A DNA stretch of 64,000 bases, taken from contig CACOMD010000004.1 of assembly GCA_902628235.1 (NCBI GenBank), positions 1-64,000 on the forward strand, written 5' to 3'. This DNA comes from an uncultured Prochlorococcus sp. (lineage in GTDB: Bacteria; Cyanobacteriota; Cyanobacteriia; PCC-6307; Cyanobiaceae). The notes under the pieces are model-generated. The model searched no databases, was not told the DNA's origin, and was given only the letters and a program-made list of their open reading frames with translations. The position numbers and the translations under genes were made by a program. This document shows positions 1 to 64,000 of the stretch, one piece after another (within the stretch, counting starts at the first letter, position 1; each line of letters begins with the position of its first letter).

Positions 1-234
1 TGATGAAAATGAATCTGTGTCAAAATCACTAGTAGAAGCTTGGTTTAAACCTTCGCCTCCAGCAAAAAGTGGATTTTTAGTATTTAAAGATTTAAATGCG
101 TTTTGATTAATCTCAATATCAGATTGAGAATAATTAGACACATCTATAAGGTTAGCTTCAGAAGCATTAGCAGCTATTGGTGCCAAGACACCAATAGCAG
201 CAGGTGCTAGAAGTAACTTTTGAAATAATTTCAT
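1..234 (-). CDS. Outer-membrane porin, short class (5' part only)
   Basis: The N-terminal 78 residues of a protein whose gene continues beyond the left edge. It begins MKLFQKLLLAPAAIGVLAPIAANA, a Sec signal peptide nearly the same as that of the porin just upstream on the same strand. The mature part runs about 50 residues and ends in DSFSS, which matches the SFSSTTT segment at the start of the barrel region of the upstream porin. The SLH domain found between these points in the neighbour is absent, so this looks like the short, SLH-less class of cyanobacterial porin. The start lies 15 bp after the neighbour's stop, so the two are probably co-transcribed. A purine-rich AAAGAAG precedes the ATG. 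Family assignment rests on the signal peptide and junction only. Confidence 0.75.
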   Translation of the reverse strand, partial: MKLFQKLLLAPAAIGVLAPIAANASEANLIDVSNYSQSDIEINQNAFKSLNTKNPLFAGGEGLNQASTSDFDTDSFSS

Positions 235-249
235 AGTACTTCTTTAGAA

Positions 250-1791
250 TTAGAACCTAAATGTAGTTTGTAAAACAGCTCCGAAGATGTCATCGTTTTT
301 ATCAGCTCTCACATCAGAACCACCAAAGATACCAGGAGTTATCTCAATAGAATCATTTGGACGGAATGAGTAGTATGCTTCCCAAAGGAATGGATCTACA
401 TCTTCTACACCAGCAGTAACATTGTCTTCACCTTTGATTGGCTGGCCGAAAGCAACGCCAATTGTATCATCAGCTTGGAACATGTCCTGCCAATTGAAAG
501 CTATCGAATAACCACTACCATTTTGATAACCACCAATGTTATCAGCAAAATCAACTGTGTCATAACCAATTGAAACTGAAGGAACAGCTGTTCCTGTTTC
601 ATCAGGTCTAAACCATGCTCTTAATGCATATCCACTCTTGTCTACACTTTCATCAATTGCGTCAGTTGAGTAGTAGTGGAAAGCATCAAATTTTCCATGC
701 TGAGTAGTATAAGTTCCTGATAAATGCCAGTTATCTGTTGTGTAAGCTACCTGTACATTCAACTTATTAGTATCAGCATCGGTTAAGAAACCGCTTGTAC
801 CTTGAGCACCCTTTGAATTAATAGTAATACTTGAAGCAAAACCATTATCCGCAGTGTACTTTAAGCCAAGACCTGTTGAAGTACTCGCACCGAATGCAAT
901 TCCGTGACCACCGAATCTAAATGCTTTAAGCACTTTAGGCTTATAAACAGAAGGAGTAGCCGCAAGCATATAGTAGTTCTCGATCTTAGGACCTACTGTA
1001 GCTTCAACTTTATCTCCGATAGGGAATGTGTACCAGATTTTATCGACTGTGATGACACTATCGCCACTACCAGCTTCGTTTAAATAGTTACCTGGCTTAC
1101 TTGTAAAATTCTCAAAACCATCACTAGTTTTTAATCTTACATATAAGTTGTCATCACCAGTGAAACTTGTATTCAAGTTCATTTGGTAAACATAACCTAC
1201 AGATAAAGCCTCAGAATGCTTATCTTTCTTAGCTGTTTGAGTTTTGACAGTCTCATTTGTTCCATCGCCATCAACATCACCTACAACAGTACCTGATCCA
1301 AAACCGGTTGTTTCACCTAGGTCAGAGTTACCATCAACTGCACCAAATACGAAAACAGCCTTTCCGTCTAATGTTGTTGTAGAAGAGAATGAACCAGCTT
1401 CGAATTCGTTCATTCTAGCTTCGATTCCATCTACACGACCTCTTAGAAGAGCGATCTCACTAGAGAATTCATCGATAAGAGTTCTTTCTACGTTAGTTAC
1501 TTCAGCTACGTTTCCTAAGCAAGAATTAACAATAGCTGCAGCTTCAAAACGTGTTAATGATTTGTCACTTACATCAACGCTACAACCTCTTGAGTTAACA
1601 AGATCTTTGATTGACTGGTGTGCCCAATCTCCTGGCTGAACGTTTAAATAATTGTTTGTAAATCCTGTAGACCTTGAGCTACTTGAGTAGCTATTCATGT
1701 CTTCAAGATTGATGTCAGAAGCTTGTGCAGCTATTGGAGCAATCATGCTCACAGCAGCACCAGCAACCAACAATTGTTGGAAGAGTTTCAT
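250..1791 (-). CDS. SLH-domain outer-membrane porin (Som/OprB type)
   Basis: A 513-residue porin that should form a beta-barrel in the outer membrane and pass small solutes. Visible parts are a signal peptide ending near residue 24 (IAAQA), an SLH-like domain at about 47-95 (VQPGDWAHQSIKDL, then TRFEAAAIVNSCL), a short coiled-coil at about 100-132, and a long region of alternating aromatic and polar strands ending in F-R-F, the typical C-terminal barrel signal. The SLH domain of such porins binds peptidoglycan-linked polymer and the coiled coil spans the periplasm. The ATG follows GTGTGAGG by a few bases, a sequence complementary to the core of the small RNA Yfr1 (separate entry). It is the first gene of a two-porin unit with the partial gene downstream. 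The C-terminal part carries acidic, glycine-rich loops. Confidence 0.93.
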   Translation of the reverse strand: MKLFQQLLVAGAAVSMIAPIAAQASDINLEDMNSYSSSSRSTGFTNNYLNVQPGDWAHQSIKDLVNSRGCSVDVSDKSLTRFEAAAIVNSCLGNVAEVTNVERTLIDEFSSEIALLRGRVDGIEARMNEFEAGSFSSTTTLDGKAVFVFGAVDGNSDLGETTGFGSGTVVGDVDGDGTNETVKTQTAKKDKHSEALSVGYVYQMNLNTSFTGDDNLYVRLKTSDGFENFTSKPGNYLNEAGSGDSVITVDKIWYTFPIGDKVEATVGPKIENYYMLAATPSVYKPKVLKAFRFGGHGIAFGASTSTGLGLKYTADNGFASSITINSKGAQGTSGFLTDADTNKLNVQVAYTTDNWHLSGTYTTQHGKFDAFHYYSTDAIDESVDKSGYALRAWFRPDETGTAVPSVSIGYDTVDFADNIGGYQNGSGYSIAFNWQDMFQADDTIGVAFGQPIKGEDNVTAGVEDVDPFLWEAYYSFRPNDSIEITPGIFGGSDVRADKNDDIFGAVLQTTFRF

Positions 1792-1795
1792 TTTA

Positions 1796-1803
1796 CCTCA
1801 CAC
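1796..1803 (-). promoter_or_regulatory. Likely Yfr1 small-RNA binding site over the porin RBS
   Basis: On the coding strand the leader reads GTGTGAGGTAAA directly before the ATG. The eight bases GTGTGAGG are perfectly complementary to CCUCACAC of the conserved Yfr1 core ACUCCUCACAC, and GAGG doubles as the Shine-Dalgarno. In Prochlorococcus MED4, Yfr1 is reported to repress two outer-membrane protein mRNAs by pairing near the translation start. The match here is seen; its use as a target is inferred. Confidence 0.6.
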
Positions 1804-1879
1804 AAAATAACCCTAAAAAGGGGTACCATAACTTTAATGGCTGCAACTTAAAATTGCCAGAACCAAAAGATTCGTAATT

Positions 1880-1897
1880 ATGTATAAAATTATACAT
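1880..1897. repeat. Inverted repeat between glyQ and the porin
   Basis: A 7-bp perfect inverted repeat, ATGTATA-aaat-TATACAT, lies 48 bp past the glyQ stop and about 90 bp before the porin start. It contains TATAAT on the minus strand and could be a -10 element, an operator or a weak hairpin. The sequence does not decide among these. Confidence 0.35.
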
Positions 1898-1944
1898 TTA
1901 CCTTCCTTTAATGTGCTCTAATCATATTTTTTAACTTGTTGTTC

Positions 1945-2781
1945 TTATTTATTTGCCCAGGAGCTAGCAACTTCTTTTGCTAGATTTCTTATTTTTTCAA
2001 TATATTGGGCTCTATCAGTAACAGAAATCACTCCTCGTGCATCAAGTAAATTGAAGCTATGACTACATTTCAAAACAAAATCTAAAGCTGAGAAGGTTAA
2101 ATTTTTAGAAATTAAATTTTCAGCCTCCTCTTTATATAAGTTGAAAAGCTTCCTTAGATTATCAGGATTTGATTCTTTAAAATTAAAATTACATTGATCT
2201 TTTTCAAAATCTAGCCATATATCACTATAAGTTGTATTCTTATCCCAGTTTAAATCCCAAATACTATCTTTATTTTGAAGGAACATTGCAATCCTTTCTA
2301 AGCCATATGTAATTTCTATAGGGATAGGAAAGCAATCAATTCCTCCACATTGCTGAAAATAAGTAAATTGGGTAACTTCCATACCATCTAACCATACTTC
2401 CCAACCAACACCCCATGCCCCGAGAGTTGGAGATTCCCAGTTATCTTCAACAAATCTTATATCATGATTCTTTGTAATTATTCCAATCTTTTCTAAAGAT
2501 TCTAAATATGTTTCTTGAATCTGATCAGGAGATGGTTTTATTATTACTTGATACTGATAGTAATGTTGTGCTCTATTAGGATTTTCACCAAACCGTCCAT
2601 CTGTAGGCCTTCTACAAGGTTCAGCATAAGCGACGGACCATTTCTTTGGACCTATTGCCCTCAAGAAAGTATGGGGACTCATCGTTCCTGCACCTTTCTC
2701 CGTATCGTAAGGTTGCATAATCAAACAACCTTTTGAGGACCAAAATAAATTTAAATTTTGAATTATATCTTGAAAAAACAT
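1945..2781 (-). CDS. glyQ: Glycyl-tRNA synthetase alpha subunit
   Basis: Charges tRNA-Gly with glycine as the alpha part of the bacterial alpha2beta2 GlyRS; the beta subunit gene glyS is not in this window. The 278-residue length is about normal for GlyQ. Family signatures are clear: [21 protein letters not shown] near residue 20, then [20 protein letters not shown] around 55-73, [19 protein letters not shown], and [11 protein letters not shown] (class II motif 3 region). The ATG at 2781 gives the standard N-terminus [10 protein letters not shown]. It is the last gene before the porins and is followed by about 150 bp of non-coding DNA that must carry the porin promoter. Confidence 0.97.
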
Positions 2782-2902
2782 CTTTATAAATTAGTAAATA
2801 TATATATGTAAGGTTTATAAAATTATAATTTTTTTTTAATTAAAATGGCAATTAATTTGACTTTTGCCTCTTTTAAAATTTGCATTTTTGAAAAAACATA
2901 AA

Positions 2903-2932
2903 AGTAAAAAAATATTCCGCATTGGAATATTT
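2903..2932 (-). terminator. Rho-independent terminator of the DUF1824 gene
   Basis: Read on the minus strand, 5 bp after the stop at 2937 there is a perfect 9-bp stem AAATATTCC-aatgc-GGAATATTT that runs straight into a T tract at 2909-2903. The stem occupies 2910-2932. Position, stem and T tract agree with termination before glyQ. Confidence 0.75.
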
Positions 2933-2936
2933 AAGA

Positions 2937-3335
2937 TCAATAATTTTTAATTACGAAAAAGCTCAATGGGAAGGGACCATAAGTTAGTGAATTTAGTGAA
3001 GGATCATCATAATGACATGTTAATAAAATCCCTTCTCCAAGACCATACTCTGATCTTATGTACACTTCTCCTGTTTTTTGATTTCCTTTCAAAAAAACAT
3101 TTCCTATTGACTTTAATTTTTCAAAGTCGTTAAAACTTATAGAGGAATATTTTTGAAGAAATGCCTTTAAGGCATTTTTTGCTTCGTTATCACTTTTAGC
3201 CATAATACCAATAGTAATCCAATCGGTTTCTCTTATTTCATTATCCAATTCTCTGGAAAGTTTTTGAATTTGATTCTTATCAAGTATCGGAGCAGTTTTG
3301 TACTTATTTAAATCAATTAATTGACTAATTTGCAT
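2937..3335 (-). CDS. DUF1824 family protein
   Basis: A 132-residue soluble protein recognised as the cyanobacterial DUF1824 family, whose biochemical role I do not know. Landmarks are a helical N-terminal half (LDKNQIQKLSRELDNEI), the segment DWITIGIMAKSDNEAKNALKAF, and the C-terminal stretch GEGILLTCHYDD followed by YGPFPLSFF. No signal peptide or membrane segment is visible. It sits 31 bp downstream of the MIF-like gene on the same strand and ends at a strong terminator, so the two probably form one short transcript. Confidence 0.8.
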   Translation of the reverse strand: MQISQLIDLNKYKTAPILDKNQIQKLSRELDNEIRETDWITIGIMAKSDNEAKNALKAFLQKYSSISFNDFEKLKSIGNVFLKGNQKTGEVYIRSEYGLGEGILLTCHYDDPSLNSLTYGPFPLSFFVIKNY

Positions 3336-3366
3336 GTTTTTAAAAATTCAAACAATTTAAGACTTC

Positions 3367-3702
3367 TCAACCAAAAGTCCTATTGTTCCAAGCCCACATA
3401 CTTGGATCAACATTTTGAAAGTATATATAGATTCTATCTATTGAAATTTCCAGTTCATTAGAAAAAAATTCACAAATCGACTTTGATATTTTTGAAGGTT
3501 CGAGTGATCCAATTGATTTAATTTCAATAAAGCAACATGGTTCGCTTGATCCAGAAAAAAACATTTGTAATGAATCATTTAATTTAACCATTACATAATT
3601 CTCAGGCTTATTTAATAAAGAAGAAATAAAATCTGAACTTTTTGATAAGAGAATTTGTCTATTTTCAATCTCTTTATTAGTAGAAATATTTAATAAGGGC
3701 AC
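3367..3702 (-). CDS. MIF-like tautomerase
   Basis: A 111-residue member of the macrophage migration inhibitory factor/tautomerase superfamily. The catalytic proline follows the initiator Met (MPLLN) and would become N-terminal after Met removal. The active-site lysine region (LNKPENYVMV) aligns with GKPPQYIAV of MIF. Further signatures are FSGSSEPCCFIEIKSIG, ISIDRIYIYF and the C-terminal WAWNNRTFG. Length is normal for a single-domain MIF protein, which trimerises. The MIF family tautomerises phenylpyruvate and related keto-enols; the physiological substrate in cyanobacteria is unknown. It is probably the first gene of a two-gene unit with the DUF1824 gene, and divergent from the methyltransferase gene across a 144-bp gap. 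Confidence 0.9.
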   Translation of the reverse strand: MPLLNISTNKEIENRQILLSKSSDFISSLLNKPENYVMVKLNDSLQMFFSGSSEPCCFIEIKSIGSLEPSKISKSICEFFSNELEISIDRIYIYFQNVDPSMWAWNNRTFG

Positions 3703-3846
3703 TTTAGTATTTATTATGAATGACTACATTATTGCAAAAATAATACAAAGATTGATATTAAAACATTCTAATTCTTAATTTTTATTTAGTGTTATGATCA
3801 CGATTCCTAAAAATCAATATTAGCTTAATAAATAATATATTTTGTT

Positions 3847-4482
3847 TTGGAAATACTAACTCATAAGCAAAGACAAAAGCCAGATGAGACAAATGATAGT
3901 GAGTTTTACTCTTCTCCTAAATTTGTTTATCATTTGGATTCAAATTTTAGAAAAAATCTTTCTAAACTTTATGAAGAAGAGATTAAAAATAATTCTTCTG
4001 TTCTTGACTTAATGTCAAGCTGGGATAGTTATCTTCCAAAGAATCTAAAATATAAGAAAGTTATTGGTCATGGTTTAAACAAAGAAGAACTTAAGAGAAA
4101 TAACGCTTTTGATGATTATTGGGTACAAAATTTTAATGTTAATCAAAAGATTCCACTTGAAAATGAAACTATTGATTATTGCTTAATGGTTGCAGCTTGG
4201 CAATATTTACAATTTCCAGAAAAAATATCAGAAGAAATTGCAAGAATTTTAAGTTGTAGTGGGAAATTGATAATAGCTTTTTCAAACAGGGCTTTTTGGC
4301 ATAAAGCTCCTAACATTTGGACTTACTCAAATGAGACAGAGAGGATTCAATATGTCAGGAATATCCTGGTAGCGAATGGTTTCTGTGAACCAAGAGTAAT
4401 AAAAAAATTTACTAAAGAAAATTCCTTTTTACCTTTTTTAAATCATGATCCTTTTTATTGTATTATTTCTGAAAAGAAATAA
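3847..4482 (+). CDS. SAM-dependent methyltransferase-like protein (class I)
   Basis: A 211-residue protein resembling the 'type 11' methyltransferase-like group found in cyanobacteria. The motif I position reads SSVLDLMSSWDSYLP (about residues 50-64) in place of the usual glycine-rich loop. After it come VIGHGLN, a motif-IV-like YCLMVAAWQYLQFP and the SGKLIIAFSNRAFW strand. The only start that keeps the conserved N-terminus is TTG at 3847, because the first ATG codon is at about residue 56. Substrate unknown. Loss of the GxGxG loop leaves open whether it binds SAM. It stands alone, divergent from the MIF-like gene. Confidence 0.7.
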   Translation: MEILTHKQRQKPDETNDSEFYSSPKFVYHLDSNFRKNLSKLYEEEIKNNSSVLDLMSSWDSYLPKNLKYKKVIGHGLNKEELKRNNAFDDYWVQNFNVNQKIPLENETIDYCLMVAAWQYLQFPEKISEEIARILSCSGKLIIAFSNRAFWHKAPNIWTYSNETERIQYVRNILVANGFCEPRVIKKFTKENSFLPFLNHDPFYCIISEKK

Positions 4483-4576
4483 TAATTTGTCATCAGAAAA
4501 ATTAAGAGTAATTATTTTTCAAAATTAGTCCTAATTAATAATTTTGTATATCATTGGATAGATAAATAAAAAATAA

Positions 4577-4822
4577 ATGGGCTCTAAAAGAGAAAAATAT
4601 CCTGAAAAATGTCCATGGGACCTTGGTCCTAAACAACATTTAGCAGAAAAGGGTAAATGGACTTTGAGGTCAGGAGAAACCTGCGTAAGTTTTAGTAAAA
4701 ACAAGCTAGATAAGAATTACTTTCATGTAATTAGCAATGAAAATGAAGAACAAATATTGGCATTTAGAGCCAGATTGTTATACCAAAAACTCCTTGATAA
4801 AGGATTCCGTTTAGTTGAATAA
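4577..4822 (+). CDS. Conserved small hypothetical protein
   Basis: An 81-residue soluble basic protein beginning MGSKREKYPEKCPWDLGPKQ. Two cysteines (KCPWD and ETCVSF) and several Trp residues are notable. The C-terminal half, NEEQILAFRARLLYQKLLDKGFRLVE, should be one long helix. I recognise it as the kind of small conserved protein seen in marine picocyanobacteria but know no function. It converges with the DUF3386 gene, whose stop is 46 bp away. Confidence 0.6.
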   Translation: MGSKREKYPEKCPWDLGPKQHLAEKGKWTLRSGETCVSFSKNKLDKNYFHVISNENEEQILAFRARLLYQKLLDKGFRLVE

Positions 4823-4868
4823 AAGATTCAAAATTTATTTAAACCATAAATAAGTTATAAATAAAAAT

Positions 4869-5516
4869 CTAAATTGCAGATAACTCTTTAAAAAAATACT
4901 CAACTTTTTTGTTTTTTTCATCATCATCTAGAAATTTTATAATCCTTGACTCAAGCACCCATACATTTTTAATTCCTAATTTTACAAAATTATCCTCATA
5001 TTTTAATAACCTAGATTTTGGAGTTAAAGTTTTGATATCTAATTGCTGACTTGAGTATTTCTTACTCAAAAACCCATCTCCAGTATCTAAGAATTCTTGA
5101 ACAAATATCTCAATTACAACACCATGAATTTTTCTAAAAACCATATTAATTTTCTTATCTTTAACTATATATTTATCTCCCTCATTTTTACCTGAGACTT
5201 CTATTAATATTCCTTTATCCGATTCACCTAAAAATTTAAAATTATTATTCTTGTGAGACTCAGTAAATTCTCTTTTAACTCTATGAATAGCAACCTCAAA
5301 TAACTGAGATGATATCCTTTTGACAATATTATTATCAAAGATATTTTTTATTTTTGGCTTAAAGTTACTATCTAAAATGAACTCTCCTTCAATAGACTTA
5401 TTATTATCTACAAAAATACATTTTCCACCGTATCCATTAAAAGTTTTAGGCCATGTATATCTATAATCATATGCTTCTTTGAAGATTTCTTTGCAGTTAA
5501 ATTTTGAAGGAACCAT
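4869..5516 (-). CDS. DUF3386 family protein
   Basis: A 215-residue soluble protein that I assign to DUF3386, a cyanobacterial/plastid-lineage family of unknown function. Characteristic segments are FKEAYDYRYTWPKTFNGYGGKCIF near the N-terminus, EVAIHRVKREFTESH in the middle, MVFRKIHGVVIEIFVQEFLDTGDGFL, and a C-terminal YFFKELSAI. There is no signal peptide or membrane helix. The gene stands downstream of pcb, but a strong terminator at 5545-5575 separates the two transcripts, leaving only about 30 bp before the ATG, so it may depend on read-through or a very short promoter. Confidence 0.65.
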   Translation of the reverse strand: MVPSKFNCKEIFKEAYDYRYTWPKTFNGYGGKCIFVDNNKSIEGEFILDSNFKPKIKNIFDNNIVKRISSQLFEVAIHRVKREFTESHKNNNFKFLGESDKGILIEVSGKNEGDKYIVKDKKINMVFRKIHGVVIEIFVQEFLDTGDGFLSKKYSSQQLDIKTLTPKSRLLKYEDNFVKLGIKNVWVLESRIIKFLDDDEKNKKVEYFFKELSAI

Positions 5517-5544
5517 TTGAGTTAAAAATAAAAGAATTAATAGA

Positions 5545-5575
5545 CAAAAAAAAACCTCTCAAAGAGAGAGGTTTT
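5545..5575 (-). terminator. Rho-independent terminator of pcb
   Basis: Twenty bases after the pcb stop (minus strand) is a perfect 10-bp stem, AAAACCTCTC pairing with GAGAGGTTTT (5551-5575), with a 5-base loop and a run of nine T on the minus strand. This is the clearest terminator in the window. Confidence 0.9.
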
Positions 5576-5595
5576 GGTAATTAAGTTTTAATTAA

Positions 5596-6657
5596 TTAGC
5601 CATTTTGAGAAATTTTTGCATTTTCCATATTGTCAAATGCTTGACCAATTTTCTTAAAGTCAAATCCCATAGCTCTTAAAGCATGCCATAAATGGCCTTG
5701 CAAGAAGAAGAAACCTAGATAGAAATGTACATTTGCTAACCAAGCTCTTGAACTGTATGCTCCCTCTCCTAAATCAACTGTATCAGTAAAATATGGAGCG
5801 AATTGGAATTCTAATTTTAGTGGAGCTCCATAAAGGTCCTCCGCATAAATAGTTGTATTTGAAGCACACCAGAAAGCTGCAACAAAAGCACAGAATGAAA
5901 CTCCTACTACAGAGTATGAAAGGATAGCTTCTCCACCTAATAAACCTTTACCTTTGAATTCAGTGTATTCACCAAATTGCTTAGTAGCTATATGGAAAGC
6001 TCCTCCAATAATCTCTAAGAAAGCTAGAAAAGCATGTCCACCCATGATATCTTCTAGGCTGTCAATTTTTAAGAAATCAAACTGATGATTCCAAATAGCT
6101 GCAATATCAAGATTATAAATAACCTGTCTTGTTGAACCAATCGCAGGATCATAAATTCCATGAATACGAGCCCATTCAACAAACATAATTGCTCCAAGAC
6201 CTAGGAAGATTAAATGATGGCCAAGAATAAATGTTAGCTTATCGGGATCATCCCATTCAAAGTCAAATTTTTGAGGCTTACTTCCTTCAGGATAATCTCC
6301 CAAATCACCTTCAAATTTATTTGAGTGTAGTAAACCACCTGCTCCAAGAACTGCAGAGAAGATTAAATGTAATGTTGCTATCACTGTAATTCCATATGTT
6401 TCTGTGATAACTCCATTTTCCACTCCTCCAATTCCAATGCCGGCAAGGTGTGGTAAGCAAATTAAATTTTGAGAACCCATTGGAATAGTGGCGTCATATC
6501 GTGCTAATTCAAATAGAGCAAAAGCACCAGCCCAAAACATCATTAATCCAGCATGGGCTGCATGAGCGGCAATAAATTTGCCAGATCTGCCTACAACGCC
6601 AGAATTTCCTGCGTACCAATCATAGGTAACATCAGATTTTCCGTAACTTTGTAACAC
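5596..6657 (-). CDS. pcb: Chlorophyll a/b-binding antenna protein Pcb (IsiA-like)
   Basis: A 353-residue six-helix thylakoid antenna protein of the CP43/IsiA/Pcb family, which binds (divinyl) chlorophylls and feeds a photosystem. Signatures include GRSGKFIAAHAAHAGLMMFWAGA, FILGHHLIFLGLGAIMFVEWARIHGIYDP, IWNHQFDFLKIDSLEDIMGGHAFLAFLE and the C-terminal SRAWLANVHFYLGFFFLQGHLWHALRAMGFDFKK; the many histidines are chlorophyll ligands. The large lumenal loop of CP43 is absent, as in all Pcb/IsiA. The start is GTG at 6657. It lies downstream of flavodoxin on the same strand, an arrangement like the iron-stress isiAB pair, and from memory its sequence differs a good deal from the main PcbA of high-light strains. 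It could therefore be an iron-stress antenna; the subtype is inference. Confidence 0.95.
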   Translation of the reverse strand: MLQSYGKSDVTYDWYAGNSGVVGRSGKFIAAHAAHAGLMMFWAGAFALFELARYDATIPMGSQNLICLPHLAGIGIGGVENGVITETYGITVIATLHLIFSAVLGAGGLLHSNKFEGDLGDYPEGSKPQKFDFEWDDPDKLTFILGHHLIFLGLGAIMFVEWARIHGIYDPAIGSTRQVIYNLDIAAIWNHQFDFLKIDSLEDIMGGHAFLAFLEIIGGAFHIATKQFGEYTEFKGKGLLGGEAILSYSVVGVSFCAFVAAFWCASNTTIYAEDLYGAPLKLEFQFAPYFTDTVDLGEGAYSSRAWLANVHFYLGFFFLQGHLWHALRAMGFDFKKIGQAFDNMENAKISQNG

Positions 6658-6681
6658 GTGAAATGAAAATAAATAAGTAAA

Positions 6682-6879
6682 TTGAATCTATTGCCAAACT
6701 TGGTTAATTTGACTCATTCTTTACAATTTTTAGTAAGAAGTAAAGAAAGAACTAAATCAGCATATCAAAAGCTACAAAAAAGCTTCAAAATATCTTCAAA
6801 GGAATATTCCAATAAAGTTATTTTGAAGCTTTGTGAATATTTGGAAAGAATTAGCCCAAAGAAGGAATTTCTCCTTTAA
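6682..6879 (+). CDS. Doubtful small ORF antisense to the pcb/isiB gap
   Basis: A 65-codon frame on the opposite strand to pcb and flavodoxin that fills nearly the whole 193-bp gap between them and overlaps the last 29 bp of the flavodoxin gene. The predicted product is basic and helical (RTKSAYQKLQKSFKISSKEY). It has only a TTG start and no clear ribosome-binding site. It would overlie the pcb leader or promoter, so it may be chance or a short antisense transcript. Kept because codon use is not unlike that of real genes here. Confidence 0.22.
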   Translation: MNLLPNLVNLTHSLQFLVRSKERTKSAYQKLQKSFKISSKEYSNKVILKLCEYLERISPKKEFLL

Positions 6880-7375
6880 GTTGTGTAGCCCATGACTCTA
6901 GACGAGAGTCAGTCAAGTCAGATTCACTATCTTCATCTAGCGGTAAACCACAGAAACTTTCACCAATGATACTTTTGGATTCCTCAAAAGTGTAAGAGGC
7001 TTTATCAACATATCCAACCATGTCAGCGCCTGCTTTCTGGAAGTAGCTATGTAACTCTTCCATAGCATCGCAGTAATTTTCTGTGTAAGTAGAAGAATCT
7101 CCAAGACCAAAAATAGCCACCTTTTTACCAGATAGACTTAGTTCGCCAATATCTTCTAATATTGAATCCCAAGCAGTACCTGATCTTTCTTCATCTGCAC
7201 CGGTATTCCATGTTGGAATGCCACAAATGATTCCATCTAGACCTTCTAATTCTGAAAGATCATCTACATCTGAAACATCTTTAGGTGAATCAGCAGATGA
7301 AATGAAATTGTGAAGACGATCTGCAACGTCTTCTGTTTTTCCAGTTGTAGTAGCGTAGTAAATTCCTACAGTCAT
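6851..7375 (-). CDS. isiB: Flavodoxin
   Basis: A 174-residue long-chain flavodoxin, the FMN electron carrier that replaces ferredoxin when iron is scarce. The phosphate loop is YYATTTGKTEDVADRL at residues 6-21. The FMN-stacking loops are GIPTWNTGADEERSGTAWD and FGLGDSSTYTENYCDAMEELH. The C-terminal GLPLDEDSESDLTDSRLESWATQLK is typical of cyanobacterial IsiB. It is followed on the same strand by pcb after 193 bp. The 142-bp gap to the divergent gene at 7518 must hold its promoter; I see AT-rich palindromic pieces such as CTTATAAG there but no convincing Fur box. Confidence 0.96.
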   Translation of the reverse strand: MTVGIYYATTTGKTEDVADRLHNFISSADSPKDVSDVDDLSELEGLDGIICGIPTWNTGADEERSGTAWDSILEDIGELSLSGKKVAIFGLGDSSTYTENYCDAMEELHSYFQKAGADMVGYVDKASYTFEESKSIIGESFCGLPLDEDSESDLTDSRLESWATQLKGEIPSLG

Positions 7376-7517
7376 AACTTCAAATTGATTACCTTAAAAT
7401 AATAAAATAAAAAAGATTGAATTAAATCTTTTAAAAACTCTTTTTATGTAAAATTTTATACTTACTTATGTATAAAACACTTATAAGAACATAAATTAAC
7501 TTGTATTTGTAAATTCC

Positions 7518-8249
7518 ATGACAAGCACAGAATTAAAAAATCTTCTATCAAATTTGGCTTATGAGTTTCATTTTAAAAATTCGACAAAGAATAAACTCAT
7601 AGCTTTTGTAGGTTTGTTAGGAGATTTTGATAGTTTTGAATATGCTATTAACCTTAAAAAATTTGCAATAACAAATAGTATGGAAAATTTAGATATTTTT
7701 TTTATTGCTATAGGCAATAAAAAAGGTAGAGAAAAATTCTGTAAATATACAGGTTTTTCAGAAAAGAATATAAAAGTTGTTAATGACAATCAATTACATA
7801 ATCTTGTAGGAGCCTCAAAAGGTTTAGACATTGGATTAGGAGGTTGGATTAATATGACTCTTATGCTTATGGGAATTGGATCTTCAAAAACCATATTAGA
7901 AGTTATTAGAGGATATACAGGAGATAAAGGCGCGGATCAAATTTATGATGATAATGATAATATTAATTTATTTAATGTTTTTAAATTTTCAGGAAAATTA
8001 TTTGGAAAGCCATTTGGGAAAGGTTATCTAAGACCATTTGAATTAGCTACATTTAGATTAAATAATATGATTGAAATATTTAAAAATTGGGGAGATTATA
8101 TGATTAATACGAAGTATTTACCTCAAAGATCATGTACTTTTATCTTGGATCAGAATAATAACGTGATATACAAATATTTTTCCAAAGATATACTTAATTA
8201 TTCTAAAAATATGAAAGCGCCTTTAGATTTTTTAAATCAATATATATAG
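7518..8249 (+). CDS. Peroxiredoxin-like (AhpC/TSA type 2) protein
   Basis: A 243-residue protein with a thioredoxin-like fold of the AhpC/TSA-2 (PRXL2-like) group. It shows KNKLIAFVGLLGDFDSFEYA early, a Rossmann-like strand IFFIAIGNKKGREKFCKYTGF around residues 60-80, and the C-terminal signature QRSCTFILDQNNNVIYKYFSKDIL found in this family. A classical CxxC or peroxidatic TxxC motif is not evident; cysteines are in KFCKY and RSCTF. Role in redox protection is family inference. The ATG at 7518 is divergent from flavodoxin, and the SemiSWEET gene follows after 2 bp, so the two are likely one operon. Confidence 0.7.
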   Translation: MTSTELKNLLSNLAYEFHFKNSTKNKLIAFVGLLGDFDSFEYAINLKKFAITNSMENLDIFFIAIGNKKGREKFCKYTGFSEKNIKVVNDNQLHNLVGASKGLDIGLGGWINMTLMLMGIGSSKTILEVIRGYTGDKGADQIYDDNDNINLFNVFKFSGKLFGKPFGKGYLRPFELATFRLNNMIEIFKNWGDYMINTKYLPQRSCTFILDQNNNVIYKYFSKDILNYSKNMKAPLDFLNQYI

Positions 8250-8251
8250 TT

Positions 8252-8518
8252 ATGATTATTTTTAATGTTGAGTTCTTTGGATATTTTGCAGCAATATTAA
8301 CTACATTAGCTTTTTTACCCCAGCTAATAAAAACTCTTAAAACAAAAAAGGCAGAAGACGTTTCCTTAATAACATTAATAATGTTTTTAACAGGTGTACT
8401 TTCTTGGATTATTTATGGATACAAAATCTCATCAACACCAATTTTAATTGCAAATATTACTACCTTTATCTTGAATTTACTTATTTTAATTTTTAAAATT
8501 ACTTTTTCAAAAAAGTAA
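8252..8518 (+). CDS. SemiSWEET/PQ-loop family small transporter
   Basis: An 88-residue membrane protein with three helices, at about 5-24, 38-56 and 62-82. FLPQLIKTLKTKKAEDVSL in the first helix and loop is the PQ-loop signature, and SWIIYGYKI follows in helix 2. The size and three-helix layout fit bacterial SemiSWEETs, which dimerise to move small sugars or other solutes across the plasma membrane. Substrate unknown. Starts 2 bp after the peroxiredoxin-like gene. Confidence 0.88.
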   Translation: MIIFNVEFFGYFAAILTTLAFLPQLIKTLKTKKAEDVSLITLIMFLTGVLSWIIYGYKISSTPILIANITTFILNLLILIFKITFSKK

Positions 8519-8615
8519 ACTTTTTTATTTTATTGATAAATACATTTGTATAAATTTTATTCAACAAAATGAAAGATATAAATTATTATCAAAGTTAAGT
8601 TAAGGAAAATGTTTT

Positions 8616-8840
8616 TTGAAAACTACAAAATGCTGGGTTTGGTTTAGAGGAAATTTAAATGCTAATGGTTATTGGAAAGAAGGCTTTACTTGTACCTTTG
8701 ATGAAAAACCAGGGATTTTGATTGAAAGCCCAGCTTATGTCACGTGTAGAGTTCCAAATTGGAGAGTAGTAACCTCTGAGCCAGAGGACTTTTCAAAAAG
8801 TCCAAACATTCCAGAAAATGCTATTTGGAAATTAATTTAA
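8616..8840 (+). CDS. Conserved small hypothetical protein
   Basis: A 74-residue soluble, Trp-rich protein beginning MKTTKCWVWFRGNLNANGYW and ending NIPENAIWKLI. The start is TTG at 8616, with TAAGGAAA about 10 bases upstream as ribosome-binding site; the ATG at 8609 is out of frame. The motif PAYVTCRVPNWRVVTSEPEDF looks beta-rich. I do not recognise a family beyond small conserved picocyanobacterial proteins. Confidence 0.55.
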   Translation: MKTTKCWVWFRGNLNANGYWKEGFTCTFDEKPGILIESPAYVTCRVPNWRVVTSEPEDFSKSPNIPENAIWKLI

Positions 8841-9034
8841 CATTTCTAAAATTTAAAATTTAACAATTCATCTAATATAGTAAAAATCTAGTTATTAAAA
8901 TTAGGCCTATTAATAAGCTATTTATCGATATTATTCCATTTTTAATATTAGGCTTTTTTATTGGAAAAGCTAAACCTTTAGCCTCTGAAAAAATATCTAT
9001 AAGTTTAATTAGATATGGTATCCCAATTAGTGTA

Positions 9035-9814
9035 ATGGGCTTACTATTAAAGGCTGGAATAAACTTTGATTTAATTAATTCAGCCCTATTAGCTTTTGTT
9101 ACGATTACATTATTTATATTTTTTATTAATTACATATCGAAAATTAAAAAATTATTTCCAAATTATTCGTTGCAATTAGCAGGCCTAATTGGCAACACAT
9201 CTTTTTTAGGTATTCCTATTGCGATTGCACTTTTACCAACAGACACTATCAATTTTACAATTGGATTTGATCTTGGCACAACTATGTTTTCGTGGATATT
9301 TGGTCCGACTTTATTAAAAGAAACAAATATTAATCACTTTATATTGAATTGGAGAAAACTTATATCTTCTATTTTAAATAGTCCGGCTTCAAGGGGAATA
9401 ATTGGTGTAATAGTTATATATTTATTTGGTTTAGAGAATATCTTAGAAGATTTTCTTTGGATTCCTGCAAGGATTGTTATTTATATAGCTATTGTTGTTG
9501 TTGGTGCAAGGCTAGGAATAATTACCAAAAGTAAAAATATACGAATTCCCTTTAAAGAGAATATTAAATATTCATCTCTTTTAAAACTTTTTATTTTACC
9601 TTTTTTTATTTATGTTTTTTGTAAAATTTTAAATTTCAATGGAACTGATACCACAGCATTAGTTTTACAAGCAGGTACTCCAAGCGCAATATCAACAATA
9701 TTACTCGCAGAAGCTTATAAAAAGCAAAATGATCTTGCTGCTAAAGCTTTTTTTACAACTACAATTTTATCTACAGCTACAATTCCCTTTATATTTTTCC
9801 TCATGAATTTATAA
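9035..9814 (+). CDS. AEC (auxin efflux carrier) family permease, start uncertain
   Basis: From the first ATG the product is 259 residues with about eight membrane helices and the AEC-family segments LAGLIGNTSFLGIPIAIALLP and LVLQAGTPSAISTILLAEAYKKQ. The open frame continues upstream to about 8876 and encodes FIDIIPFLILGFFIGKAKPLAS, which is the expected first helix of AEC proteins, plus a further segment up to VMG. No ATG, GTG or TTG exists in that upstream stretch. The true start may be a rare codon such as ATT at 8894 or 8906; otherwise the gene has lost its start and makes a shortened protein. AEC members export organic acids, amino acids or auxin-like compounds; substrate unknown here. 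Confidence 0.8.
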   Translation: MGLLLKAGINFDLINSALLAFVTITLFIFFINYISKIKKLFPNYSLQLAGLIGNTSFLGIPIAIALLPTDTINFTIGFDLGTTMFSWIFGPTLLKETNINHFILNWRKLISSILNSPASRGIIGVIVIYLFGLENILEDFLWIPARIVIYIAIVVVGARLGIITKSKNIRIPFKENIKYSSLLKLFILPFFIYVFCKILNFNGTDTTALVLQAGTPSAISTILLAEAYKKQNDLAAKAFFTTTILSTATIPFIFFLMNL

Positions 9815-9902
9815 ATGTTAATTTTTTGAAGAAGAATGCATGAAATATTTAAATTGTAAACAATAGGTGCAGAAATCCACATAATGTCTTAAGATTTTCT
9901 TT

Positions 9903-10154
9903 ATGAAGTCAATTAATCCTCAAAATGAATACGTTCCACTAAGGATTAATCTTTCTTTAAGGAGAGATACTATAAGGCTTATTTCGCAAATGGCAAATGA
10001 TATGGGTATAAGTTTTGATGAAGTTTTAAGTTTTTTGGCCGAGGATTCAGTTATAGATTTAGAAATAGATGAAGATTTAAGAGGCATCAGAATACCTAGT
10101 AGTTGTAGCATTGAAGATTTAAAATATATAATTGAGAGAAGAAAAAATTCCTAA
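9903..10154 (+). CDS. Small hypothetical protein, possibly ribbon-helix-helix
   Basis: An 83-residue soluble protein. The N-terminal part VPLRINLSLRRDTIRLISQMANDMGISFDEVLSFLAEDS reads as a short strand followed by two helices, like a ribbon-helix-helix DNA-binding fold. The rest is acidic (IDLEIDEDLRGI) with a terminal helix. A role in transcription is only a structural guess. Its TAA shares bases with the TAG of the convergent GT39 gene (4-bp tail overlap, CTAA). Confidence 0.6.
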   Translation: MKSINPQNEYVPLRINLSLRRDTIRLISQMANDMGISFDEVLSFLAEDSVIDLEIDEDLRGIRIPSSCSIEDLKYIIERRKNS

Positions 10155-11971
10155 AATATTTCATATTTTTTAATTCTCCATGTAGGTTGTATTCCAAGTT
10201 CTTTGAATTTCTTTGCAGAAAAATTTAAATCTCTCCTTTTAATCCTCACTAAACTATATATTCCAAATGTTCCGAGCTTTTGAGAATTGATTTCTATCCA
10301 ATGCTTTTCTTCTTTTGAGTATTTATCAATTACTACCAAAAAACTATCCGATTGGTAGTTTGGCTGATCTAACTCATTACTTCTCTTTCCAAATTTAAAT
10401 CTCTCAGATAAATTTACTAACCCAGAAGGAGAACTTGATTCATAAAAAACTATTTGTTTTGAATAAAAATGCAACGAAGGTTTTCTTATACCAATCATAG
10501 CTATTGGTTCACTCTCAGATCTTACATTAATAATTTTTTTAGAAATATTTCTTAGTGGGGCCTGCCTGAGATTATCAGCTAATTTTCTTATAGGTGACAT
10601 TATAAAAAATTGGCCAATAAAGAAAAATATTTGAATGAAAATTAAAGATTTTGGAAAAAATTTAAATATAAACACTGTTGATAATACTGATAGAAAAGTG
10701 AAGAAAAACTTAGATTTAAGAATCAACCCAGATATTTTTATTTGATTAGCAAGATCAGGCATTTCAGGATCATTTATTAAAACCAACCAACTATCAGAGA
10801 AATAGAAAGCGATAGAAAATCCAAAAAATATCAAAGTTGTTACGAGCCAAATTAAAGATTTATCCCTTTTTTTTAAATTTAAAACTTGTTCACTTCTACT
10901 AATTAAAATCGAAGCTGCCGGTATTGCAGGGATCCAATAGCTAGGAAGCTTGGTAGCTGAAAAACTAAAAAATAAAAATACAGAAGTTAGCCAGCATAGG
11001 GAAAATATATATATATTGTTTGTACTTTCCGATCTATTTTCAAATTTATAAATTAATTCTTTTAAGGTTTCAACTATGCCATAGATTAAGAAAATAGAAA
11101 ATGGTAAAGAAGCTAAAACCATAATGAATATGTAAAACCACCAAGGCTCAGAGTGATTATTAACTACGGAAGTATATCTTTGTAGATTGTGGTAACCAAA
11201 AAAACTATCAAAAAAAACATTACCTTTTTGAACTAGCTGTATAAGATACCATGGTGAACTTATTAAGAAAGTAATCAAAATACCTTTTAAAGGGTTTATT
11301 TTTAAAAACAAATTTTTCCAGTTTTTATGAGTTAAGAAATAGGAAAATAATGTAGCAAATATTATTACAAAGGCCACTGGTCCTTTAGTTAAAATTGCAA
11401 ATGCTAAAAACAACCAAGGGCTAACACAAAGACTTTTATCTTCGCTAGATATTTTTCTCCAAAAAGAAAGAAGACTTGCTCCCAAAGTAGCGCATAAAAG
11501 AGAATCACTTACCGCTGTTCTACTCCAAATTATAATTAATGGAGACAACAAAAAACTTAGTGAGGCAATTAGTGCTAGTAGGATATTATCCTTTGATTTC
11601 TTATTTGAGCAAAATATAGTATCAGCAATCATCATCATCAAAAATAAGGCCGATAGGGCTGAAGGGAGTCTTGCGGATAAAGACCCTAATTTATCCCAAC
11701 TTTCATTTAATGGGATCGAGTAAAATACCGCCATCAACCAGTAGTAAAAAGGTGGCTTATCAAAACGTAAAATTCCATTAACTTTTGGAGTTAGCCAATT
11801 TCCAGACTGACTCATAGCTCTTCCAGCAGATGCAAAAAGAGGAGGAGTTTCATCAACAAGACCTGTGGAACCCAACCCTAATAGAAGAAGAAAGAATCCA
11901 AAAATAAAAACTATTAAAAGGGTTAAAAACCTCTTATTACTAAAAATATTTATCATAATTTTTCTAATCAT
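10151..11971 (-). CDS. GT39/ArnT-like membrane glycosyltransferase
   Basis: A 606-residue integral membrane glycosyltransferase of the ArnT/PMT superfamily, which moves a sugar from a polyprenyl phosphate donor onto lipid A, glycan or protein at the outer face of the plasma membrane. The catalytic first periplasmic loop is seen as DETPPLFASAGRAMSQSGNWLTP followed by RFDKPPFYYWLMAVFY. About eleven to twelve further hydrophobic helices follow, then a soluble C-terminal domain from about residue 465 (SEPIAMIGIRKPSLHFYSKQIVFYE). Length is normal. Its start overlaps the stop of the upstream GT4 gene by 4 bp, so the pair is translationally coupled and probably modifies the same envelope glycan. Confidence 0.88.
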   Translation of the reverse strand: MIRKIMINIFSNKRFLTLLIVFIFGFFLLLLGLGSTGLVDETPPLFASAGRAMSQSGNWLTPKVNGILRFDKPPFYYWLMAVFYSIPLNESWDKLGSLSARLPSALSALFLMMMIADTIFCSNKKSKDNILLALIASLSFLLSPLIIIWSRTAVSDSLLCATLGASLLSFWRKISSEDKSLCVSPWLFLAFAILTKGPVAFVIIFATLFSYFLTHKNWKNLFLKINPLKGILITFLISSPWYLIQLVQKGNVFFDSFFGYHNLQRYTSVVNNHSEPWWFYIFIMVLASLPFSIFLIYGIVETLKELIYKFENRSESTNNIYIFSLCWLTSVFLFFSFSATKLPSYWIPAIPAASILISRSEQVLNLKKRDKSLIWLVTTLIFFGFSIAFYFSDSWLVLINDPEMPDLANQIKISGLILKSKFFFTFLSVLSTVFIFKFFPKSLIFIQIFFFIGQFFIMSPIRKLADNLRQAPLRNISKKIINVRSESEPIAMIGIRKPSLHFYSKQIVFYESSSPSGLVNLSERFKFGKRSNELDQPNYQSDSFLVVIDKYSKEEKHWIEINSQKLGTFGIYSLVRIKRRDLNFSAKKFKELGIQPTWRIKKYEIF

Positions 11972-13044
11972 TTATATTCTTTAATAACTCTTTTGAGCCA
12001 ACTAACAACCTTCTGAGCAAAAATATCTGAAGATGCATTATTTTCAACCCACTCTCTACACTTACTCCGATTTATATTACTAATCTTTTTTAAATAAAAG
12101 AGCAGACTTTCTTTGTCATCAGCTTTTACTAAGAAACCAGTTTTTCCATGCTGAATAATTTCTCCGGGACCGCCTCTTTTATATGCAACAACAGGAACAC
12201 CACATGCCATTGCTTCAACTACTACATTCCCATAAGCTTCATTCCACTTTGGAGTGTTTATTAAAGCTCTACACTTTCCCAATTGCTCCTGTAATTCATT
12301 AGTTTGTAGATAACCTTTCCAGCATATATGCCCAGAAGGATAGGATTCTATAATGCTAGATGCATAATCCTTATCTTCAATAAAACCCCATACGTTAAGT
12401 TTTTCACCAATCTCACTAGCCACATAAGCAGCATCTTCAAGACCTTTTTCAGGTGCGACCCTGCCCACCCATGCCAAAGGCCCATCTTTTTTTTCCTGAA
12501 AAGTATATCTTGATAGTTCAAAGCCATTTCCAAGGATTATAGGTTCTTTTATAAAGGGATAATCAGCTGCCTGTGCTTTACTATGAAATGCAAAATTAAA
12601 GGGATAGCTCGAATAAACCTTCGAAATTATATTTCTTATCTCCAGACTTTCATCACCCATACTGATGAGATGTAAAATAGGATAATCGACTTCTAAAGTT
12701 TTACAAATAGGTTGTAAATCATAAGCTAAATTTATAATTGCATCGCAATCTTTCATTAAAGAAAGAGCTTTTTCAAGCATTATATTAACGATAGATCCTC
12801 CTGAAATTTTTGTTTTAGTATAATAATCTTGATGTTGCCAACTATTTTGTTCATGACCTTCAACAGTGAACAATTTAGCAGAACTACAGCTTTCACTTAA
12901 CTTTGAATTATTAGGGGCAACTATATTAATCGAATGATTTTGTTTTAATAATCCACTGACTAAAGAATTAAGAGTTAATTCAACGCCTCCTCCTTTACCA
13001 CTTCCTAAAAAGCCAATAGGAGTACTTATTATTGTTAATCGCAT
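11968..13044 (-). CDS. Family 4 glycosyltransferase
   Basis: A 358-residue GT-B-fold glycosyltransferase. The N-terminal acceptor half has GFLGSGKGGGVELTLNSLVSGLL; the C-terminal donor half has LAWVGRVAPEKGLEDAAYVASEIG and NTPKWNEAYGNVVVEAMACGVPVVAYKRGGPGEII. The E-x7-E pair (in EAYGNVVVEA) is the GT4 donor-site signature. It is likely cytoplasmic or membrane-peripheral and transfers a sugar from a nucleotide donor. It overlaps the GT39 gene downstream by 4 bp (ATGA). This pair lies outside the big island, so it may serve a more general envelope glycolipid. Confidence 0.92.
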   Translation of the reverse strand: MRLTIISTPIGFLGSGKGGGVELTLNSLVSGLLKQNHSINIVAPNNSKLSESCSSAKLFTVEGHEQNSWQHQDYYTKTKISGGSIVNIMLEKALSLMKDCDAIINLAYDLQPICKTLEVDYPILHLISMGDESLEIRNIISKVYSSYPFNFAFHSKAQAADYPFIKEPIILGNGFELSRYTFQEKKDGPLAWVGRVAPEKGLEDAAYVASEIGEKLNVWGFIEDKDYASSIIESYPSGHICWKGYLQTNELQEQLGKCRALINTPKWNEAYGNVVVEAMACGVPVVAYKRGGPGEIIQHGKTGFLVKADDKESLLFYLKKISNINRSKCREWVENNASSDIFAQKVVSWLKRVIKEYK

Positions 13045-13074
13045 CCTAACTAGTTATTGAAATATTTATAACAT

Positions 13075-14019
13075 TTAGATTTTACTCTCGCTATTATTTA
13101 ATTCCCATAAAGATTTCCTCTGGCTGACAAAAAACACTGAAACCAGGACAAAAGCCACACCGACCCACTGAAGAACTGTTAATCTTTCATTTAGCCAAAT
13201 TCCTCCACTTAGTAAAGCAAATACAGGAGTTAAAAAAGCAAGGGTACTAAATCCAGTAATTTCTTTGTTATTTGCAAAATAAAAGAACAATCCATATGCG
13301 ACAGCACTTCCAAAGATACTTGCAAAGGACATTAAACCCCAATCGGTAAATGACCAGTTCGGTAATGATTGAAAATTTGTATCAAGAAAATATTTAAAAA
13401 TTAAAGGTAAACTACCAAAAACCATATGCCAGCCCGTAACCGAAATAGGATCACTTTTTGTACAGGTTAGTCTTATTAGGATTGTACCAAGAGCCATTGA
13501 TAATGCTGCCGCCAACATCCAAGCTTCTCCAACATTAAAGTTTATATCTCCTAAATTTGTATCTGACATTAACCACCATTTTTCTAAAAATTCTTGTGGG
13601 AATCCAAGAAAAATTATTCCACCAAGACCAAACATTAGGCCTAACCATCCAATAGGGTTTATTAAGTTTCCAAAAATTGCTCTTGCGAGAAGAGCCACCA
13701 ATAATGGTTGTGAATCTATTAAAACAGATCCTAATCCAGCTCCAGTTTCAGATATTCCATAAGTTAAAAATAATTGAAAAAATGTCGCATCAACAATTGT
13801 AAAAACGATAAACCACTTCAAATCGCACCTATAAATTTTCAAATCTCTTTTGAGTAAATATGTTGTAATCAGGACAAGAATCCCCGCAGGTAATAATCTT
13901 AAAAATGCTACAAATTCTGGGCCACCAGTTGATACTAGGGGAGTCATCGCAGCCATTGAGGTTCCCCAAAGAGCAAAAGGAAGTATCATTAAAAACCAAT
14001 TTAAAATTAAATTCATCAA
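13075..14019 (-). CDS. EamA/DMT family permease
   Basis: A 314-residue membrane protein with ten helices in two EamA repeats. The first repeat starts LNWFLMILPFALWGTSMAAMTPL and the second starts GEAWMLAAALSMALGTILIRLT; the end, FLTPVFALLSGGIWLNERLTVLQWVGVAFVLVSVFFV, is the standard EamA C-terminus. Members of the drug/metabolite transporter superfamily export amino acids, metabolites or drugs; the substrate cannot be read. The start ATG is 55 bp from the divergent sppA gene. Confidence 0.93.
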   Translation of the reverse strand: MMNLILNWFLMILPFALWGTSMAAMTPLVSTGGPEFVAFLRLLPAGILVLITTYLLKRDLKIYRCDLKWFIVFTIVDATFFQLFLTYGISETGAGLGSVLIDSQPLLVALLARAIFGNLINPIGWLGLMFGLGGIIFLGFPQEFLEKWWLMSDTNLGDINFNVGEAWMLAAALSMALGTILIRLTCTKSDPISVTGWHMVFGSLPLIFKYFLDTNFQSLPNWSFTDWGLMSFASIFGSAVAYGLFFYFANNKEITGFSTLAFLTPVFALLSGGIWLNERLTVLQWVGVAFVLVSVFFVSQRKSLWELNNSESKI

Positions 14020-14073
14020 ATCTACTGATAATCTTTTTATTGTTATTTAAGATTAATAATAAAAACAAAAAAA

Positions 14074-14883
14074 ATGATTTGGCCTTTTAGAAGAAAATCC
14101 AAAAAAAGGATTGCTCGTATTGTAATAGAAGAACCTATTACAAGTTCAACAAGAATCTCTACTCTTAAAGCTCTTAAACAGGTAGAGGAGAGGGAGTTTC
14201 CAGGACTTATTTTAAGAATTGATAGCCCTGGAGGTACTGTTGGAGATAGTCAAGAAATCTATTCCGCAATTAACAGACTTAAATCAAAAGGATGTAAAGT
14301 CATAGCTAGTTTCGGAAATATCTCTGCCTCTGGTGGAGTTTATATAGGAGTTGCAGCCGATAAAATAGTTGCCAATCCTGGAACAATCACAGGTTCAATA
14401 GGGGTAATAATAAGAGGAAATAATATTTCTGAATTGTTGAGTAAAATTGGTATTAAATTTGAAACTGTTAAAAGTGGTCTTTTTAAAGATATCCTTTCAC
14501 CTGACAAGCCTCTTAGCGAAGAAGGAAGAGCTTTACTTCAAAACTTAATTGATGAAAGTTATGAACAATTCACAAATGCTGTATCTTTAGGAAGAAAAAT
14601 TCCAATTGAGGATGTAAAAAAGTTTGCCGATGGAAGAATCTTCACAGGTTCCCAAGCTAAAGAATTAGGTTTGGTTGATGAAATTGGTGATGAATACAAG
14701 GCAAGAGAGATTGCAGCTGAAATGACCAATACAGATTTAAAAATTGAGCCCCTCACAATTGGTAAAAAAAAGAAAAAAATACTTGGACTTTTACCAGGAA
14801 GTGAACTTACTGAAAAATTAATAAATCTTCTTAACTTTGAAATTGATACAATCAATAAATTACTTTGGCTTTATAAACCATAA
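14074..14883 (+). CDS. sppA: Signal peptide peptidase SppA, short form
   Basis: A 269-residue protease IV-type serine protease with a Ser-Lys dyad. The nucleophile is Ser86 in GNISASGGVY and the general base is probably Lys133 in ETVKSGLFKDI. RIDSPGGTVGDSQEIYSAI and PGTITGSIGVI are further family signatures. Length fits the single-domain form of Gram-positive bacteria and cyanobacteria rather than the doubled E. coli enzyme. The N-terminus MIWPFRRKSKK is basic and has no clear membrane anchor. The family degrades cleaved signal peptides, and in cyanobacteria has been tied to antenna turnover under light stress. It is followed after 9 bp by the chorismate mutase gene. Confidence 0.93.
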   Translation: MIWPFRRKSKKRIARIVIEEPITSSTRISTLKALKQVEEREFPGLILRIDSPGGTVGDSQEIYSAINRLKSKGCKVIASFGNISASGGVYIGVAADKIVANPGTITGSIGVIIRGNNISELLSKIGIKFETVKSGLFKDILSPDKPLSEEGRALLQNLIDESYEQFTNAVSLGRKIPIEDVKKFADGRIFTGSQAKELGLVDEIGDEYKAREIAAEMTNTDLKIEPLTIGKKKKKILGLLPGSELTEKLINLLNFEIDTINKLLWLYKP

Positions 14884-14892
14884 AATAAAGGC

Positions 14893-15276
14893 ATGAGTGA
14901 AAATAGAAATTCTAATTTTAAATTATCTGCAATTAGAGGCGCCACTACCTCTGATGGGAATACTGATATTTACATCAAAGATGCAGTAGTTGAACTTATT
15001 CAGGAATTCATTACACAAAATGAACTAAAAAAGGAAAATATTATTTCAATTACTTTTACAGTTACAAATGATTTGAATGCATGCTTTCCCGCTGCAATCG
15101 CAAGGAGACATTTCAATTTAGATTCAATTGCGTTTTTAGATTGTCAACAAATGATGGTTCCGAATGATATAAATTTTTGCATTAGAATGTTGGCCTTAGT
15201 TAACCTAAAATCACACAGAAAACCTATTCATCCTTATTTAAAAGGATCTTCTAAATTAAGACCTGACAGATGCTAA
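14893..15276 (+). CDS. aroH: Chorismate mutase, AroH type
   Basis: A 127-residue monofunctional chorismate mutase of the AroH trimeric class, converting chorismate to prephenate for Phe/Tyr synthesis. IRGATTS (Arg15, equal to Arg7 of Bacillus AroH), FTVTNDLNACFPA, NFCIRML (Arg98, equal to Arg90), and IHPYLKGSSKLRPD (Tyr115, equal to Tyr108) are visible. The loop that carries the catalytic Glu78 in Bacillus AroH reads CQQMMV at 84-89, one residue shorter and without Glu. This may be a cyanobacterial variant in which Gln or another group takes that role. The start ATG follows sppA by 9 bp, so both are likely co-transcribed. Confidence 0.9.
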   Translation: MSENRNSNFKLSAIRGATTSDGNTDIYIKDAVVELIQEFITQNELKKENIISITFTVTNDLNACFPAAIARRHFNLDSIAFLDCQQMMVPNDINFCIRMLALVNLKSHRKPIHPYLKGSSKLRPDRC

Positions 15277-15322
15277 TCTAATCATTAATAATCAATTTAA
15301 CTCCTTTTAAAGATTTAAATAA

Positions 15323-15895
15323 ATGAATTTCTCAATAAAAATTTTTAATAAAAAATCATTATTAAAAGCTATTTTATTTTTACCTCTTTTAATTCCTTTA
15401 ATTCCTGATCAAATAGATTCAGCAAAAGCTGGTCTAGAATTTCAATGGGATTCAAACAGTGAATATAAAAAGCTAAGGTGGTATCAAACAAATCCGAGAA
15501 AATTAGGTAAGAATAAAATATTCTTTTTTTATAGGCCTAGTGATAGAAAAACTGGCCTGCTTACACTTAACATCAAAATACCTAAAAACTTTAAATCAAC
15601 GTTAAAAATAAAAAATATTAGTTTGTGCAGAGTAAATATTGGTGGTTTTAATTCTAAGACAAAATGTCTTGAAAATATACCAGCTGACATTGAAATAATG
15701 AAAGAAACTAAAAAAGTCGAAATTTATCCTATTTCTCCATTACCTCTTAACAAAGAATCATATGCTGTAGTTTTTAAAGTATCTAATCCTCAAAAATCTG
15801 GACTTTATCAATTTCATACTTTTGGCAAATCATCAGGGGCAATACCAGTCGCAAGCTATTTAGGGAGTTGGACTGTAAAAATAGATCAGCTATAA
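15323..15895 (+). CDS. DUF2808 family exported protein
   Basis: A 190-residue exported protein with a Sec signal peptide (basic start, hydrophobic AILFLPLLIPLIP, probable cleavage after SAKA near residue 37). The mature part begins GLEFQWDSNSEYKKLRWYQT and is beta-rich, with ISLCRVNIGGF, ENIPADIEI and a C-terminal SGAIPVASYLGSWTVKI. This fits DUF2808, a cyanobacterial periplasmic family of unknown function. It is followed by rpmH after 42 bp. Confidence 0.75.
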   Translation: MNFSIKIFNKKSLLKAILFLPLLIPLIPDQIDSAKAGLEFQWDSNSEYKKLRWYQTNPRKLGKNKIFFFYRPSDRKTGLLTLNIKIPKNFKSTLKIKNISLCRVNIGGFNSKTKCLENIPADIEIMKETKKVEIYPISPLPLNKESYAVVFKVSNPQKSGLYQFHTFGKSSGAIPVASYLGSWTVKIDQL

Positions 15896-15937
15896 AGTCT
15901 CCATTTAATGTTAGATTAGTAAAAATATCTGAAACAA

Positions 15938-16075
15938 ATGACCAAAAGAACTTTAGGGGGAACATCAAGGAAAAGGAAGCGCGTATCAGGTTTTAGAGTT
16001 AGAATGCGTTCTCATACTGGCAGAAGAGTTATAAGAAGCCGAAGGAAAAGGGGTAGAGAAAGAATTGCGGTTTAA
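15938..16075 (+). CDS. rpmH: 50S ribosomal protein L34
   Basis: A 45-residue very basic protein, [20 protein letters not shown] followed by [20 protein letters not shown], which is unmistakable L34 in full length. It sits directly upstream of rnpA (8 bp gap), the usual bacterial order. Unlike many bacteria there is no dnaA or visible origin next to it. Small ribosomal protein of the large subunit. Confidence 0.97.
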
Positions 16076-16083
16076 TTACCCCT

Positions 16084-16470
16084 ATGGCTTTACCAAAACA
16101 ATTACGACTAAAAGGTCATAGAGCATTTAAATATATTTACAAAAATTCAAATAAGTACTATGGCAAATTTATGGATTTAAGAATTGCAAAATCTTGTCCA
16201 AATATACTCTTAACTCATAAAAATATCGCTTTTACTAATAATTTTAAATTAGCAATATCTGTAAGCAAAAAATTTTCTAAAAGGTCTGTAGTCAGAAATA
16301 GAATCCGTAGAATATTACAGGATGATTTCTTAAGAAATTTTAAAAAAGAATATAACCACATTCCTTATTGGGTACTTGTTAACCTAAAGAGTGGTAGTTT
16401 CTGTAATTTCGAAACTGAACTACTAAATGAATTTCAAACTCTATTCTTTAAAACTGGTTTACTGAAATGA
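16084..16470 (+). CDS. rnpA: Ribonuclease P protein component
   Basis: A 128-residue basic protein that binds RNase P RNA and helps 5' processing of tRNA precursors. The family signature is KLAISVSKKFSKRSVVRNRIRRILQDDFL (about 59-87), with an N-terminal LRLKGHRAFKYIYKNSNKYYGKF. Length is typical. The rnpB RNA is not in this window. The downstream PH-domain gene overlaps it by 4 bp (ATGA). Confidence 0.96.
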   Translation: MALPKQLRLKGHRAFKYIYKNSNKYYGKFMDLRIAKSCPNILLTHKNIAFTNNFKLAISVSKKFSKRSVVRNRIRRILQDDFLRNFKKEYNHIPYWVLVNLKSGSFCNFETELLNEFQTLFFKTGLLK

Positions 16471-16880
16471 TCGTAATCAACGAGGAAGTATTTTATGAGG
16501 GTGGTCCTGCTAAAGGAGATTTAATTATCAATTTACTAGCGGGTCTAACTATTTTAGGGCTGCCATTTACGTTTGCTGCAATTGTAAGGTCTCTATGGTT
16601 ACGCTTTACTATGACCAACAAAAGAATTACTATTGTTGGTGGTTGGTTTGGAAGAAATAAGACACAAGTTTCATTAAATAACATCAAAGAAATTCGTTCT
16701 GTTCCAAGAGGTTTTGGATCATATGGAGATATGGTTTTAATTCTTAATGATGGCTCTAAAGTTGAAATGAAATCTTTGCCTTCATTTAGAGAAAAGCAAA
16801 ATTACATAGAAAAAAATATGTCTAAAAGCTCTAAACAGCCTAATCTTGGAGAGACTCAAGGTTTTGCAGCTAAAACTTAA
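16467..16880 (+). CDS. Membrane PH (bPH2) domain protein
   Basis: A 137-residue protein with one or two membrane segments at about 15-45 (IINLLAGLTILGLPFTFAAIVRSLWLRF) and a bacterial PH domain after it: FTMTNKRITIVGGWFGRNKTQVSLNNIKEIRSV, then GDMVLILNDGSKVEMKSLPSF. It is conserved between rnpA and yidC in cyanobacteria and overlaps rnpA by 4 bp. Location with rnpA and yidC suggests a link with membrane protein assembly, but no function is known to me. Confidence 0.88.
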   Translation: MIVINEEVFYEGGPAKGDLIINLLAGLTILGLPFTFAAIVRSLWLRFTMTNKRITIVGGWFGRNKTQVSLNNIKEIRSVPRGFGSYGDMVLILNDGSKVEMKSLPSFREKQNYIEKNMSKSSKQPNLGETQGFAAKT

Positions 16881-16956
16881 ATGTTTTTTAATCGCAAAAT
16901 GTTTCCTTTATCTTGTAAAATATAGTGTCTATTAAATTATTTATTTTCTTAACATC

Positions 16957-18096
16957 GTGATCGGGTTCATCTCAGAAAAATTATTAATCCCGATACTGGA
17001 TTTCTTTTATGGTCTTGTTCCAAGCTACGGTTTAGCAATTGTCGCTCTTACTGTAGTTATAAGAATTGCTTTGTTCCCTCTTAGTGCTGGTTCCATAAGA
17101 AGTGCTCGGAGAATGAAAATAGCTCAGCCAGTAATGCAGAAAAGGCAAGCTGAAATTAAGTCCAAATTCGCTGGTAATGCAAAAAAGCAACAAGAAGAGC
17201 TTGGTAAATTAATGAATGAATTTGGGAGCCCACTCGCAGGTTGTCTTCCTTTAATTGTTCAAATGCCAGTTCTTTTTGCATTATTTGCGACACTAAGAGG
17301 ATCGCCTTTTGCAGATGTGCCTTACAATATCAACATTAAAATTTTACCTCAAGAACAAGTTGCAACAATCGAACCCAAACCATTCACATCTCCAAGACAT
17401 TCTATATTTATCAATGAGAAAACACATTTCCCAGTAATAGCGTCAATTCCAAATGGAACAAAATTAGGTTTAGAAGATACACTAAAAATTAATTTGCAGA
17501 CTACTTCTGGAAACAATTACTCAGAAGTTCTCACAAAATACGATGAAGGATCTAGATTTCTACCCTCGTGGTCAGTTTCAAAAGGTTCGGAGAATGTAAA
17601 AATTAGTGATGAAGGCGTTGTAACTCCAATTCAACCAGGAGATGCAACAATTGAAGCAAAAATTCCTGGTTTAGCTGCCAAAAGCGGTTTTTTATTCATT
17701 AAAGCATTAGGTCAAGTTGGATTTTATGTAGATGGTTCTATCAACTGGGATATAGCTGCTTTAGTAGGAGCATTTGGTTTAACTTTATTACTATCTCAAT
17801 TCCTCTCTGGACAAGGAATGCCAGCAAATCCTCAACAATCTACTGCTAATAAAATTACACCAGTCATGATAACGGGAATGTTTCTTTTCTTCCCACTTCC
17901 TGCTGGAGTTTTACTATATATGGTTGTTGCTAATATTTTCCAAGCTTTACAGACTTTCATTTTAAATAAAGAAACCTTACCTGATAATCTACAAAAAATA
18001 TTAGATGATCAGCTTCTTAATAAAGACAAAGTTATGTCTACATCACCTTCAATTAATGATAAAAGACTACCTTTTGAACCAAATAGTAAAAAGTAA
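16957..18096 (+). CDS. yidC: Membrane protein insertase YidC/Alb3 with Ig-like insert
   Basis: A 379-residue YidC-family insertase for plasma and thylakoid membrane proteins, with a GTG start. TM1 is at about 15-42 and carries the conserved Arg36 of the hydrophilic groove ([10 protein letters not shown]). Then come the coiled cytoplasmic loop ([18 protein letters not shown]), TM2 ([20 protein letters not shown], 94-113), and the late TMs at 264-284 and 300-337. Residues about 118-255 form a large extra segment between TM2 and TM3. Its end, [33 protein letters not shown], reads like a Big2 Ig-like domain. It is part of the rpmH-rnpA-PH-yidC block. Confidence 0.95.
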
Positions 18097-18123
18097 ATTA
18101 ACCCCAGCTAAAATTTTAAATTT

Positions 18124-19590
18124 ATGCAATCTTGGCTTCAAAATCTAGATTTATTAATAAAAGCAAGAACACCATTAATTTGGATTAAGAGCAAAGAAGA
18201 GGAGAGATTATTCAGAGTCTTAAATTCAGCTTGTGAAAGATTAAATAAAAAAAGAGTAATAAGTTGGGATTGTGTTAATGGAATCCAAGGATCATTGAAT
18301 GATGAAAGAAAATTTTCAAATAACCCTAAAGGTATTTTGAATTGGATTAACGAACAAAATAATTCGTTATCTACAATTTTAATACTTAAAGACTTTCATA
18401 AATTCTATGAAGACCCCACAATTTCTAGGATTATTAAGGAATTATCATTTTCATTAAAGGAAACTACACACAATATTATTTTTAGTTCTCACATTTTTCC
18501 TACTTCAGATGAACTAGACGAATTATTAAATATTATTGAATTACCTCTACCGGATCAAATGGAGCTAAAAAAACTTATTAAAAACATTTCTGTAAAAACA
18601 GATTCTGATCTTAATGATAATGATTTAAATGAGTTAGCAATGGCTTCAAGTGGATTAAGCGAGCTTAGAGTTAGACAAGTTGCGGCAAGAGCGTTAACTC
18701 AAAGGGGAAAAATAAGCAGAATAGATTTAAAAGATATTGTTGAAGAGAAAAAACAAGTTATTGCAAGAAGTGAAATTCTTGAATTTTTTGAAAGCAATTC
18801 AAATCAAAATGATATTGGTGGATTAAGTATTTTAAAAAATTGGCTTAATCAAAGATATCAAGCATTCTCTAGAGAAGCCAGAGAATATGGACTACCATTA
18901 CCAAAAGGTGTTTTATTGGTTGGTCCACAAGGGACAGGAAAATCTCTAACTGCAAAAGCTATTGCACAAAGTTGGTCAATGCCACTTTTAAAATTAGATG
19001 TAGGAAGATTATTTTCAGGGTTAGTTGGTTCAAGTGAGGCAAGAACAAGAGAGACGATAACAAGAGCTGAAGCTATGGCTCCTTGCATTCTTTGGATAGA
19101 TGAAATTGATAAAGGATTTGGTGGAGATGCAAGAAGTGACGGAGGAACAAGCCAAAGAGTATTGGCAAGTTTACTTACTTGGATGGCTGAGAAAAATTCC
19201 TCAGTATTTGTTATTGCTACAGCGAACGCGATAGATAAATTACCTCCCGAATTATTAAGGAAAGGAAGATTTGATGAAATCTTTTTCTTAGATCTTCCAA
19301 AATCAGAAGAGAGATTAAGTATCCTTGACTTACATTTAAAAAAGAGAAGGCCAAATTATAATTTTCAGTTATCAACTATTGTTGATAGAACAAGTGGATA
19401 TTCAGGGGCCGAGTTGGAGCAAGCGGTAATAGAGGCTATGCACTACTCATTTTCTGAAAGAAGAGAAATTTCTGAAAGAGATTTAATTAAAGCTGTTTCG
19501 GAACTTGTTCCATTGTCAAGAACGGCTAAGGAACAAATTGATTTACTGAAGCAATGGTCCTCAACAGGTCGAGCAAGGTTAGCTTCTTAA
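18124..19590 (+). CDS. ycf46: Ycf46-like AAA ATPase
   Basis: A 488-residue AAA protein of the Ycf46 family found in cyanobacteria and some plastids. The N-terminal 220 residues are a degenerate first ATPase-like domain (RTPLIWIKSKEEERLF, STILILKDFHKF). The active AAA module has Walker A GPQGTGKS at 267-274, Walker B CILWIDEID at 321-329, ATANAIDKLPPELLRKGRFDEIF (sensor 1 and arginine finger), and GYSGAELEQAVIEAM (sensor 2). In Synechocystis, Ycf46 has been linked to photosynthesis under low inorganic carbon. It follows yidC by 27 bp. Confidence 0.92.
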   Translation: MQSWLQNLDLLIKARTPLIWIKSKEEERLFRVLNSACERLNKKRVISWDCVNGIQGSLNDERKFSNNPKGILNWINEQNNSLSTILILKDFHKFYEDPTISRIIKELSFSLKETTHNIIFSSHIFPTSDELDELLNIIELPLPDQMELKKLIKNISVKTDSDLNDNDLNELAMASSGLSELRVRQVAARALTQRGKISRIDLKDIVEEKKQVIARSEILEFFESNSNQNDIGGLSILKNWLNQRYQAFSREAREYGLPLPKGVLLVGPQGTGKSLTAKAIAQSWSMPLLKLDVGRLFSGLVGSSEARTRETITRAEAMAPCILWIDEIDKGFGGDARSDGGTSQRVLASLLTWMAEKNSSVFVIATANAIDKLPPELLRKGRFDEIFFLDLPKSEERLSILDLHLKKRRPNYNFQLSTIVDRTSGYSGAELEQAVIEAMHYSFSERREISERDLIKAVSELVPLSRTAKEQIDLLKQWSSTGRARLAS

Positions 19591-19702
19591 CAAATTTATA
19601 AATAATTATTTATTTCAAAAATACAAAAAAATTAATTCTTTTAGAAAAACCACATACTATTTCCATCTATAGTTTAATTTATTAGTATATATCTAAAAAA
19701 GA

Positions 19703-20980
19703 GTGTTAGATCAAAGATTAATAAGAGAAAATCCAAGACTAGTTGAAGAAAAATTATCTGTAAGAGGGGTGAATTTAGATTTATCTCATCTTCAAGAATT
19801 AACCATAGCTATTAAGAATAAAGAAACTGAACTATCTAACTTGCAATCAGAAAGTAACAAAATCAGCAAATTAATTGGTAATTTCTACCATAATCAACTG
19901 GATTCATCAGTAATTGACATAAATGCTCTGAAAGAGAATGGAAATAATCTAAAATCAGAGATTTCTAAACTTGAACAAATAAAAAGGGACTTAAATAGGG
20001 AAATTAATAATGAGATTCTTAAATTACCAAACTTTCCAAGTAAAAATACACCAAAAGGAAAAAATGAAAGAGAAAATATTGAGATAAGAAACTGGGGAAA
20101 TGCTATTAAAAAAGAATATATTAAAAGCCACTGGGAAATTGGAGAGGAATTAAATTTATTTGAAACAAAACGCACGTCAAGAATTTCAAAAAGCCGCTTT
20201 ATTACCCTTATTGGTAAAGGGGCAAGACTAGAAAGAGCACTGATTAATTTTATGCTTGACATTCATCATAAGAATGGATATTTAGAACTAATGCCACCCG
20301 CATTAGTTAACACAGAAAGTTTAAGAGGATCAGGACAACTTCCAAAATTTTATAATGAGAGTTTCAAATGTGATGAAGATGATTTATGGCTATCTCCAAC
20401 TGCAGAAGTTCCATTAACAGCCTTTCATAAAGATGAAATCATTGATCCAAAACAACTGCCTTTAAAATATGTTGCTTATAGCCCATGTTTTCGAAGAGAA
20501 GCTGGAAGTTATGGGAAAGATACAAAAGGTCTTATTAGATTGCATCAATTTAATAAAGTTGAATTATACTGGTTAACAAATCCTGACAAATCAGAAGAAG
20601 CACATCAACTAATAACTTCTGATGCAGAAAACATTCTTCAAAAACTTAATCTTCCTTATAGAGTTGTTGATATTTGTTCTGGTGATTTAGGTTTTTCATC
20701 CAGTCGTACTTTTGATCTTGAGGTTTGGCTACCAAGCAGTAACACATATAGAGAGATATCAAGCTGTAGTAATTGTTTAGATTTTCAATCTCGAAGATCA
20801 TTTATAAGAACTAAACAAGATAAAAAAACTACTTTCTTGCATACTTTAAATGGAAGCGGCTTAGCTATTGGCAGAACAATGGCTGCAATTCTTGAAAATG
20901 GTCAACAAAAAGATGGAAGCATAAAAATCCCCGATGTACTCATACCCTATTTTGGTTCATCTTTTATAAAAACTAATTAA
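19703..20980 (+). CDS. serS: Seryl-tRNA synthetase
   Basis: A 425-residue class II synthetase of normal length. It starts with GTG at 19703, giving [22 protein letters not shown], the standard SerRS N-terminus. The long antiparallel coiled-coil arm is at about 27-105. Motif 2 is [32 protein letters not shown] and motif 3 is [17 protein letters not shown]. It also contains [13 protein letters not shown] and [15 protein letters not shown] of the serine and ATP site. It charges tRNA-Ser and is followed after 9 bp by the rseP homologue. Confidence 0.97.
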
Positions 20981-20989
20981 CATAGTTAA

Positions 20990-22069
20990 ATGAATGTTTT
21001 AACTTCAATAACAGTTTTAGGATTTCTTATTTTCTTTCATGAAATGGGACATTTTCTTTCAGCAATAATTCAAGGCATTTATGTTGATGGTTTTTCAATT
21101 GGATTTGGACCAGCAATTATTAAAAAGAAAATTCGTGACATAACATATTCATTACGAGCATTTCCATTAGGTGGATTTGTATCCTTTCCTGATGAAGAAC
21201 AAAAAGGTATAGATCCTAAAGATCCAAATTTATTAAAAAATAGACCAATATATCAAAGAGTAATAGTTATATCTGCCGGTGTTTTTGCAAATTTACTACT
21301 TGCATATTTAATTCTTATAGTTAATGTAACCACAATTGGAATACCATTTGATCCTGATCCAGGGATATCTGTGCTTGCAATACAGCCAGAGAAAGCAGCT
21401 TTCATTGCAGGTTTAGAGCCTGGAGATAAAATTTTAAAACTCGAAAATGATACTCTTGGCATCGGTGATCAGGCAGTTAACACCTTAGTAAATGAGATAC
21501 AAAAATCATATGATCAAATTATCTCCATAACTATAAGAAGAGGAGAGATAACAAAAGAAATAAAGTTAAAACCTCAAAGAATTGACGGGAAAGGAACTAT
21601 CGGAGCGCAGCTACAACCAAATATAAAAGAAGAGACTTATAAAACAAAAAATATTTTTGAACTTTTAGAATTTACCAATAAAGAATTTTCATCTCTTCTT
21701 ATTAAAACAATTGATGGTTATAAAGGTTTAATAACTAATTTTTCTTCTACAGCCCAACAACTTAGTGGTCCAGTAAAGATAGTTGAAATAGGAGCCCAAT
21801 TGTCAGAACAAGGAGGAACAGGGATTTTACTCTTTGCAGCATTAATATCAATTAATTTAGCTGTTTTAAATTCTTTACCATTACCTCTTTTAGATGGTGG
21901 TCAATTAGTTTTTACCCTAATTGAGGGAATAAGAGGAAGACCCATCCCAGATAAAATTCAAATAGCTGTAACTCAATCAAGTTTTTTATTATTAATGGGA
22001 TTAAGTATTATTTTAATAATTAGAGATACAAGTCAGCTATTGATTATCCAAAAGCTATTAAAACAATAA
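20990..22069 (+). CDS. rseP: Site-2 protease RseP/M50 family
   Basis: A 359-residue intramembrane zinc metalloprotease. The HExxH motif is HEMGH at 17-21, in the first helix FLIFFHEMGHFLSA. Next is SIGFGPAIIKKKIRDITYSLRAFPLGGFVSF. One PDZ domain lies at about 120-195 (AAFIAGLEPGDKILKLEND). The second zinc-ligand motif is LNSLPLPLLDGGQLVFTLIEG near residue 295. The family cleaves membrane-anchored regulators and remnant signal peptides. It lies 9 bp after serS and 57 bp before rpsN. Confidence 0.95.
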   Translation: MNVLTSITVLGFLIFFHEMGHFLSAIIQGIYVDGFSIGFGPAIIKKKIRDITYSLRAFPLGGFVSFPDEEQKGIDPKDPNLLKNRPIYQRVIVISAGVFANLLLAYLILIVNVTTIGIPFDPDPGISVLAIQPEKAAFIAGLEPGDKILKLENDTLGIGDQAVNTLVNEIQKSYDQIISITIRRGEITKEIKLKPQRIDGKGTIGAQLQPNIKEETYKTKNIFELLEFTNKEFSSLLIKTIDGYKGLITNFSSTAQQLSGPVKIVEIGAQLSEQGGTGILLFAALISINLAVLNSLPLPLLDGGQLVFTLIEGIRGRPIPDKIQIAVTQSSFLLLMGLSIILIIRDTSQLLIIQKLLKQ

Positions 22070-22126
22070 ATTTATTTATTTATTTACCCCAAGCTGTTAT
22101 TATTAATATTATTTATACAAGGTTGA

Positions 22127-22429
22127 ATGGCAAAAAAATCTATGATCGCTAGAGAAGTCAAGCGCAAAAAATTAGTAAAAAAATATGCAGCTAAAAGAAA
22201 ATCTTTACTTGATGAATTCAAATCAGCTAAGGATCCCATGGCCAGACTAGAAATTCATAGAAAAATTCAAAGCCTTCCAAGAAATTCTTCGCCAAATAGA
22301 ATTAGAAATAGATGTTGGGCGACAGGTAAACCTCGTGGTGTTTATAGGGATTTTGGACTATGCAGAAATCAACTAAGGCAAAGAGCTCACAATGGCGAAC
22401 TCCCTGGTGTTGTTAAATCAAGTTGGTAA
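22127..22429 (+). CDS. rpsN: 30S ribosomal protein S14
   Basis: A 100-residue S14 of the long form without zinc-binding cysteines. Signatures are [20 protein letters not shown] at the start and [22 protein letters not shown] with [28 protein letters not shown] at the end. In this genome type rpsN stands apart from the main ribosomal operons, beside pnp, as is usual in cyanobacteria. Confidence 0.97.
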
Positions 22430-22569
22430 CATCCAACCTTGTTAACTTGTATTCACCTTATATAGTTAAAATCTACATAAATAATCAGTTTTTTAATAAG
22501 CAATATAAATATTTTTAGATTTAATTTAAAAAAAGCATTCAATTTGTACCAATTAAATGTAAGAATAAG

Positions 22570-22589
22570 TTATGTAATAAAAAACATAA
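22570..22589 (+). promoter_or_regulatory. Hairpin in the pnp leader
   Basis: A 6-bp inverted repeat TTATGT-(8 nt)-ACATAA ends 6 bp before the pnp GTG start. In E. coli the pnp leader forms a double-stranded element used in RNase III/PNPase autocontrol; the stem here is short and AT-rich, so a comparable role is only a possibility. Confidence 0.25.
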
Positions 22590-22595
22590 TTAAAA

Positions 22596-24761
22596 GTGGA
22601 AGGACAAAATAAGTCGATCACGTTTGACGGACGAGAGATACGACTAACTACAGGACTATATGCTCCTCAAGCTAATGGTGCAATAATGATCGAGTGCGGA
22701 GATACCTCTCTCTTGGTTACTGCTACAACAACTGTAAAGAAAGAAAAAGGAGACTTTCTCCCTCTTATATGCGATTACGAAGAGAAACTCTATGCCGCGG
22801 GGAGAATCCCTGGTGGTTTTATGAGAAGAGAGGGGAGGCCTCCTGAAAGGGCAACCTTAATAGCTAGATTAATTGATAGACCAATGAGACCTCTCTTTCC
22901 AGCTTGGATGAGAGATGAGATACAAATCGTAGCTTCTTGCCTTTCCTTAGATGAAAGAGTACCTGCTGATGTTTTAGCTGTAACTGGGGCTTCATTCGCG
23001 ACTCTTCTTGGTGAAATCCCTTTTTACGGGCCTATGGCTGCAGTAAGAGTTGGGCTAATTGGAGATGATTTCATACTAAATCCAAGTTACAGAGAAATTG
23101 AGAAAGGAGATCTTGATATCGTAGTCGCTGGATCACCAGATGGGATAGTAATGATTGAAGCTGGCGCTAATCAATTATCAGAACAAGATACTATAGAGGC
23201 TATAGATTTTGGTTATGAAGCCGTCAATGAACTTATAAAAGAACAAGAGAATTTATTAAAAGAATTAGGCATTAAACAAATAAAGCCAACTCCTCCTGAA
23301 ACAGATGACACCTTATATACTTATCTAGATAAAAATTGTTCAAAACCAATTAATCTCGTTTTGCAAAATTTTGATAATTCTAAGGAAGAGAGAGATACTG
23401 AGTTAGAAAAGATTAAGTCTGAGACTTCAAATAAAATAGAATCTCTCAAAGATGATAATAATATAAAATTATTGATTTCTGAAGATGAAAAACTAATTGA
23501 TTCAGATTTTAAGAAATTAACTAAAAAGTTAATGAGAGATCAAATAATCAACGAGGGCAAAAGAGTTGATGGGAGAGAGCTTGATGAAGTAAGAAAGATA
23601 AAAGTTGCTGCAAGTATTCTCCCAAAACGTGTTCATGGTTCAGCATTATTTCAAAGAGGATTAACTCAAGTATTATCTACAACAACCCTTGGGACCCCAA
23701 GCGATGCTCAAGAGATGGATGATTTAAATCCAACTACTGAAAAAACTTATCTACATCATTATAATTTCCCGCCTTACTCTGTTGGAGAAACACGACCAAT
23801 GAGAACTCCTGGGAGAAGAGAAATAGGTCATGGAGCGCTTGCAGAAAGAGCTATCATTCCAGTTCTACCTGGTAAAGAAACATTTCCTTATGTTCTTCGT
23901 GTTGTAAGTGAAGTTTTAAGTTCTAATGGATCAACATCAATGGGATCAGTCTGTGGAAGTACACTTTCACTATTAGATGCTGGTGTCCCCTTAAAAGCAC
24001 CAGTTAGTGGGACTGCTATGGGGTTAATTAAAGAGGGTAAAGAAGTTCGAATTCTTACAGATATTCAGGGTATTGAAGATTTTCTGGGAGATATGGACTT
24101 TAAAGTTGCTGGGACAGAAAAAGGGATTACAGCTCTACAAATGGATATGAAAATTACAGGTTTATCTGTATCTATTATTTCTGATGCTATCAAAAAAGCT
24201 CGTCCAGCAAGATTACATATTCTAGAAAAAATGCAGGAAGCAATAGATAAACCTCAAGAATCTTTATCTCCACATGCCCCAAGACTTTTAAGTTTTAGGA
24301 TTGATCCAGAACTTATTGGAACTGTAATTGGACCAGGAGGGCGAACTATTAAGGGGATTACAGAAAGGACAAATACTAAAATTGATATAGAAGATGGAGG
24401 AATCGTAACTATTGCATCTCATGATGGTGCGGCTGCTGAAGAAGCACAAAAAATCATAGAAGGGTTAACTCGTAAAGTTCATGAAGGTGAAATCTTTACA
24501 GGTGTTGTTACCAGGATCATACCAATAGGTGCTTTTGTAGAAATTCTTCCTGGTAAAGAGGGGATGATTCATATATCCCAGCTATCTGAAGCCAGAGTTG
24601 AAAGAGTTGAAGATGTTGTAAGACAAGGAGACGATGTTACTGTGAGGGTTCGGGAAATAGATAGCAGGGGGAGAATTAATTTAACATTAAGAGGAGTTTC
24701 TCAAAATAATGGTTTTTCATATCCTGAGCCAACTCCAACCCCAGTCGCACCCCTTAATTAA
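22596..24761 (+). CDS. pnp: Polyribonucleotide nucleotidyltransferase (PNPase)
   Basis: A 721-residue 3'-5' phosphorolytic exoribonuclease and RNA-tailing enzyme of normal length, starting at GTG 22596 ([17 protein letters not shown]). The domains in order are a first RNase PH at about 10-145 ([27 protein letters not shown]), a helical linker, an active second RNase PH at about 315-545 ([40 protein letters not shown]), KH at about 555-620 ([18 protein letters not shown]), and S1 at about 628-700 ([29 protein letters not shown]). The 3' end overlaps the convergent cysQ-like gene by 8 bp inside a perfect palindrome. Confidence 0.98.
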
Positions 24762-24765
24762 GGGG
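24750..24765. terminator. Palindrome over the pnp/cysQ tail overlap
   Basis: CCCCTTAATTAAGGGG is a perfect 16-bp palindrome (6-bp stem with AATT as loop). It contains the TAA of pnp (24759-24761) and, on the other strand, the TAA of the convergent phosphatase gene (24754-24756). With a G/C stem it may act as a bidirectional terminator or transcript stabiliser, although no T tract follows on either strand. Confidence 0.5.
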
Positions 24766-25659
24766 ATATAAGTCATATTTATTGATTATCTCTTTTATTT
24801 GTAAGCAAATTTTTTCGTGATTTAGGTAATTACTTGTTGCAATTATAATTCCAGCTTGTTCAAAATTATAATTGCCATAAGTTAACTCCTCATTAAATAT
24901 ATTTGTTATTGCCCCGCCTGCGGCCTTTAAAACTGCAGCCGGTGCTGCTAAATCCCAGTCTTTAGGAGAGCCTTCTCCTGGCAAACTTAAACATATATAA
25001 ATATCGCTTTCACCTCTTAAAATGGAAGCAATTTTACAACCAATACTTCCCATTACGATAACTTTTTTGAAGTTAACTTTTTTGATTAAATTATGAAGAA
25101 TTTGATTACCATGATTCTTACTTGTGACAATAGTCATATCTTTTAAATTTTGTTTAGAAGAAAGATTAGGTTTTTTATTGTCTCCACATTTGTTTTCGCA
25201 CCAAACCATATCATGTCTAGATATCCATAATTCATTTTTATCAGGGATAAGGACAATTCCTAAATAAGGTTTGTATTTATAATTAAGAGCTAAATGCATA
25301 GCATAATTTGATGTACCTTGAATAAAATCTTTAGTTCCATCTAGAGGATCAAGTACCCATAAAAAATGTTTATTTATTCGTCTATTAGTAGGATTAATTT
25401 TTACGTTTTCTTCACTTAATATTTCCCATTCAACATTTTTATATTTTTTAGTAATATTTTCAATAATCATCTCATTAACTTTTAAATCAGCAATTGTTAC
25501 AGGATCTTCTTCATTCTCATTTGTAAGAATCTTGCTTTTATTATTTGAATCTTTTATTATTTGAGCATATTTAAGCAAAATGTCAGAAGCTTCCCAACTA
25601 AAATCCTTTAAATCATTAATAAGAATATTTATATCTACTCCTGGAGGTAATTTAATCAC
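24754..25659 (-). CDS. cysQ: 3'(2'),5'-bisphosphate nucleotidase / inositol monophosphatase family (CysQ-like)
   Basis: A 301-residue Mg-dependent, Li-sensitive phosphatase. The metal-site motifs are [16 protein letters not shown] near residue 53, [27 protein letters not shown] near 107 and [20 protein letters not shown] near 238. The DGTKDF variant points to CysQ/SAL1 type, which removes the 3' phosphate from PAP in sulfate assimilation, rather than inositol monophosphatase. The start is GTG at 25659, only 3 bp from the divergent rsmI ATG, so each promoter must lie inside the other gene. Confidence 0.88.
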
Positions 25660-25662
25660 TAA

Positions 25663-26544
25663 ATGAATAATAAATATTTATTATCTCACAAAAGCAAAGA
25701 ACCCGAAAATAGTGTTTTATATATAGTTGGAACACCTATAGGGAATTTGAGTGATATTTCTTTTAGAGCCTTGAATATTTTTAAGAATGTTTCTTTGATC
25801 GCTTGTGAAGATACTAGGCAAACAAGAAAAATAATGAGCAAATTTGAATTTACAAATAATCTGACAAGCTTTAATAAACATAATTCAAGAAAAAAAATAC
25901 CTAAAATTATTAGTGATCTAAAGGAAGGTAATTCAGTCGCTCTCGTAAGTGATGCTGGCATGCCGAGTATTTGCGATCCTGGTGAAGATCTTATTCGTGA
26001 GGCTAGATCTAAAAAATTTAAAGTAATTTGTATTCCAGGACCCTGTGCTGTGACAACTGCACTTGTTTCTAGTGGCCTACCATCTTCTAAATTCATATTT
26101 GAAGGATTTCTTCCTAAAAAAAACTCTGAGAGGGAAAAAATACTCACAGAAATAAGTAAAAATGAAAAAACGACAATTTTATTTGAGTCTCCTCATCGTT
26201 TAAAAAAATTGCTAATTAAACTTAAAGAATATTGTGGAGGACAAAGAGAGATTATCGTTTCAAGAGAATTGACAAAAAAATTTGAGGAAAATATAGGTAA
26301 AAACATTGAGGAAGTCATTAGTTATTTTGATGGAATAGAAGTTTTAGGAGAGGTAACAATAGTAATAAAAGGTATAAGTAATTCAAAGCAAACTAATATT
26401 TGCAATAAACTAGAGATAAAACAAGAACTTTATGAATTAACTCAGGCAGGCTTAAATCTATCTGCGGCTTCAAAATATTTAGCAAAGAAAAATAACCTAA
26501 AGAAAAGCATAATTTATAATATGTATAAAATCACAGATTTCTAG
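25663..26544 (+). CDS. rsmI: 16S rRNA 2'-O-ribose C1402 methyltransferase
   Basis: A 293-residue SAM-dependent tetrapyrrole-methylase-fold enzyme of the RsmI family that methylates C1402 of 16S rRNA in the decoding centre. Family signatures are LYIVGTPIGNLSDISFRAL, IACEDTRQTRKIMSKF, NSVALVSDAGMPSICDPGEDLI and CIPGPCAVTTALVSSGLPSSKFIFEGFLP. Length is normal, and the C-terminal part has the usual helical DNA-binding-like region (LTQAGLNLSAASKYLAKKNN). It starts head-to-head with cysQ. Confidence 0.96.
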   Translation: MNNKYLLSHKSKEPENSVLYIVGTPIGNLSDISFRALNIFKNVSLIACEDTRQTRKIMSKFEFTNNLTSFNKHNSRKKIPKIISDLKEGNSVALVSDAGMPSICDPGEDLIREARSKKFKVICIPGPCAVTTALVSSGLPSSKFIFEGFLPKKNSEREKILTEISKNEKTTILFESPHRLKKLLIKLKEYCGGQREIIVSRELTKKFEENIGKNIEEVISYFDGIEVLGEVTIVIKGISNSKQTNICNKLEIKQELYELTQAGLNLSAASKYLAKKNNLKKSIIYNMYKITDF

Positions 26545-26553
26545 TTTTGATAA

Positions 26554-26784
26554 ATGTTAATTTTATTAAAAAAAGTATTATTCACTATAACTTTAAATGC
26601 AGGATTATTTTTACTTTTGGTGATTGGCATACAAAATAGCTCAAATAAAATAAAATTAAATGTATTAATTGGAGAAACAGTTAACTTACCAATAAGCTTT
26701 ATTATTGGTATGAGTTTTATAAGTGGATCGATTTCTGGAAGTCTTTTATCGATTGATTTGAAAAGCAATAACAATAAAGATTAA
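26554..26784 (+). CDS. Small two-helix membrane protein
   Basis: A 76-residue protein with hydrophobic helices at about 5-25 (VLFTITLNAGLFLLLVIGIQ) and 47-66 (ISFIIGMSFISGSISGSLLS), and a short polar tail. The layout resembles small cyanobacterial membrane proteins of LapA/DUF1049 type, but the match is weak. It follows rsmI by 9 bp and overlaps the stop of the convergent HTH gene by 4 bp. Confidence 0.6.
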   Translation: MLILLKKVLFTITLNAGLFLLLVIGIQNSSNKIKLNVLIGETVNLPISFIIGMSFISGSISGSLLSIDLKSNNNKD

Positions 26785-27431
26785 AGAGCAATTAATTTAT
26801 CAGAACTTACTATTCTTGAAATACCTCTAGAGAGCAAAATTGGTGTTACTTTTTTAAAAACATCAGTATTTGGAACTTTGATAACTTTTTGTTCCTTGCT
26901 GCAAAAACTTTTAGCAACTTTCAAGTCAAAATAAATTTCAATTGTTTTTCTTTCTAATTCATCAGGAGAAAGAAACTCCCATTTAGGATAATCTTTAAGA
27001 CATTTAATTTCTAATTCAACTTTATTATCAACAATAATATATACAACTTTAGGAAATTCAACCTCTGAAATAGGTACTGAAGCGAAATCTTTTTGAGAAT
27101 CAATATCAATTTTATAATTTAGAGGAGGTATTTCTATAAGAGGAGATATAGGTAAATATTCATCATCTGAATTATCATTTAATGATTTTGGATTACTTGA
27201 AACGATGCTTTCATGAGATTTATTTTTTTTTAAATTAAAATTATTTATTTCAAACGTTTTATTCTTATTTACTACCTCTTTATATTTTTTTCCCCCAAGA
27301 ATTTTCTTTAAATTTCTAGAAATTGTTAATTTTGTACAACTAAACTTATGAGAAATTTGATCAAGACTAATGCCAGAGATAAAAAGTTTTACTATTTCTT
27401 CTTTTTGCTGTAATGTAAGTTTTTTTGCCAA
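26781..27431 (-). CDS. HTH-containing conserved cyanobacterial protein
   Basis: A 216-residue protein with an N-terminal helix-turn-helix (KLTLQQKEEIVKLFISGISLDQISHKFSCTKLTISRNLKKIL, residues 4-45) of the homeodomain-like kind seen in transposase and GcrA-type DNA binders. A low-complexity Lys/Asn/Ser linker follows at about 50-95, then a beta-rich C-terminal domain at 110-216 (VVYIIVDNKVELEIKCLKDYPKWEFL, LLSRGISRIVSSDKLIAL). DNA binding is likely; targets are unknown. It is the last protein gene before the tRNA and island. Confidence 0.7.
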   Translation of the reverse strand: MAKKLTLQQKEEIVKLFISGISLDQISHKFSCTKLTISRNLKKILGGKKYKEVVNKNKTFEINNFNLKKNKSHESIVSSNPKSLNDNSDDEYLPISPLIEIPPLNYKIDIDSQKDFASVPISEVEFPKVVYIIVDNKVELEIKCLKDYPKWEFLSPDELERKTIEIYFDLKVAKSFCSKEQKVIKVPNTDVFKKVTPILLSRGISRIVSSDKLIAL

Positions 27432-27556
27432 AATAAGAAATCTTTTCTTTTATTCTAATAAATTTATTAATCATTATTAATATTTAAGATACGAAATATA
27501 ATTAAAAGAATTTTTTTTATTGTTTGAGATTTTGCTATCAGATATAATAAAAAGAT

Positions 27557-27630
<74 letters not shown>

Positions 27631-27658
27631 TTAGTTTCAGAGAAAAGACTTAATATAC

Positions 27659-28978
27659 ATGAGAAAAATACCAATTTATTCTCTTAAAGAGAAAACTATA
27701 GAGGATTATGGTTATCTCCTTTTTCTGTTGGGTATATTTTTTTTACCATCAACGTTGACAATTGGTATTTTCTTTTTAATAACAGCATTTATATTATCTA
27801 GTATTTTTAGAAAAGATTCTTTTTTAAAAGATTATTGGAATTTACCATTTCTTTTATTCGGATTATTGATAATATCTAGCGCAATTTTACAAAATTATCT
27901 TTTTGAAAATAATTATGATCAAATTTGGGATCCAAAGTTATCATTAATTGGTTTAGGAAATTGGATTCCTTTTATTTGGGTTTTTTGGGCAGCCCAGCCA
28001 TATATTAATACTAAGTCCAAAAGAAGATCATTTTCATTAATTTTAATAGCAGGAACTTTTCCTGTATTAATTACTGGTTTTGGCCAATACTTTTTAAATT
28101 GGACTGGTCCATTTGAAACACTTTATGGTCTTATTATTTGGTATCAAAGACCAATTCAAATACCTGGAGGATTAAGTGGCTTATTTAGTAATCAAAATTA
28201 TGCAGGATCCTGGCTTAATTTTGTTTGGCCATTTTGTTTAGCATTATTCTTTGAAAAATCAAATAATTTGTTTAAGAAAACTATCGCTTTTAGTTTTCTT
28301 ATATCTACAGGTTTTACTGCATTTTTAACTTTTTCGAGAAATGCCTGGATTGGATTATTTACTTCAATTCCAATAGTTTTAGGAAAGAAAGGAATCAAAT
28401 TGATTTTGCCAATATTAACATTCATGCTACTAATTTTATTTTTTGTATTTTCTCCAATCTTTTACGGCGAATTACAAAATAACTTTAGGAATTTATTACC
28501 TGGACAAATATTAAAACAATTTGATAGCACACACTATGTAGATCTTGACATAACAAGGATAGAAATTTACAAAAGTGCAATTGAAATTATTAAAAAAAAT
28601 CCTTTCTTTGGATTTGGAGCTGGGTCCTTTACAGAAATATTTTTCTCAAATACAAATTTTTGGAAAGGCCATTCACACAATCTTCTGCTTGAATTATCAC
28701 TTAGTTACGGTTTACCTGCAACAATTATCCTTTTTATTAGTATCAGCATTATTCTTTGTTTATCAATGAAGAAAATATTTTCCGAAACACTTCAAATCAA
28801 TATTTCATATTTTGATAGAGCATTTTGGTCTGCCTTATTTTTCTTTCTTATATCTCAACTTGCTGATATACAATATTTCGATGGAAGAATAAGTATAATT
28901 TGTTGGATTTTAATAGCAGGTCTTAAAAATATTATTTTAGAGAGAGATTATAAAACCTTATTAAATAGATTAGAGTAA
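27659..28978 (+). CDS. O-antigen ligase/polymerase-type membrane protein (Wzy_C domain)
   Basis: A 439-residue protein with about eleven membrane helices and a central periplasmic loop. The loop region carries the features of the WaaL/Wzy_C family: SGLFSNQNYAGSWL near residue 175, LTFSRNAWIGLF near 222, and KKNPFFGFGAGSFTEIF followed by KGHSHNLLLELSLSYGLPA near 310-360. Such proteins either ligate O-antigen to lipid A core or polymerise repeat units in the periplasm. IctB-type homologues in cyanobacteria share the same domain, so the role depends on context. As the first island gene, beside the assembly genes, it fits ligase or polymerase. Confidence 0.85.
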   Translation: MRKIPIYSLKEKTIEDYGYLLFLLGIFFLPSTLTIGIFFLITAFILSSIFRKDSFLKDYWNLPFLLFGLLIISSAILQNYLFENNYDQIWDPKLSLIGLGNWIPFIWVFWAAQPYINTKSKRRSFSLILIAGTFPVLITGFGQYFLNWTGPFETLYGLIIWYQRPIQIPGGLSGLFSNQNYAGSWLNFVWPFCLALFFEKSNNLFKKTIAFSFLISTGFTAFLTFSRNAWIGLFTSIPIVLGKKGIKLILPILTFMLLILFFVFSPIFYGELQNNFRNLLPGQILKQFDSTHYVDLDITRIEIYKSAIEIIKKNPFFGFGAGSFTEIFFSNTNFWKGHSHNLLLELSLSYGLPATIILFISISIILCLSMKKIFSETLQINISYFDRAFWSALFFFLISQLADIQYFDGRISIICWILIAGLKNIILERDYKTLLNRLE

Positions 28979-28993
28979 TTAACATATAATTAG

Positions 28994-29019
28994 AAATAAT
29001 TATCTAAAGATAATTATTT
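28994..29019 (+). terminator. Hairpin after the O-antigen ligase-like gene
   Basis: Sixteen bases after the stop is a perfect 11-bp stem AAATAATTATC-taaa-GATAATTATTT followed by T-rich sequence (TCTTCCTTTAAGTTTT). The stem is nearly all A/T. The 179-bp gap to the next gene otherwise shows only AT-rich DNA that must hold the next promoter. Confidence 0.6.
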
Positions 29020-29157
29020 TCTTCCTTTAAGTTTTATATTTTATAATTTTTTTATTTTTAAATTAATAAATGCATATAGAGTTTTACTTTATTTATAAAT
29101 TAAATCATCTTAAAAATACCATTAATAATTTAAAATTAATTAAGGTTAAAAACTTTT

Positions 29158-30336
29158 ATGAATATAAAAGATTCAAAGATAGCTATTGTTCATGATTGGT
29201 TTATTCAAAAATCTCTTGGAGGATCAGAAAAAGTCACATTTATTCTTAATGACTTATTAAATGAAAAATATACTACTCCTGATATTTTTTCTTTAATATC
29301 AAATATTGAAATTGTTAATAAGAAATATTTAAAAGAGAGCAAAATAATAACGAGTTTTATTCAATCATTACCATTTGGGAAAACAAATGTGCAAAGCTAT
29401 CTACCTTTTCTTCCCTATGCAATAGAACAATTTGATCTGAGAAAATATGATTTAATTATAAGTTCAAGTCATGCATTAGCCAAAGGGGTACTTACTTCTC
29501 CTGAACAGTTACATATTAGTTACATACATACACCTATGCGATATGCTTGGGATCAAATGAACATTTATCTAAAAAGATCTTTATTATCAAAATTGGGATT
29601 TGAAATCCCCTTAAGATATATTCTTTACAAATTAAGAGAATGGGATTTCTATAGCTCTCAAAGATTGGATTATATAATTGCGAATTCTAACTTTACTTCA
29701 AAAAGAATAAAAAAATATTGGGGCTTAGAATCTGAAGTAATACATCCTCCTGTAGACATAAAAAGATTTAATTGTAATAAGTCAAGGGATAATTTTTATA
29801 TCAGTGTAAATAGACTTGTACCTAACAAAAGAATTGATTTATTAATAAAAGCCTTTAATAATTTAAATCTACCTTTGATAATAATTGGAGATGGACCCGA
29901 AAGATTAAAACTAGAGAAAATCTCTAAGCCTAATATAAAGTTCCTTAAAAAAATATCTGATAAAGAAGTTGCAAATTATATGTCTAGGTGCAGAGCATTT
30001 GTTTATGCAGGAATTGAAGACTTTGGTATCGCACCTGTTGAAGCAATGGCATCAGGTGCTCCTATAATTGCTTATGGTAATGGAGGAATTTTAGATACAG
30101 TGAATTGTTTAAATAAAAATAGTGAAGGGAAAGTTCAAAATGGATTACTTTTTAAAAAACAGACATCTGAAGATATCATCGATACTATAAGTTGGTTTGA
30201 AGACACAAAGGCTTGGAGTAAATTTAATCCTCAAACATTGAATGAATATTCTAACAGATTTAGTATTGAAAACTTTATTAATAAATTTGATTTTGCAATT
30301 AATAAAGCTTGGGAAATTTTTACTACAAAACTTTAG
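29158..30336 (+). CDS. Family 4 glycosyltransferase
   Basis: A 392-residue GT-B glycosyltransferase. The N-terminal half has IAIVHDWFIQKSLGGSEKVTFILNDLL and the segment ISYIHTPMRYAWDQMNIYL, typical of a GT4 subgroup near WcaI/WbaZ-like enzymes. The donor half has ISVNRLVPNKRIDLLIKAFNNLN, IIGDGPERLKLEKI and EDFGIAPVEAMASGAPIIAYGNGGILDTV. It likely adds a mannose-like or related sugar to the lipid-linked repeat; the sugar is not readable. The phosphoglycosyl transferase gene follows after 40 bp. Confidence 0.92.
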   Translation: MNIKDSKIAIVHDWFIQKSLGGSEKVTFILNDLLNEKYTTPDIFSLISNIEIVNKKYLKESKIITSFIQSLPFGKTNVQSYLPFLPYAIEQFDLRKYDLIISSSHALAKGVLTSPEQLHISYIHTPMRYAWDQMNIYLKRSLLSKLGFEIPLRYILYKLREWDFYSSQRLDYIIANSNFTSKRIKKYWGLESEVIHPPVDIKRFNCNKSRDNFYISVNRLVPNKRIDLLIKAFNNLNLPLIIIGDGPERLKLEKISKPNIKFLKKISDKEVANYMSRCRAFVYAGIEDFGIAPVEAMASGAPIIAYGNGGILDTVNCLNKNSEGKVQNGLLFKKQTSEDIIDTISWFEDTKAWSKFNPQTLNEYSNRFSIENFINKFDFAINKAWEIFTTKL

Positions 30337-30376
30337 GTGAAACCAAATTTAATTAAATCAAAAAATTAATTTACTT

Positions 30377-31027
30377 ATGAGAAATTTAATAAGAAATATA
30401 AGTTTAAAGTTTTACAAATCAATTAAAAAATTTCTTGATTTATTATTTTCTTTATTGATTTTAATAGTTACTTTACCATTATTTCTAATAATTGCTTTAT
30501 TAATAAAATTAAGTTCAAGAGGTCCTATATTTTTTTTACAAGAAAGAATAGGTAAAAATAATATTACTTTTAAATGTATAAAGTTCAGAACTATGCATCC
30601 TGAAGCAAAAGATATTCTTAAAAATCTATTGATAAAAGATGATAATCTTAAAAGAGAGTTTGAAGAAACACATAAAATAAAAAATGATCCAAGAATAACA
30701 ATTATTGGAAAATTACTCAGGAAAACAAGCCTAGACGAATTGCCTCAATTTATTAATGTCTTAAAAGATGAAATGAGTATTATTGGGCCAAGACCAATAG
30801 TAGTAGATGAAAAAATAAAATATGGAAAAAATTTGAGTAAAGTTTTATCAGTAAAACCAGGAATAACAGGTTTATGGCAAGTTAGTGGAAGAAACAATCT
30901 TACTTACAAAAAACGTGTCATGCTGGATTTATTTTATGTAGAAAATTATAATATTTTAATGGATATTAAGATCTTCATTAGAACATTTGGGGTTATATTA
31001 TTTCCATTAGACAGAGGTGCCTACTAA
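30377..31027 (+). CDS. Polyprenyl phosphate phosphoglycosyl transferase (WbaP-like, short)
   Basis: A 216-residue initiating enzyme that moves a sugar-1-phosphate from a UDP-sugar to undecaprenyl phosphate. A reentrant hydrophobic helix lies at about 22-45 (LLFSLLILIVTLPLFLIIALLIKL). The bacterial sugar transferase motifs follow: GPIFFLQERIGKNNITFKCIKFRTM, RKTSLDELPQFINVLKDEMSIIGPRP, and KPGITGLWQVSGRNNLTYKKRVMLDLFYVENY. The end PLDRGAY is typical of WbaP/RfbP C-terminal domains. The N-terminal four-helix domain of full WbaP is absent. It is the likely first step of repeat-unit synthesis in this island. Confidence 0.93.
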   Translation: MRNLIRNISLKFYKSIKKFLDLLFSLLILIVTLPLFLIIALLIKLSSRGPIFFLQERIGKNNITFKCIKFRTMHPEAKDILKNLLIKDDNLKREFEETHKIKNDPRITIIGKLLRKTSLDELPQFINVLKDEMSIIGPRPIVVDEKIKYGKNLSKVLSVKPGITGLWQVSGRNNLTYKKRVMLDLFYVENYNILMDIKIFIRTFGVILFPLDRGAY

Positions 31028-31112
31028 TAAATATAATTTAAATAAATTTGGAACAATATATAAACTGGACATCAACTCATAAAATAATTTTAATTTATGA
31101 TTGCATATAATC

Positions 31113-32933
31113 ATGGCGAGTAAAACATTTAGACTTGTTCAGAGGCTTTTAAAAAAACTTTCTTTGAAAAGAAGAAAATCTTTATTGACTCTTTTACCAA
31201 TTGCAGTAATTACTGGATTAATTGATCTTCTTGTACTAGGTTTAGTTTCAAGAGTATTCACAGTTGTCGTTGGTCAAGAGAATAAACCTTCTATACCTTT
31301 TTCAGATGACATAACCAATGACCCATTAACAAAAGCTATTTTACTAATTGCAGCCTACGTAATACTTAATTGGATCGCTTCAGTTTCTAAAATAATCCTT
31401 AGAGCTAAACAGGAAAGATTGAGGGCATCTGTTTTTTTAGATTTATCAAATATTGCTCAAAAAAATGTTCTAACACAAAACTATGAATTTTTTCTAACTG
31501 ATAATAGTGAAGATTTATCTTCAAAGATTTTACTTAATATATCAAGAGTTTCTGAGAAATTAATAAGGCCAATACTACAAATAGTTAGTGGATTATTCAT
31601 AGTTTCTTTCATTTTTATAGGAATTATAAGTTTCGCAAAAATTACAGCACTATATCTAATGATTAGCTTAGTAATTGGATATTTAGGAATATCTTTATTA
31701 GTAACACCTTTTATTAGAAAAGCTGCAAAAGAAAGAATAAATTTAGAATCAGAAATTAACAAAGTAATGACAGAATCAATAAAGACAATAGTAGATGTTC
31801 ATTTGTCAGGATCAGAAAAATTCTTTCAGGAAAGACATAATAAAGCAGGAAAAATTGCTTTCCCTTTTCTTTGGAAGGCAGAAACCTATCCAGAATTGCC
31901 TCGAGCTTTAATAGAGCCATTAGGCATAACACTCATATTTTCAATTGGTCTTTTCCCTCTATTTTCAAAAAATAACCCTACAAATTTATTAGAAATAGTT
32001 CCATTTTTAGCTACTATTGCAGTTGCATCATTAAAATTAACACCACCTTTACAAGACCTTTTTAGAGGGATAACAGACTTAAGAGCTGGAATACCAGATG
32101 TTGAAGAGGCGTTAAGTATTATTGAATTAGAAGAGAAAAGAAATAATTTCAATCAAATAATTAAACATAAGCAAAAGAAATTACAAATTCCCAAAAAAAA
32201 TATAATTTTACAAAATCTATCTTATAAATATCCAAATACTGATGAGTTTGCACTTAAAAATATAAATATAACAATACCAATTGGTCAGAAAATTGCTTTT
32301 GTTGGAAAAACAGGAAGTGGAAAAACAACAACTGCGAATCAAATACTATGTCTATTAAGACCATTATCTGGCAATTTGCTTATTGATAATAAACCTATTA
32401 AATTTTCTGAAATTCAATCTTGGCAATCATTATGCTCATATGTTCCACAATCAATAAATTTATTAAATAGTGATATATTGTCGAACGTCGCATATGGTTT
32501 AAGCAAAAAAGAAATAGACGAAAATAAAGTTTGGGAATCAATTAAAGCAGCACAAATTGATGAATTAATATATAGCTTGCCCAAAGGTCTAAAAACAAAG
32601 GTTGGTGAAAATGGAATTAGACTTTCAGGTGGACAAAGACAAAGAATTGCTATTGCAAGAGCATTTTATAGAAATACAAAAGTAATAGTAATGGATGAAG
32701 CGACCAGTGCCTTAGATAATAAAACAGAATCTAACCTAATAAAGGCTATAAGTAATTTAAGTAAAAAATTTACTTTTATTTTTATTGCTCATAGAATCTC
32801 AACAATTAAACTATGCGACTGTATTTATGAATTTAAAAATGGTGAGGTCACAGCTTTTGGAAAATATAATGAACTCTTAATAAAATCAAAAAGCTTTAGA
32901 GAATTAGTAAACAATGAATCGATTGATTTTTAA
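31113..32933 (+). CDS. ABC transporter, fused TMD-NBD (flippase type)
   Basis: About 606 residues: six membrane helices (about 25-300) followed by an ATPase domain (about 345-600). The ATPase has Walker A GKTGSGKTTTANQILCLLRP, signature LSGGQRQRIAIARAF, Walker B VIVMDEATSALD and switch FIAHRIST. The organisation is that of MsbA/PglK-type half-transporters, and in this place it probably flips a lipid-linked oligosaccharide across the plasma membrane. The ATG at 31113 gives MASKTFRLVQ; an in-frame TTG at 31101 would add four residues. It ends beside a hairpin and converges with a GT4 gene. Confidence 0.9.
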   Translation: MASKTFRLVQRLLKKLSLKRRKSLLTLLPIAVITGLIDLLVLGLVSRVFTVVVGQENKPSIPFSDDITNDPLTKAILLIAAYVILNWIASVSKIILRAKQERLRASVFLDLSNIAQKNVLTQNYEFFLTDNSEDLSSKILLNISRVSEKLIRPILQIVSGLFIVSFIFIGIISFAKITALYLMISLVIGYLGISLLVTPFIRKAAKERINLESEINKVMTESIKTIVDVHLSGSEKFFQERHNKAGKIAFPFLWKAETYPELPRALIEPLGITLIFSIGLFPLFSKNNPTNLLEIVPFLATIAVASLKLTPPLQDLFRGITDLRAGIPDVEEALSIIELEEKRNNFNQIIKHKQKKLQIPKKNIILQNLSYKYPNTDEFALKNINITIPIGQKIAFVGKTGSGKTTTANQILCLLRPLSGNLLIDNKPIKFSEIQSWQSLCSYVPQSINLLNSDILSNVAYGLSKKEIDENKVWESIKAAQIDELIYSLPKGLKTKVGENGIRLSGGQRQRIAIARAFYRNTKVIVMDEATSALDNKTESNLIKAISNLSKKFTFIFIAHRISTIKLCDCIYEFKNGEVTAFGKYNELLIKSKSFRELVNNESIDF

Positions 32934-32938
32934 AAATT

Positions 32939-32956
32939 TATATCTTTTAAGATATA
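32939..32956. terminator. Hairpin at the ABC transporter/GT4 convergent junction
   Basis: An AT-rich inverted repeat, TATATCT-ttta-AGATATA, starts 6 bp after the ABC transporter stop. T-rich sequence lies next to it only on the minus-strand side. The remaining 90 bp to the convergent GT4 gene shows no other clear element. Weak terminator candidate. Confidence 0.35.
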
Positions 32957-33045
32957 GAAAAAGTCAAAAGATAAGATATAAAATTTACTAATTATCAAAG
33001 ACCTAAATAGAAATTAATATGAAAAAAATTTAATTTTTTTAAACA

Positions 33046-34137
33046 TTACTCATATTTTCTGTAAAGTAAAATATATTCTTCTTTCATTTTATTTGTAGTA
33101 AATATTTTCCTATGAGTTAAAAATGAATTGCTTGAAATTTCTAATTTAAGATCATTATTTTCTAAAATTTTTTCAATAAAATAACCTGCTCTATTTACAT
33201 CTCCTAATTCATAAAAGAAACCAGAGAATCCATTCTTTATTGTATCTATATTACCAGTAACTTTTGATGCAACTATAGGCAATCCAATCGACATTGCCTC
33301 TAAAACACTAATAGGATGTCCTTCATTTAACGAAGTTGAAAGAAATAAATCTGACTCGTATAAGTATTTAAAAATATCTATTGTGTTTCCAAATAAATAA
33401 ACATTATTTATATTATTAGTTTTAAGATAATTTTTTGCTTTATCTAAAAGATATCCATCACCTAAAACAATGAAATTATATATTTGAAATTTTTTAGCTA
33501 TTTTAAAAATTTCAAAAATATTTTTTTCATATACCAATCTAGAAATAGAAATTACATTGCTTTTATCATTACTGATTCCAATTCTTGAATTATTTTTTTC
33601 TTTATTAAATCTAATTTTAGGCATTTTCTTAGTTGAATTATTAATAATAGAATTATTTTTTCCAATAATTATTTTCAAATTCTTTGCTTGAATTTTCTCA
33701 CTTATAGAAACAAAAACTTTTTCATCATCAATCCAGCCAGTTATATTTTCATAAAGTATATATAAAAGTTTCTTTACCCCAGAAAAAGAAAGTGTGGGCA
33801 TTCCATGGAAAGTATATATTAATGGTTTATTTAAAAATATTTTAATTACTCTTGCTATTAAACCTGCACCTTTTCCATGAGCATGAATAATATCTATTGA
33901 ATTTTTTCTAGAGAATTTTATTAATCTTATAATATCAGATATCGAGATTTTTCTTTCAGCAATTGCCAAATATTTATTATTATCAAATATTTTGTTTTTT
34001 TGACTAAATAATGGCATTGCCAAATAAAAATCAAATTGATCTTTCAAAAGTTCTTCCAAAAGGAAAATATGTGAGGGTCCACCACCAGTTTTAGCTGAAG
34101 AAGAAATTAGTAGGATTTTTGTTTTAAATAAACTCAT
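33046..34137 (-). CDS. Family 4 glycosyltransferase
   Basis: A 363-residue GT-B glycosyltransferase. The acceptor half shows LLISSSAKTGGGPSHIFLLEELL and IDIIHAHGKGAGLIARVIK with PLIYTFHGMPTLSF. The donor half shows NVISISRLVYEKNIFEIFKIAKK, FIVLGDGYLLDKAKNYL and LSTSLNEGHPISVLEAMSIGLPIVASKVTGNIDTI; the E-x7-E pair is in EGHPISVLE. The gene is on the minus strand, 2 bp downstream of glf, so it may use UDP-Galf or act on the same branch. Confidence 0.91.
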   Translation of the reverse strand: MSLFKTKILLISSSAKTGGGPSHIFLLEELLKDQFDFYLAMPLFSQKNKIFDNNKYLAIAERKISISDIIRLIKFSRKNSIDIIHAHGKGAGLIARVIKIFLNKPLIYTFHGMPTLSFSGVKKLLYILYENITGWIDDEKVFVSISEKIQAKNLKIIIGKNNSIINNSTKKMPKIRFNKEKNNSRIGISNDKSNVISISRLVYEKNIFEIFKIAKKFQIYNFIVLGDGYLLDKAKNYLKTNNINNVYLFGNTIDIFKYLYESDLFLSTSLNEGHPISVLEAMSIGLPIVASKVTGNIDTIKNGFSGFFYELGDVNRAGYFIEKILENNDLKLEISSNSFLTHRKIFTTNKMKEEYILLYRKYE

Positions 34138-34139
34138 TT

Positions 34140-35282
34140 TTACTTTAAATTATTTATTTTTTTTATAAATCTATTTGCGAGACGTATATGAATTTCAACA
34201 GCTGGAATCATATCTATATATTTAAATAGTCCTGTTCTGCCTATAAATGTAATTGATTTATGATTTCTAGATAAATTCTTATATGAGTTAAAAATTTCTT
34301 TTGAATTTGCAGTTTGGACAGGATAATAGTATTCTCCTGGATTAACATCCAAAGAGCAGGGTTTTTCATAAGTTATTGTTTTTAAATCACCTTTAACATT
34401 TAAACAATTAGGAAATAAATTCCATTGTGTTTTTCTAGTGTAAGGCGAATTATCAGTAAAATTTATAACAGGTGCTTCAAGATCATTACCACACTCTAAT
34501 CTATCTTCAAATAAAACTGATCTATATGGAAGGTGACCAAACTTAAAATCATAATATTCATCAATTGGTATACTCAAAAAAGAATGAAAATATTTTAATT
34601 CCATTCCTTTCTTATATGGTGTATTTAAATTCACCTCAATATTTTCATGATTTATCATTTTCTCTACCATTGCTGTGTATCCATACTTTGGTAATGCTTG
34701 AAATGAATCATTAAAATATCTACAATCTTCATTTGTTCTTACTGGTAATCTTGCACCAATATTTATCGAAAGTTCCTTAGGATTAACTCCCCACATTTTT
34801 TTTGTATAAGGTCTAAAAAATATATTTGCTAATTTATTGCCCACCGAAGATTCAAAAAGTTCATCTGCATTTTTTGGAATCAAATCCTTATTTCTAATCT
34901 TGTCTAAAAATTTCATAGTAACTTGCTCATTAGCAAATGATTTACCAAAAATATTCTCAATTGTTAATTTATTAATTGGAAGAGGCGTAGTTCTCCCATC
35001 ACTTAATAGTGCTCTAACTTTGTGTTCATATTTTACCCATTCAGTAAACCTGCTTAAAAATTTTAATGCCTTTGAATTATTACTGCAATGCAAAAGATGA
35101 GGTCCATATTTATGAATTCTTTCATTATTAAAATTAAGATTATCGAATATATTTCCTGCGATATGATTTCTCTTCTCAATAATCACTACTTTAAAAGAAT
35201 TTTCAGCTAATATTCTTCCTAAAGTACAACCTGATAGACCCGCTCCAACAATTAATATTTTACCTCTTTCAAAATGATACAT
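34140..35282 (-). CDS. glf: UDP-galactopyranose mutase
   Basis: A 380-residue FAD flavoenzyme that converts UDP-galactopyranose to UDP-galactofuranose. The FAD motif is ILIVGAGLSGCTLGRILAENSFKVVIIEKR at 8-37, followed by HIAGNIFDN and the active-site RIHKYGPHLLHCSN. Later motifs are FFRPYTKKMWGVNPKEL, RLPVRTNEDCRYFND, EDRLECGNDLEAPVINF and FIGRTGLFKYIDMIPAVEIHIRLANRF. Length is normal. With galE in the island it indicates galactofuranose in the surface glycan. It is followed after 2 bp by a GT4 gene and divergent from the DUF3431 gene 35 bp away. Confidence 0.96.
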   Translation of the reverse strand: MYHFERGKILIVGAGLSGCTLGRILAENSFKVVIIEKRNHIAGNIFDNLNFNNERIHKYGPHLLHCSNNSKALKFLSRFTEWVKYEHKVRALLSDGRTTPLPINKLTIENIFGKSFANEQVTMKFLDKIRNKDLIPKNADELFESSVGNKLANIFFRPYTKKMWGVNPKELSINIGARLPVRTNEDCRYFNDSFQALPKYGYTAMVEKMINHENIEVNLNTPYKKGMELKYFHSFLSIPIDEYYDFKFGHLPYRSVLFEDRLECGNDLEAPVINFTDNSPYTRKTQWNLFPNCLNVKGDLKTITYEKPCSLDVNPGEYYYPVQTANSKEIFNSYKNLSRNHKSITFIGRTGLFKYIDMIPAVEIHIRLANRFIKKINNLK

Positions 35283-35317
35283 AAGGTATAATATTTAAAA
35301 TAAATTAATGATAACAG

Positions 35318-36034
35318 ATGGATAAAGCTCTTATAATTTCAAGATTTGATGAAGATATTAGTTGGTTAAAGAATTATAAAGACTTTAAAATTATTGTATA
35401 TAATAAAGGTGAAAAATTAAAAGATGAACTCGATTATAAAATTATAAATCTAGATAACAAAGGAAGAGAGTCACACACTTGGTTATATCATATCGTTAAA
35501 AATTATTATCATTTAGATGAAATAAACATTTTTCTTCAAGGAAGAATTGATGATTTAAATTGTATGGTTTATCAAAACCCAAATCACTATTTAAAAAGGA
35601 TAAATAAATATGGATATGAAACAAGTCGATATGGACTACTTGGACCTTTTCATTGGGCTTGGAATGTAAATATTGAAAAAGATATTAGGTACAAAAAACA
35701 ATGGGAAAGTAATGAGATATCAAGATCAAGTATTGGCTTTAGAAATTTCTCAAAAAATTTATTTCCTAATATTCCGATATTCGTTGCTACATCATATAGT
35801 GGATGTTTTGCAGTTAAAAAAGAAAATATATTATTACATGATATTTCTTTTTATCAGGAATTATTAGATATTCTTAGTAAAAATAAAAACCCTATAGAAG
35901 GTCATTATATGGAAAGACTTTGGTGTTATATGTTCACAAAAAATAAACCTTTAATTAAATCAATTTTTGATGTAATTCATACGAAAATTGAAAGGTCTAA
36001 ATTTAATTATTTTTTAAATAAATTTATAAGTTAA
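35318..36034 (+). CDS. DUF3431 family protein (glycosyltransferase-like)
   Basis: A 238-residue protein of the DUF3431 type found in polysaccharide clusters and fungi. It shows ALIISRFDEDISWLKNYKDFKIIVYNKG, GRESHTWLYHIVKNYYHLDEINIFLQGRIDDL and CFAVKKENILLHDISFYQELLDIL with EGHYMERLWCYMF. The pattern of short alpha/beta repeats and late acidic residues is reminiscent of small GT-A-type transferases, but no activity is known to me. It is divergent from glf and followed after 37 bp by manC. Confidence 0.75.
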   Translation: MDKALIISRFDEDISWLKNYKDFKIIVYNKGEKLKDELDYKIINLDNKGRESHTWLYHIVKNYYHLDEINIFLQGRIDDLNCMVYQNPNHYLKRINKYGYETSRYGLLGPFHWAWNVNIEKDIRYKKQWESNEISRSSIGFRNFSKNLFPNIPIFVATSYSGCFAVKKENILLHDISFYQELLDILSKNKNPIEGHYMERLWCYMFTKNKPLIKSIFDVIHTKIERSKFNYFLNKFIS

Positions 36035-36071
36035 GGTATGTTTAATATGTTACTCGTGAGATAAATAAATT

Positions 36072-37508
36072 ATGAAAATTAGTACAATTATACCTGTAAT
36101 TTTGTGCGGAGGATCAGGTTCTCGACTTTGGCCCTTATCTAGAGAAAGTTATCCAAAGCAATTTTTATCATTAAAAAAAGAGGATAAGTATAGCCTATTA
36201 CAAAATACTATCAAAAGAATTTCCACTCTAAAAAATCTAAAAACACCAATATTAGTTTGTAATGAAGAACATAGATTTATTGTAGCGGAACAAATGCGAG
36301 AACTTAATATTCAAGACTTCATAATATTGCTGGAACCTTTTGGAAGGAATACTGCGCCTGCAATTATTTTAGCAGCATTGAAGTCTCTTGAAATTGAAGA
36401 TGATCCAACTTTATTAGTTCTATCTTCGGACCATGAAATAAAAAAAAATAACCAATTTTTAACTGTTATTAATATGGGTTTAAGATTTGCAGAGATGAAT
36501 AAATTAGTAACCTTTGGTGTTGTACCATCATCACCCGAGACTGGCTATGGATATATAAAAGCGACAAAGCACTTTGGAAAAAATATAGAGGGTTTTGAAA
36601 TTGAAAGTTTTATAGAAAAACCTGATAAAGAAACTGCACAAAAATTAATAAAAGATAATAGATACACTTGGAATAGTGGAATATTTATGTTTAAATCTGT
36701 AGAAATTATTAAAGAGATAAAGAAATTTTCTCCAGAAATTTTATTGTGCTGCCAAAATGCTATTAATAAAAGTATACTTGACCTTGATTTTCAACGATTA
36801 GATAAAGCTTCTTTTGAAAAATGTGATGATGTATCAATTGATATCGCAGTCATGGAAAAGACATCGAAGGGAATAGTAATTCCTTTAGATGCAGGTTGGA
36901 GTGATGTAGGTAGTTGGGACGTAATATGGGAGAACTCAAAAAAAGATACTAATGGTAATCATATAGAAGGAAAAGTTCTTCTTGAGAATACAAAAAATTC
37001 TTATCTTAGAAGTGAGGATAGATTAGTAGTAGGAATTGATTTAAATGATTTAATTATTATTGAAACAAGAGATTCAATTTTAATTTCTAATAAAAAATCA
37101 TCTCAAAAGATTAAAAATATAGTAAATCAACTAAAAAAAAATAAAATACCTGAAGGAAAAACTCATTCAAAAGTTTATAGACCTTGGGGCAATTATCTTT
37201 CAGTTGTTGAAGATAGCAAATGGCAAGTAAAATTGATACAAGTAAAACCTGGAGAAAAATTATCTCTACAGATGCATCATCATAGATCCGAGCATTGGAT
37301 TATTGTTAGTGGTACTGCAAAAGTAGAGTTAGATGATAAAGAATTAGTCTTATATGAAAATCAAAGTATCTATATTCCTTTAGGCTCGAAACATAGACTT
37401 TCTAATCCTGGTAAAATTAACCTTAAACTTATTGAAGTACAAAGCGGCTCTTATGTTGGTGAGGATGATATTGTGAGATTTGAAGATATATATGGCAGAT
37501 TAAAATAA
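36072..37508 (+). CDS. manC: Mannose-1-P guanylyltransferase / mannose-6-P isomerase (bifunctional)
   Basis: A 478-residue type II bifunctional enzyme giving GDP-mannose. The N-terminal nucleotidyltransferase has VILCGGSGSRLWPLSRESYPKQFL at 10-33, LEPFGRNTAPAI, and SDVGSWDVIWE. The C-terminal cupin isomerase domain (about 355-475) has RPWGNYLSVVEDSKWQVKLIQVKPGEKLSLQMHHHRSEHWIIVSGTA, with the metal-binding His cluster. It supplies GDP-mannose to gmd and fcl downstream. No phosphomannomutase gene is in the window. Confidence 0.97.
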   Translation: MKISTIIPVILCGGSGSRLWPLSRESYPKQFLSLKKEDKYSLLQNTIKRISTLKNLKTPILVCNEEHRFIVAEQMRELNIQDFIILLEPFGRNTAPAIILAALKSLEIEDDPTLLVLSSDHEIKKNNQFLTVINMGLRFAEMNKLVTFGVVPSSPETGYGYIKATKHFGKNIEGFEIESFIEKPDKETAQKLIKDNRYTWNSGIFMFKSVEIIKEIKKFSPEILLCCQNAINKSILDLDFQRLDKASFEKCDDVSIDIAVMEKTSKGIVIPLDAGWSDVGSWDVIWENSKKDTNGNHIEGKVLLENTKNSYLRSEDRLVVGIDLNDLIIIETRDSILISNKKSSQKIKNIVNQLKKNKIPEGKTHSKVYRPWGNYLSVVEDSKWQVKLIQVKPGEKLSLQMHHHRSEHWIIVSGTAKVELDDKELVLYENQSIYIPLGSKHRLSNPGKINLKLIEVQSGSYVGEDDIVRFEDIYGRLK

Positions 37509-37526
37509 TAAAGAGTATTTTTTTTA

Positions 37527-37549
37527 AATTAAAAAATATATTTTTAATT
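37527..37549. terminator. AT-only hairpin at the manC/galE convergent junction
   Basis: A perfect 9-bp inverted repeat AATTAAAAA-atata-TTTTTAATT lies 18 bp after manC and 35 bp after galE, which converge here. It is flanked by further T and A runs. With no G or C the stem is weak, so it is a plausible but unproven bidirectional terminator. Confidence 0.4.
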
Positions 37550-37584
37550 AATTTTTTAATATTTATTTTTTATTAATCAATAAT

Positions 37585-38637
37585 TTAGTATCCATTAGGA
37601 TTAGTTTTTGCCCATTTCCATCCATCCTTACAAACATCATATAAAGATCTTTTAGGTTTCCACCCTAGAATCTTTTTTGCAAGACTTATATCTGCATATG
37701 TTTTTGCGACATCTCCTTCTCTTCTTGGTTCAAAAACTTTCTTGATTCTGCAATTATTAGCTTTTTCAAAAGTTTTAACCATTTCAAGAACACTTACTCC
37801 ATGACCACATCCTAAATTTATGCATCTATAACTTGTTTTTTTTTCTGAGAACATAAGTTCTAAAGCTTTTTTATGACCCTCTACTAAATCCTCAATATGG
37901 ATATAGTCACGGATACCAGTTCCATCTATTGTGGGCCAATCACAACCATATATTTCTAACTTTTCGATTTCACCGTTAGCAACTTTGCAGATAATAGGGA
38001 AGAGATTATTAGGCACTCCTTTAGGATCTTCTCCGATTAAACCGCTATGATGAGATCCCACTGGATTAAAATACCTTAAATTTGTAATACTCCATTTATT
38101 AGGTTCAGAATTATATATATCCAACAAAAGTTGTTCAACTGCAGCTTTTGTTTTTCCATATGGATTAATAGGTTTTATTTGGGAATCCTCAGCTATAGGA
38201 AATTTATTGGTTTCTCCATATATTGTTGCACTACTACTAAAAACCAACTTCCTACAATTAAAATTTTTCATTACTTTAAGCAAATTTAATGTCCCACCGA
38301 AATTGACTTCCCAGTATTTGTGAGGATTAGCCTCAGATTCTTTTACTGACTTTAAACCAGCGAAATGAATTACTCCCTGTATTTCTTTATTATTATTTAT
38401 TGAATTTTGAAAAATATCCTCAACAGATTTTTTATCTAGGATGTCGCATTCATAAATCTTTATTAACTCATGATTGATGCCTTTTAATTCGCAAATCTTA
38501 TTTATTGCTTTGAAAACATTTTTAGAACTATTGACATAAGAATCTAAACTTATTATTTCATTGCCTGTTTCCAATAATCTTAAACATGCGTGACTTCCTA
38601 TAAAACCAGCTCCTCCAGTAACTAATATTATGGCCAT
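37585..38637 (-). CDS. galE: UDP-glucose 4-epimerase
   Basis: A 350-residue extended SDR that interconverts UDP-glucose and UDP-galactose. It has the Rossmann motif VTGGAGFIGSHACLRLLETG, then the catalytic VFSSSATIYGETNKFPIAED and the YGKTKAAVEQLLLD Y-x3-K pair. The GalE-specific LRYFNPVGSHHSGLIGEDPKGVPNNLFP and GTGIRDYIHIEDLVEGH are present. Length is normal. It provides UDP-galactose for glf. It is divergent from gmd with 39 bp between starts. Confidence 0.96.
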   Translation of the reverse strand: MAIILVTGGAGFIGSHACLRLLETGNEIISLDSYVNSSKNVFKAINKICELKGINHELIKIYECDILDKKSVEDIFQNSINNNKEIQGVIHFAGLKSVKESEANPHKYWEVNFGGTLNLLKVMKNFNCRKLVFSSSATIYGETNKFPIAEDSQIKPINPYGKTKAAVEQLLLDIYNSEPNKWSITNLRYFNPVGSHHSGLIGEDPKGVPNNLFPIICKVANGEIEKLEIYGCDWPTIDGTGIRDYIHIEDLVEGHKKALELMFSEKKTSYRCINLGCGHGVSVLEMVKTFEKANNCRIKKVFEPRREGDVAKTYADISLAKKILGWKPKRSLYDVCKDGWKWAKTNPNGY

Positions 38638-38676
38638 GTTTACTTTTTTAAAACTTCATTTTAGACTATAAAGATT

Positions 38677-39774
38677 ATGAAAGATAGAACTAAGATTGCC
38701 TTAATTTCAGGTATAACTGGTCAAGATGGTAGTTATCTAGCTGAATTTTTATTAGCAAAAGGTTACGAAGTTCATGGTATTAAAAGACGCTCCAGCAGCT
38801 TTAATGATTCTAGAATAGAACACATATACCAAGATCCACATGTAAACGATCAAAAGTTTTTTCTTCATTATGGAGATCTTACAGACAGTACAAATTTAAT
38901 AAGAATTATTCAAAAAGTAAAGCCAAACGAAATTTATAATTTAGGAGCTCAAAGTCATGTAGCGGTAAGTTTTGAAAGCCCAGAATATACTGCAAACAGT
39001 GATGCACTAGGAACATTAAGAATTCTTGAGGCTATAAAAATATTAAATTTAACAAAAAAAACTAAATTTTACCAAGCGAGTACGAGTGAACTTTATGGCT
39101 TAATTCAGGAATCACCACAAAAAGAAACTACTCCTTTCTATCCAAGAAGTCCTTATGCAGTTTCAAAACTTTATGCATACTGGATAACAGTTAATTATAG
39201 GGAGGCATATGGAATTTATGCATGTAATGGGATTTTATTCAATCATGAGAGCCCAAGGAGGGGAGAAACATTTGTAACCAGAAAAATTACTAGAGGTTTG
39301 GCAAGAATATCATTAGGTTTAGATAATTGTTTATTTTTAGGGAATTTGGATTCTAAAAGAGATTGGGGTCACGCCAAAGATTATGTAAAAATGAAATGGT
39401 TAATGCTTCAACAAGATTTTCCAGAAGATTTTGTAATAGCCACTGGGAGAATGGAAACTGTAAGAAAATTTATTGAAATAAGTGCTTTAATAATAGGCTG
39501 GAATAATCCAAATTCATCTCAGTCGATAATTTGGGAAGGAGAGAAAGAAAATGAGATAGGAAGAAGAGCCGATAATAATGAAATAGTAATACGTATAGAT
39601 TCAAGATACTATAGACCAACTGAAGTCAATGAGTTGCTTGGAGACTATAGTAAAGCTAGAGAAAAATTAGGTTGGCATCCAACAATATCTTTAGAGGACA
39701 TGATCTCTGAAATGATTTCAAATGATATAAAAGAAGCAAAAAAAGAACTTCATCTTAAAGAAAAAGGTTATTAA
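38677..39774 (+). CDS. gmd: GDP-mannose 4,6-dehydratase
   Basis: A 365-residue SDR that makes GDP-4-keto-6-deoxymannose, the precursor of GDP-L-fucose. Signatures are [37 protein letters not shown], the NADP site, [41 protein letters not shown] with the Y-x3-K, and [25 protein letters not shown], which is diagnostic for Gmd. It is followed after 21 bp by fcl; with manC upstream the GDP-fucose route is complete from mannose phosphates. Confidence 0.97.
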
Positions 39775-39795
39775 AAAATTGGTTTACAAAATTAA

Positions 39796-40797
39796 ATGAC
39801 AAAAGATATTAATTTCTCAGATAAAATACTTGTTGCTGGTGCGAAAGGAATGGTTGGTAGTGCTATTTGCAGATCTCTAAAAAGAGAAGGTTATGGAAAA
39901 AAAAACAAAGGTGGAGAAATATTTAGTCCTTCAAGGAATGAAATAAATTATCTTGATTATGAAGAAACTTTTAGATGGTTTAAAGCTAATACCCCTTCGA
40001 TAGTAATTATTGCGGCGGCGAAAGTAGGCGGCATAATTGCTAACAAAACGATGCCCACAGAATTTCTTTTAGAGAACTTAACTATCCAAAATAATTTAAT
40101 AAGTATTTCTCATAAGTTTAAGGTTAAAAAGCTTTTATTTCTTGGGAGTAGCTGTATATATCCAAAATTTGCGAAACAACCTATAAAGGAAGAATATCTG
40201 ATGACAGGTAAACTTGAAAAAACTAATGAATCATATGCACTTGCAAAAATTGCAGGCATTAAATTATGCCAATCACTAAATGAACAATACGATTTTAATA
40301 GTATTTGTTTAATGCCAACAAATTTATATGGTCCAGGAGATAATTATCACCAGAACAACAGTCATGTTATTCCTTCTCTCATAAGAAAATTCCATAAAGC
40401 TAAAAATGATTTAAATGAATCGGTTAATTGTTGGGGCAGTGGAAGCCCTTTTAGAGAATTTTTACATGTAGATGATTTAGCAGATGGATGTATATTTGCA
40501 TTAGAAAATTGGAATACTAAAGATGTCAATTCACCGAAAGATGATAATGGAAATCCTCTTTATTGGCTAAATATTGGGACTGGAAAGGAAATATCCATAA
40601 AAGATCTTGCAATAAAAATTGCATCTTTTTTTAAATATAATGGAAACATCAATTGGGATCTAAGTAAACCAGATGGGACTCCAAGAAAGAAGTTAAATAT
40701 ATCTAAAATCCATTCACTTGGATGGTCAGCAAAAATAAATTTAGATGAAGGCATTAAACAGACCATAACTGATTATAAAAATTATTTATTAAATTAA
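39796..40797 (+). CDS. fcl: GDP-L-fucose synthase
   Basis: A 333-residue SDR epimerase/reductase that converts GDP-4-keto-6-deoxymannose to GDP-L-fucose. It shows VAGAKGMVGSAICRSLKREGYG, ANKTMPTEFLLENLTIQNNLI, FLGSSCIYPKFAKQPIKEEYLMTGKLEKTNESYALAKIAGIKLCQ with the Ser/Tyr/Lys catalytic set, and LMPTNLYGPGDNYHQNNSHVIPSLIRKFH. Length is slightly above the usual 310-320. It is the last gene of the manC-gmd-fcl set, interrupted only by the inverted galE. Confidence 0.97.
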   Translation: MTKDINFSDKILVAGAKGMVGSAICRSLKREGYGKKNKGGEIFSPSRNEINYLDYEETFRWFKANTPSIVIIAAAKVGGIIANKTMPTEFLLENLTIQNNLISISHKFKVKKLLFLGSSCIYPKFAKQPIKEEYLMTGKLEKTNESYALAKIAGIKLCQSLNEQYDFNSICLMPTNLYGPGDNYHQNNSHVIPSLIRKFHKAKNDLNESVNCWGSGSPFREFLHVDDLADGCIFALENWNTKDVNSPKDDNGNPLYWLNIGTGKEISIKDLAIKIASFFKYNGNINWDLSKPDGTPRKKLNISKIHSLGWSAKINLDEGIKQTITDYKNYLLN

Positions 40798-40799
40798 TA

Positions 40800-40817
40800 A
40801 ATAAAAAATTTTTTATT
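40800..40817. terminator. AT-only palindrome at the fcl/UDP-GlcA epimerase convergent junction
   Basis: AATAAAAAATTTTTTATT, starting 2 bp after fcl, is a perfect 18-bp palindrome, followed by ATTATC. It has no G/C and no natural loop, so folding would leave a 4-base loop and a 7-bp stem. Weak candidate; the remaining 98 bp to the convergent gene shows only AT-rich sequence. Confidence 0.25.
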
Positions 40818-40915
40818 ATCAAAGTATATATATTTTTTTATATTTAAGTAAAATTATGTTTTCGATAATTTAGTAAAGATAATAAAATTCTCCTAATTAA
40901 TTTTGATTTAAAAAT

Positions 40916-41953
40916 TCAATATTTATAATAAAATTTGAACCATTTTATGAATTTATCTACCCCAGATTCTATTGAAGTTTTAGGAGTGAATTGAATCCAA
41001 TTTTCAAGAGATTTTGTATCAGCAGCTGTTGATAGAACATCTCCTGGTTGTAAAGGTTGAAAATCCTTAATGGCTCTTGCTCCAAGAGACTTCTCTAATA
41101 ATTCAATAAAATACATTAATTCAATAGGTTTTGAATTTCCAATATTAAAAAGCATATGAGGAGCAAAAGACACTGCAGGATTAGGACTTAAATGATCAAA
41201 TTTAGTGGATGGTTTTGCTGGCTTAAAACAACATCTAAATGTCCCTTCAACTATATCTTCTATATATGTGAAGTCTCTTTGCATCTTTCCATAATTAAAA
41301 ATAGATATTTTTTTACTTTCTAAAATAGATTTAGCAAATATCATAGGAGCCATATCAGGCCTTCCCCAAGGTCCATAAACGGTGAAATATCTTAATCCAA
41401 TAGCAGGAATTTTGTAGAGATGACTATAAGAATGTGCTATTAACTCATTAGATTTTTTTGTAGCAGCATATAAACTTACAGGATGATTAACTCCTTGTTT
41501 TTCGTTGTAAGGGAGATTTTTATTCCCCCCATAAACAGAACTACTTGATGCATAAACCAGATTTGAGACTTCATATTTTCTACAACATTCAAGGAGATTT
41601 GTAAATCCAACAATATTACTTTGAATATAAGAGAATGGATTTTCAATAGAATATCTTACTCCAGCTTGAGCAGCTAAATTTACTACGATATCAGGTACAA
41701 ATTTAGAAAAAATAATTTTTAAATCTGAGTAATTTTCTAAAGATACTTTTTTAAAATTCCATTTGCCAGAGTAATTCTTTGATTTTTCGAGTATATTTGA
41801 AAGTCTTGTTTTTTTTAATTCAACTGAATAATAATCATTCAAATTATCAATCCCCATGACATTATTACCATTTTGAAGAAATTTCAATGCAAGTTGAGAA
41901 CCAATAAAACCTGCTGCTCCAGTTATTAATACATTAGGATCTTTTATCTTCAT
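40916..41953 (-). CDS. UDP-glucuronate 4-epimerase family protein
   Basis: A 345-residue extended SDR. The N-terminus VLITGAAGFIGSQLALKFLQNGNNVMGIDNLNDYYSVELKKTRL, with DNLNDYY, is typical of UDP-GlcA 4-epimerases (Cap1J, LpsL, WbnF type). AAQAGVRYSIENPFSYIQSNIVGF, VYASSSSVYGGNKNLPYNE, LYAATKKSNELIAHSY and RYFTVYGPWGRPDMAPMIFAKSI support this. It would make UDP-galacturonate for the surface glycan. The gene upstream on this strand (asnB) is 23 bp away. Confidence 0.9.
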   Translation of the reverse strand: MKIKDPNVLITGAAGFIGSQLALKFLQNGNNVMGIDNLNDYYSVELKKTRLSNILEKSKNYSGKWNFKKVSLENYSDLKIIFSKFVPDIVVNLAAQAGVRYSIENPFSYIQSNIVGFTNLLECCRKYEVSNLVYASSSSVYGGNKNLPYNEKQGVNHPVSLYAATKKSNELIAHSYSHLYKIPAIGLRYFTVYGPWGRPDMAPMIFAKSILESKKISIFNYGKMQRDFTYIEDIVEGTFRCCFKPAKPSTKFDHLSPNPAVSFAPHMLFNIGNSKPIELMYFIELLEKSLGARAIKDFQPLQPGDVLSTAADTKSLENWIQFTPKTSIESGVDKFIKWFKFYYKY

Positions 41954-41976
41954 AATTAAATTTAATATTTAAATAA

Positions 41977-43833
41977 TTAAACTTTTATCGGATTTAAATA
42001 AATATAGTTATTCTTTAACCAAGCTGTAAGGCTTAATAATTCAAAAATCTGAATTGCAGACCTAGTTGATTTTGATGATTCTTTAATTTTTTTAAACAAA
42101 AAATTATTATTAAATTCTAGATAATTATTTTCAGAAATATATTCATAAATATATTCTCGATCAATTTTTTCATAAAAATATTTATTTATTGGAGGTAGGA
42201 AACCAAGTTTTTTATTTTTAAAAAAATTTAAGGAAAGTTTTTCTAAAGCCAACTTTTTAAGCAAAATTTTATTATTTAAATATCCATTTTTTATAAACAA
42301 ATTATAGTTGTTGAGCATATATTTTATTATAGAAAAATCTAAATAAGGATTTCTTAGTTCTAAACTAGATAGCATACTAATTCTATCAGATTTAAATAAA
42401 ATATTATTTGGTAAAAAATTTTGAAGATCATAAATTAGTAATTCTAAATGCATCTTTTTGATATTTTCCCATTTACCTATATTATTAGAAGTTAATATTA
42501 AATCAAAATTGACATAATTATTTAAATCTTCGTTTGTTAACAAACTAGGGAACAAGGGTATTTTTTTTTCAGAAATAAGAATGGATTTTTCAAACTTATT
42601 TTTTTCTATTAATTTAAATCGATGAAGTGCCTTTATAAAAATCGTAGTAATATTTTTACCCAAAAGTTTTCTAGTTTTTGCTAATTTAATTGACCTATTT
42701 ATATGTTTATAGCCACCAAATAACTCATCTGCACCATCACCACCAATAGCTACCTTACAATATCTTTTAACAGATTTACAAAGTAAATAAGTTGGGATTA
42801 TAGCAGGATCTCCACTTGGGTAATCCATATTTTCCAGTAATGCAATTATTTCATGAAAACTTGGTTTAAAAGCATCAATAATTTGATGCTTAATTCCTAA
42901 GTTATTTGCTAGATTTCTTGAGATCTCTATATCTTTAGAATTCTCTCCATCTGGAAATCTTACTGAGAAGGCATTTATATCTGGATTTAACTTTGCAGTA
43001 ATTGTAGTTATGATACTAGAGTCTAAACCTCCACTTAATAAAGTTCCAATAGGAACATCAGAAATTAACTGATGTTTAATGCTATTTTTTAAAAGTATAT
43101 ATATATCATCTACCAAATTCCCCCTTTTATTTTCATCATTTATTATAAAATTTCTTAAATTAAAATTCTTTAAAGTTTTTATTTTATTTAATCTTTGATC
43201 AAAGTGGATTATATGACCAGGTTCTATCTGCTTAAGGTCTTGAATTATTGTATTATTAAAGGAACTATGACCATTTTTCAGAAAATAACTCAATTCTTTT
43301 TCATCAATATTTAATTTTTGGTTGATCAAAGGAAGAAGTGATTTAATTTCTGATGAAAAAATAAATTGACCTTGATTATGGTAATAATATAATGGTTTTT
43401 CCCCAGATAAGTCTCTTGATAGTATTAACCTATTTAATTCTTTATCATATATAGCAAGTGCAAACATTCCCTCTAATTTATTAATAAAATTTACTCCGTA
43501 AAAAGCATAACCTTTCAATAAAACCTCAGTATCTGAATTAGTTAAGAATTCTATTCTTTTTTTTCTCAAATTTTTTCTCAGATACTCAAAGTTATAAATC
43601 TCTCCATTAAAAATAATAATATTCCCATTTTTTCCATCAATCATAGGCTGGTTTGAACGTTTATCTAGATCTATTATGGAGAGACGACAGTGAGATAAAA
43701 TTAAATTTTCAACTATATTTATTCCGGAAGCATCAGGACCTCTATATGAAATCGATTTAATCGATCGTTTAACATTTTTTATATCTTCTTTATTAACTCC
43801 ATCCTTTTTATAAAAACCTAGAAAACCACACAT
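41977..43833 (-). CDS. asnB: Asparagine synthase (glutamine-hydrolysing) homologue
   Basis: A 618-residue two-domain amidotransferase. The N-terminal class II glutaminase has Cys2 as nucleophile (MCGFLGFYKK) with SYRGPDASGI, LSHCRLSIIDLD and IIFNGEIYNFEYLRK. The C-terminal synthetase has the PP-loop IGTLLSGGLDSSIITTITAK, VAIGGDGADELFGGYKH and DRISMLSSLELRNPYLD. Within sugar islands such genes (WbpS/AlbG-type) often amidate uronic acids or modify sugars rather than make free asparagine. Given UDP-GalA and ManNAcA enzymes nearby, uronamide formation is a fair guess. It lies between a GT4 gene and the epimerase gene on the same strand. Confidence 0.9.
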   Translation of the reverse strand: MCGFLGFYKKDGVNKEDIKNVKRSIKSISYRGPDASGINIVENLILSHCRLSIIDLDKRSNQPMIDGKNGNIIIFNGEIYNFEYLRKNLRKKRIEFLTNSDTEVLLKGYAFYGVNFINKLEGMFALAIYDKELNRLILSRDLSGEKPLYYYHNQGQFIFSSEIKSLLPLINQKLNIDEKELSYFLKNGHSSFNNTIIQDLKQIEPGHIIHFDQRLNKIKTLKNFNLRNFIINDENKRGNLVDDIYILLKNSIKHQLISDVPIGTLLSGGLDSSIITTITAKLNPDINAFSVRFPDGENSKDIEISRNLANNLGIKHQIIDAFKPSFHEIIALLENMDYPSGDPAIIPTYLLCKSVKRYCKVAIGGDGADELFGGYKHINRSIKLAKTRKLLGKNITTIFIKALHRFKLIEKNKFEKSILISEKKIPLFPSLLTNEDLNNYVNFDLILTSNNIGKWENIKKMHLELLIYDLQNFLPNNILFKSDRISMLSSLELRNPYLDFSIIKYMLNNYNLFIKNGYLNNKILLKKLALEKLSLNFFKNKKLGFLPPINKYFYEKIDREYIYEYISENNYLEFNNNFLFKKIKESSKSTRSAIQIFELLSLTAWLKNNYIYLNPIKV

Positions 43834-43877
43834 ATTTATTGAAATTTTATAAATTTAAATTATGTAAAAAATTTTTT

Positions 43878-45041
43878 TTAATTATACGCACATTTTATTA
43901 TGTAATCAATAAGACTTTCAAATTTACTATTTTGTGTTGGAAATTTTTTAAGTTGTTCAAATCCCATACTTATAAGTTTTGTTTTAATAGATTCATTAGA
44001 GAATAATTTCTCTAATTTTGAAGCAGCATCTCTGTAGCTAGCAGGCTTGAAATAAAGTGCTGCATCACCACAAATCTCCTTAGAAAAATCCATTTTTGTT
44101 GTAACTATTGGAGTACCCATAGACATAGCTTCTATATAACTAGCAGAAAAGATCTCTAATAAAGTTGGCAGAAAAAGGCAATCTGCTTTTTTGTATTCAT
44201 TAAATACTTCATCTAAGTTCAAAGGCCCTAAATTTACAATTTGATCCTGAACACCAAGCTTATAAGACTTTTTTAAAATTTTTCTTAATAACAAACTTTC
44301 ATTTGGAAGTGTAATAAAGAATTTATATTTAAAATTTTTTTTATTTCTAAGCTCTTTAGCAACTAAGGGAATAAGATCCAGATTTTTATGCTTATGAGCT
44401 GCTGAAAGACAAAATATTCTTTTAATTATGTTATTTTTTTTTCTATAAGAATCTTTTTGCATTATGAACCTTTTATTTAATGTATTAGGGGAGACTAAAA
44501 TTTTCTTCTCATTAACTTTAAATTTTTTAATTATTCCAGATTTTGCTGTTTCTGTTTGTGTCTCAAAAAAAGTTGCATTACTTGCATAAAATATTCTATA
44601 AAAAGTTAAAATCTTTCTTTTAATTTTTTCAATAATATTAAGTTGTCTAAATGCTATTTCTGAATTGCAGATTTCAAAAGGATTGGTATACCTACCTATC
44701 TCAGGATTTTTGAAATTAATATAAGATGGGAAACCTATTGAATATACTATATTTGGATTTATCTCAGATTCGATTTTTTTTATAAATTTCCTAATAAAAA
44801 AGCCTTTAAAAAGATTTGCTGGTGATTTATCAACCACATAATATTTAAGAAAATCCAAATTAACTATTTGCTTTTGGATTTCTTTTGTAATAATGAAAAT
44901 AAATTCTACATCTGAGTATTTACTTTTATTCTGCAAAATATATTCAAGAAAAGTTATTGAAGCTTGAAGACCTCCTCCAACTTTAATTGAAGACATATTT
45001 ACTAATATTATTATTTTTTTTAATTTAATTTCTAAAGGCAT
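43878..45041 (-). CDS. Family 4 glycosyltransferase
   Basis: A 387-residue GT-B protein, first gene of a minus-strand unit with asnB and the UDP-GlcA epimerase. It has VNMSSIKVGGGLQASITFLEYILQ at the start, FCLSAAHKHKNLDLIPLVAKEL in the donor half, and ADCLFLPTLLEIFSASYIEAMSMGTPIVTTKMDFSKEICGDAALYF. The E-x7-E motif is in EIFSASYIEA. The C-terminal part resembles mannosyl- or rhamnosyltransferases of GT4. The donor sugar is unknown; coupling to the epimerase hints at galacturonate. Confidence 0.88.
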   Translation of the reverse strand: MPLEIKLKKIIILVNMSSIKVGGGLQASITFLEYILQNKSKYSDVEFIFIITKEIQKQIVNLDFLKYYVVDKSPANLFKGFFIRKFIKKIESEINPNIVYSIGFPSYINFKNPEIGRYTNPFEICNSEIAFRQLNIIEKIKRKILTFYRIFYASNATFFETQTETAKSGIIKKFKVNEKKILVSPNTLNKRFIMQKDSYRKKNNIIKRIFCLSAAHKHKNLDLIPLVAKELRNKKNFKYKFFITLPNESLLLRKILKKSYKLGVQDQIVNLGPLNLDEVFNEYKKADCLFLPTLLEIFSASYIEAMSMGTPIVTTKMDFSKEICGDAALYFKPASYRDAASKLEKLFSNESIKTKLISMGFEQLKKFPTQNSKFESLIDYIIKCAYN

Positions 45042-45151
45042 TTATTATTTAATTATTATATTTAACTTTTTTAGATTAATATAAATTAAAGTAATAAAAA
45101 TTTTCATTTTATATAATTAAACTTTAAAAAAAATTAACTTGAAATTTTTAT

Positions 45152-45180
45152 TTGATACCCAACAATCACAATGCTAAAAT
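45152..45180 (+). promoter_or_regulatory. Sigma70-type promoter of the wzz-like gene
   Basis: TTGATA (45152-45157), a 17-bp spacer and TAAAAT (45175-45180) match the -35 and -10 consensus at five of six bases each, 35 bp before the ATG at 45216. The 174-bp divergent gap also holds the promoter of the minus-strand GT4 unit. It is the best promoter match seen in the window, but AT-richness makes chance matches common. Confidence 0.45.
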
Positions 45181-45215
45181 TATTAATAATTATAAATAAA
45201 GAATAATATACATTA

Positions 45216-46973
45216 ATGAACCAAAAAGATACTAAAGATTATAATCAAATTGAAAAAGATCTTGAGTTAGATTTAAGAGATATTTATAGATTGGTCAAAA
45301 GAAACCTTAAGCTTATAGTGTTTATTACTACTAGTGTAGTCTTAGTTTCAAGTTTTAAAATCTATAGTGCTAAGGATAAATGGCAAGGATCTTTTGATAT
45401 AGTTATTGAAGAAGGTAAAAATCAATCTATTAAGGGGTTAACAGGATCATTATCAAATGCAGGGATTGGAGGTATTTCAAATGTACTATCATCATCTAAT
45501 AATAAACTTAAAACGCAAATTGAAATACTAAAAAGTCCCTCAGTTTTACTTCCAATCTTTGAATTTGTGAAAAAGCAAAAATCAATGAAATCAAGTGATT
45601 TTAATTCATGGAATTACAATAGTTGGAATAAAAATAGTCTAAAAATTAAATTAATTGAAGGGACATCGGTTCTAAATCTTAAATATCAAGATACTGATAA
45701 AGATATTATCATTCCTGTTTTAAATAAAATATCAAAAGTATATCAAGATTATTCCAATACTAAAAAATCTAAAACTCTTAATGAAACAATTAAATATTTA
45801 AATGATCAAATAAATATATTTGAGGAAAAGACAAAAGATTCACTGAAGAATTTGGAAATATATGCAAATAAAAATGACATTATTTTAAATTTAAATACTT
45901 CTCCAACAAATACTTTATCTGATAGAGTAATTGGTACAGAGTTATCATCATTAATTGAATTTAATAATATTGGTGCAGAAGTTTTCAAATCACAAGATAT
46001 TGAACTAGCAAGAATAGAATCTCTAAATAATATAAAAAAAATAGAAAGTCTTAAAAAACAAATTTCTTCTATTGATGAAAATTCTGGAGAATTTGTTTAT
46101 ATTCTTCAACAATTAAACAAAATAAACCCTGATTTAAAATTGGAAATTATGATGCTAGATAGTAAAATAGCAAAATTAGAAGCTGTATATAAAAAAGAAG
46201 ATTCAACAATAAAATTTTATAAAGAACAATTATTTAAGTTGCGTAAATTAAGTAAGAGTAGGTTACTTGATTATTTAGAAGCAAGCAAAAAAACTCAAGT
46301 AGCAGTTCAAGAGTCCCTAAAAAGGCCTATAGAAGTTTTGTTAAAATATAAAGAGTTACTATTCGAGACAAGTCAAAATGATGAAACACTAAAACAATTA
46401 AAGAATCAAATGGCAGTTACATTGTTAAATAAACAAGAGAATTCTAAAACTTGGGACTTAATAACATCTCCTACAGTCCTTCCAAAACCAGTAGGTCCGC
46501 CAAGGGGCCTTTATATGCTTTACGCATTTTTTGGTAGCTTTATATTAGGAATAGTTGTAAGTTTTATTAAAGAAAAGAAAGATGATCTAATTTTTAAATC
46601 TGATATATTAGAAAACAAATTTAATATAAAAAATTTATATGAATTATCTTTTAATAATATTGATAATTTTGATCTATCAATTAATCTAATTATTAATAAC
46701 ATTAAATATAATAAAAAAATCAAGAATATAGAAGTAATACCCTTGGGAAATGTCAGAAATGAAATTCAAAAATATTTTCTACAAAAATTTAAAGAAAATA
46801 AATTAGAGTCGCAAATAAAAGATTTATCAAAAATTGACTATAAAGACGAATCTATTTGGAAAATATTTCTATCTGAAAGTGGAAACATTAGAAGAAAAGA
46901 TTTAGAAGAAATTAGTAAAATTATTAAATTAGTTAATAATAAAACTTTTATATTTTTATTTATAACTCAATAA
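45216..46973 (+). CDS. Wzz/Wzc-type chain-length and co-polymerase protein without kinase motif
   Basis: A 585-residue inner-membrane protein of the polysaccharide co-polymerase family. The N-terminus DLELDLRDIYRLVKRNLKLIVFITTSVVLVSSF is the Wzz domain with TM1 at about 31-50. A long periplasmic coiled-coil region spans about 150-400. TM2 is at about 431-453, preceded by the Pro-rich PTVLPKPVGPPRG. The C-terminal cytoplasmic part (455-585) has no Walker A, Walker B or Tyr cluster, so it is not an active BY-kinase. It sets glycan chain length and docks the exporter. The Wza-like gene follows after 13 bp. Confidence 0.88.
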   Translation: MNQKDTKDYNQIEKDLELDLRDIYRLVKRNLKLIVFITTSVVLVSSFKIYSAKDKWQGSFDIVIEEGKNQSIKGLTGSLSNAGIGGISNVLSSSNNKLKTQIEILKSPSVLLPIFEFVKKQKSMKSSDFNSWNYNSWNKNSLKIKLIEGTSVLNLKYQDTDKDIIIPVLNKISKVYQDYSNTKKSKTLNETIKYLNDQINIFEEKTKDSLKNLEIYANKNDIILNLNTSPTNTLSDRVIGTELSSLIEFNNIGAEVFKSQDIELARIESLNNIKKIESLKKQISSIDENSGEFVYILQQLNKINPDLKLEIMMLDSKIAKLEAVYKKEDSTIKFYKEQLFKLRKLSKSRLLDYLEASKKTQVAVQESLKRPIEVLLKYKELLFETSQNDETLKQLKNQMAVTLLNKQENSKTWDLITSPTVLPKPVGPPRGLYMLYAFFGSFILGIVVSFIKEKKDDLIFKSDILENKFNIKNLYELSFNNIDNFDLSINLIINNIKYNKKIKNIEVIPLGNVRNEIQKYFLQKFKENKLESQIKDLSKIDYKDESIWKIFLSESGNIRRKDLEEISKIIKLVNNKTFIFLFITQ

Positions 46974-46986
46974 TTGATAAGTAACT

Positions 46987-48261
46987 ATGTTCAAAAAAAC
47001 TAAAATTACAACCATTTTTAAATCAAAGTTATTTAAATTACTGCCATTAGGTTTATTTACTTTTTGTTTATTTGAAACATCTCAAATTCTTAAAGCTAAT
47101 GATTCAGAAAATTTACCTATCACACTAGAATATTTAAAACAAAAACCTGATAGTGAATATATATTAGGTCCTGGAGATATGATTCTAATAAGCTTAAATA
47201 AGCAATCTCCTGAACTAACTAATATTTATACAATTGATGTTGGTGGAACTATAACTCTTCCTAATATAGACAGAGTTTATATAGCTGGTTTAACAACAAT
47301 AGAATTAACCAATCTTTTAAATCAAAGTTATTCTGAGATACTTATTAAGCCAGAAGCTGAAATTTATGTTTTAAATTATAGAGCAGTAAATGTATTTGTA
47401 GATGGGGAAGTTAATTATCCAGGCATGTATATTTTAGATAGTTCCAATATTTCAAATAATAATTCCGAAAAATTAAGAACATTTAGTCAAGAGAGTTTTT
47501 CATTAGAAAATATTAATAGGTTTAGCGATCCTGAAGGATCAATGAATAACCTTAATAGGCCTTTAAACATAACGGAACCTAACAATAGCATTAATATGAG
47601 GTCTTCCATCTCTGAGAAGGGTTATTTATCCAATCCTGGCAACGCTTACCCTACCGTTTTCGATGCTATAAAAGCTGCTGGAGGTATAACCAACTATTCT
47701 GATTTATCATCAATCGAAATAATTAGGAAAAATTCAATTAGCAATGGTGGAGGAAAAATCAAAACAAACGTTAACTTTATTGAATTATTAAATAATGGAA
47801 ATGTAAATCAAAATATAAGAATTTTAGATGGCGATGTTATAAGAATAAAGAAAAGCGAAAATCAAATTACAAACGAATTATTAAGAGCAGTAAAATCAAA
47901 CCTTAACCCACAATTTCTTAATGTATATGTTCTTGGGAGAGTCAATAATCCAGGATTAGTTGTAGCGTCTAATAATTCGACCTTAAATGATTCTATAAAC
48001 CTTGCAGGTGGTGCTAAATTCTTAAAAGGAAAAATAAATTTCATGAGATATAATTCTGATGGAACAATTGAAAAAAGAAAATTTAGATATAGACCTAATG
48101 CTCAAAGAGGTTCTCTTAAAAATCCAATACTTAAAAATGGTGATATAGTTTATATTGGTAAAAATGGAATAAATATTTTAAATGAAGTATTAACAGAGGT
48201 TACCTCTCCATTCTTAGGAATATATACTACTACTAAAGTTATTGAAGACTTGTCAGAATAG
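46987..48261 (+). CDS. Polysaccharide export protein Wza-like
   Basis: A 424-residue exported protein of the outer-membrane polysaccharide export (OPX) family. The signal segment is residues 1-38 (LLPLGLFTFCLFETSQILKAND), without a proper lipobox. The Poly_export domain has YILGPGDMILISLNKQSPELTNIYTIDVGGTITLP at 58-92, followed by two SLBB domains: VFVDGEVNYPGMYIL near 137 and VYVLGRVNNPGLVVASNNSTLNDSINLAGG near 315. A Ser/Asn-rich insert (about 153-210) interrupts the first SLBB. It works with the Wzz-like protein to carry glycan across the periplasm and outer membrane. Confidence 0.92.
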   Translation: MFKKTKITTIFKSKLFKLLPLGLFTFCLFETSQILKANDSENLPITLEYLKQKPDSEYILGPGDMILISLNKQSPELTNIYTIDVGGTITLPNIDRVYIAGLTTIELTNLLNQSYSEILIKPEAEIYVLNYRAVNVFVDGEVNYPGMYILDSSNISNNNSEKLRTFSQESFSLENINRFSDPEGSMNNLNRPLNITEPNNSINMRSSISEKGYLSNPGNAYPTVFDAIKAAGGITNYSDLSSIEIIRKNSISNGGGKIKTNVNFIELLNNGNVNQNIRILDGDVIRIKKSENQITNELLRAVKSNLNPQFLNVYVLGRVNNPGLVVASNNSTLNDSINLAGGAKFLKGKINFMRYNSDGTIEKRKFRYRPNAQRGSLKNPILKNGDIVYIGKNGINILNEVLTEVTSPFLGIYTTTKVIEDLSE

Positions 48262-48273
48262 AATAACTATTCT
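48255..48273 (+). terminator. Hairpin containing both stop codons of wza-like and wecB genes
   Basis: AGAATAG-aataa-CTATTCT is a perfect 7-bp stem. The left arm holds the TAG of the wza-like gene and the right arm holds the complementary TAG of the convergent wecB gene. TTTATTTA follows on the plus strand, as for a terminator of the wzz-wza unit. The genes are only 5 bp apart. Confidence 0.5.
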
Positions 48274-49388
48274 TTATTTAAAAAATTTAAACAATAATTT
48301 AAAATTTTCTTACTTGCCGTACCATCTCCATATGGATTTTGAGCTTTGGACATTTTTTTATATAATTTTTTGTCTCTCAATAAATTATCTATTTCAAAAG
48401 AAATTTTTTTAGCATTTGTACCAATTAATTTTGCATTTCCTGATTTAATACCCTCTAATCTTTCAGTAGTATTTCTTATTACTAAAACAGGTTTACCCAA
48501 AGAAGGTGCCTCTTCTTGAATTCCTCCTGAATCAGTCAAAACGAAGTAAGAACTCTTCATAACACTTAAAAGAGATAAGTAATCCAAAGGTTCTGATAAA
48601 AAAACTCTTTCATGTTTTCCTAAATATTCAATAAGGGTATCCCTGACTAGAGGATTCAAGTGCATAGGAATAAAAAAACCAATATTTTTATGATCAAGTA
48701 AAGTTTTTTTAATTGCTTGAATGATAGATAATAACTTATCCCCAAGATTTTCTCTTCGATGTACAGTCATCAAAATTAATTTATCTATATTATTTTTATT
48801 TTTAATTTTGAATGGTTTTAATTTATCTTTTACAAGTTCAATAGCATCAATTATGGTATTACCAGTTACAAAAATATTTTTAATACCAGATAATTCCAAA
48901 TTTCTTTTCGAAATATCAGTTGGGGCAAAATTTAAAGTTGATATTTGTGAAATCAATCTTCTATTAACCTCTTCAGGGAATGGTTCCAAAATATTATCGG
49001 TTCTAAGACCTGCCTCAACATGAACAATTGGAATCATTTGATAAAAAGCTGCTAAGGCGGATGAAAAAGCAGTAGTAGTATCTCCTTGTAATATTACTAA
49101 ATCTGGCTTATGGCTCCTCAGCTCATAAGAAATAGATTTTATAGTTTCACATGTAATATACTCTAGAGATTGTTTAGGTTGCATAATATCAAGATCTTTA
49201 TCGGGTTTAATTTGAAATATTTCTAACACTTGTTGTAACATTTCCCTATGTTGGCCTGTAAAAATAACCCTAGTATTAATACATCTATTTTTTTTAAACT
49301 CAATTATTAATGGTGCTAATTTAATTAGCTCTGGTCTTGTACCTAAAATAAATGAAATCAGAAATTTCTTTTTTAAAAATCTTTCCAT
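48267..49388 (-). CDS. wecB: UDP-N-acetylglucosamine 2-epimerase (non-hydrolysing)
   Basis: A 373-residue GT-B-fold epimerase giving UDP-ManNAc from UDP-GlcNAc. It has FILGTRPELIKLAPLIIEFKK, the GTRPE motif of the non-hydrolysing class, then VIFTGQHREMLQQVLEIF, VILQGDTTTAFSSALAAFY, HVEAGLRTDNILEPFPEEVNRRLI, and SYFVLTDSGGIQEEAPSLGKPVLVIRNTTERLEG. It probably works with the WecC-like dehydrogenase at 60542 to make UDP-ManNAcA. It could also supply ManNAc-type precursor to the nonulosonate branch, though that usually needs a hydrolysing NeuC-type enzyme. Confidence 0.95.
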   Translation of the reverse strand: MERFLKKKFLISFILGTRPELIKLAPLIIEFKKNRCINTRVIFTGQHREMLQQVLEIFQIKPDKDLDIMQPKQSLEYITCETIKSISYELRSHKPDLVILQGDTTTAFSSALAAFYQMIPIVHVEAGLRTDNILEPFPEEVNRRLISQISTLNFAPTDISKRNLELSGIKNIFVTGNTIIDAIELVKDKLKPFKIKNKNNIDKLILMTVHRRENLGDKLLSIIQAIKKTLLDHKNIGFFIPMHLNPLVRDTLIEYLGKHERVFLSEPLDYLSLLSVMKSSYFVLTDSGGIQEEAPSLGKPVLVIRNTTERLEGIKSGNAKLIGTNAKKISFEIDNLLRDKKLYKKMSKAQNPYGDGTASKKILNYCLNFLNKE

Positions 49389-49563
49389 CTAATTATTATA
49401 ACTTTTCAAATATTAGTACTTAACTAGTTGATTATATTTTTAAGATTTGGTTTTCAAATGTAAACAAAAATTTTATGTAATCTATATATATTAGAATTTA
49501 AGGAGTTAAGATTTATTTACTTAATAAATTGATGAGTAAAAATACTAAAAGCTTTTATTCGAC

Positions 49564-50952
49564 ATGACAAAAACAGTCTGTATACAAGGTCTCGGGTTTG
49601 TTGGGTTTGCCATGGCAATAGCAGTTGCATCAGCAAAGAATATAAATACCCAAAAGCCCTTATATCAAGTGATTGGAGTAGATTTAGATAATAGAATAGG
49701 AAGGAAGAAAATAAAGGAAATTAACGATGGGGAATTCCCAATTAGTTGTAATGATAAGGAGTTAGAAAATGCATATTTTGATGTTTTAAAGGCAAAAAAT
49801 TTTAAAGCCACAACAAATACTAATTATTTTAAAAAAGCTGACTATGTAATAGTTGATATTAATTTAGATGTGTCAATAAAAGGAGAGTTTTCAAATATCG
49901 ATTTTGATAATTTTAAGAATGCAATTAAAACAATTGGTCAAAATATAAAAAAAGATACTCTAGTTGTCATTGAGACTACAATTCCACCTGGAACTACTGA
50001 AAAGTTAATTTATCCTATTTTGGTGAAAGAATTTGAAAAAAGATTTGATAAAGAAATTAATCCAAAACTTGCTCATTCCTATGAAAGAGTAATGCCTGGA
50101 CCTGAATATCTTTCATCAATAATTAATTTTTGGAGAGTTTACTCTGGAATAGATAAGGAATCTGAAATATCTTGTGAGAAATTTCTATCAACTATTATAA
50201 ATACCGAAAAGTATCCTCTCCAAAAATTATCTTCTTGTAATGCTTCGGAATTATCGAAAGTTTTAGAAAATAGCTATAGGGCAATAAATATAGCTTTTAT
50301 TGAAGAATGGGGTATATTCGCAGAGAATATTGGAGTTAACCTTTTTGAAGTTTTAAATGCTATAAAGATAAGACCAACTCATTCAAATATTAGAAATCCT
50401 GGACTTGGAGTTGGAGGATATTGTTTAACTAAAGATCCTTTAATGGGATATGTTTCAAAAAATCATTTTTTTAAAAATTTTAGTGGTGAGTTTCCAATTA
50501 CTAAAAAAGCAATTGAAATTAATAACTTAATGCCATTTCGTACATATGAAATCACAAATAATTATATTAAAGAACATAATTTGAATAAAAAGATACTTAT
50601 ACTTGGCTTAAGTTATAGAGATCAAGTTGGCGATATTAGAAATAGTGCAAGTATAGATCTTGCAAAATATTTCTTAAAAAATAAATATTCTATTAATTCT
50701 CATGATCCTTTAGTAAAAGAAGAAATTTCTTCTGAGTTGGGATATTTGAAAAAATTGCCAAAGGCAGAATTATTTAGCGGAATAGTACTAACTGTATCGC
50801 ATAATTTTTATAGAGAGCTTAATATTCTTAACTGGTTGAAAAATTTTAAAGGATTATTTTTAGATGCCAACAATATATTAAGTGAGAATAATATTCAAAA
50901 AATTAAAAATAAAAATATAAATCTTAAAATTATTGGTAGAGGTGATTTATGA
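49564..50952 (+). CDS. Divergent nucleotide-sugar dehydrogenase (UDP-GlcDH/WecC superfamily)
   Basis: A 462-residue four-electron dehydrogenase that oxidises C6 of a UDP-sugar to a uronate. The NAD motif is VCIQGLGFVGFAMAIAVASAK. Then come VVIETTIPPGTTEKLIYPIL and the catalytic Cys in GVGGYCLTKDPLMGY. It deviates from ordinary WecC or Ugd: SYERVMPGPEYLSSIINFWRVYSG replaces CPERVxPG, and TKDP replaces VDP. This subgroup is known from surface-sugar clusters but its substrate is unclear. It overlaps the next SDR gene by 4 bp, so the two likely act in sequence. Confidence 0.85.
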   Translation: MTKTVCIQGLGFVGFAMAIAVASAKNINTQKPLYQVIGVDLDNRIGRKKIKEINDGEFPISCNDKELENAYFDVLKAKNFKATTNTNYFKKADYVIVDINLDVSIKGEFSNIDFDNFKNAIKTIGQNIKKDTLVVIETTIPPGTTEKLIYPILVKEFEKRFDKEINPKLAHSYERVMPGPEYLSSIINFWRVYSGIDKESEISCEKFLSTIINTEKYPLQKLSSCNASELSKVLENSYRAINIAFIEEWGIFAENIGVNLFEVLNAIKIRPTHSNIRNPGLGVGGYCLTKDPLMGYVSKNHFFKNFSGEFPITKKAIEINNLMPFRTYEITNNYIKEHNLNKKILILGLSYRDQVGDIRNSASIDLAKYFLKNKYSINSHDPLVKEEISSELGYLKKLPKAELFSGIVLTVSHNFYRELNILNWLKNFKGLFLDANNILSENNIQKIKNKNINLKIIGRGDL

Positions 50953-51932
50953 AAATATTAATAACTGGTGGTTTTGGCTTCCTCGGCTTTCAACTTGCAA
51001 ATGTGTTAAAGGATTTAGAATTTAATGTAACATTGATCGATATAAAACCAATTAATGGTTTTGATAATGATTTTAAAAATTTATTAGAATCTGATTATAT
51101 ATCCTATAAAGTTATTGATCTTTTAGATCAGAAAGGATTGGATTCTCTATCAAAAGATTATGATTATATTTTTCATTTTGCAGCAATTTTAGGGGTTGAT
51201 AATGTAATAAATAATCCTAATAAAGTACTTTCAAAAAATATTTTAATGTTGAATAATATTATTAATTATATAAATCAATTTGACAAAAAACCGACCTTAT
51301 TTTTTGCATCCACTAGTGAGGTTTATGCAGGTACATTATTTAATTATCAACTTCAATTCCCTACTCCTGAAAATTCTCTTTTAATTCTACCTGATTTGAA
51401 ATCTCCAAGAACTTCATATATGCTTTCAAAGATTTATGGTGAAGCAATGTGTTTGGCATCAAATTTTCAATCAATAATTCTTAGACCACATAATTTATTT
51501 GGTCCAAGAATGGGTATGAAACATGTTATTCCTCAATTAATAAAAAAAATACAATCTACCAAAAAAGGAGGTTCTCTTGGGGTTTATTCACCAACGCATC
51601 AAAGAACATTTTGTTTTATAAAAGATGCGGTTGAACAAATAAAAATGATTTTAATAAAGAATTGCTTAAATGATTCAGAAATATTTAACTTAGGTACTCA
51701 AAAACCTGAAATAAGAATGATTGACCTTGCAAAAAAGATTATCAAAATAACAGGTAGAGAAGATATAAGAGTTATTAAATTAGAGGATACAATTGGCTCT
51801 CCTATAAGGAGATGTCCCAATACAAGTAAATTAGATACCTTAACTGAACTCAAAGAAAGAACTGATTTAGATATAGCATTAGCAGAGACCTATCAGTGGT
51901 ATATTAAACACAAAAAAGAGTATCTTGAGTAA
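50949..51932 (+). CDS. NAD-dependent epimerase/dehydratase (extended SDR)
   Basis: A 327-residue SDR with the Rossmann motif ILITGGFGFLGFQLANVLKDLEFNVTLID, the catalytic FFASTSEVYAGTL, and SYMLSKIYGEAMCLA holding the Y-x3-K pair. LRPHNLFGPRMGMKHVIPQLIKKI and FCFIKDAVEQIKMIL follow. It resembles UDP-xylose synthase or UDP-sugar epimerases more than GalE. Being coupled by 4 bp to the divergent dehydrogenase it may act on that product (decarboxylation or epimerisation of a UDP-uronate). A LegB-like 4,6-dehydratase role before the LegC-like aminotransferase is the alternative. Confidence 0.85.
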   Translation: MKILITGGFGFLGFQLANVLKDLEFNVTLIDIKPINGFDNDFKNLLESDYISYKVIDLLDQKGLDSLSKDYDYIFHFAAILGVDNVINNPNKVLSKNILMLNNIINYINQFDKKPTLFFASTSEVYAGTLFNYQLQFPTPENSLLILPDLKSPRTSYMLSKIYGEAMCLASNFQSIILRPHNLFGPRMGMKHVIPQLIKKIQSTKKGGSLGVYSPTHQRTFCFIKDAVEQIKMILIKNCLNDSEIFNLGTQKPEIRMIDLAKKIIKITGREDIRVIKLEDTIGSPIRRCPNTSKLDTLTELKERTDLDIALAETYQWYIKHKKEYLE

Positions 51933-53085
51933 AAAAACTATCGAAGTATCAATCCCTTTTTTAAGTGGAAATGAGAAAAATTATCTTGAAGAATGTATAA
52001 AGTCTAATTATGTATCTTCAATAGGTCCTTTTGTAAATCAATTCGAAAATAAACTTGCTAACACTATCGGTTTAAAGCCAGATCAAATAACTACTACTAA
52101 TAGTGGAACTAGTGCTCTTAAATTAGCTCTTATTGCTTCAGGAATAAAACGAGACGATTTAGTTATAATTCCTAGTTACACATTTATAGCGACTGCGAAT
52201 GCAATCTCTGATTGCGGCGGAGTTCCTTGGATTATGGATGTACTACCTGAATCTTTAACGCTTGACTTTAATTTAGTTGAGGAAGAAATTGCTTCAAAAA
52301 CATTTATGAAAGATGGCCAGATATTTCATAAAGAATTAAATCTTAGAGTTTTTGGTATAGTTCCTGTCCATGTTTTTGGATATGCACCTGAATTAGAAGA
52401 AATAATAAAATTAGGTAAAAAATATAATTTAAATATCATTGCTGATGCTGCTGGTGGTTTAGGTTCCTTATACAAAAACAAAAAACTTGGATTAACTGTT
52501 AATAGTGGAATTGTATCTTTTAATGGTAATAAAATAATTACTTCTGGTGGGGGAGGAATGTTTTTTTCCAATGACAGAAAAATCGTTGAGAGAGTAAAAC
52601 ATCTTGCTTCTACGGCAAGATTAACCTCTAATTATATTCATGATCAAATAGGTTTTAATTATAGGATCTCAAATTTACATGCCGCAGTTGGCTTAGCTCA
52701 AATAGAAAATTTTAAAACAATCTTAGAAAGAAAACTTCAAATTTCAAATCAATACAAGAAATATTTAAATAATCCAAAAATAAATTTCTTTTTATCAGGT
52801 AAAAATTCTAAGTCCTCAAACTGGTTAAACGCAATTTCATTCAATAATCTATTTTCAGGTTTCAATATTGATGATTTTTTAAAATACATGCAAATTAATA
52901 ATATTAATATAAGACACTACTGGAGACCTATTTTCCTTCAACCTCCTTATATTAAATGTCCAAGATCATCCCAGGAAATATGTTCAAATATCTATAAAAA
53001 CGTAATAGTACTTCCCTCATCGTCAAATTTATCTGAGGAAGAAGTTAAATATATCTCTAATAAAATAAATTCTTATATTCAATAA
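51925..53085 (+). CDS. DegT/DnrJ/EryC1 PLP aminotransferase (LegC-like)
   Basis: A 386-residue sugar aminotransferase. PLP binds to Lys203 in VSFNGNKIITSGGGGMFFS; the FNGNKIITxGGGG motif is typical of the LegC/perosamine-synthase-like group. Other landmarks are TTNSGTSALKLALIASGI, IIPSYTFIATANAISDCGGVPWIMDV and ADAAGGLGS (the usual acidic residue before DAA is replaced). The start is TTG at 51925, overlapping the SDR gene by 8 bp. It probably aminates a 4-keto-6-deoxy UDP- or GDP-sugar in the nonulosonate or another amino-sugar branch. Confidence 0.9.
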   Translation: MSKKTIEVSIPFLSGNEKNYLEECIKSNYVSSIGPFVNQFENKLANTIGLKPDQITTTNSGTSALKLALIASGIKRDDLVIIPSYTFIATANAISDCGGVPWIMDVLPESLTLDFNLVEEEIASKTFMKDGQIFHKELNLRVFGIVPVHVFGYAPELEEIIKLGKKYNLNIIADAAGGLGSLYKNKKLGLTVNSGIVSFNGNKIITSGGGGMFFSNDRKIVERVKHLASTARLTSNYIHDQIGFNYRISNLHAAVGLAQIENFKTILERKLQISNQYKKYLNNPKINFFLSGKNSKSSNWLNAISFNNLFSGFNIDDFLKYMQINNINIRHYWRPIFLQPPYIKCPRSSQEICSNIYKNVIVLPSSSNLSEEEVKYISNKINSYIQ

Positions 53086-53103
53086 AAATTTAATTAAATT
53101 TTT
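53084..53103. terminator. AT-only palindrome with both stop codons, aminotransferase/nucleotidyltransferase junction
   Basis: AAAAATTTAATTAAATTTTT is a perfect 20-bp palindrome. It starts within the TAA of the aminotransferase gene (53083-53085) and includes the complement of the TAA of the convergent gene (53090-53092). Genes end 4 bp apart. The absence of G/C makes it a weak terminator on thermodynamic grounds. Confidence 0.35.
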
Positions 53104-54130
53104 GATCTGCAGATTGTAAGTTATCCAATCTACCTACATCAATCCAATACCCTTTTAGATTAAAAACTTTGATAACATAATTTTTTAATTTAGCTCTTAA
53201 AAAAAGAGAAGGCATATCTATATTTTCCTCTTTTTTTATTAAGCTTATTAACCTTGATGAAAGTATATAAATGCCTCCATTTACTAAATATTTATATTCA
53301 GGTTTTTCTGTAATACTTAAAAAATTTGAATCATGATCAGTCTCTACTACTCCATATGGGACATTATTACATTCTTCTCTACATAACATAATTCCATCTA
53401 TATTATTTTCTTCTGCATATTCCAAAATTGGCCAAATATATTCATCACAAATAATATCACCATTTGTAACTACTATTGGATAAACAATATCGTTAATTTT
53501 TGATAAGAATTCCAATGGGCCAGCAGTACCTAAAGGAGTCTCTTCATTGATAAATTTAGGATTAATACTTTTATCTTCTTTTTTATAATAATTAATAATT
53601 TTTTTACTTAAATATCCAACAGAAATTATGAAATTAATAAAACCCTCATTTGAAAACTTATCTGTAATTCTCCTTAATATAGTTTTATTTCCAACTTTTA
53701 AAAGTGGTTTTGGAATATTATTTGTCAAAGGTCTTAATCTTTTACCAAAACCTCCTGCCATTATTACTACGGAATTTTTTATTTCACGCTGAGGACTTTC
53801 GATTTCAACATAATCAATAACTTTTTTATTTTTATCTAGTAAAGGAATAATTGTAATCCTTTTTCTTTTAGCAAGAGTTAATTTTTGAACATCTTGTTTA
53901 CTATAGGTGTAAATACAATTTTTATTTGCTAATTCACCACAGGAAATATTAATATTATCATTCCTAATTAATCTTCTTCTTATATCTCCATCTGTAATAG
54001 TTCCAACTAATTTATTTTTTGAATCTATAACAATTAAAATTTTATTATAGTTATTTTCCAAAATTTTAATTGCCTCTTTAAGCATTTGATCTTTATTTAT
54101 AAAAAGATTTTGATTCTTATTCATATCCAA
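53090..54130 (-). CDS. CBS-domain sugar nucleotidyltransferase (PtmE-like)
   Basis: A 346-residue fusion. Residues about 8-115 are a CBS pair (KILIVIDSKNKLVGTITDGDIRRRLIR, RITIIPLLDKNKKVIDYVEIE), and 118-346 are a nucleotidyltransferase (VVIMAGGFGKRLRPLTNNIPKPLLKVGNKTILRRI, GTAGPLEFLSK, VVTNGDIICDEY, KGYWIDVGRLDNL). This layout is that of Campylobacter PtmE, which makes GDP-GlcN or GDP-GlcNAc precursors for GDP-linked legionaminic acid synthesis, and of related mannose-1-P guanylyltransferase-like proteins. The CBS pair may sense adenosyl nucleotides. Its position beside the LegC-like, NeuB and NeuA genes supports a nonulosonate role. Confidence 0.88.
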   Translation of the reverse strand: MDMNKNQNLFINKDQMLKEAIKILENNYNKILIVIDSKNKLVGTITDGDIRRRLIRNDNINISCGELANKNCIYTYSKQDVQKLTLAKRKRITIIPLLDKNKKVIDYVEIESPQREIKNSVVIMAGGFGKRLRPLTNNIPKPLLKVGNKTILRRITDKFSNEGFINFIISVGYLSKKIINYYKKEDKSINPKFINEETPLGTAGPLEFLSKINDIVYPIVVTNGDIICDEYIWPILEYAEENNIDGIMLCREECNNVPYGVVETDHDSNFLSITEKPEYKYLVNGGIYILSSRLISLIKKEENIDMPSLFLRAKLKNYVIKVFNLKGYWIDVGRLDNLQSADQKFN

Positions 54131-54263
54131 ATTACTATATACATAAAATAACCTAAAATGAAGTATTTATAAACCTATATCAAAAAAGTTAAAAATCATT
54201 ATTTCACTAATCTAAAAGATAATTTTTGGTTACTATAAATTTGGAATTCCATTTGATCAAAAT

Positions 54264-55502
54264 ATGAAAGAAAAAACTATTATATTTTTTGATGTTTGGA
54301 CAAAAGGTTCACACCACTATAAAGAGCTATCTCGACTTTTTCTAGATGATAATATTAATATTGTTCTATTACATTTTGGATCATATGGCGATGAAATTAA
54401 AAAAGAATTGATAACCGAAGTTAATAGAATAAAATGCTATGACATGAAATATTTTCATTATAAAATTGATAAGGCAATTAATAATTTCAAACCAATTGCA
54501 ATTTTATATCTTTCAATTGATCCGCTAATAATGAGAGCTTGTAATTTATATGCCCTTAAATATAATATAAAAACATTTCTAACATATCCAGGATTATGGA
54601 GTGCACAAGATTATAATTCACAAAGAACTTTATCAAAAAAGAATTTAATTGAATATACAAAGTGGATATTTAGTAGAAGTTATAATTATCTAATTAATGC
54701 TTTACCTCAATATGCTAAAGCATTAATTATTAATAATAATAAATTTAAAATATTGATCTCTTTTTTAAAAGAAGAGTTTAATAAATTAATTGGTAAGTTA
54801 GAGCCCAGAAAGTCCTTAGATAAAGCTGTTAATACAGTATTTGTTTATAATTATTATGATAAATTTCATGCTGAAAAAAAATTCAAGGGTTCGAATATTC
54901 ATATAGTTGGAGTTCCTGATTTATTCAGATTTGGTAATTTCTTAAAAAACAGTAAATTTAAATATACTTCAAACGAGCTTTTATACTTAGGTAGCGGATC
55001 AAGAAGTAGAGGAATGCTACTAAAACATCCAAATGATTACTTTATTTATTTAATGAAGATAAAAAGTTACTTTAAAAAATTTGGAAAACATATTAAATTT
55101 AAATTACATATTTCAACAAAAGAAGAAATTAAAAAGATCAGTAGATCTCTTAATAAACATATTGAGATAGTAGAAAATGAAGATTTTTTTAATACTATTC
55201 ACAAAGTAGAAGGATGCATAACTGAGCCTTCAAGTATTAGTCTAGTACCGATTTATTTAGGGTTGAAACTATTTGGAACCAGAATGTATGATTTAGAAAA
55301 ATTAAATTATGGCGAATCAATTAAAAATTATAAATTATTTTCTTATATTAATGAAAAGGATAATTTAACAAAGAAAATCTCAGAGTTAAATACTAAAAAT
55401 GAAGATGGGGTTTTTAATTCAATTAATAAGATATGTGGATCTACATCACCTCTTAACTTCTCTAAAATTATTTATGAAGAAATATCTAAGCAAATAAAAT
55501 AG
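54264..55502 (+). CDS. Unrecognised protein, possible GT-B glycosyltransferase
   Basis: A 412-residue soluble basic protein I cannot assign. The N-terminal half has alternating strands and helices (KTIIFFDVWTKGSHHYKELSRLF, INIVLLHFGSYGDE, TFLTYPGLWSAQDY). The second half has NELLYLGSGSRSRGMLL, FKLHISTKEEI, and GCITEPSSISLVPIYLGLKLFGTRMYDLEKL, which resembles the E-P-S-S-x-G segment at the donor site of CMP-sugar or CDP-glycerol-type GT-B transferases. Located just before neuB and neuA, it may transfer the CMP-nonulosonate. That is context inference only. Confidence 0.5.
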   Translation: MKEKTIIFFDVWTKGSHHYKELSRLFLDDNINIVLLHFGSYGDEIKKELITEVNRIKCYDMKYFHYKIDKAINNFKPIAILYLSIDPLIMRACNLYALKYNIKTFLTYPGLWSAQDYNSQRTLSKKNLIEYTKWIFSRSYNYLINALPQYAKALIINNNKFKILISFLKEEFNKLIGKLEPRKSLDKAVNTVFVYNYYDKFHAEKKFKGSNIHIVGVPDLFRFGNFLKNSKFKYTSNELLYLGSGSRSRGMLLKHPNDYFIYLMKIKSYFKKFGKHIKFKLHISTKEEIKKISRSLNKHIEIVENEDFFNTIHKVEGCITEPSSISLVPIYLGLKLFGTRMYDLEKLNYGESIKNYKLFSYINEKDNLTKKISELNTKNEDGVFNSINKICGSTSPLNFSKIIYEEISKQIK

Positions 55503-55590
55503 CCTTAAATATTTTTACAAATTATTATTTATAAAAGAATATCTTTTTTCAAATGTTTAATATTAAGTATCTAGTTAAATTGAATTTATT

Positions 55591-56388
55591 ATGATTATTG
55601 CTGAAATAGGTTGGAATCATATGGGAGATATATCTTTAGCAAAAAATATGATCTTAGAAGCAAAAAATTCAGGTTGCGAATATGCTAAATTTCAAGTCTG
55701 GAGCGTTAAAAATTTGAAAGATGGTTCTTGGGATGGAGATGGCAGAAGAGAAATTTATGAATCTGCAGAATTAACACAAAGTGACCTAATAAGTCTAAAA
55801 AACTATTGCGAAGAAATTGATATAAAATTTTTAGTTTCGATATTCTCTATAAAAGATACGGATAAAATTAAACCTCTCAATTTAAAATCAATAAAGATTC
55901 CCAGTACTGAAGCTACAAATAAATCATTAATAAAATGGGCATTCTCACAAAATTTTGAGAGAGTTTTTATAAGTACTGGATGTTGTAATAGAGAAGATTT
56001 AAATTTCCTTAGAGAAAATATAATACCTGAAATAACAACAGTAATGCATTGTGTTTCAGCTTATCCTTGCCCAGTTGAAAATGTTAATCTACCAAGAATT
56101 AACTCATTAAAAAAGTATTTCATAGATGTTGGTTACAGTGGACATTTTGATGGAATAAATGATGCAATTGCTGCTTTAACATTAGGAGCCTCATATATAG
56201 AAAAACACTTTACAACTGATAAGTCATTACCGGGAAGAGATAATAAATTTGCACTATCACCAAGTGAAATGAAAACTTTATGTGAATTTGAAAAAAACTT
56301 AATAAGTATGAAAACCAATTGCGGTTTAGACTATCAATCAATAGAGCAAGATATGCATGATAATTACATTGGGCGATGGGATGCTTAA
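55591..56388 (+). CDS. NeuB-family nonulosonate synthase without SAF domain
   Basis: A 265-residue PEP-dependent condensing enzyme, TIM barrel only. It shows IIAEIGWNHMGDISLAKNMILEAKNSG and YAKFQVWS (PEP and substrate site), KIPSTEATNKSLI, HCVSAYPCPVENVNLPRI, VGYSGHFDGINDAIAALTLGASYIEKHFT and the metal/active-site segment DKSLPGRDNKFALSPSEM. Known NeuB, LegI and PseI proteins are about 335-360 residues because of a C-terminal antifreeze-like (SAF) domain that caps the neighbour's active site. Here the chain ends at GRWDA, right after the barrel. It abuts the fused GT2 gene with no gap (TAA-ATG). Confidence 0.88.
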   Translation: MIIAEIGWNHMGDISLAKNMILEAKNSGCEYAKFQVWSVKNLKDGSWDGDGRREIYESAELTQSDLISLKNYCEEIDIKFLVSIFSIKDTDKIKPLNLKSIKIPSTEATNKSLIKWAFSQNFERVFISTGCCNREDLNFLRENIIPEITTVMHCVSAYPCPVENVNLPRINSLKKYFIDVGYSGHFDGINDAIAALTLGASYIEKHFTTDKSLPGRDNKFALSPSEMKTLCEFEKNLISMKTNCGLDYQSIEQDMHDNYIGRWDA

Positions 56389-57738
56389 ATGGGAAGTAGA
56401 AATTTAGTTTCTGTGATCATAAGATCGCATAATGAGGAAATCTGGTTAAGACATTCAATTGAGGCTGTCAAGAGTCAGAATTTAGAAAATGTTGAGATAA
56501 TCTTAGTTGATAATAATAGTACTGATAGATCCGTTGAGATTGCAAAAAAGCTTGGTGTAAAAAAAATTATAAATATTGAGAAATATAGCCCTGGTAAAGC
56601 TATAAATTTAGGAATAAGTATTTCATATGCAAAATATATAGCGATCTTATCTGCTCATTGTATTCCTTGTAATAACAAATGGCTTAAAGAGATGGTGGAT
56701 GAACTTGAAAAAGATATTAATATTTCAGGTACTTATAGCAGGCAGGTACCACTTCCATTTTCAAACCCAAGTGATTCTAGAGATTTATTTATTACATTTA
56801 GTAGCGAATCAAGAACTCAAAAATCTGATAGTTTTTTCCATAATGGCAGTAGTCTAATAAGATATGACAGTTGGAAATCATCAAAATTTAATGAAGAACT
56901 CTCTAACATTGAGGATAGAATATGGGCTCATGAACAACAGTCAAGAGGATTCTCAATTCGATACTGCGCTAAAAGCATTGTTTTTCATCATCATGGAATT
57001 CATCAAAATAAAGATAATACTTCAAGATCAATTAGTACAGTAGATATTATCAGAAAAAAGTTTTTTCCTTATGGTTCAATTCTTCCAAATAGTATGCTCC
57101 CTGAGAACCAAAAAGTTCTCTGTGTTATATCTGCTAAGAAATTCAAGTTAAATAAAGAAAGAATAAAAAATTGTATTAAAAATTTAAAAAAATCTGAGTT
57201 AGAATTATTCATTGCATTAATAATTCCTGAGAATGAATCAGAGGATTATGAAATTGATAGTAATTTAGAATTAAATCTTATTTATCACATAAAACATCAA
57301 GATTCGCTAGAAAAATGTTTATCTGAAATTGTAAAGAAGGCCGAAAAGAATAATATTATTGATTATACTTTTTATTTAAATTTAGATTACTTTCATAGTA
57401 TGAAGATTGACCTAAAAGATAATATAAGGATTGCCTGTGAAAAAGGATATGATTCAATTATTCCTGCTTTTGAAGATAAAACCGGTATAGTGATTAAAAA
57501 TGAAAATGAAAATCTTAAAATTTTGAATAATGACTTAGTACATTTAAAAGAGAAGCAGATCCATAGGAAACTATTGCTTGGTCAAGGTTCATTATCAAGA
57601 AACTTTATTACTCGTCAAGGTAAGTTAATTACTGAGGATTCAAATATATTTTTTAATCCAACTAATAACATTCTTCATACTATAAGATTGGGAACTGAAG
57701 CTCATAACTCATTAATGAAATTCTTTGACAAAAAATGA
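56389..57738 (+). CDS. GT2 glycosyltransferase fused to a NeuA-like C-terminal domain
   Basis: A 449-residue protein. Residues 6-220 are a family 2 GT-A transferase: VSVIIRSHNEEIWLRHSIEAV, EIILVDNNSTDRSVEIAKKLG with the DNN in place of DxD, ILSAHCIPCNNKWL, and NIEDRIWAHEQQSRG holding the catalytic ED. Residues about 242-445 resemble a decayed cytidylyltransferase. IDYTFYLNLDYFHSMKIDLKDNI with ACEKGYDSIIPAF and IHRKLLLGQGSLSRNFITRQGKL line up in order with matching parts of the NeuA protein encoded next door, but the N-terminal CTP loop is missing. It starts directly after the neuB stop and overlaps neuA by 4 bp. Confidence 0.8.
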   Translation: MGSRNLVSVIIRSHNEEIWLRHSIEAVKSQNLENVEIILVDNNSTDRSVEIAKKLGVKKIINIEKYSPGKAINLGISISYAKYIAILSAHCIPCNNKWLKEMVDELEKDINISGTYSRQVPLPFSNPSDSRDLFITFSSESRTQKSDSFFHNGSSLIRYDSWKSSKFNEELSNIEDRIWAHEQQSRGFSIRYCAKSIVFHHHGIHQNKDNTSRSISTVDIIRKKFFPYGSILPNSMLPENQKVLCVISAKKFKLNKERIKNCIKNLKKSELELFIALIIPENESEDYEIDSNLELNLIYHIKHQDSLEKCLSEIVKKAEKNNIIDYTFYLNLDYFHSMKIDLKDNIRIACEKGYDSIIPAFEDKTGIVIKNENENLKILNNDLVHLKEKQIHRKLLLGQGSLSRNFITRQGKLITEDSNIFFNPTNNILHTIRLGTEAHNSLMKFFDKK

Positions 57739-58430
57739 ATAATATTTATGCTATCCTCCTCGCGAGAGGAGGATCTAAAGGATTAATAAAAAAGAACATT
57801 GCTAAACTAAATGGTATTTCTCTTTTAGAGAGAACTATTAAGGATGCGAAAAATTCTAAGTTTATAAATAAAATCATCGTATCAACTGATAACGAAGAAA
57901 TAAAAAAACAAGCATTAATGCTAGATGTGATTGTTTTTGATAGAGAAGAATACCTTGCTGATGATTTAGCTTCAAGTGACTCTGTACTTCAGAATATTGC
58001 GAATAAACTTCTTTCTCAAAAAGATCTTCCAGAACTTTTTGTATATCTTCAAATAACCGAGCCCTTCAGACCAAGAGATATCATTGACAAATGTATCGAA
58101 AGCTTGTTGATAGATGATTCAAAAGATTCAGCTTTTGCTGCTTTCTCCACGCATAAAAACTATTGGATGATTCATGAAAACAAACCATATAAAATAACCC
58201 CAGAAGAGGAATCTTCAGTCCCAAGACAGTTTAAAAAACCTATTTTAAGAGAAGATACTGGAATCGCTTTAGCAGCAAGACCTGAGGTTTTCTTATCTGG
58301 AAGGAGAATAGGAGATAATCCTAAAATAATTACTTATGATAGCTACCATTCTGTTATTGATATACACTCTAAGAAAGATTTAGAATTTGCAGAGGTTATA
58401 GAAGAATTTTTATTAACAAAGGAGAATTAA
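57735..58430 (+). CDS. neuA: CMP-nonulosonate (acylneuraminate) cytidylyltransferase
   Basis: A 231-residue CTP-dependent enzyme that activates sialic-acid-like nonulosonates. The CTP loop is AILLARGGSKGLIKKNIAKLNG at residues 5-26. Others are KIIVSTDNEEIKKQA, YLQITEPFRPRDIIDKCIE, and SVPRQFKKPILREDTGIALAAR followed by IDIHSKKDLEFAEVIEEF, with the metal-binding D-x-H-x-x-x-D. Length is normal for the single-domain form. It overlaps the GT2 fusion gene by 4 bp (ATGA). With the NeuB-like gene it shows that the glycan includes a CMP-linked nonulosonate. Confidence 0.93.
   Translation: MNNIYAILLARGGSKGLIKKNIAKLNGISLLERTIKDAKNSKFINKIIVSTDNEEIKKQALMLDVIVFDREEYLADDLASSDSVLQNIANKLLSQKDLPELFVYLQITEPFRPRDIIDKCIESLLIDDSKDSAFAAFSTHKNYWMIHENKPYKITPEEESSVPRQFKKPILREDTGIALAARPEVFLSGRRIGDNPKIITYDSYHSVIDIHSKKDLEFAEVIEEFLLTKEN
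58418..58424 (+). promoter_or_regulatory. Strong Shine-Dalgarno before the bi-domain oxidoreductase gene
   Basis: AAAGGAG, inside the last codons of neuA, ends 9 bp before the ATG at 58434. It is unusually strong for this genome, where most starts have weak or no visible ribosome-binding sites, and fixes this start. Confidence 0.6.
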
Positions 58431-58433
58431 CAT

Positions 58434-60545
58434 ATGAAAACCCTTCTAAATTCATTTAAAGACGGCTCAACATTCCTATTAGAAGTTCCAATACCAAAAA
58501 TAAAATCGAAAAATATTTTAATTAGATCATCAATTTCACTATTATCTTCAGGAACAGAAAGGATGCTTATAGAATTTGGTAAGGCAAATATATTTCAAAA
58601 AGCTTTTCAACAACCTGAGAAAGTCAAAGAGGTTTTGAATAAATTGTCTACTGATGGTGCCTTAGCAACTTTTGATTCAGTTAAAAATAAACTTGAGCAA
58701 TCAATTAATATGGGTTATTCAAATGTTGGTGTAGTTGTAGCAGTAGGAGAAGGTACTAAAGGTTTTCAAGTAGGAGATAGAGTTGTTTCAAATGGGTCTC
58801 ATTCTGAATATAATTTGGTACCATATAATCTTTGCGCTAAAATCCCAGATAATGTTTCTGATGATAATGCTGTTTTTACAGTTTTAAGTGCAATTGGACT
58901 TAACGGAATAAGATTAGCAAATCCTCTTTTTGGAGAAACATTTCTCGTTAGTGGTTTGGGAATAATAGGATTATTAACAGCTCAAATTTTAAAAGCACAT
59001 GGTTGCAATGTTCTTGGTTTGGATCCTGACAAAAATAAATGTAAATTAGCTCAAGATTTTGGAGTAAAAACTTTTGTCCTCGATGATAAAAAAGATCCTC
59101 TAAAATGGTGTCTTTCTAATACTTCTGATATCGGATTAGATGGTGTAATTATAACGGCCTCTACCAAATCAAATAAACCAATTGAATTAGCTGCTAATGC
59201 ATCCAGAAAGAAAGGGAGAATAATTTTAGTTGGGATTAGTGGTTTAGATTTAAATAGAAATCAATTTTATAAGAAGGAATTAACTTTTAAGGTAAGTTGC
59301 TCTTATGGACCTGGCAGATATGATCCAAATTATGAGGATGAAGGTATAGATTATCCTATCGGTTACGTGCGTTGGACTGAACAAAGAAATTTTGAAGCTG
59401 TTTTAAATGCGATGTCAAAGGGTTTTATAAAAACCAACAAAATGATTACAAAAAGTTATGAATTTAATAAAGCTTTAGATGCATATAATTTTTTAGAAGA
59501 AAATTCTCAGGCAATTGGAATATTGTTGAAATACGATTCTAAAAGTGATCTAAATGATAAAACTATTAAATTAAACAAAAATAAAAAAAATAAATTTATA
59601 TCTTTAATAAATAATAAAGGCCCAAAACTAAGTTTTATTGGATGTGGAAACTATGCTGAAAAAATTCTAATTCCTACTTTTTTTAAAAATAAGTCAGCAC
59701 TAATAACATTAGCATCTAATAATGGGACAAAGCCCTGTTTACTTGGTAAAAAATATAAATTTGCAAAAGCATCAACCGATATCGATGAAACAATAAAAGA
59801 TAATGAATCTGAGATAATTGTAATTTGTACAAGGCATGAAAGCCATGCTGAATTAATAAATAGTGCCCTTATTGCGGGTAAGCATGTTTTCGTAGAGAAA
59901 CCATTATGCATTAATACTAAAGAACTTAAAGAAATTAAAAAAAATTATGATGGAAGTAAAATTCTTATGGTCGGCTTTAATAGAAGATTTTCTCCATTCA
60001 TAAAAGATCTTAAGGATAAGTTAGATAATATAAAGAAGCCAAAGGCATTTATTTATACTTGTAATTCTGGTTCGATAGATGTTAATCATTGGACTCAAAA
60101 CAAGTCATTAGGAGGAGGAAGATTAATTGGAGAAGCCTGTCATTTTGTTGATTTATTACGTTATCTAGTAGGCAGAAGGATTTCAAATATTTCGCTAACA
60201 GAAGCATTAGATAATAAGACTTGCCCAGATATATTTTCTCTAAACCTAAAATTTGAAGATGGTTCAATTGGAACAATTCACTATTTCTCAAATGGAAATA
60301 AAGCTTTTCCTAAAGAAAGATTAGAAGTATTTGCAGATAACTCGATATATAAATTAGATAATTTTTTAAAATGTAAATCATGGGGTTTTCCAATTCAAAA
60401 TAGGAAAAGTTATAGACAAATGAAAGGTCAAGATGAATGCGTTAAACAATTTTTAAGTTCAGTAAAAGATATGAAAGATAGTCCTATACCAATAGAAGAG
60501 ATATTTGAAGTGCATGAAAAAATATTTAGTCTTTTAAATTTATGA
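58434..60545 (+). CDS. Bi-domain oxidoreductase: zinc-type alcohol dehydrogenase plus Gfo/Idh/MocA
   Basis: A 703-residue fusion. Residues about 1-365 are an MDR (alcohol dehydrogenase-like) domain with SLLSSGTERML, YSNVGVVVAVGEGTKGFQVGDRV, and the Rossmann segment FLVSGLGIIGLLTAQILKAHGCNVLGLD. Residues about 390-703 are a Gfo/Idh/MocA domain with LSFIGCGNYAEKILIPTFFKN, EIIVICTRHESHAELI, HVFVEKPLCIN and MVGFNRRFSPFI. This two-domain protein recurs in surface polysaccharide clusters next to heparinase-like proteins and WbuB-type transferases, exactly as here. It probably oxidises or reduces a sugar ring; substrate unknown. It overlaps the WecC-like gene by 4 bp. Confidence 0.9.
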   Translation: MKTLLNSFKDGSTFLLEVPIPKIKSKNILIRSSISLLSSGTERMLIEFGKANIFQKAFQQPEKVKEVLNKLSTDGALATFDSVKNKLEQSINMGYSNVGVVVAVGEGTKGFQVGDRVVSNGSHSEYNLVPYNLCAKIPDNVSDDNAVFTVLSAIGLNGIRLANPLFGETFLVSGLGIIGLLTAQILKAHGCNVLGLDPDKNKCKLAQDFGVKTFVLDDKKDPLKWCLSNTSDIGLDGVIITASTKSNKPIELAANASRKKGRIILVGISGLDLNRNQFYKKELTFKVSCSYGPGRYDPNYEDEGIDYPIGYVRWTEQRNFEAVLNAMSKGFIKTNKMITKSYEFNKALDAYNFLEENSQAIGILLKYDSKSDLNDKTIKLNKNKKNKFISLINNKGPKLSFIGCGNYAEKILIPTFFKNKSALITLASNNGTKPCLLGKKYKFAKASTDIDETIKDNESEIIVICTRHESHAELINSALIAGKHVFVEKPLCINTKELKEIKKNYDGSKILMVGFNRRFSPFIKDLKDKLDNIKKPKAFIYTCNSGSIDVNHWTQNKSLGGGRLIGEACHFVDLLRYLVGRRISNISLTEALDNKTCPDIFSLNLKFEDGSIGTIHYFSNGNKAFPKERLEVFADNSIYKLDNFLKCKSWGFPIQNRKSYRQMKGQDECVKQFLSSVKDMKDSPIPIEEIFEVHEKIFSLLNL

Positions 60546-61768
60546 AAAAAATAAAAGTTTGTGTTTTTGGTCTAGGTTATATAGGCCTCCCTACTTCACT
60601 ATTATTAGCAGATAACGGCTTTAAGGTTTTTGGTGTTGATACAAATGAAAAGATAGTGCATTCATTAAAAAACAAAAAAACGCATATAAAAGAACCTCAA
60701 ATAAATAAATTACTAACAAAGAATATTGATAATAATCAATTTATTCCTCAAATCAATCCAATATCAGCAGATATTTTTTTAATTGCAGTACCAACTCCAT
60801 TTTTTAAGGATAAAGATTCACAAATTAATAATATTCCTTTCCCAAATATTGAATATGTAGAAAAAGCAGCTGAAATGATTTCGAAAGTCTGCGAACCGAA
60901 TAGCTTAATAATTATAGAATCTACTTCGCCTGTAGGTACTAGTGAAAAAATATTTAATCTTATTATAAAAAAAACTAAATTAGATAGAACAAACCTTAAG
61001 CTTGCATATTGTCCAGAGAGAGTATTACCTGGAAATATCATAAATGAGCTGATAAATAACAATAGAGTAATAGGAGGAATTAATAAAGAGTCCTCTATCG
61101 CTGCTAAGAAATTTTATAAAGTCTTCTGCAAAGGAGAAATTAGAATAACAGATTCAAAAACTGCTGAACTAGTTAAATTAACTGAGAATTCATATAGGGA
61201 TATTAATATTGCTTTTGCAAATGAAATATCTATTATTTGTAATGAAGAGAATATAAATACCAGGGAGCTGATAGATATAGCAAATGCTCATCCCAGAGTA
61301 AATATTTTAAAACCAGGATGCGGAGTTGGAGGACATTGCATAGCGGTAGATCCATATTTTATAGCTGCAAAATTTCCTGAGATTTCTCTACTTATTCAGT
61401 CTGCGAGGAAAGTAAATCAAAATAAAACATTTTGGTGCAAAGAAATAATCAAAAAAGAGTATTCTAAAATAAAATCTACCTCTAATAAAAAACCAGTTAT
61501 TGGTATACTTGGTTTGTCCTATAAACCTAATGTTGGAGACTTAAGAGAATCTCCCGCTTTAAAAATTTTTAATAGTTTGAAAGAAGAGGGATTTAAAACT
61601 ATTGCTTGTGAACCAAATAATGAACTTAATGAAGAAAACTTTATTTATAATTTAAAAAATGTTTTAACAGATTCAGATTTATTAGTAAGATTAGTAGATC
61701 ATGATATATTTAACTCAATTAATTTTGAAAAATATAATTTTATAGATTTCTGTTATTTGAAAAAATGA
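60542..61768 (+). CDS. wecC: UDP-ManNAc dehydrogenase-type nucleotide-sugar dehydrogenase
   Basis: A 408-residue enzyme that oxidises UDP-ManNAc (or a relative) to its uronate. Motifs are VCVFGLGYIGLPTSLLLADNGFKVFGVD, ADIFLIAVPTPF, LIIIESTSPVGTSEKIFNLI, AYCPERVLPGNIINELINNNRVIGG, TENSYRDINIAFANEISIIC and the catalytic Cys in PGCGVGGHCIAVDPYFI. These match WecC better than Ugd. It overlaps genes on both sides by 4 bp. With wecB at 48267 it would provide UDP-ManNAcA. Confidence 0.93.
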   Translation: MKKIKVCVFGLGYIGLPTSLLLADNGFKVFGVDTNEKIVHSLKNKKTHIKEPQINKLLTKNIDNNQFIPQINPISADIFLIAVPTPFFKDKDSQINNIPFPNIEYVEKAAEMISKVCEPNSLIIIESTSPVGTSEKIFNLIIKKTKLDRTNLKLAYCPERVLPGNIINELINNNRVIGGINKESSIAAKKFYKVFCKGEIRITDSKTAELVKLTENSYRDINIAFANEISIICNEENINTRELIDIANAHPRVNILKPGCGVGGHCIAVDPYFIAAKFPEISLLIQSARKVNQNKTFWCKEIIKKEYSKIKSTSNKKPVIGILGLSYKPNVGDLRESPALKIFNSLKEEGFKTIACEPNNELNEENFIYNLKNVLTDSDLLVRLVDHDIFNSINFEKYNFIDFCYLKK

Positions 61769-63579
61769 GAATATTTCTTATAACTCTGATAGATGTTGGC
61801 TTTATAAAAATTATTTATAGATTAATATTTGAAATAAAAAAGATTTTTTATTTTATAACACCTTCAATAATTCTAGATAAATTATTTTTCTATAATAAAA
61901 AAAATATTATTTGGGATAAAGAACTCTTTTTAGATTTTCAATTAAGTCTTTATCCACCAAAATTTTACGAGAATAATAAAAAGATTTTTTATTTTAAATT
62001 CCTTAATGAAAAAAGAAAAATTTATTTTCCATATGATTGGAATAATAAATCACAAAGTACATTGTGGAATTTTAATTTACATTATTTTAACTGGGCAAGA
62101 GAATGGTTAGATAAAGCAATTGATAAATCGATTTGGGGAAGTGATTCTTTTTATATTGGAAATATTATTGATAATTGGATTGATAATAATCAAATTGGCA
62201 AAGGTAATGCTTGGAATAGTTATACAATTTCATTAAGAACAAGAAATTGGATATGGTTATTTAGATGTTGTCCTAATCTAGCAACTAAAAAAAGAATAGT
62301 TTCTCTTTGGGAACAAATGATATGGCTTTATAAAAATAAAGAGAAGTGCTACGGAGGTAATCATTTATTAGAAAATTTGACTTCACTTTTAATTTGTTCA
62401 ATTCAATTCAAAGATAAAGATTCAATTGTTATTTTTAAAAATTCTCTTAATTTTCTAAAAAAAGAATTAGACAAGCAAATACTTCTAGATGGAGGGCATG
62501 AAGAGAGATCAGCATCATATCATCTATTAATTTTAGATAGGTTGCTTGAGGTTGTTTCCAGTTTGAGGATTGCTCAATATAATGTCCCTTCTTGGTTAAC
62601 TAATAAAATAAATCTAATGTACAAATGGGCTGTAAAAGTTAAGATAGGAAATAATTTATTCCCTAGATTTAATGATAGTCCATTAGATGGCTCTCCTAAA
62701 ATTTCTACTATAATTGATTTCTCCGAAGATGTTTTAAAGATAAAAAAAGGAAAAAATTTATCGGGTTTAAGGTCTCTTTTTACATCTAAAAATAATAACT
62801 TTTTAAATACTCAAACAAAGATAGAAAATATATCTAGATATACAGATCTAAAGCAAACAGGTTGGATTTTATTTAGGCCAAATAAAAAATGGGAATTCAT
62901 TATTAAATGTGGAGAACCTTGTCCAAGAAATTTACCTGCACATGTTCACTCTGACTTACTTAGTTTTGATTTATTTTATGATGGCAAACCAGTAATTGCT
63001 GAGTTAGGGACAAGTTCATATGAAAAAAATAAAATTAGAAGTTATGAAAGATCAGGCGCAGGTCATAATGTATTGCAAGTGTCAAATATTTATTCAAAAA
63101 ATAATAAATTTAGATGGATTGAGCCTGTAGAAGTTTGGGGGAATTTTAGAGCTGGAAGAAAAGCAAAAATTATTTTAAGAGAATCAGGAATAAAAAATAA
63201 TTCTTTATATTGGGTAAAAGGTATTCATGATGGGTTTAAAAAAATAAATACTTCGTATCAAAGACAAATAGAATTAAAAATTGAAAATGAAGATGATCTT
63301 TCTCTTACATGCATTGAGACTATAAAATGTAATAAATCAATTTATTGGAAGCAAATTTGGCACCCTGGTCCACTAGTGAATTTTGAAGTCTTTAAAAATA
63401 TTATTGATAAAAATTATTTATGTCTAAATGTCAAATCTAATATTATTAATACTTGGTATGCTTCCAAATTTGGCGAAAGAATTAAAAGAAAAAGTTTATA
63501 TTATATTGGAAAATTTAGTCCTGGTGAATATACTTTAAGAAGTGAACTACACTTATCAAAAAACATATTTCTGAAATAA
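61765..63579 (+). CDS. Heparinase II/III-like (alginate lyase family) protein
   Basis: A 604-residue polysaccharide-lyase-fold protein. The N-terminal alpha/alpha toroid region (about 85-330) shows STLWNFNLHYFNWAREWLD, NAWNSYTISLRTRNWIWLF, GGNHLLENLTSLLIC, and DGGHEERSASYHLLILDRLLEV. The C-terminal beta-sandwich (about 365-590) has LPAHVHSDLLSFDLFYDGKPVIAELGTSSYEKNKIRSYERSGAGHNVLQV, with His-Tyr-type catalytic candidates. No signal peptide is obvious, so it would be cytoplasmic unless exported otherwise. In sugar-synthesis clusters such proteins may act as epimerases or lyases on the nascent uronate-containing glycan. It is coupled by overlaps to its neighbours. Confidence 0.88.
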   Translation: MRIFLITLIDVGFIKIIYRLIFEIKKIFYFITPSIILDKLFFYNKKNIIWDKELFLDFQLSLYPPKFYENNKKIFYFKFLNEKRKIYFPYDWNNKSQSTLWNFNLHYFNWAREWLDKAIDKSIWGSDSFYIGNIIDNWIDNNQIGKGNAWNSYTISLRTRNWIWLFRCCPNLATKKRIVSLWEQMIWLYKNKEKCYGGNHLLENLTSLLICSIQFKDKDSIVIFKNSLNFLKKELDKQILLDGGHEERSASYHLLILDRLLEVVSSLRIAQYNVPSWLTNKINLMYKWAVKVKIGNNLFPRFNDSPLDGSPKISTIIDFSEDVLKIKKGKNLSGLRSLFTSKNNNFLNTQTKIENISRYTDLKQTGWILFRPNKKWEFIIKCGEPCPRNLPAHVHSDLLSFDLFYDGKPVIAELGTSSYEKNKIRSYERSGAGHNVLQVSNIYSKNNKFRWIEPVEVWGNFRAGRKAKIILRESGIKNNSLYWVKGIHDGFKKINTSYQRQIELKIENEDDLSLTCIETIKCNKSIYWKQIWHPGPLVNFEVFKNIIDKNYLCLNVKSNIINTWYASKFGERIKRKSLYYIGKFSPGEYTLRSELHLSKNIFLK

Positions 63580-64000
63580 TGCCATTAGTATGGATGATTA
63601 ATCAATTTGCAAATATTCCTGACTTTGCAGGACATACTAGGCAATATGAAATCGCTAAATCTTTAATAAAAAACGGTTGGGAAGTTGAGTTATTTGCATC
63701 TGACTATAATTTATCTGAGAGAAAATTTAAGAAACTTAGAAAATATCAATTAATTAAAACTGAAAATATAAAAGGTATAAAATGGAATTGGCTAAGAGTT
63801 TCAAGTTATAAAAAAAATAATTTTAAGAGAATTGTAAATATGTTAACTTTTTGCTTACATCTAATAATAATATTTTTAGTAAAAATAATTTCCTCTAAAA
63901 AAAGAGTTAATATTATCATTGCGAGCTCACCTCAACTTCCAGCATCATTTTTATCATTAATATTTGCAAAGTTTTTAAGAGTTCCATTTATTTTTGAAGT
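63579..64000 (+). CDS. Family 4 glycosyltransferase, WbuB-like (5' part only)
   Basis: The first 140 residues of a gene cut by the right edge. The ATG at 63579 shares its A with the stop of the heparinase-like gene (TAATG). The N-terminus reads VWMINQFANIPDFAGHTRQYEIAKSLIKNGWEVELFASDYN, and then NIKGIKWNWLRVSSYKKNNFKRI, a hydrophobic segment near 88-101, and NIIIASSPQLPASFLSLIFAKFLRVPFIFE. This is the acceptor domain of WbuB/WcaI-like GT4 enzymes that often follow bi-domain oxidoreductase and heparinase-like genes. The donor domain lies outside the window. Confidence 0.85.
   Translation, partial: MPLVWMINQFANIPDFAGHTRQYEIAKSLIKNGWEVELFASDYNLSERKFKKLRKYQLIKTENIKGIKWNWLRVSSYKKNNFKRIVNMLTFCLHLIIIFLVKIISSKKRVNIIIASSPQLPASFLSLIFAKFLRVPFIFE

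Follow-up and report, generated by a model that had tools for sequence, protein, structure and literature searches.

To our knowledge, the list of bacterial enzymes that can attach sialic-acid-like sugars is short. In Campylobacter jejuni, the protein CgtA-NeuA reportedly joins a glycosyltransferase to a CMP-sialate synthetase. The protein described here is likewise a transferase joined to a synthetase, but its synthetase half is degenerate, whereas that of CgtA-NeuA is said to be active. Sialyltransferases usually lack a DxD motif and need no metal, and no enzyme by which bacteria transfer legionaminic acid to their surfaces had been reported as of 2020, according to the excerpted text of PMC7439481. 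The bacterial sialyltransferases of families GT38, GT42, GT52 and GT80 resemble our protein in the proposed CMP-sialic-acid-like donor and in having no D-x-D (excerpts of PMC7439481), but these are other CAZy families and our protein matches GT2. The Sps locus of Bacillus subtilis, as described in the same excerpts, brings together genes for legionaminic acid synthesis, the putative cytidylyltransferase SpsF and the GT2 protein SpsA (PMC7439481), a combination of sugar-acid genes, cytidylyltransferase and GT2 that is also found here; unlike what we propose below, SpsA is reported there not to be required for the transfer of Leg. Our search for a fusion between a GT2 and an inactive cytidylyltransferase, which covered titles and the beginnings of abstracts mostly outside the subscription journals, found no description, and a printed record may exist.

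Gene layout and the glycosyltransferase half

The window, i.e. the whole analysed stretch of 64,000 nt (GC content 29 %), comes from an uncultured Prochlorococcus sp. whose genome assembly comprises 1.23 Mb in 53 contigs and is 71 % complete. Its forward strand contains an open reading frame of 449 codons (positions 56389–57738) for a GT2 domain fused to a degenerate CMP-sugar-synthetase-like domain. This gene is preceded by a neuB-like gene, coding for a NeuB-family synthase of 265 aa (55591–56388; PF03102, E = 2.8e-51), and followed by a neuA-like gene (57735–58430; PF02348, E = 2.5e-20) whose product, a cytidylyltransferase, has the CTP loop ARGGSKGLIKKN; all three genes are on the same strand. 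The first-pass annotation had placed the fusion between neuB and neuA, without a gap on one side and with a 4-bp overlap on the other, and this is exactly the case, since neuB ends at 56388 and neuA starts at 57735 within the shared ATGA. The nearest NCBIfam model for the NeuA of the window is PseF, with a score under its cut-off. Pfam did not identify a SAF domain in the 265-aa NeuB of the window or in the NeuB of an IMG/VR contig (L102), and did so in that of an Acidobacteria MAG (L053); NeuB-family synthases of 265–272 aa were found in the window and also in L043, L044, L047, L048 and L102. Adjoining neuB, positions 54264–55502 code for a 412-aa protein without significant Pfam matches, and in L047 a relative of it (26 %) also has a NeuB of this kind as its neighbor.

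The N-terminal domain of the fusion (ca. residues 4–220, positions 56398–57048) has retained both GT-A fold and ED motif, but S-x-H has taken the place of D-x-D. The Pfam GT2 family PF00535 matched residues 8–159 with 86.5 bits (E = 2.5e-24; gathering cut-off 23.3), and in the full-length model the mean pLDDT of residues 11–200 was 84–97 per block of ten. At E 1, the Pfam matches of the fusion were three GT2-type families and a weak unrelated one, with none to GT38, GT42, GT52 or GT80. The match to PF00535 and the GT-A fold are shared with the GT2 enzymes K4 chondroitin polymerase, GalT1 (5hea) and SpsA. D-x-D is the usual, not universal, metal/nucleotide motif of GT2 enzymes, and it does not occur in the fusion. 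Instead, an HMM alignment placed S-A-H, from the motif S88-A-H90-C91 (56650–56661), on the D-C-D of K4 chondroitin polymerase, that is, at the D-x-D site. Residues S88, H90 and C91 are invariant in 17 aligned fusions, as are E175 and D176 (56911–56916), the 'ED' motif that contains the catalytic base in the GT2 family.

Kinship and degeneration of the C-terminal domain

The C-terminal domain comprises residues 236–449 (positions 57094–57735). A BLASTP comparison of these residues with the NeuA of the window alone stayed at chance level (E = 1.8), and the C-terminal half of the window's fusion had no credible Pfam match of its own. Since a single-sequence comparison at chance level cannot settle kinship, we used family profiles. 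A profile of 15 other C-terminal domains found the window domain with 44.3 bits, the best of 2000 shuffles reaching 9.8, and a NeuA profile found it with 21.2 bits (best shuffle 7.5). The 16-row NeuA profile included a sequence later classed as a dead copy (L053:5452-6162), and the comparisons were repeated without that row, upon which the match was weaker but stood (16.6 bits; best shuffle 9.9). With hhalign, the 16-row NeuA profile matched the window domain weakly (probability 32, E = 5e-4). A profile of 16 C-terminal domains, from which L049 and the near-copy L054 were omitted, matched the profile of 16 cytidylyltransferases over 218 columns with E = 2e-34 (7e-32 without the dead row). The profile-profile alignment pairs the same three segments that the first-pass annotation had matched in order to NeuA, and the similarity is well above chance. 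When used against the PDB, the domain profile retrieved five matches at E 0.01, namely the CMP-NeuAc synthetases 6ifd (5e-9) and 1eyr (3e-7), the NeuA structures 9ftb (6e-7) and 9t4z (3e-4), and a ribitol-5-phosphate cytidylyltransferase (0.004). Additionally, Pfam CTP_transf_3 matched 10 of the 16 C-terminal domains, the window's not being among them.

The matches listed from a Foldseek search with the full-length model were glycosyltransferases, along with the related proteins LH3 and COLGALT1, and included no cytidylyltransferase; as the list was taken up by the GT2 half, we modeled the C-terminal domain alone (pLDDT 78, pTM 0.74). Its best fold match in the PDB was the CMP-NeuAc synthetase 1qwj (Z 14.5, rmsd 3.4, 180 residues aligned), followed by the CMP-sialate synthetases 9t4z (Z 14.5) and 6ifi, 6ifd and 9ftc (Z 14.4), so that the predicted fold is closest to CMP-sialate synthetases, in agreement with the NeuA-like domain read in the first-pass annotation. 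Close runners-up were other nucleotidyltransferases (IspDF with Z 13.3, and UDP-sugar and GDP-mannose pyrophosphorylases up to 13.1) and some GT-A enzymes (ArnC and mannosylglycerate synthase, Z 12.6–12.7), near enough to the sialate synthetases (13.2–14.5) that the fold alone would not decide kinship. The matches listed from a viral structure library were mostly generic glycosyltransferases, and no phage record matched at 1e-15. Profiles, fold and alignment support that the C-terminal domain is a degenerate homolog of CMP-sugar synthetases.

The domain is like NeuA (1qwj, 1eyr, 6ifd, 9ftb, 9t4z) in fold and sequence profile, but differs from it in lacking the CTP loop R-G-G-S-K...K-N, in not keeping the D209/D211 pair and in being situated behind a GT2 domain. 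In an alignment of 44 sequences, the loop residues S14, K20 and N21 were present in all 27 cytidylyltransferases, whereas K20 and N21 were missing from all 17 pseudo domains (16 fused, plus the unfused one from L053). Of the 16 fused pseudo domains, 15 have a shortened loop, among them that of the window, where a Lys occupies the position of NeuA S14 and no residue is aligned with K20 or N21; in L055 and L053 the loop is approximately of full length and the motif is gone. The loss of the CTP loop that had been read from the window is thereby confirmed. D209 and H211 of the window NeuA correspond to R and G in the window domain, within a stretch of unsure alignment. We assume that positions 209 and 211 are those of the metal-binding aspartates of CMP-NeuAc synthetases. 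Among the 17 pseudo domains, the first aspartate is kept only in L055 and the second only in L052, with position 211 being Arg in 10 and Lys in one; both aspartates are present in 10 of the 27 cytidylyltransferases. R70 is kept in 15 of the 17 pseudo domains and falls in a gap in the window's. Seven of the 27 NeuA-like proteins show D-I-H at 209–211 (window 57735–58430, L039, L040, L041, L051, L055 and L102), and 17 of the remaining 20 show D-x-D or N-x-D. Without the CTP loop, the pseudo domain is very probably unable to make CMP-sugar.

Occurrence, neighboring pathways and origin of the fusion

The first-pass annotation proposed a survey for the same fusion in other genomes, and relatives with open frames of 434–483 aa indeed turned up, both in 11 additional genomes belonging to the window's family and on six named contigs, from Scalindua (L049, cut by the contig end), Omnitrophota, SAR86 (two contigs), Bacteroidetes and Parcubacteria. 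The alignment of 17 fusions mentioned above contains the window's and 16 others, with 12 from the window's family and five from named contigs, L049 being left out. We rejected a frameshift or an assembly artefact as the origin of the fusion, since many genomes have this architecture in an open frame.

The genes surrounding the fusion differ between locus types. NeuB is present at the loci of the window, L031 and L033. Another type of locus (L034, L036–L041, L051, L054 and L055) contains Gfo/Idh, DAHP-synthase-like and AroE-like genes, named after single members of each family, and this recurring set may encode the synthesis of a CMP-activated sugar acid that is as yet undescribed. At these loci the set is situated beside the fusion and a cytidylyltransferase gene, and it also occurs in L045, there with a short S-x-H GT2; the DAHP-synthase-like protein of L037 scored 264.7 bits against the TIGR01361 cut-off of 267.75. 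In L035 (9955-12976) and L052 (9308-13072; by sequence start only), an HMGL-like gene and then a KdsB-like cytidylyltransferase gene lie near the fusion, followed by a gene that is presumably HAD-like, judging from its start; this set is perhaps another route to an ulosonic acid. Because the locus types differ and the constant companion is a cytidylyltransferase, we propose that the fusion is a general CMP-ulosonate transferase and not a sialic-acid enzyme only.

In the phylogeny, the 17 pseudo domains lie on one side of a branch with support 91/82, below the starred level, and the window domain is among the most divergent members (branch 3.28); this topology fits a single origin of the pseudo domains. 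Two unfused arrangements suggest how the fusion arose. Contig L102 has the gene order of the window, with a short NeuB, an S-x-H GT2 of ca. 206 aa and a NeuA, whose NeuB and NeuA are 48 % and 42 % identical to those of the window, the two NeuAs being sisters in the tree (98/92). In turn, L053 encodes its GT2 and its dead NeuA separately, together with NeuB and an intact cytidylyltransferase. A plausible history is that neuA was duplicated, that one copy lost its loop, and that this copy was joined to the upstream GT2.

Candidate roles of the two halves

We consider it likely that the fusion is the glycosyltransferase for the CMP-activated sugar acid of its own operon, the dead domain being kept most probably as a binding module. 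NeuB would make the sugar acid, NeuA would couple it to CMP, and the GT2 half would move it from there to a glycan. The replacement of D-x-D by S-x-H suggests that this half acts on a CMP-sugar and needs no metal ion for it, and the loss of D-x-D is understandable because a CMP-sugar has a single phosphate; a CMP-sugar is the probable donor, and we lean, a little less firmly, toward catalysis independent of metal. Since short S-x-H GT2s without any extra domain exist, the chemistry probably does not depend on the dead domain, which most likely adds binding, be it docking to NeuA, holding the CMP-sugar or the acceptor, or self-association.

Docking on the neighboring NeuA, in a heterodimer formed through the old dimer surface of the synthetase and channeling the CMP-sugar, is a role that we put forward tentatively. 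CMP-sugar synthetases are a dimer-forming family, from which the domain descends. Besides the pseudo domain, a CTP_transf_3 gene was found within 4.7 kb in all 12 family genomes with the fusion; in the window and in L039, L040, L051, L054 and L055, the two genes overlap. Nevertheless, the intact cytidylyltransferases near the fusions belong to several distinct clades in the tree, which argues against a dedicated partner. Somewhat more doubtful is a role of the domain in supplying or regulating the GT2 site through binding of the CMP-sugar, of CMP or of the acceptor: the Arg or Lys that occupies the second aspartate position in most pseudo domains could replace the metal, and R70 is widely kept, but the window domain has Gly and a gap, respectively, at these positions, in a stretch where the alignment is unsure. 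Self-association or another structural role for the domain is a possibility of a similarly low order. Of the interpretation given in the first-pass annotation, the degenerate synthetase homolog is supported; that it holds CMP-sugar or NeuA, and that synthesis, activation and transfer are physically linked, are possibilities.

The GT2 domain could also use an ordinary NDP-sugar and merely share its locus with a sugar-acid pathway, as members of PF00535 mostly use NDP-sugars. Related GT2s, where the locus was read, split by motif into S-x-H types (LSAHC, LSSHC, ISGHC, ASAHVYP) and TQD types. A CTP_transf_3 gene was situated within 2 kb of the S-x-H GT2 in 25 of 33 genomes, within 5 kb in 31 and within 7 kb in 32, the sole exception (G104) having no cytidylyltransferase on its 9-kb contig, whereas none of the seven genomes with a TQD type had one within 7 kb; the Fisher value of 4e-7 takes related genomes as independent and serves as a guide only. 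These 33 and seven genomes are those with a motif read at the fetched locus, weaker GT2 matches and named contigs standing outside the count, and the CTP_transf_3 genes counted exclude the pseudo domains, a few fragments and those rows that were taken for GlmU or IspD on account of their length. The 33 include two cases (G005 and G059) in which the S-x-H GT2 and a cytidylyltransferase with the loop residues and D-I-D form one ORF, the stretch being partly X in G059. These single ORFs are situated at L014:436-2247 (- strand) and L013:1408-3357 (+ strand), and the CTP loop of their cytidylyltransferase is apparently intact.

A count of all 57 GT2 places in five genomes gave a cytidylyltransferase within 4 kb for five of five S-x-H types and for one of 52 other or unread GT2s (three of 52 within 7 kb); here, 25 of the 57 GT2 rows without a locus plus the unreadable L086, i.e. 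26, were scored as not S-x-H without being read, and two of the five S-x-H motifs were taken from a separate reading of the loci on both strands. On plasmids, all six matched GT2s have S-x-H, and three of them directly overlap a gene annotated as 'acylneuraminate cytidylyltransferase family protein', with a fourth having a cytidylyltransferase-like ORF ca. 3.3 kb away. For the remaining two, from Gloeothece plasmids, neither the annotation nor BLAST with our query proteins identified a cytidylyltransferase within 5 kb, as would be expected with an NDP-sugar donor. GT2 genes are often grouped with sugar genes, so that proximity speaks indirectly for a CMP-sugar donor. The contrast between motif types in both counts nevertheless makes an NDP-sugar donor unlikely, and S-x-H GT2s, judging from their genomic neighborhoods, go along with CMP-sugar synthesis whether or not the dead domain is present. 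Neither this association nor the missing D-x-D had been noted in the first-pass annotation.

If the C-terminal domain were a functionless, decaying remnant, one could understand the long branches of several pseudo domains, including the window's, and its conservation, which is lower than that of the GT2 half in all seven pairs compared. However, the dN/dS of the pseudo domain was 0.10–0.28 over these seven pairs, which share some sequences and, with dS of 1.4–2.9, give rough values; ratios of about 0.1–0.3 indicate that the dead domain is kept by selection. In addition, the frames are open in numerous genomes, as they are on the distant named contigs, and in the 17 aligned fusions G398 is invariant and E319 and R409 nearly so. 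We rejected decay on the dN/dS values and regard it as very improbable. Lastly, one could take the domain for another nucleotidyltransferase, or for a second domain of the GT-A glycosyltransferase type, that is NeuA-like only by its similar fold. This would agree with the small fold margin and the chance-level pairwise likeness to the window NeuA, but is scarcely credible given the profile-profile match, the CTP_transf_3 matches to members other than the window's, and PDB profile matches that, save for the ribitol-5-phosphate cytidylyltransferase, are CMP-sialate-type synthetases.

The most interesting part of these findings is a broader proposal, which we advance as a conjecture: S-x-H GT2s may be undescribed metal-independent transferases of CMP-ulosonic acids (sialic-acid-like, Kdo-like and perhaps heptulosonic), and in one branch a duplicated synthetase might have been fused and inactivated, and now dock the live synthetase or carry its product. 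The signature of an S-x-H GT2 with an adjoining cytidylyltransferase would name candidate transferases in many genomes, and the conserved pseudo-enzyme domain on a transferase offers a direct test of channeling from activation to transfer. The recurrence of the fusion in distant bacteria, beside a working synthetase, points to an undescribed kind of enzyme that attaches sialic-acid-like sugars to cell surfaces.
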